Origin: Actinomycetales bacterium
GTDB taxonomy: Bacteria > Actinomycetota > Actinomycetes > Actinomycetales > Microbacteriaceae
NCBI GenBank assembly: GCA_015655255.1
Contig: JAATFJ010000363.1
Coordinates: 1-17,546 of the forward strand
DNA: 17,546 nt
Direction of reading: 5' to 3'
Part shown: positions 1 through 17,546 of the stretch, in pieces
Layout of the letters: each line of letters opens with the position of its first letter
Numbering within the stretch: the first letter of the stretch is position 1
Position numbers and translations under genes: made by a program
The notes under the pieces: generated by a model
Database searches by the model: none
Seen by the model: only the letters and a program-made list of their open reading frames with translations
Told to the model about the DNA's origin: nothing

Positions 1-1
1 C

Positions 2-73
2 CTCACCCACTACATCGCGCGGTCGCTACTCGAAGCCGGCGGATTCAGACCCGCGCTACACCCTCAATCATGA
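2..73 (+). CDS. C-terminal tail of an unidentified protein (cut by window edge)
   Basis: Reading from base 2 gives an open frame that ends at TGA 71-73. The tail contains THYIARSLLEAGGFRPALHP, which has protein-like composition, with a short amphipathic stretch (IARSLLEAGGF). No domain is recognisable in 23 residues. The other plus frame open from base 1 runs on to 267 but looks like noncoding sequence. The region after the stop up to 238 holds no convincing gene; there is only a weak 5-bp TGCAT/ATGCA hairpin at 128-143. The function is unknown and the call is tentative. Confidence 0.35.
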   Translation, partial: LTHYIARSLLEAGGFRPALHPQS

Positions 74-238
74 AGAGCCAGTATTTCCCGAACGCACGAC
101 CGTTTGTCCCGGGATCCTCCTGCATTCTGCATCGAGTCATGCAAACGGATGCCCGTCGGACGCGCCACGCCCTTCTGCTGACGGCGCCGACCGCCCCAGC
201 AGGGATCACTCGACACCACCCCCGGGGCTGTGCCGCAC

Positions 239-1753
239 TCACCAGGGGTTCGGTCGGTAGTCCTTGAGGAACACGCCGTACAGGTCCTCGCCCGCCTCCC
301 CCTGCACGATGGGGTCGTAGACGCGGGCGGCGCCATCGACGAGATCGAGCGGAGCGTGGAAGCCCTCCTCCGCGAGACGCACCTTCGTGAAGTGCGGACG
401 CTCGTCGGTGATCCAGCCCGTATCAACGGCGGTCATGAGGATGCGGTCGGTCTCGAACATCTCCCCGGCACTCGTGCGCGTGAGCATGTTCAGCGCTGCC
501 TTCGCCATATTCGTGTGCGGGTGGCCCGGGCCCTTATACCGCCTCGAGAACTGCCCCTCCATCGCCGAGACGTTGACGATGTATTTGCGGCGGGCAGGCG
601 AGGCCGCGAGTGAGGCGCGCAGCCTGCTGATGAGGAGGAAGGGCGCCGTCGTGTTGGCGAGCTGCACCTCGAGCATCTCCAAAGGATCGACGTGCTCGAC
701 GTTCTGCACCCAGCTGTTCACGGTGTTCATGTCGGGCACGAGGCCGCCCGCATCGATCGCCGTGCCGTCGACGTGTTTCTCCAGGGAGGATGATCCGGGG
801 GCCATCGCGAGCCGGGCGAGGTCGTCGGCAGTGAGGGCCTGCCCTCCCACCTCGGCGACGGTTCCTGCGAGCGCCGCGGCGGAGAGGAGCGGATTCGAGG
901 AGACCGAGGCGGCGAGCGCCTGCGGATGCCGGTCGGCCGTGTGCCCGAAGGACTCGATCTCGGGAAGCGGGCCGTCGGGCAGAGGGTGCAGCTCCGCATC
1001 CGCGAGCAGGGAGTAGGAGCCCGGGGAGCGGCGGACGGTCTGCGCGGCGTTGTTGATGAGAATGTCGAGCGCCCCCTGGGCGGCGACGGAGTCGGCGAGC
1101 GCGATCACCTGGGCGGGATCGCGAAGGTCGATGCCGACTATGCGGAGCCGGTGCAGCCAGTCCGCGGAATCCTCGAGGGAGGCGAAGCGACGCGCGGCGT
1201 CGCGCGGGAAACGCGTCGTAATGGTGAGGTGCGCGCCGTCGCGGAGGAGGCGCAGCGCGATGTACATGCCGATCTTCGCGCGCCCTCCCGTGAGGAGGGC
1301 GCGGCGCCCGGCGAGGTCGGTGCGCGCATCGCGCTTGTCGTGGCTGGAGCGCGCGCAGTCCGGGCACAACTGGTGATAGAAGGCATCGACGACCGTGTAC
1401 GGCTTCTTGCAGATGTAGCAGCCGCGAGGCTTGAGGAGCTCGCCCGCCGTGGGGCGATCGGTCGTCGCGGAGGAGATCGGGATGCCGCGGGTCTCGTCAT
1501 CGATGCGGTCGGGCGATCCCGTCGCCGTCGCGGCGATCACGGCTTTGTCGGCATCGGCGACGGCGTCGCGGATCTCCTTGCGGCGGGCACGTTTGACGGC
1601 CTTGAACATGCCGGCGGTCGCGCGACGGACGGCGACGAAGTCCGGATGCTGCTGATCGAGTCCGTGGAGGGAGCCGAGGACGCGGAGCGTCGTCTCCAGG
1701 TCCGCGGGGTCGATGCCGCCGACGTCGGCGGGGTCGGCGAGCGCATCGGTCAT
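239..1753 (-). CDS. Zinc-motif SDR-family oxidoreductase with N-terminal extension (504 aa)
   Basis: This is a long short-chain dehydrogenase/reductase-like protein, probably cytosolic. Residues 1-105 are a charged helical region. Residues 112-133 carry two CxxC pairs (C112/C115 and C130/C133), a likely zinc-binding knuckle. The Rossmann fold starts near 150 with TGGRAKIG (155-162), a variant of TGxxxGxG, followed by NNAA (234-237). About 105 residues are inserted after that, before the usual helix at about 345. The catalytic Ser is S396 (VNVSAMEG) and the Lys is K418 (TNMAKAAL), but the position four before the Lys, normally Tyr, is T414; Y406 lies eight residues further upstream. The start at 1753 was chosen because the open frame beyond it is poor and a -10-like TAAAAT lies 7 bases upstream. 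The substrate is unknown. Similar long SDRs are annotated in actinobacteria and some eukaryotes, from memory. Confidence 0.85.
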   Translation of the reverse strand: MTDALADPADVGGIDPADLETTLRVLGSLHGLDQQHPDFVAVRRATAGMFKAVKRARRKEIRDAVADADKAVIAATATGSPDRIDDETRGIPISSATTDRPTAGELLKPRGCYICKKPYTVVDAFYHQLCPDCARSSHDKRDARTDLAGRRALLTGGRAKIGMYIALRLLRDGAHLTITTRFPRDAARRFASLEDSADWLHRLRIVGIDLRDPAQVIALADSVAAQGALDILINNAAQTVRRSPGSYSLLADAELHPLPDGPLPEIESFGHTADRHPQALAASVSSNPLLSAAALAGTVAEVGGQALTADDLARLAMAPGSSSLEKHVDGTAIDAGGLVPDMNTVNSWVQNVEHVDPLEMLEVQLANTTAPFLLISRLRASLAASPARRKYIVNVSAMEGQFSRRYKGPGHPHTNMAKAALNMLTRTSAGEMFETDRILMTAVDTGWITDERPHFTKVRLAEEGFHAPLDLVDGAARVYDPIVQGEAGEDLYGVFLKDYRPNPW

Positions 1754-2064
1754 TAGGCCGATTTTACGCGAGTCCCGGATCCACCACGGACCGAGACCGG
1801 GCGCCCGATCCTCCCGCTGACCGCGCCGGCTACGCACGACGCTCCGCAGGAGGAGATGTGCCGCGCCGAAGGACGTTTCGCCAGTATTCGTCCGACGGGA
1901 ACGCACCTCCCCTTCCTGAGAACATGGGAACGCCACGCGCACAGCGCATTCCGCGGATGTTCATATCGGTTGCCTGGCACGACCGGCCCGCACGCACATA
2001 GGCTGGAAAAGGACGGGATGCCCAGGAAGATCTCCCGGATCCACACCCCGCCCGGAAGGGAGCC
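1754..2064. other. Divergent intergenic region between two SDR genes
   Basis: These 311 bases separate the two divergent SDR genes. The left edge holds the TAAAAT element for the minus gene. On the plus side TAGGCT at 1999-2004 is the best -10 candidate for the 2068 gene, without a good -35. GGAG at 2059-2062 is the ribosome site. A plus-strand frame from ATG 1856 spans much of it but lacks coding character. Nothing else is recognised. Confidence 0.5.
1761..1766 (-). promoter_or_regulatory. Candidate -10 element, leaderless start of the 239-1753 gene
   Basis: On the minus strand TAAAAT is followed by 7 bases (CGGCCTA) and then ATG at 1753. No Shine-Dalgarno sequence is present between them. 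This spacing would put the transcription start on the start codon. No consensus -35 is seen. Confidence 0.5.
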
Positions 2065-2067
2065 ATG

Positions 2068-2820
2068 ATGGCTCAATACGACGTCGCAGGCCGCTCCGCT
2101 ATCGTCACGGGAGCAGGCAGCGGGATCGGGAAGTCGGTCGCGGAGATCCTCGCGGCGAACGGCACAGCCGTGGTCGTGAACGACCTCAATGAGGAGCATG
2201 CGCAGGCGGTCGTCGACGGGATTCGCGCGGCGGGCGGCACAGCCGAGGCGTCCGTCGGCGACGCGACGGACGTCGCCTGGATCGCCTCCTCCATCGACCT
2301 CGCGAACAGCCTCGCCCCACTCCGCATCGGCGTGAACAACGCGGGCATTGGCGGCGCGATCTCGCCAGCGGCCGACTACCCCGACGACGCGTGGGACAAG
2401 GTCATCTCCATCAACCTCAACGCCGTCTTCCGCAACATGAAGGCGCAGATCCCCGCGCTCCTCGCCAACGGCGGCGGCTCCATCGTGAACATCGCGTCGA
2501 TCCTCGGCAGCGTCGGCTTCGCGGGATCCGCGGCCTACGTCACGGCGAAGCACGGCGTGCTCGGCATGACGAAGACCGCGGCCGCAGAGTACTCCGCACA
2601 GGGCGTGCGCGTGAACTCGGTGGGCCCTGGCTTCATCGACACCCCGCTGCTCGCGAACATGGATGCCGCCGCGCGCGAGTTCCTCGTCTCGAAGCACCCC
2701 ATCGGGCGCCTCGGCCAGGCAGATGAGGTCGCGCACCTCGTCGCCTTCCTCGCGAGCGATGCGGCGAGCTTCATCACCGGCAGCTACCACCTCGTCGACG
2801 GCGGATACACCGCGGTCTGA
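2068..2820 (+). CDS. Classical SDR-family NAD(P)-dependent oxidoreductase (FabG-like)
   Basis: This is a 250-residue classical SDR that interconverts an alcohol and a ketone with NAD(P)H. Counted from the first of two adjacent ATGs, it has TGAGSGIG (15-22), an acidic Asp at the end of beta-2 (VNDLNE, D39, favouring NAD over NADP), NNAG (90-93), catalytic S144, and Y157-x3-K161 (YVTAK), followed by VGPGFIDTPLL. The C-terminus DGGYTAV is typical. Two tandem ATGs (2065 and 2068) are possible. GGAG at 2059-2062 is 5 bases from 2068 but only 2 from 2065, so 2068 is preferred. The gene is divergent from the long SDR and has no operon partner. The substrate cannot be told from sequence; 3-oxoacyl-ACP reductase or a sugar or alcohol dehydrogenase are all possible. 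Confidence 0.9.
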   Translation: MAQYDVAGRSAIVTGAGSGIGKSVAEILAANGTAVVVNDLNEEHAQAVVDGIRAAGGTAEASVGDATDVAWIASSIDLANSLAPLRIGVNNAGIGGAISPAADYPDDAWDKVISINLNAVFRNMKAQIPALLANGGGSIVNIASILGSVGFAGSAAYVTAKHGVLGMTKTAAAEYSAQGVRVNSVGPGFIDTPLLANMDAAAREFLVSKHPIGRLGQADEVAHLVAFLASDAASFITGSYHLVDGGYTAV

Positions 2821-2861
2821 CCTCCGGCTGCACCGTCCGTGCGCTCCGTCGCCGGGCGGTG

Positions 2862-2867
2862 CAGACT
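2862..2867 (+). promoter_or_regulatory. Candidate -10 element, leaderless start of the small protein at 2874
   Basis: CAGACT is followed by 6 bases (TGTCTC) and then ATG at 2874. No ribosome-binding site is present. It matches the TANNNT-6-ATG layout seen elsewhere in the window, except that the first T is a C. Confidence 0.4.
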
Positions 2868-2873
2868 TGTCTC

Positions 2874-3137
2874 ATGGGACTGTTCACACAGAAGCCGGAA
2901 GAGGACCCCGCCGACTGGGCGGGCCTTCCCGCAGAGCCGCACGACCCGCTCTCCCCCGCCGACAGACTGGGGATCGCGCCCGAGGACGATCCGCTCGCAC
3001 TCGTCCTCGGTGAGGTCGGATCGATCTCCATCCCGCTGAGCGCGCCCCTCAGCGCGGAATCCGCGTCAGAACGCGCACCCCTCCGCTCACCCGATGCAGA
3101 CAGTGCTCGCGATAGGCGCACAGGAGATCCGGAGTAA
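2874..3137 (+). CDS. Small acidic hypothetical protein (87 aa)
   Basis: The protein begins MGLFTQKPEEDPADWAGLP and is rich in Asp, Glu, Pro and Ala, with no membrane segment or signal peptide. The opening resembles small uncharacterised actinobacterial proteins, an impression from memory rather than a search. The start is ATG 2874, just after a -10-like CAGACT; a GTG at 2859 in the same frame is the alternative. The last 89 bases run into the 3' end of the convergent peptidase gene, so the final 29 or so residues are coded on both strands. No function can be proposed. It could be soluble and partly disordered, judged by composition. Confidence 0.55.
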   Translation: MGLFTQKPEEDPADWAGLPAEPHDPLSPADRLGIAPEDDPLALVLGEVGSISIPLSAPLSAESASERAPLRSPDADSARDRRTGDPE

Positions 3138-3471
3138 CGCCGAGATCCTCGGCCAGCTCGTCCGCGGAGGTGATCCATCCCTCTGCCCGCGCGTAGTCGT
3201 CGGGATCGATGAGAAGACGTGCGGCGAACACGTCGGCGCGACGCTCCTGCGAGCGAGCCGCCGCGGAACCATCGGGGCTGCAGAAGCCGTGTCCGTAATG
3301 GACGTGGCCGAGTTCGTGCGCGAGGACGCTGCGCTGCTCGATGGGGGTGAGACCCAGGGCGAGGTAGATACGCGCCTCGCCGGGCAGGTAGCAGCCGAGC
3401 ATCCCTTCCGGCAGTCGCGCGCGGACGACCGCGACGCCGTCGCGCGCCGCACGATCCATAAGTTCCCGCAC
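3049..3471 (-). CDS. ImmA/IrrE-family metallo-endopeptidase
   Basis: This 140-residue zinc peptidase has HELGH at 52-56 as the zinc/catalytic motif and E76 of QERRAD as the likely third ligand. It is followed by a helical region (AARLLIDPDDYARAEGWI, then a small HTH-like turn in ELAEDLGVTPDLL) typical of ImmA/IrrE. Members cleave partner HTH repressors, as ImmA does to ImmR of ICEBs1 and IrrE to DdrO. Here it lies 30 bases behind the HTH gene at 3502-3867 on the same strand, which makes that HTH protein the natural candidate target. The start is GTG 3471 with AAGGTGGA just upstream; ATG 3459 is an alternative. No integrase or phage genes are near. The 3' end overlaps the convergent small gene by 89 bases. 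Confidence 0.88.
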   Translation of the reverse strand: MRELMDRAARDGVAVVRARLPEGMLGCYLPGEARIYLALGLTPIEQRSVLAHELGHVHYGHGFCSPDGSAAARSQERRADVFAARLLIDPDDYARAEGWITSADELAEDLGVTPDLLCAYREHCLHRVSGGVRVLTRIPR

Positions 3472-3501
3472 GGGTCCACCTTTTCCTTCGCAGCCGTCCG
3501 C

Positions 3502-3867
3502 TCAGTTCGCGGGCGGAGTGTCCGCCTTCCGCTCGCCTCTTTTCGCGGCGAGGGGCTGCGTCTCAGTATCGGGAGGACCGACGACATCGGGCTCGACGAC
3601 GCGGAGCGGACTCGAAGTCTCACTCCGGACGCGCTCTGTCGCGGCAACGATGAGGACGAAGGGCTCCACCTTGATGACGTCGCAGGCCTCGAAGAGCACG
3701 CCGAGGGGGAGGTCGACCTTGCCGTTGAGCCAGCGGTTCATCGAGGCGGGCGTGTGCCCCGTCTCCTCGGCGACGTGCTTGGCGGTGAAACCCCGCGCGG
3801 TGATCGTGCCTTTGAGTTCCAATCCCACGTATCGAGTGAAGAGACCCGCTGCATTCCGACTATTCAT
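3502..3867 (-). CDS. Helix-turn-helix regulator paired with the ImmA-type peptidase (121 aa)
   Basis: This is a probable DNA-binding repressor. Residues about 16-75 form an XRE-like HTH fold, with TAKHVAEETGHTPASMNRWL as the recognition portion and VDLPLGVLFEACDVIKVEP after it. Residues 76-121 are a charged, probably flexible tail that could be the site of cleavage or partner contact. It is first in a two-gene unit with the metallopeptidase 30 bases downstream. It is clearly related to the divergent HTH protein at 3962-4252: both share T-x-K, E-x-T-G, NR-x-L-x-G, D-L-x-L and V-x-P at the same spacing. The start is ATG 3867; TAGAGT lies 6 bases before it, so the mRNA is probably leaderless. 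Control of the shared intergenic region is inferred, not shown. Confidence 0.85.
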   Translation of the reverse strand: MNSRNAAGLFTRYVGLELKGTITARGFTAKHVAEETGHTPASMNRWLNGKVDLPLGVLFEACDVIKVEPFVLIVAATERVRSETSSPLRVVEPDVVGPPDTETQPLAAKRGERKADTPPAN

Positions 3868-3873
3868 GCCAAC

Positions 3874-3902
3874 ACTCTAAGACCCATATCAGGCATTCAC
3901 AA
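3874..3902 (-). promoter_or_regulatory. Promoter of the HTH-peptidase unit (TTGTGA-17-TAGAGT)
   Basis: On the minus strand the -35 TTGTGA (3902-3897) is separated by 17 bases from the -10 TAGAGT (3879-3874). GTTGGC then leads straight into ATG 3867. Its core TAGAGTGTTGGCATGAATA nearly matches that of the divergent plus-strand promoter. Confidence 0.65.
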
Positions 3903-3926
3903 TATCCAAATCAGTAGTATTGCCCG

Positions 3927-3955
3927 TTGAACTTACCCGATTGAACAACTAGATT
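3927..3955 (+). promoter_or_regulatory. Promoter of the plus-strand HTH gene (TTGAAC-17-TAGATT)
   Basis: TTGAAC (3927-3932) and TAGATT (3950-3955) are 17 bases apart, and GTTGGT leads directly into ATG 3962, giving a leaderless mRNA. TTGAAC occurs again at 3941-3946. The core TAGATTGTTGGTATGAACA is the inverted near-copy of the one before the divergent gene, so one regulator could read both. Confidence 0.65.
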
Positions 3956-3961
3956 GTTGGT

Positions 3962-4252
3962 ATGAACACTGGGGGTCGGATGGAGCGCACGGTCGCGGCG
4001 GTGATGCAGGCCATCGCCAGGGCCGGTCTCACCAAACGCGCGCTCTCGGAGCGCACCGGTATCCCCTATACGAGCCTGAACAGGAAACTCGCCGGTCATA
4101 CCGATCTCACCCTGCAAGAGATCTTCCTCATCGCGGAAGCCACCGGCGTCGCTCCCGCGGAGCTCGTGCAACCGGGTGTCCCGAGTCCGACCGAGGCCGT
4201 CCCGCCTCCTGTCGGTCCTTCCCGGTTCGGCGCGCGCCGACCGCGCCGGTGA
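3962..4252 (+). CDS. Small XRE-like helix-turn-helix regulator (96 aa)
   Basis: A compact DNA-binding protein. Residues about 8-70 hold the HTH: TKRALSERTGIPYTSLNRKL, then AGHTDLTLQEIFLIAEATGVAP. A proline-rich tail of about 25 residues ending in ARRPRR follows. It is a paralogue of the divergent HTH protein at 3502-3867 but has a shorter C-terminal part and no peptidase gene behind it. It starts at ATG 3962, 6 bases after TAGATT with no Shine-Dalgarno, so a leaderless message is likely. A strong hairpin begins at its stop codon, which suggests it is transcribed alone. Its target is unknown; the shared intergenic region is the first candidate. Confidence 0.82.
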   Translation: MNTGGRMERTVAAVMQAIARAGLTKRALSERTGIPYTSLNRKLAGHTDLTLQEIFLIAEATGVAPAELVQPGVPSPTEAVPPPVGPSRFGARRPRR

Positions 4253-4308
4253 CGGAGGGGGAAGGCGTGGGGAGCTCGTCGTCGACGGGAACGCCTTCCC
4301 TCCTCCGT
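4252..4308 (+). terminator. Hairpin terminator starting at the HTH gene stop codon
   Basis: The left arm ACGGAGGGGGAAGGCGT (4252-4268) pairs with ACGCCTTCCCTCCTCCGT (4291-4308). All 17 bases pair and one base is bulged. The loop is 22 bases, and only TTT (4308-4310) follows. The first base of the stem is the last base of the TGA stop. Confidence 0.6.
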
Positions 4309-4339
4309 TTCGCTCCCCGCGCCTCTGCCGCCGCGCCCG

Positions 4340-4345
4340 TACGGT
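4340..4345 (+). promoter_or_regulatory. Candidate -10 element of the RNase H gene
   Basis: TACGGT is followed by GGAGGA and then ATG 4352. GGAGGA abuts the start codon and is too close to act as a normal Shine-Dalgarno, so a leaderless reading is favoured. The two readings cannot be separated by eye. Confidence 0.45.
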
Positions 4346-4351
4346 GGAGGA

Positions 4352-5194
4352 ATGACGATCACCGCCGCCGCCGATGGCTCCGCCCTGGGAAACCCCGGCC
4401 CGATGGGCTGGGCCTGGTACATCGACGATGCGCACTGGGCGGCGGGCGGCGCCGCTCACGGCACGAACAACCAAGGCGAGCTGCGGGCGGTACTGGAGTT
4501 GCTGCGCGCGACGGCGGAGGTCACGGAGCCGTTGCTCATCGAGTGCGACAGCCGTTACGTCATCGACTCCGTGACGAAGTGGATGCCGGGATGGAAGAAG
4601 CGCGGATGGCGCAAGGCCGACGGCGGTCCCGTCCTCAACCGCGATCTCCTCGAGGGCATCGACGAGGCGCTGCGCGGGCGCAGCGTCTCCTTCACCTGGG
4701 TCAAGGGCCACGCCGGGCACCCTGCCAACGAGGCGGCGGACAGCCGCGCGAACGCCGCCGCCCAGGCGTATCAGAAGGGGGTGGAGCCGCAGCGCGGACC
4801 GGGATTCAGGGCAGGCGCGACGGGTTCGACCGCGGGGACGGGCGCCGACGCCCGAACGTCTGACACAGGAAATCCCGGGGGTGGATCGGCCGGAGCCGGC
4901 GCGGGCGTCCGCGCGTCAGACACCGGGACCTCCGGCGGCAGGGGGACGGGTGTGACGGCGGCTCGGGCGCGGACAGTAGTCTCCCAGACCTCGCACACGC
5001 ACACACCGACTCCGCCATCCTCCGCACCCGTGCCGCTCTGGGCCGAGACCGGCGACCTCCTCGCCGGACTGGACGAGGAGGTCGGCCCTACAGAGATCCA
5101 GCTCACCCTCACCCCCGCCGAGCACGCGCGTCTCCGTGCCCGCGCCGAGGCGCAGGGCGTGTCGATCGTCGAGGCTCTCCGACGGCTCATCTGA
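4352..5194 (+). CDS. rnhA: Ribonuclease HI with linker and extra C-terminal segment (280 aa)
   Basis: The protein cuts RNA in RNA-DNA hybrids. Residues 1-142 are a complete RNase HI domain with catalytic D8, E43, D66 and D130, and H120 in WVKGHAGHPANE, where Escherichia coli has H124. GWRKADGGPVLNRDL matches the basic handle region. Escherichia coli RNase HI is 155 residues; this protein has about 125 more. Residues 145-225 are a Gly/Ala/Thr/Ser-rich linker with two similar units around RTSDTGNPGGG and RASDTGTSGG. Residues 247-280 (EIQLTLTPAEHARLRARAEA, then QGVSIVEALRRLI) look like a strand followed by two helices, reminiscent of ribbon-helix-helix proteins. This tail may bind nucleic acid or dimerise, which is inference. 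The start at 4352 follows TACGGT. Confidence 0.9.
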   Translation: MTITAAADGSALGNPGPMGWAWYIDDAHWAAGGAAHGTNNQGELRAVLELLRATAEVTEPLLIECDSRYVIDSVTKWMPGWKKRGWRKADGGPVLNRDLLEGIDEALRGRSVSFTWVKGHAGHPANEAADSRANAAAQAYQKGVEPQRGPGFRAGATGSTAGTGADARTSDTGNPGGGSAGAGAGVRASDTGTSGGRGTGVTAARARTVVSQTSHTHTPTPPSSAPVPLWAETGDLLAGLDEEVGPTEIQLTLTPAEHARLRARAEAQGVSIVEALRRLI

Positions 5195-5256
5195 GCGGGA
5201 CTTCCCCGCACAGCACGGGATCGCGCGCGGCGTGAGCGTCCAACGCCTCATCTGAG
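5182..5256 (+). repeat. Degenerate duplication of the RNase H 3' end
   Basis: ACGGCTCATCTGAG (5182-5195) recurs as ACGCCTCATCTGAG (5243-5256), 61 bases away, with 13 of 14 bases identical. Read in its own frame the second copy ends ARGVSVQRLI-stop, resembling the real protein end AQGVSIVEALRRLI-stop. It looks like a decayed tandem duplication, although coincidence is not excluded. Confidence 0.35.
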
Positions 5257-5284
5257 GGTGCCATCCCTCCTCCCGGACACGGCA

Positions 5285-5331
5285 ACGGCCTTCCGGGGCC
5301 GAGGATCGCTCACACCGTCCCGGAAGGCCGT
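5285..5331. terminator. Perfect 13-bp hairpin, first of three between convergent genes
   Basis: ACGGCCTTCCGGG (5285-5297) pairs perfectly with CCCGGAAGGCCGT (5319-5331) around a 21-base loop. It lies between the convergent RNase H and acetoin reductase genes and can fold in transcripts of either strand. No T-tract follows. Confidence 0.5.
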
Positions 5332-5333
5332 CT

Positions 5334-5353
5334 CGCGAGGCCGTCGCCTCGCG
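5334..5353. terminator. Perfect 8-bp hairpin with 4-base loop, second of three
   Basis: CGCGAGGC (5334-5341) and GCCTCGCG (5346-5353) enclose CGTC. It starts three bases after the first hairpin. Confidence 0.4.
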
Positions 5354-5358
5354 ATCGC

Positions 5359-5378
5359 AGGGCCGGGGAACCGGCCCT
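5359..5378. terminator. Perfect 8-bp hairpin with GGAA loop, third of three
   Basis: AGGGCCGG (5359-5366) and CCGGCCCT (5371-5378) enclose GGAA. It sits 6 bases past the stop codon of the minus-strand reductase (stop 5387-5385), the expected place for that gene's terminator. Confidence 0.5.
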
Positions 5379-5384
5379 AACGAC

Positions 5385-6167
5385 TCAGTTGTAGAGCATG
5401 CCACCATCGACGAGGAGGAGCTGGCCGGTGACATAGGCCGCGTTCTCGCTCGCGAAGAAGGAGACGACGCCCGCGACATCCTCGGGGGTCTCGATGCGGC
5501 CGAGCGCGATGGAGTCGACGTTCTCCTTGAGGTTCTGGCCGAGGGGCTTGCCGTTGATCTCGTGCAGGCGCTGGTCGATGAGGTCCCACATGCCCGTGCC
5601 GACGATGCCGGGGCCATAGGCGTTGACCGTGATCCCCTGGGGCGCGAGCTCCTGCGCGGCGACCTGGGTGATGCCACGGACGGCGAACTTCGAGGCCGAG
5701 TAGGCGCCGAGGATGGGGAAGCCCTTGATGGCGGCGATCGAGCCCGCCGAGATGATCCGGCCCTTGACGCCCCGCTCGATGAAGGAGGCGGCGGCGGCCT
5801 GGATGCCGAAGACGACGGAGTTCACGTTGATCTGGAAGATCTTGTTGAGCTCCTCCTCGGTGATCTCGAGGACCGGCTTGACCTGCGCGATTCCGGCGTT
5901 GTTGACGATGACGTCGAAGCCGCCGAGGTTCTCCAGCGTGGCGGCGACGGCCGCGTCGATGTCCGCCTTCTTGCTCACGTCTGCGGAGACGAAGAAGGCC
6001 TTCCGACCCAGCGCCTCGATCTCCTTCACGACGCCCGCGGCCTTCTCGGCCTGGAAGTCGAGGTCAGCGACGGCGACGGCGAAGCCGTCCGAGGCGAGCT
6101 TCAGTGCGATGCCCCGCCCGATGCCCTGTCCCGCTCCTGTGACGAGGGCGACTTTGGTGTCCGACAT
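5385..6167 (-). CDS. budC: Acetoin/diacetyl reductase ((S)-acetoin forming), SDR family
   Basis: A 260-residue SDR that probably reduces diacetyl to acetoin and/or acetoin to 2,3-butanediol with NADH in the cytosol. It has TGAGQGIG (10-17), D35 after beta-2 (VAVADLD) suggesting NAD(H), NNAG (89-92), S143, and Y156-x3-K160 (YSASK), then YGPGIVGTGMWDLID. The phrase AYGPGIVGTGMWDLIDQRL and the ELNKIFQINVNSV region are typical of the acetoin reductase group. It starts at ATG 6167 with AAGGAG (6180-6175) 7 bases upstream, a strong ribosome site; the longer open frame upstream is not needed. It is divergent from an AcoR-like GAF regulator, which fits acetoin metabolism. The substrate is inferred from motifs and context; other polyol or alcohol substrates remain possible. 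Confidence 0.82.
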   Translation of the reverse strand: MSDTKVALVTGAGQGIGRGIALKLASDGFAVAVADLDFQAEKAAGVVKEIEALGRKAFFVSADVSKKADIDAAVAATLENLGGFDVIVNNAGIAQVKPVLEITEEELNKIFQINVNSVVFGIQAAAASFIERGVKGRIISAGSIAAIKGFPILGAYSASKFAVRGITQVAAQELAPQGITVNAYGPGIVGTGMWDLIDQRLHEINGKPLGQNLKENVDSIALGRIETPEDVAGVVSFFASENAAYVTGQLLLVDGGMLYN

Positions 6168-6225
6168 ATGTGTACTCCTTGTGACAGTCCGCGGCCGGTG
6201 CGGGGTCGCATCGGCGCCACGAGGC

Positions 6226-6254
6226 AGGCTAAGCCCGACCGACCGCGATGTCAC
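6226..6254 (-). promoter_or_regulatory. Promoter of the acetoin reductase gene (GTGACA-17-TAGCCT)
   Basis: On the minus strand GTGACA (6254-6249) and TAGCCT (6231-6226) are 17 bases apart. They lie 58 bases upstream of ATG 6167, leaving a leader that contains AAGGAG. It lies in the 305-base region divergent from the GAF regulator. Confidence 0.55.
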
Positions 6255-6310
6255 GGCCTCGCGCGCACGCCCGCGCGCGAGGCCCCGTGCGGGGCGGATG
6301 GCGAGGAACC

Positions 6311-6332
6311 GCAACCCTCGGCAACGGTTGCC
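6311..6332. promoter_or_regulatory. Inverted repeats, candidate operator between budC and the GAF regulator
   Basis: GGCAAC-G-GTTGCC (6320-6332) is a perfect 6+6 inverted repeat around one base. An overlapping GCAACC (6311-6316) also pairs with GGTTGC (6326-6331), giving three GCAAC half-sites in 22 bases. It lies upstream of the budC promoter and about 140 bases before the regulator start. It is a plausible binding site for that regulator, inferred from position and symmetry. The rest of 6168-6472 shows no gene. Confidence 0.4.
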
Positions 6333-6472
6333 CGGGGGCGGACGCCTCGCTCGCACGGCTCTTCGCCGTCGCCGTGCCGGTTCTGAGGCGTTCGCCGAGA
6401 GCTCATCCGCCGTCGGCCCCTCCCGCGGTGCGAGTGGTTGACTGGAGGAAGAAAATCCCAGAGGGAGGCGCC

Positions 6473-7678
6473 GTGCCCGTTTCGGTCGATTCCGCCGTCG
6501 TCATCGGTGAAGGCAGCACCGAGTACAACGCCCTCCTCCACCGCGTCCACGATGCGATGGCCACCGGCTCTGCGGCACCGGCCCAGCCGCGTCCCGTGAT
6601 CGCCGACTCATGGCGGCGCGTGCGCAGCCGCGGGATCCGCATCGATCGCAACAGCGCGGCGACTTCGCTGCGCGTCCCCCATATTGGGCAGAACGTCGAG
6701 CGGTTGCGCGCCCTGTTCCCCCTCCTCCTCCCGCATGCGCAACCGCTCATCGACGACGGCATGACGATGCTCGTGCTCACTGATGCGGACGGCACGATCG
6801 TCGACACCGCGGGCCGAGGACGCACGCGCACACAGGCGGAGAAGATCGGCTTCCTTCCCGCGCATTCCTGGGCAGAGAGCGCCGTCGGCACCAACGCGAT
6901 CGGCACAGCGCTCGTCGCTAAGCAGCCCGTCGCCGTCCACGGCGCCGAGCACTACCTCACAGGTCAGCACGGATGGAGCTGCGCGGCAGCCCCGATCCGC
7001 GATCCGTGGACGGGCGTCGTGCTGGGGGCCGTGGACTTCTCGCTGCCCGTCGATCAGGCCCATCCCGTATTGCTCGCCCTCGCTTCCTCCATCGCCCGCA
7101 CGGCAGGGCTGGAGATCGCGAGCGCGCACAGGAAGGAGCTCGACCAGCTCCGGGCACGGGCCGTCGCCGCGACCAGAGGGATCACAGAGCCCTGGATCGT
7201 CGTGGATCGGATGGGGTGGGTCGCCGATTCCTATCTCGCCGATGCGCGGCGTCGGCTGGCGCTGCCGGAGGGCATGAGCGACGGCGAGGAGTGGGTGGCG
7301 CCGATCGGGGCATCCGTCGTGGAACAGGTCGACGGCGGATGGCTCATCCGGGCGCAATCCGACCGCAGTGCGCGCGATGCGATGACGTTCGTGGAGATCC
7401 GCCCCAGCGATGCGGGGGCCCAGGTGCTCCTCCTCAGCGGCGAGCGGCGGCGCACCGTCGATGTCACCCCGCGGCAGGCGGATATCCTCATGCTGCTCGC
7501 CCGCACCGAGCACGGGCTCACCGCCGCAGAGCTCAGCGCGCGGCTCTACGGCACACCGGAACGCGATGTCACCGTGCGCGCGGAGATCAGCCGCCTGCGC
7601 CGCAGCGTAGGCACTCTCCTCGCCGCCGCGCCCTACCGCTTCGCGCCGGGTGTGGTCGCGGAGGTCGCGTCCTCCTGA
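6473..7678 (+). CDS. GAF-domain transcriptional regulator, AcoR-like without an AAA+ domain (401 aa)
   Basis: This is probably a ligand-sensing regulator of the divergent acetoin reductase. Residues about 40-90 form a helical N-terminus (SWRRVRSRGIRID) like that of AcoR/DhaR proteins. About 90-215 is a GAF domain, with SAVGTNAIGTAL (136-147) and EHYLTGQHGWSCAAAPIRDP (159-178), the signature of that sensor group. Family members in other bacteria continue with a sigma-54 AAA+ ATPase. None is present here; after an intermediate segment (240-340), residues about 350-401 look like a winged helix (TPRQADILMLLARTEHGLTA, then VRAEISRLRRSVG). It therefore probably works with ordinary sigma factors. 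The start is GTG 6473, with GGGAGG (6463-6468) 4 bases upstream. The GAF ligand, acetoin or another, is inferred. Confidence 0.85.
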   Translation: MPVSVDSAVVIGEGSTEYNALLHRVHDAMATGSAAPAQPRPVIADSWRRVRSRGIRIDRNSAATSLRVPHIGQNVERLRALFPLLLPHAQPLIDDGMTMLVLTDADGTIVDTAGRGRTRTQAEKIGFLPAHSWAESAVGTNAIGTALVAKQPVAVHGAEHYLTGQHGWSCAAAPIRDPWTGVVLGAVDFSLPVDQAHPVLLALASSIARTAGLEIASAHRKELDQLRARAVAATRGITEPWIVVDRMGWVADSYLADARRRLALPEGMSDGEEWVAPIGASVVEQVDGGWLIRAQSDRSARDAMTFVEIRPSDAGAQVLLLSGERRRTVDVTPRQADILMLLARTEHGLTAAELSARLYGTPERDVTVRAEISRLRRSVGTLLAAAPYRFAPGVVAEVASS

Positions 7679-7746
7679 CGCGGGCGCTCCGCACCGCGCC
7701 CGCCCGGAGCACCCGCCCGCGCCCTGCTCGCATTGCGCACGCATCC

Positions 7747-7798
7747 CGCGAGACACCACTTCCGTCCCGAAACCCTCGCCTGCACGTGGTGCCTCGCG
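7747..7798. terminator. Long inverted repeat between convergent GAF-regulator and ABC ATPase genes
   Basis: CGCGAGACACCAC (7747-7759) pairs with GTGGTGCCTCGCG (7786-7798) with one mismatch and a 26-base loop. It lies in the 187-base gap between the convergent genes ending at 7678 and 7866 and could stop transcripts from both sides. No T-tract is present, and the gap otherwise shows no gene. Confidence 0.4.
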
Positions 7799-7865
7799 AG
7801 CAAACCTGAGTCTCACCACCGAGATGGTTTCTCACCCGCGACATCCCCGGACGCGAGACCCGCCC

Positions 7866-8645
7866 CTACCGCACCCCGGCCGAACCGAGGTACGTCGCCG
7901 TCGGGGCACCCGTGTGCGGGGAGAGCTCGACGACGGCGTCGACGCCGTAGACATCGCGGATGAGCGCGCTCGTGAGCACGGATTCCGCGGGCCCGGAGGC
8001 GCAGATTTCGCCGCTGTGCAGCACGACAAGGTCATCGCAATAGCGCGCGGCAAGATTGAGGTCGTGCAGAGCGGTGACGACGGTGATCGGCAGGGTGCGG
8101 AGCAGGTCGAGTACGTCGAGCTGATAGCGGATGTCGAGGTGATTGGTCGGCTCGTCGAGCACGATCACCTCGGGCTGCTGAGCGAGCGCCCTAGCCAGCT
8201 GTGCACGCTGCTGCTCGCCGCCGGAGAGGCTCTGCCAGCTTCGGGTCCGGTAGCGATCCATCCCGGTGATGCGCAGCGCATCCTCGATCGCCGCCCGGTC
8301 CGCCGCCCCCAGCGCGCCGAAGGCTCCGCGATGCGGCGTGCGTCCGAGCGCCGCCGTCGCCTCCACCGTGATGTCGTCGTGTACCTCGGGTGACTGCTCG
8401 ACGATGGCGAGCCGCCGGGCAATCTCGCGTCGGCGCATCGCGGAGAGCGGCACGCCGCTCAGCCGCACCACTCCCGCGTCGGGCTTCCGCAGCCCTGCGA
8501 GCACTCGCAGCAGCGAGGTCTTCCCCGCGCCGTTGGGGCCGAGCAGGCCCAGGACCTTTCCCTCGCGGGCATGCAGGGAGACGCCGTCGAGGATCCGTCG
8601 CCCCGCGACGCCCCAGACAATTCCTTCTGCCACCAGATCGGTCAT
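7866..8645 (-). CDS. ABC importer ATP-binding protein, FecE/BtuD type (259 aa)
   Basis: This is the cytosolic ATPase that powers the FecCD-type permease encoded just upstream. It has Walker A GPNGAGKT (36-43), signature LSGGEQQR (140-147), Walker B VIVLDEP (160-166), and H-loop H194 in TALHDLNLAARYCD, a wording characteristic of iron/vitamin B12/heme importers. It starts at ATG 8645, which overlaps the TGA of the permease by 4 bases (ATGA), so translation is probably coupled. It is the last gene of the four-gene operon and ends 187 bases from the convergent GAF regulator. The transported compound is not defined by this subunit. Confidence 0.92.
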   Translation of the reverse strand: MTDLVAEGIVWGVAGRRILDGVSLHAREGKVLGLLGPNGAGKTSLLRVLAGLRKPDAGVVRLSGVPLSAMRRREIARRLAIVEQSPEVHDDITVEATAALGRTPHRGAFGALGAADRAAIEDALRITGMDRYRTRSWQSLSGGEQQRAQLARALAQQPEVIVLDEPTNHLDIRYQLDVLDLLRTLPITVVTALHDLNLAARYCDDLVVLHSGEICASGPAESVLTSALIRDVYGVDAVVELSPHTGAPTATYLGSAGVR

Positions 8646-9673
8646 ACCCGCCCTGCCCTTCTCAGCACGATCGCGAAGGCGGGCGCGCCCACGAGCGCGG
8701 TGATGACGCCGACGGGCACCTCGTGCGGGGTGAAGGCCGTGCGCGCGAAAGCGTCCACGGCGATGAGGAAGATCGCCCCGCCGAGCCCGGAGAGCGGCAG
8801 CAGCAGACGATGCGAGGAGCCCGCGAGCAGCCGGACCACGTGGGGAACGAGCAGTCCGATGAACCCGATCGCCCCCGAGGCCGCGACGGCCGCCGCGGTC
8901 ATGAGTGCCGTGAGGATCATGAGCAGCACCCTGCTGCGTGTGACGTTGATCCCCAGCGAGGACGCCGTGTCCCAACCGAAGGTGAACGCATCCAGCGCCG
9001 GAGCGAAGAAGAGGCAGGCCACAGCACACGCGACGATGACGAGCGCGGCGACGGAGAGGGGCTCCCACCGTGCACCGCCCAGCGAGCCGAGCAACCAGTA
9101 GGTGAAACCCCGCGTCGAATCCGCATCGCCGTCGAGCATGAGAATGAGCGAGGTGACCGCCGAGAAGAACTGCGACACGAGGACACCCGTGAGCACGACG
9201 CGGGACGGATTCGACACCCGTCCCCCTCCAATGAGGACGAGAACGATCGCGAAGGCCACGAGCGCGCCCGCAAAGGCGCCCATCGAGAGCGTCACCGCGC
9301 CAGATCCGACCCCGAGGATCATGATCGCCACGGCACCCGTCGATGCGCCGGAGGAGACCCCCAGCAGGTAGGGCTCGGCGAGCGGATTCCTCGTGACCGA
9401 CTGGAGCACGGCGCCGGAGATCGACAGCCCCATCCCCACGACCGCCGCGAGCAGGACGCGGGGAAGGCGCGACTCCCAGATGAGGGCGTCGATGAGGGGA
9501 GACACCTCCGGCAAGCCGATGTCGATACCGGCGTGCCGGAGGATGATTCCGACGATGTCCGCGCCGCCGACGTTCGCGGTGCCGATGAAGCTCGCGACGA
9601 TCACGGCGACAATGAGCAGCACCACGAAGACGAGCACGATGCTCGTCGAGCGGAGCGCCTTCGCGCGCGTCAT
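8642..9673 (-). CDS. FecCD-family ABC importer permease (343 aa)
   Basis: An integral membrane subunit of a type II importer, with a hydrophobic pattern consistent with about ten membrane helices. Family marks include SRLPRVLLAAVVGMGLSISG followed by AVLQSVTRNPLAEPYLLGVS, and near the C-terminus SGAIGFIGLLVPHVVRLLAG, the region that couples to the ATPase. The length is usual for FecCD proteins (330-350). It starts at ATG 9673, overlapping the methyltransferase stop by 4 bases, and ends by overlapping the ATPase start by 4 bases. Only one permease gene is present, so a homodimer is likely. Substrates of the family are ferric siderophores, heme, cobalamin and related cofactors; which one applies here is unknown. 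Confidence 0.93.
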   Translation of the reverse strand: MTRAKALRSTSIVLVFVVLLIVAVIVASFIGTANVGGADIVGIILRHAGIDIGLPEVSPLIDALIWESRLPRVLLAAVVGMGLSISGAVLQSVTRNPLAEPYLLGVSSGASTGAVAIMILGVGSGAVTLSMGAFAGALVAFAIVLVLIGGGRVSNPSRVVLTGVLVSQFFSAVTSLILMLDGDADSTRGFTYWLLGSLGGARWEPLSVAALVIVACAVACLFFAPALDAFTFGWDTASSLGINVTRSRVLLMILTALMTAAAVAASGAIGFIGLLVPHVVRLLAGSSHRLLLPLSGLGGAIFLIAVDAFARTAFTPHEVPVGVITALVGAPAFAIVLRRAGRV

Positions 9674-10443
9674 CGACGTCCGAGGATGACGACGTCGTCC
9701 CAGAACCGCCAGACGACGCCCGTCTCGCGGAAGCCCGCGGTGCGCAGCGCACTGAGGTGCAGTTCCAGCGGCGCGTGCGGTGTGGGCGGGCGGTCAGCGA
9801 AGCGACGCTCCCGCTCGGCGGCGAGAGCCGCGAGTTCCGGAATCGCGACCGCCTGCTCCCACCATTGGTCCCAGGTGAGCACGCCCTGCGCGTAGGCCTC
9901 CGCCTGCGTCCGCTCATCGTCGTGGGCGGCCGCCGCCGTGAGGAAGGGCTGCGCCTGCGGGTCGTAGCGGAGGTGGTCGGCGTCGAGGAAGATCCCGCCC
10001 TCGGGCAGGACCTCCGCGAGCTGCGCGTAGAGGGCCACGAGCTGATGCGGATGGAGCCAGTGCAGGGCCGTCGAGGAGACGGCGATGTCGATACGCCCCG
10101 TGGGGAGCGCCCCGCGCCAGTCCCCCGCGAGATCCGCGTCGACCGCGAGGAAGCGGCCGGGATAGCGCTCCTCGCCGACCTCCTTCGCGATCGTCAACAG
10201 CACGGGGTCGTAGTCGACGCCGACGACACTGATGGAGGGGAAGCGATCGAGGATCCGCTGCGAGAGACTGCCGGGGCCGCACGCGAGGTCGACGACGGTG
10301 ACGCCCTCGCCGCCTGCCGCCCCCGTGCCGTCGAGATAGCGCGCGATGGCATCGAGGGCGATGCCGAAGCGCTGCTCACGGTGCGTGATGTAGGCGGCCT
10401 GCTGGTCGTCCCAGGAGCGGATGAGGGCGTCGATCCCGCTCAT
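9670..10443 (-). CDS. Class I SAM-dependent methyltransferase inside the importer operon (257 aa)
   Basis: This soluble protein has the class I methyltransferase fold: motif I VDLACGPGSLSQ (51-62), the acidic end of beta-2 (VVGVDYDP) and motif IV region DIAVSSTALHWLHP, then the typical VLPEGGIFLDADHL. The acceptor is unknown. The DIAVSSTALHWL pattern resembles small-molecule methyltransferases of the UbiE/trans-aconitate type. The gene sits between the binding-protein and permease genes, with 4-base ATGA overlaps on both sides, so it is made together with the importer. That suggests it modifies the imported ligand or something derived from it, for example a siderophore, corrinoid or other cofactor; this is inference. 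No signal peptide is seen, so it acts inside the cell. Confidence 0.9.
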   Translation of the reverse strand: MSGIDALIRSWDDQQAAYITHREQRFGIALDAIARYLDGTGAAGGEGVTVVDLACGPGSLSQRILDRFPSISVVGVDYDPVLLTIAKEVGEERYPGRFLAVDADLAGDWRGALPTGRIDIAVSSTALHWLHPHQLVALYAQLAEVLPEGGIFLDADHLRYDPQAQPFLTAAAAHDDERTQAEAYAQGVLTWDQWWEQAVAIPELAALAAERERRFADRPPTPHAPLELHLSALRTAGFRETGVVWRFWDDVVILGRR

Positions 10444-11474
10444 TCGGTGATCCCCAGGTCGACGAGTCCCTCAGCGACCGTGGCGAGCGCCTCGACGCTG
10501 TGGATGGTGGGGTCCATGTACTCGCCGGGGACGATGATGAAGCGCTTGTTGACGACGGCGTCCATCGTGGAGGTGAGCGGATCGCTCGTGAGGAAGTCGA
10601 TCTTCTCCTGCGCCGTGTCTCCGGGATATCCACGGGTGAGGTCGGCGAGCACGATGACGTCGGGGTCGCGCTGGGCGATCTCGTCCCAGCTCACCTCGGG
10701 CCACTTCGTGTCGGCGTCGCTGAAGGGGTTCTCCGCGCCGAGCATCTCGGTGATCGTCTGCGGAAGGCCTCCGGGTCCGGCGACCGAGGGCGTGGACTCC
10801 GAGGCGGCCGTGGAGTAGAACCAGAGGATGCTCGGGCTCCCCTCGACGTTCTCCGCGGCGGCGACGCCCTTGTCCACGATGGCCTGCTGCGCGGCGACGA
10901 CCTCCTCGCCCTTCTCCTCGACATCGAAGATCCGCGCGATGGTGCGGATCTCATCGAAGAGCATGTCGAAGGTCGCTCCGCCCTCGACGGCCTCGTGGTA
11001 CGTGCAGTCGAACTCGCTGAGATAGGTAGGGATGCCGAGATCCGCGAGCTCGTCGCGCTCGCCCGCGTTCTCCGCCGAGAAGAAGGAGGCGTAGCCGGAG
11101 TAGACGAAGTCGGGCTGGGCCTCGAGCAGCGTCTCATGCTTGATGATGCCGTCGGAGAGCAAGGGGATGCTGTTGTAGGCATCGGCGATGTCATCGGCGA
11201 CGGGCTGGGTCTGGTACCCGGTGCCGACCATGCGGTCCTCCAGGCCCAGGGCGATCATGATCTCGGTCGTGGACTGGTTGAGGGAGACGGCGCGCTCGGG
11301 TGTGCTCTGGACGGTGACGTCGGTGCCGCAGTTCTCGTAGCTGTACGGGAAGCTCGCCTCGCCGTCGGTCGACGCAGAACTCGAAGCACTCTCGCTGGGG
11401 GTAGATTCGGCGCATCCGGAGAGGAGCGCAAGGGAGGACAGGACAACACTACTGATAATAATTCTCGTTTTCAT
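10440..11474 (-). CDS. ABC importer substrate-binding lipoprotein, FecB/BtuF type (344 aa)
   Basis: A membrane-anchored receptor for the importer. Residues 1-21 form a lipoprotein signal ending in the lipobox LSGC (C21). A Ser/Thr/Glu-rich tether (22-40) follows, then the binding fold from YSYENCGTDVTV. The helical-backbone landmarks of the family are present: ERAVSLNQSTTEIMIALGLE, DFVYSGYASFF, and DPDVIVLADLTRGYPGD near the second lobe. C49 and C157 could form a disulfide. It is the first gene of the operon: lipoprotein, methyltransferase, permease, ATPase. The start is ATG 11474, with TAGCCT 7 bases upstream and no Shine-Dalgarno. The ligand is probably a metal chelate or cofactor; an F420-0-type importer is another possibility that I cannot test here. 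Confidence 0.9.
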   Translation of the reverse strand: MKTRIIISSVVLSSLALLSGCAESTPSESASSSASTDGEASFPYSYENCGTDVTVQSTPERAVSLNQSTTEIMIALGLEDRMVGTGYQTQPVADDIADAYNSIPLLSDGIIKHETLLEAQPDFVYSGYASFFSAENAGERDELADLGIPTYLSEFDCTYHEAVEGGATFDMLFDEIRTIARIFDVEEKGEEVVAAQQAIVDKGVAAAENVEGSPSILWFYSTAASESTPSVAGPGGLPQTITEMLGAENPFSDADTKWPEVSWDEIAQRDPDVIVLADLTRGYPGDTAQEKIDFLTSDPLTSTMDAVVNKRFIIVPGEYMDPTIHSVEALATVAEGLVDLGITE

Positions 11475-11481
11475 CGAGATA

Positions 11482-11487
11482 AGGCTA
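11482..11487 (-). promoter_or_regulatory. Candidate -10 element of the importer operon
   Basis: On the minus strand TAGCCT is followed by TATCTCG and ATG 11474, consistent with a leaderless mRNA. It gives the importer operon a promoter of its own in the 53-base gap behind the UbiB gene. A -35 is not evident, and resemblance to an iron box is only weak. Confidence 0.5.
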
Positions 11488-11527
11488 CCGTGTCCCGCGC
11501 GGGGCGCGAGACCACGCGCAGCCGTGC

Positions 11528-13210
11528 CTACCGCCTGCGGAACATCCCCGCGAAGAGCGCGTGCAGCAGCGGGAGCGCGGACACGCTCATGAAGACGATG
11601 CCGAGCACGGCGTTGGTGGAGAGGAGAAGCACCCCGGCGATGAGCACGACTGCGAAGACGGCGACGGAGAGGATGCGCCGGACGAGGTGTTCGATGCGGT
11701 CGACGCGACGCTCGATGCGGCTCGTATCGAAGGAGACGGTGCCCGCATCCATCCGCGAGATAAGCGAATCGATGCGCGGAGGCATCCGCCAGAGCACGCC
11801 GGCGCTGGAGACGGCCTGCTGCATCACGTCCTTCATGACGTCGCCGCCCTGATCACGGAGGAGTCGGTTCGCATAGGGCTCCACGGCGTCCCAGATGTTG
11901 AATGCCGGATCAAGCGCACTGCACATCCCCGAGGTGAGCGATACGGCGCGGAAAAGGAGCAGCAGTCCCTCGGGGAGCTGAACCGGCATCGTGCGCACGA
12001 GGTCGCCGAACTGCACGGCGAAGTCCTCGAACTCGCGGGGATCGACGGTGCGCAGCTGGGCAAATCCCATCCCGCCGAAGCGGTCGAAGAGCGCGGAGAG
12101 CGCCTCCTGCAGGCGTGCGGTGTCGGCCGTGGGCAGGAGCACCCCGGTCTGCCGCGCGGCGGCGACGAGGCCCCTGCTGTCGCGGGCGGCGACGGCGATC
12201 ACGAAGGAGCGCAGCCCCGCACGGAGGCTCGCCGGGACCTCGCCCATCATGCCGAAATCGATGAAGGTGAGGCGCCACGCAGGCCCCTCCGTGCCCGCAG
12301 CACGCGGGGTCACGAAGATGTTCCCCGGGTGCGGATCGGCGTGGAAGAAGCCGTGCGTGAAGACCTGGTCGAGCATGACCTCCGCGAACACCGTCGCGAC
12401 CTCGCTCGGGTCGATACCGGCGGCACGCAGCCCCTCACGGTCGGTAATCTTGATCGCCGTAACATCGGAGAGGGTGAGCACGCGCCTGCTCGTGCGCTCC
12501 CAGACGACCTCAGGTACGGAGACGCGAGGGTCGGAGGAGAAGGCGGCGGCGAAGCGTTCGGCGCTCGTCGCCTCGTGCAGGTAGTCGATCTCCTCGCGAC
12601 AGGTGCGCGCGAACTCCTCGACGAGCGCGGGCGCATCGACCCTGTCAGCGACGAAGCGCACACGACTGATCCATGCGCTCACACGGCGGAGCGCCGCGAG
12701 ATCGGTCGTGACGACGTCGTCGATACCGGGACGCTGCACCTTGACGATGGCGGTGCCGATGCCCGTCTCCACCGCATCGACGGCGGTAAGCCGGGCGCGA
12801 TGCGCCTGCCCCAGCGAGGCCGCGGCAACGGGCACCTCATCGAAGGCGGCGAAAGCACGCGCGATCGGCATGCCCAGTTCGGATTCGGCGAGCGCTCGCA
12901 GCTGCGCGAACGGCACGGGCGGGACCTCGTCCTGGAGCCCCTCCAGTTCCCTGGTCACCTCCGGTGGCAGCACGTCGACGCGCGTGGAGAGGAACTGGCC
13001 GACCTTGATCATGAGACCGCCGAGCTCGACGGCGAGCGCGTGGAAGCGCTCCGCGAGACGGCGCATCCGTGCCGCGCGCGTGCGCTCCGCGAGCGCGGCC
13101 AAGCCGATGCGCGGGAAGACAAGATCGAACCACCAGAGCAGGACGAGCTGCCCCGCCGCGAAGCGGAGGATGCGTCGGTAGCGCACGCCGTGCACGCGGG
13201 CGTCGGTCAT
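11528..13210 (-). CDS. UbiB/ABC1/ADCK-family atypical kinase (560 aa)
   Basis: A membrane-associated protein of the UbiB/ABC1 family. It shows the full family set: KVGQ (69-72) in MIKVGQFLSTR, the alanine-rich loop AAAS (129-132) replacing the normal P-loop, K157 in VKVQRP, EEID (206-209), HADPHPGN (290-297) and DFG (318-320). Residues about 510-555 form two C-terminal membrane helices. UbiB proteins support quinone or other isoprenoid-lipid metabolism; actinobacteria use menaquinone, so the role here is open. It starts at ATG 13210 with AAGGAG 6 bases upstream, a strong ribosome site. It lies 64 bases after a PadR gene on the same strand and is probably co-transcribed with it and controlled by it. 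The longer frame upstream overlaps PadR and is rejected. Confidence 0.9.
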   Translation of the reverse strand: MTDARVHGVRYRRILRFAAGQLVLLWWFDLVFPRIGLAALAERTRAARMRRLAERFHALAVELGGLMIKVGQFLSTRVDVLPPEVTRELEGLQDEVPPVPFAQLRALAESELGMPIARAFAAFDEVPVAAASLGQAHRARLTAVDAVETGIGTAIVKVQRPGIDDVVTTDLAALRRVSAWISRVRFVADRVDAPALVEEFARTCREEIDYLHEATSAERFAAAFSSDPRVSVPEVVWERTSRRVLTLSDVTAIKITDREGLRAAGIDPSEVATVFAEVMLDQVFTHGFFHADPHPGNIFVTPRAAGTEGPAWRLTFIDFGMMGEVPASLRAGLRSFVIAVAARDSRGLVAAARQTGVLLPTADTARLQEALSALFDRFGGMGFAQLRTVDPREFEDFAVQFGDLVRTMPVQLPEGLLLLFRAVSLTSGMCSALDPAFNIWDAVEPYANRLLRDQGGDVMKDVMQQAVSSAGVLWRMPPRIDSLISRMDAGTVSFDTSRIERRVDRIEHLVRRILSVAVFAVVLIAGVLLLSTNAVLGIVFMSVSALPLLHALFAGMFRRR

Positions 13211-13274
13211 CCGATGCTCCTTCGTCTCACGCCCCGGCCGCCGTGCGGTCCGGCCGCGCGGGCCGCGTCGAGGT

Positions 13275-13823
13275 TCAGGCGTCAGCCAGGATCGCGTAGA
13301 GCTTACGCCGTGCGTCTTCGAGGACGGTGACGGCCTGCGCGATCTGCTCGGGGGTGCCCGTGTGCAGGACCTGCGCGGCGGCGCCGGCGAGGTCGGCACC
13401 GGCCTTGGGGAGTGCGGTGAACCGGGCGCCGTTCTTGCCGCCGGCCTGCTCCCAGGGCGCGGGGGCTCCGTCGGCGTCGGTGACCTCGCGGCCCGCGTCG
13501 GTGAGCGAGTAGGTCTTGCGGCCGCCCTGCTCCTCTGCGGAGATGAGGCCTTCGTCGGCGAGGAGCTGCAGGGTCGGATACACGGATCCCGCGCTCGGCT
13601 TCCAGGCGCCGCCGCTGCGCTCGGTGATCTCGTGGATGATCTGGTAGCCGTGCATCGACTCCTCGGCGAGGAGAGCGAGGACGGCCGTGCGGACGTCGCC
13701 GCGCGCCATGCGGGTGGGCGCTCCGGCGTGCTGGGCGAACGAGGCGCGGAGCTGATCCACCGCGTCGAAGATCGCGGCCGCGGGGCGGGCACCGAATCCG
13801 GCGCCGGGGAATTGCGTGCTCAT
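13275..13823 (-). CDS. PadR-family transcriptional regulator (182 aa)
   Basis: A dimeric winged-helix repressor. Residues about 42-115 are the PadR domain: RTAVLALLAEESMHGYQIIH, GSVYPTLQLLADEGLI and GGRKTYSLTDAG. The wing and the YPTL recognition helix are clear. A Gly/Ala-rich N-terminal 35 residues and a helical C-terminal part (TPEQIAQAVTVLEDARRKLY) that probably dimerises complete it. The start is ATG 13823, with GGGAGG 5 bases upstream, better than the longer frame to 13925. An AT-rich palindromic region at 13845-13866 lies just upstream and is probably its own operator. The UbiB kinase follows 64 bases downstream, so the pair probably forms an autoregulated operon. The inducing signal is unknown; membrane stress is a guess suggested by the partner. 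Confidence 0.88.
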   Translation of the reverse strand: MSTQFPGAGFGARPAAAIFDAVDQLRASFAQHAGAPTRMARGDVRTAVLALLAEESMHGYQIIHEITERSGGAWKPSAGSVYPTLQLLADEGLISAEEQGGRKTYSLTDAGREVTDADGAPAPWEQAGGKNGARFTALPKAGADLAGAAAQVLHTGTPEQIAQAVTVLEDARRKLYAILADA

Positions 13824-13844
13824 GAGGACCTCCCAGGTCGAGTA

Positions 13845-13866
13845 GCGATAGTTAACGATATATCGC
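13845..13866. promoter_or_regulatory. Candidate PadR operator
   Basis: GCGATA (13845-13850) is mirrored by TATCGC (13861-13866). Between them CGATATATCG (13856-13865) is a perfect 10-bp palindrome, and CGATA repeats at 13846 and 13856, one helical turn apart. The stretch is strikingly AT-rich for this genome and lies 22 bases before the PadR start codon. Binding by PadR is inferred from position and symmetry. Confidence 0.55.
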
Positions 13867-14017
13867 TTGCGATGTCCGATGGGGCATCCCGGCCAGAACA
13901 CAGCGAACACCTGGGCTGAGCGCACGGGTGGGATCGTAGCGGAGGGCGTGCAGAGGTCGTTCGGCGGCGGTCATCTCGCGGAGACCGACGACCATCGGGC
14001 ATGCTGGTCGACGCCCT

Positions 14018-14023
14018 TAAGCT
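14018..14023 (+). promoter_or_regulatory. Candidate -10 element, leaderless GTG start at 14030
   Basis: TAAGCT is followed by GGGCTC and then GTG 14030. There is no Shine-Dalgarno. No clear -35 is seen. Confidence 0.5.
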
Positions 14024-14029
14024 GGGCTC

Positions 14030-15319
14030 GTGAGCGAAGCGGCACAAGCGGCGATCCGGCGACTGCCCGACGGGACCGTCAAGCAGATCGGGCCGCTGAC
14101 GGGAACGAGCGTGTGGACGGTGCCGGGGCGGGCGAATCGACCTCTCGCGGCAGCACGCGCGGAGCCGCGCACGCTGGAGCCCGGGGAGAGTGAGCGTCTC
14201 TGCGCCTTCTGCACGGCACGGTACCGGGAGACGACGCCGGAGAAGGCACGGCTCGTCGGCGCCGATTTCGCCGAACAGCGGCGCCTGCTTCCTGCAGAGG
14301 TGTCCCGCGCGGTCGCCGAGTTCCGCCGCTTCGGGAATCTCTTCGAGATCGTGTCGGCGGACTACTGGCGGCAGAACCACGGCTTCCATCAGCCGGAGAC
14401 GATCCGCGCGTGGGCACGCGCGTACCTCGCCGACCCCGAGGGGCGCGCGCACATCGAGATGCTCGCGGAGATCCGGGCCCGGGCGAGCGGTGTGGCGCAA
14501 TCGGTGGAGGAGGCGGCCCTCGATCTGCTCGGCGGCTCGCACGATGTCATCGTCGCCCGCCGTCACGTCGTCGACGGAGCGGAGACGGACGATCAGCTCG
14601 TCTCCTCCGGGGTGCTCACGGAGGAGGAGCATGCCGCCTACTTCGCGTTCACGGTGCGGTCGCTCGCCGAGATCCAGGCGGCGCAGCCCTCGGCAGCGTC
14701 CATCGCCGTGTTCCAGAACTGGCTACGTCCCGCGGGCGCATCCTTCGAGCACCTGCACAAGCAGCTCGTCGCGATCGATGAGGTGGGCCCGCAGGTGGAG
14801 CGCGAGCTGCGCCTGCTCGCGGAGGATCGCGGGCTCTACCAGCATGCGATCGCCGACCTCGCCGTTTCGGAGCGACTCATCGTCGCCGCCACCGAGGGGG
14901 CGGTCGCCGTCGCGGGCGTCGGTCACCGCTTCCCCGCGCTCGAGGTGTATTCGACGTCGACGGCGCAGCTGCCCCAGGAGCACTCCGATGCCGAGGTCCG
15001 CGCCGTGTCCGACCTCGTGCATGCGCTGCACGCCGCGACGGGCGTCGCCGTGCCGACGAACGAGGAGTGGCACTACCGCCCGCCCGCCGCGACCCTCCCG
15101 ATGCCCTGGCGGATCGTCCTGAAATGGCGCATCTCCACGCCCGCAGGCTTCGAGGGCGGCACGAAGGTGTACGTGAGCACGATCGACCCCTGGGAGCTGC
15201 GCCGCCGCACCGTCGTCGCGCTGGAACGGCTGCGCGCGGAGGGACGGATCTCCGCGGGAATCCGGATCGGGGACGAGTGCACGGCGGAGGATGCGCGGCT
15301 GGGGTATGCGGAGGGGTGA
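14030..15319 (+). CDS. DUF4921-type, galactose-1-phosphate uridylyltransferase-like protein (429 aa)
   Basis: This resembles the uncharacterised DUF4921 group of actinobacterial proteins, recognised from memory. C58-x2-C61 (CAFCTARY) could bind zinc, as the CxxC of GalT does. A histidine pair H241-x-H243 in SFEHLHKQL sits where the GalT/HIT superfamily carries its nucleotidylated His. Other marks are VFQNWLRPAGASFEHLH and, near the end, WRIVLKWRISTPAGFEGGTK. A nucleotide-sugar or nucleotide transferase or hydrolase role fits, but no substrate can be assigned. The start is GTG 14030, 6 bases after TAAGCT. It is divergent from PadR and has no gene partner; the next gene starts 55 bases on with a promoter-like element of its own. 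Confidence 0.78.
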   Translation: MSEAAQAAIRRLPDGTVKQIGPLTGTSVWTVPGRANRPLAAARAEPRTLEPGESERLCAFCTARYRETTPEKARLVGADFAEQRRLLPAEVSRAVAEFRRFGNLFEIVSADYWRQNHGFHQPETIRAWARAYLADPEGRAHIEMLAEIRARASGVAQSVEEAALDLLGGSHDVIVARRHVVDGAETDDQLVSSGVLTEEEHAAYFAFTVRSLAEIQAAQPSAASIAVFQNWLRPAGASFEHLHKQLVAIDEVGPQVERELRLLAEDRGLYQHAIADLAVSERLIVAATEGAVAVAGVGHRFPALEVYSTSTAQLPQEHSDAEVRAVSDLVHALHAATGVAVPTNEEWHYRPPAATLPMPWRIVLKWRISTPAGFEGGTKVYVSTIDPWELRRRTVVALERLRAEGRISAGIRIGDECTAEDARLGYAEG

Positions 15320-15342
15320 GGTCAGGCGAGAAGGGCGACCTC
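15318..15342 (+). terminator. Short hairpin after the DUF4921-type gene
   Basis: GAGGTC (15318-15323) pairs with GACCTC (15337-15342) around 13 bases, beginning in the stop codon. It is short and lacks a T-tract, so it is only a weak terminator candidate. Confidence 0.25.
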
Positions 15343-15362
15343 GCAGTGTCGGCGGCCCAGGA

Positions 15363-15368
15363 TAGCGT
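15363..15368 (+). promoter_or_regulatory. Candidate -10 element, leaderless start of the RhuM-Fic gene
   Basis: TAGCGT is followed by CGGACT and then ATG 15375, with no ribosome site. The same hexamer precedes the ABC ATPase start at 16471. Confidence 0.5.
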
Positions 15369-15374
15369 CGGACT

Positions 15375-16319
15375 ATGAAAGACATCGAGCTGTACGAGTC
15401 GGCAGACGGCAGCATCTCTCTGCAGGTCCGCACAGATGCGGAGACCGTGTGGCTGACGCAGCAGCAGATCGCGACGCTCTTCGGTCGCGACGTGACAGTA
15501 ATCCGTCGGCATATCGCGAACGCGAGACGCGAGGAGCTGGAGGACATGGCAACTAGTGCAAAATTTGCACTAGTTCAGCGCGAGGGCGACCGTGAGGTTG
15601 AGCGTCACGTCGAGCATTACAACCTGGACATGGTGTTGTCCGTCGGGTATCGGGTCAAGTCCCCCGAGGGCGTGCGTTTTCGACGCTGGGCCACCGAACG
15701 CCTGCGCGACTATCTCGTGCAGGGCTATGCGCTCAATGAACAGCGGCTGGAGCAGCTGGGTTCCCTCGTGCAGATCCTGGCCCGCTCGAACGACGATCTG
15801 GTCGCGGGCGTCGCCGACGTGCTCGCCGAGTATATGCCCGGTCTCACGCTGCTGCGCGACTACGACGAGGGCCGCATCGATGCGACCCTCGGTGCGGTCC
15901 CCGGCTGGGCGCTCACGCTGGATGAGGCACGGGTGGTCATCGCCCAGGTGGCGTCCGAGTTCCCCGACGATGCCCTGTTCGGCACGGAGCGGGGTGATGC
16001 GCTCGCCGGGGTGATCGGAACGATCTACCAGGGCTTCGCTGGACAGGATCTCTACCCCACCGTCGAGGAGAAGGCCGCGAACCTGCTCTACCTCGTCGTG
16101 AAAGACCACCCGCTCTCTGACGGAAATAAGCGCAGCGCAGCGGCCCTGTTCGTCACATTCCTCGCGCGGAATGGGCAGCTTGCGGGCATCGGTAGCGTTC
16201 CGCGCATCACCAATAACGCCCTCGCCGCGATCACCCTCATGGTCGCCATGAGCGACCCGAAGGAGAAAGACCTCATGATCGCGCTCCTGGTTCGTATGGT
16301 CACAGAAGAAGCGACCTGA
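15375..16319 (+). CDS. RhuM-like N-terminus fused to a Fic/DOC domain (314 aa)
   Basis: Residues 1-120 are a RhuM-type (virulence protein RhuM) domain. An HTH-like stretch, WLTQQQIATLFGRDVTVIRR (26-45), is followed by VEHYNLDMVLSVGYRVKSPE and FRRWATERLRDYL. Residues about 150-310 are a Fic/DOC domain, with VEEKAANLLYLVVK and the active loop HPLSDGNKRSA (245-255). The catalytic His and the GNKR are present, while the usual Phe of HPFxDGNKR is Leu. Fic enzymes attach AMP or phosphate to target proteins; Doc is a phosphorylating toxin. No separate antitoxin gene is adjacent, so it is either self-contained or not a toxin. It starts at ATG 15375 after TAGCGT. Codons 60-67 form most of a perfect palindrome in rare A/T-rich codons (see 15551-15575). 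Such fusions occur in accessory regions. Confidence 0.88.
   Translation: MKDIELYESADGSISLQVRTDAETVWLTQQQIATLFGRDVTVIRRHIANARREELEDMATSAKFALVQREGDREVERHVEHYNLDMVLSVGYRVKSPEGVRFRRWATERLRDYLVQGYALNEQRLEQLGSLVQILARSNDDLVAGVADVLAEYMPGLTLLRDYDEGRIDATLGAVPGWALTLDEARVVIAQVASEFPDDALFGTERGDALAGVIGTIYQGFAGQDLYPTVEEKAANLLYLVVKDHPLSDGNKRSAAALFVTFLARNGQLAGIGSVPRITNNALAAITLMVAMSDPKEKDLMIALLVRMVTEEAT
15551..15575. repeat. Perfect 25-bp palindrome inside the RhuM-Fic coding sequence
   Basis: AACTAGTGCAAA (15551-15562), a central A (15563) and TTTGCACTAGTT (15564-15575) make two perfect 12-base arms. It covers the last base of codon 59 and all of codons 60-67 (T-S-A-K-F-A-L-V), and the codons are ACT AGT GCA AAA TTT GCA CTA GTT, all ending in A or T. 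A one-base loop rules out a normal RNA hairpin, so a site bound by a protein dimer is more likely than a terminator. Confidence 0.9.
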
Positions 16320-16384
16320 GCCGGGCCGAAGAAGTGGACGGCGGAACGGCATCAGGAGGGGCGACCGCACCCCACACTCCCCCG

Positions 16385-16436
16385 CATCCTCCCGAAGTAC
16401 CATCCTTTTCCGCGTATCTGGTACCTGAGGAGGATG
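16385..16436. promoter_or_regulatory. Long inverted repeat upstream of the ABC exporter, candidate operator
   Basis: CATCCTCCCGAAGTACCA (16385-16402) and TGGTACCTGAGGAGGATG (16419-16436) match at 15 of 18 positions as an inverted repeat, separated by 16 bases. The right arm reaches the -35 position of the promoter before ATG 16471. The matching blocks are CATCCTCC and GTACCA. A repressor or activator site is more likely than a terminator because no T-tract follows. Confidence 0.55.
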
Positions 16437-16457
16437 TGCGGGAACCCGCCGCCCGCC

Positions 16458-16463
16458 TAGCGT
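16458..16463 (+). promoter_or_regulatory. Candidate -10 element of the ABC exporter operon
   Basis: TAGCGT is followed by CGAAGAC and then ATG 16471, with no Shine-Dalgarno. The long inverted repeat ends 21 bases upstream of it. Confidence 0.5.
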
Positions 16464-16470
16464 CGAAGAC

Positions 16471-17382
16471 ATGATCACAGCGGAAGGCCTCGTGAAGAGG
16501 TTCGGAGACAAGACCGCCGTCCAGGACGTATCGTTCACCGTCAGACCCGGATCCGTGACGGGCTTCCTCGGCCCCAACGGGGCGGGGAAGTCCACGACGA
16601 TGCGAATGATCGTGGGCCTGGATCGGCCCACGTCCGGACGGGCCACGGTCAACGGCCAAGAATACCGTCGCCTGCGCGCGCCTCTCGCCGAGGTCGGCGT
16701 GCTCCTCGATGCGAAGGCCGTGCACACGGGCAGGACCGCGCGCAATCATCTGCGGGCCATGGCCGCGACGCACGGTATCCCCGCCCGCAGGGTCGATGAG
16801 GTGATGGGGCTGACCGGGATCACCTCTGTCGCGAACAAGCGCGCGGGGAAGTTCTCCCTCGGCATGGGGCAGCGCCTGGGCATCGCGTCCGCGCTTCTGG
16901 GGGATCCGCACACGCTCATCCTCGATGAGCCCGTGAACGGCCTCGATCCGGAAGGCGTGCGCTGGGTGCGAGAGTTCGTGCGCCACCTCGCTGCGGAGGG
17001 GCGCACCGTGCTCCTCTCCAGCCATCTCATGAGCGAGATGTCGCAGACCGCCGATCACGTCATCGTGCTCGGCCGCGGGCGCGTACTCGCCGACGCTACC
17101 CTGTCCGATCTCGTGCGCGATCTCACCACGGCGACGGTGCATGTGCGCAGTCCCCGGGCCGCCGAGCTCATCTCCGCACTCGCCGCGAGCGGCACCGAGA
17201 TCACCGCGACGGGTCCGGAGACGTTCGAGGTGCAGGGCGTCCCCGCCGCACACATCGGGGATGTGGCCGCCGCGCACTCCCTCCCCCTCCATGAACTCAC
17301 CCCCACGACGGGATCGCTCGAAGACGCCTACCTCGCCCTCACGGGCGAATCGGTCGAGTACGTCTCGAAGGAGATCGCATGA
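16471..17382 (+). CDS. ABC transporter ATP-binding protein, drug/bacitracin-export type (303 aa)
   Basis: The cytosolic ATPase of an ABC-2 type transporter. It has Walker A GPNGAGKS (34-41), signature FSLGMGQR (128-135), Walker B LILDEP (149-154) with VNGLDPEG after it, and H-loop H185 in LLSSHLMSEM. Residues about 215-303 are the C-terminal domain typical of DrrA/BcrA-like exporters (VHVRSPRAAELISAL, then LTPTTGSLEDAYLALTGE). The stop overlaps the ATG of the permease gene by 4 bases, so the two are translationally coupled. The start is ATG 16471 after TAGCGT. A long inverted repeat upstream suggests regulated expression, though no dedicated regulator gene lies in the window. The substrate is unknown: a drug, peptide antibiotic or lipid are all possible. 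Confidence 0.92.
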   Translation: MITAEGLVKRFGDKTAVQDVSFTVRPGSVTGFLGPNGAGKSTTMRMIVGLDRPTSGRATVNGQEYRRLRAPLAEVGVLLDAKAVHTGRTARNHLRAMAATHGIPARRVDEVMGLTGITSVANKRAGKFSLGMGQRLGIASALLGDPHTLILDEPVNGLDPEGVRWVREFVRHLAAEGRTVLLSSHLMSEMSQTADHVIVLGRGRVLADATLSDLVRDLTTATVHVRSPRAAELISALAASGTEITATGPETFEVQGVPAAHIGDVAAAHSLPLHELTPTTGSLEDAYLALTGESVEYVSKEIA

Positions 17383-17546
17383 CTACCGCACCCGCACGCC
17401 GTGAGACGACCACGCCGGCCTACCGGCTCCGCTTCGACAGGGAACTGCGCGGCGAGTGGATCAAGCTCGCCACGCTCCGATCCACCTGGTGGTCCATCGG
17501 GATCACCGCGCTCCTCACGATCGGACTCGCCCTGCTCATCGCGTCC
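17379..17546 (+). CDS. ABC-2 type permease, N-terminal part (cut by window edge)
   Basis: The first 56 residues are visible. A basic cytosolic stretch ends in RGEWIKLATLRSTWWSIG, which is the usual opening of ABC-2 permeases paired with BcrA-like ATPases. The first membrane helix then begins (ITALLTIGLALLIAS). ATG 17379 overlaps the ATPase stop by 4 bases. The gene continues past the window, so its length and later helices cannot be judged. Confidence 0.85.
   Translation, partial: MTTAPARRETTTPAYRLRFDRELRGEWIKLATLRSTWWSIGITALLTIGLALLIAS

Follow-up and report, generated by a model that had tools for sequence, protein, structure and literature searches.

A palindrome inside rhuM genes covaries with the recognition helix they encode and may act as a self-tag matched by counter-tags on phages

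The closest worked case for RhuM appears, by analogy, to be BstA, a defence protein of prophage BTP1 that is suppressed by aba, a DNA element in its own locus (PMC8585504). The sections of that paper drawn on here describe aba as cognate to its BstA variant, as freeing the phage that carries it, as effective in trans on high-copy DNA and as apparently acting at the DNA level (PMC8585504). RhuM is like BstA in having a DNA-binding-like N-terminal domain and a short DNA element in its own locus, the role of the RhuM element being the one we propose below. The two elements differ in form. In the same sections, aba is a 63-bp element that spans the bstA start and contains CCCGCC direct repeats, whereas the RhuM element is a 25-bp palindrome in the codons of a predicted wing. 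BstA is described there as having a KilA-N-like domain (PMC8585504); our own search gave BstA no Pfam hit, and RhuM was without a KilA-N Pfam hit. Alignment of RhuM with one BstA sequence was not significant (hhalign probability 3.4%, E 0.013, and 0.5%). In the first of these comparisons (E 0.013), the N-terminal halves of BstA (L709, 1130-2050) and RhuM aligned weakly, with a similar order of motifs. RhuM differs from BstA as well in following a residue-to-base rule and in that phage sequences lacking rhuM can carry its sites too.

P1 Doc, a Fic/Doc toxin, resembles the RhuM protein studied here in its C-terminal Fic domain with an HPLSDGNKR motif, and the difference is that the proposed control element of RhuM is DNA inside the coding sequence. 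Autoregulated repressors can have intragenic operators, protein-binding dyads within a coding region. The RhuM dyad stands apart from these in being near-universal across the sampled family, in covarying with its putative reader and in encoding part of that reader, and RhuM-type dyads recur on phage sequences in mixed sets. RhuM has been proposed, on other grounds, to be a protein-modifying toxin of R-M/PrrC defence loci, often fused to Doc (PMC3710099). That work concerns the same family, and the sections drawn on here mention neither the palindrome nor DNA recognition. An excerpt of another paper lists RhuM with toxins that target eukaryotic cells, a different role (PMC12629846). Among the matches listed in a search whose scope left aside subscription papers and preprints, no title or abstract concerned a palindrome in rhuM or such tags on phages.

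We analyzed a stretch of 17,546 nucleotides (the window) with the following features:

15375..16319, plus strand: rhuM-fic gene, 314 aa, with a predicted N-terminal winged helix-turn-helix, a RhuM region and a C-terminal Fic/Doc domain
15492..15533, plus strand: predicted recognition helix, codons 40-53; across the family, changes in residues 38-45 go with changes in the palindrome
15551..15575, no strand assigned: perfect palindrome AACTAGTGCAAAATTTGCACTAGTT, 25 bp, half-site AACTAGTGCA, 5-nt centre; proposed cognate tag
15555..15620, plus strand: predicted two-stranded wing, codons 61-82; residues 72 and 77 change along with the outer arms
16107..16133, plus strand: Fic/Doc-like motif HPLSDGNKR, residues 245-253, from a PF02661 match and the sequence

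The original prediction had placed a perfect 25-bp palindrome inside a RhuM-Fic gene and held that it was written in rare codons ending in A or T. We confirmed the palindrome at 15551-15575, within the open reading frame (ORF) 15375-16319, with 12-nt arms around a central A at 15563. It covers codons 60-67 (TSAKFALV), and the third base was A or T in 8/8 of these codons compared to a GC3 of 0.861 over five local genes. Given the protein and local usage, the probability of exactly these synonymous codons was 8e-12. The palindrome is AT-rich within DNA of 68.8% GC, and the window also contains a longer perfect inverted repeat, with 13-nt arms 21 nt apart. The ORF matched the Pfam families Virulence_RhuM (PF13310, 90.8 bits; gathering score 33.7) and Fic/Doc (PF02661, 36.4 bits; gathering score 24). 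It fell below the cut-off of the NCBIfam model DOC_P1 (30.1 bits vs 38.65) and matched the PADLOC profile PDC-S23, a candidate entry (E 2.1e-132). We take HPLSDGNKR to be a Fic/Doc-like active-site motif. On the minus strand, the window also encodes what look by eye like an iron-siderophore type binding protein (10440-11474) and a permease (8642-9673), which are unrelated to the palindrome.

We gathered RhuM genes from genomes and viral contigs. An N-terminal profile built from 13 RhuM gave 219 matches, of which 215 were usable and 184 non-redundant (85% over 180 nt); 56 further non-redundant genes brought the set to 240. We scanned 260 centres in each gene for the longest perfect odd palindrome, which had its centre at one identical base in 80/184 genes. 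This standard base is the third base of codon eight after a conserved EL. Many of the remaining genes kept these arms and left 3 to 5 bases unpaired at the centre, and 158/184 had a dyad as we defined it (≥8 of 10 arm pairs at dyad positions 3-12, around a 5-nt centre). Because pairing fell from 90% at position 12 to 48% at position 13, the site has a defined size of ~25 bp.

In the enlarged set, the dyad lay within 15 nt of the standard codon in 234/240 genes and at exactly the standard base in 205/240. All 10 arm pairs were intact in 142/240 genes, and a clear site was missing in 6/240. Control windows in the same genes reached ≥8 pairs in only 47/960 cases (6 had 9 pairs, none had 10). This family-wide conservation is decisive evidence against chance; a chance palindrome is ruled out by 234/240 vs 47/960, together with zero matches for the altered viral controls described below. 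Shuffling synonymous codons in the 205 standard-base genes, with the proteins kept, gave an expectation of 0.7 perfect sites compared to 129 observed, which rules out a protein-only constraint. The earlier proposals that the DNA itself is under selection and that the site marks the gene family were both borne out by these data.

The dyad sequence varied between RhuM genes, and its two arms varied jointly. Examples are AGTGCA/TGCACT (encoding SAKFAL), GTTCGG/CCGAAC (VRKFRT), TGTAAG/CTTACA (CKKFLQ) and GTTTCC/GGAAAC (VSKMET). A single fixed recognition sequence for the family is ruled out because the sites differ and covary. It had been suggested that AKFA-like wording recurs in RhuM proteins; SAKFAL does recur, but so do VRKFRT, CKKFLQ, VSKMET, TTENFSVV and others. 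We looked for genes that keep the residues and lose the symmetry, and found that 7/7 other SA(K/N)FAL genes were symmetric, the one in L073 with one mismatch. The longer pattern CAAAGTGCAAAWTTTGCACTTTG was found in 0/149 genomes. In L347, a near-copy of the gene's own palindrome (2/20 mismatches) lies 288 bp upstream, the sole close one among 205 loci. In several genomes, stop codons interrupt the frame of RhuM pieces, which suggests loss.

We assessed which protein residues vary with the site. Of the columns outside the site, the inner triplet shared most mutual information with residues 45, 41, 42, 39 and 38, with excesses from 1.71 down to 0.85 bits; the next such column reached 0.42. A rule was drawn from the 184-gene set, with residue-45 tallies over 158 training genes. 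Glutamate at residue 45 went with NGG in 42/42 genes, and Y or H with NNA in 19/19. L, M or Q was accompanied by AAG (34), GAG (6) or CAG (1) in 41/41. R was paired with GCA in 18/21, and K (32 genes) with TCC (18) or GCA (12). Three training genes had other residues at this position. The window gene, itself part of the training set, has R at residue 45; the rule gives GCA and the site has GCA. Dyad positions 7-8 tracked residues 40 and 44, and the outer AC/GT choice tracked wing residues 77 and 72.

The rule was noted before the held-out test, and the split for K was specified in the program that applied it. Of 47 held-out standard-base sites, two had residues without a rule and two had unreadable helices. 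The inner triplet was predicted correctly in 43/43 testable genes, compared to 10.6 expected. With shifted registers included, a choice made afterwards, 52/52 held-out and 163/174 training genes fit and the rule missed in 11/174; this tally omitted genes that lacked a site (6), had an unreadable helix (3) or were covered by no rule (5). To separate covariation from kinship, we built a FastTree tree from the C-terminal (effector) part of those classical RhuM among the 205 whose helix could be read and whose C-terminus was recognisable, 140 in all. The tree required ≥54 operator-class changes and 55 residue-45 group changes, counts that gene-tree errors can inflate; shuffled class labels gave a mean of 81 changes (lowest 72). 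Sister pairs that differed in class differed in residue-45 group in 16/18 cases, compared to 2/27 for pairs of the same class. Kinship as the sole cause of the covariation is thereby ruled out, and the repeated class changes suggest that helix and site are often exchanged as a specificity module against the effector. The inner bases of the site thus vary jointly with the predicted recognition helix encoded by the same gene. Recognition of the site by RhuM is strongly supported by this covariation, and we infer that RhuM binds its own palindrome, probably as a dimer.

We examined AlphaFold2 models of two proteins. Confidence was only moderate (mean pLDDT 74.0 and 80.5, pTM 0.52 each), and residues 1-23 of the window protein had pLDDT below 50. 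The model of the window protein has helices at 29-36 and 40-53 followed by strands at 61-70 and 73-82. The N-terminal domain is accordingly predicted to be a winged helix-turn-helix, with the palindrome encoding most of the first wing strand. No structural match to the Fic domain reached E 0.001; the top-ranked was P1 Doc (3k33, E 9.4e-3, TM 0.68 by target). The classical RhuM model likewise had no structural match at E 0.001 (best, DdrC, 4.9e-3), and a sequence search of the PDB gave a single match at E 0.057, which was not useful.

We then scanned viral contigs for three exact patterns drawn from RhuM sites; these matched ≥120, 52 and ≥120 stretches. Controls with an altered inner triplet, run for the first and third patterns, gave 0 and 0 matches. 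Among the matches listed, 6/120, 14/52 and 5/114 sites lay inside RhuM-like ORFs and 114/120, 38/52 and 109/114 outside, where the 114 for the third pattern are those of the 120 examined that were in newly fetched loci. The outside sites listed fell into 66, 33 and 93 distinct contexts, and no ORF of ≥100 aa was present in 39/66, 13/33 and 47/93 of these. PF13310 was matched in 0/50 whole virus records selected for a tag outside rhuM, records that can be fragments. When the window protein alone served as query, no viral relative was confirmed.

The first pattern was also scanned in 349 genomes of Pseudomonadota, the phylum of G005, the genome that holds the Nitrosospira locus L032. We observed 14 sites in 13 genomes, 12/14 of them in RhuM-like ORFs, and none for a reversed control pattern. 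Among the matches listed, most first-pattern sites in bacterial genomes thus fall within rhuM and most of those in viral contigs fall outside it (12/14 vs 6/120 in RhuM-like ORFs). We also considered whether a stand-alone AGTGCAAANTTTGCACT might simply reflect a RhuM gene somewhere in the same genome. Such a gene was present in 27/50, compared to 20/246, 61/200, 39/148, 27/149, 7/100 and 24/97 genomes in six phylum draws, a comparison given little weight because the sets were unmatched and some of the 50 had been picked for a site in rhuM.

In three phage stretches that we opened, tags lay where a DNA adenine methylase gene ends (Providencia and Morganella phages) and beyond antitermination Q (Proteus phage). 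A full or partial match to a tag-bearing region of L402 was present in 422/5,426 E. coli genomes, and 427/433 of the matching places were on plasmids. Five plasmid records opened from this set had one to three tags each, next to genes for polymerase III theta, an S24 peptidase and a Phd-like antitoxin. By these neighbours, the five plasmids look like relatives of P1. In L573-L576, L579 and viral loci such as L402, L406 and L421, we observed mosaic genes in which differing left and right parts flank a palindrome coding for NYPxxPDS; the WISCSERMP part of some of them is presumably DUF551-like.

Clusters were defined as ≥2 tags with ≤1 mismatch within 200 bp, outside rhuM, in tag-bearing viral loci, that is, in loci selected for holding a tag. 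Among the matches listed, half-sites differed in 31/31 distinct clusters. These are not independent because 18/31 are variants of a single pair (TGTAAG type with CCGG type); the remaining 13/31 had different combinations, two of them alike. The inner triplet was identical despite differing half-sites in several clusters. Three tag types occur in L450. In the Nitrosospira region (L002/L032), CGG-, AAG- and GCA-type sites lie together; the GCA-type site is the exact 25-mer of the window on the other strand, and the CGG- and AAG-type sites have one and two mismatches. Where an unselected tag lay no more than 300 bp from a selected one, it had a half-site among the 96 known from RhuM genes in 12/15 cases, and unselected tags elsewhere in the same loci matched in 3/5 (chance, 0.8% per half). 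The 3/15 without a known RhuM half-site were AACTCTCCGG in L645 and L646 and one tag in L501.

Other palindromes were seen beside these. An in-frame palindrome AGTGCAAA(C/G)TTTGCACT encodes SAKFAL in another family, ParB-like by eye (L047 at 2044, L084 at 2855, L013 at 4135), as if that family also bore an embedded tag. A plasmid-like contig of genome G007 (L070, L139), with ParA/ParB-like genes by eye, holds 7/8 of the genome's copies of AGTGCAAAWTTTGCACT. Of the G007 contexts of this sequence, 4/5 are of the form ATAAGTGCAAAWTTTGCACTTAT, which is unlike the RhuM pattern, and PF13310 had no match in G007. Palindromes of the type (C/T)AAAGTGCAAAWTTTGCACTTT(G/A) recur at many loci among L005-L124, on contigs titled Clostridia, Bacilli, Prevotella and others. 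Because L078 has one inside a RhuM-like gene, with its register shifted by 8, these may be subfamily tags.

We weighed these data against other explanations. An operator bound by the protein's own helix-turn-helix had been among the roles first suggested, and the covariation with the recognition helix fits that part of the idea. Plain autoregulation, in which RhuM would act as a roadblock on an operator within its own ORF and phage copies would be accidental or titrating, needs precisely this recognition and agrees with a single dyad at a fixed position in the gene. It leaves unexplained the differing half-sites in 31/31 clusters and the rhuM-less records, and titration of a toxin's repressor should harm the phage. 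Nor did we find a general second operator near rhuM: in 205 loci (-1.3 to +1.8 kb), there were only 4 extra sites of the own type compared to 2 of a foreign control, and two of the 4 are the two rhuM genes of L280 matching one another. We consider plain autoregulation unlikely, if still worth keeping in mind. A recombination joint, at which the specificity and effector halves of rhuM or the modules of mosaic phage genes are exchanged, would account for the class changes on the effector tree and for the P1-like genes with differing flanks around NYPxxPDS. It does not predict that the half-site tracks recognition-helix residues, and a clear gene is often absent around the sites, as in the contexts without an ORF of ≥100 aa counted above; this makes it improbable.

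No more attractive is the reverse reading, in which palindrome-bearing DNA is attacked by RhuM or activates it. The same recognition would be expected and the sites do occur in phages, but the gene would then mark its own genome, and phages should lose such sites, yet some hold several different ones adjacent to each other. A hairpin of RNA or single-stranded DNA in the rhuM message would suit the 3 to 5 central bases that are often unpaired and loop-like. Of 79 mismatches at dyad positions 3-12, 20 were G-T and 59 other; one in six would be expected to be G-T, and this slight excess leaves room for at most a weak RNA-like tolerance of G-U pairs. The covariation of the site with recognition-helix residues argues against a hairpin, as do exact copies that lie between phage genes or in a different reading frame, and we regard a hairpin as very improbable.

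We favor, with a probability of roughly 0.6, the reading that RhuM acts as a toxin in defence and that its own gene contains a cognate DNA self-tag, in the manner of BstA and aba, with phages carrying counter-tags. RhuM would recognise its own palindrome through its N-terminal winged helix-turn-helix, probably as a dimer, and would act through a Fic/Doc effector in the window protein and another C-terminal domain in classical RhuM. The cognate palindrome would hold off or switch off the toxin, so that the element carrying rhuM is tagged as self. Sequences alone give no direction, and that the palindrome inhibits rather than activates RhuM is, like the defence role and the immunity conferred by the tag, what we infer from this pattern. 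Tag and specificity would be hard to separate because the helix codons and the site lie within ~90 bp. RhuM specificities appear to have been swapped often, and phages without rhuM may escape through counter-tags, sometimes of several specificities side by side. We lean, a little less firmly, towards a broader statement: a bacteria-wide password immunity in which the reader encodes its password, a simple amino-acid-to-base code links the two, and phages and phage-plasmids such as P1 relatives carry rings of palindromes. With the password within the codons of the reading domain, reader and password would travel and change jointly.

If this is true, RhuM, a large family whose name points solely to virulence, would gain a function that can be tested. 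The matched pairs of helix and site, more than two hundred of them, offer a natural protein-DNA recognition code, in which coding DNA is seemingly both message and putative binding site for the domain it encodes. The data also point to a phage counter-defence that is free of protein and made of DNA only, which gene-based scans would miss because the tags are 25 bp long and lie in any frame or none.
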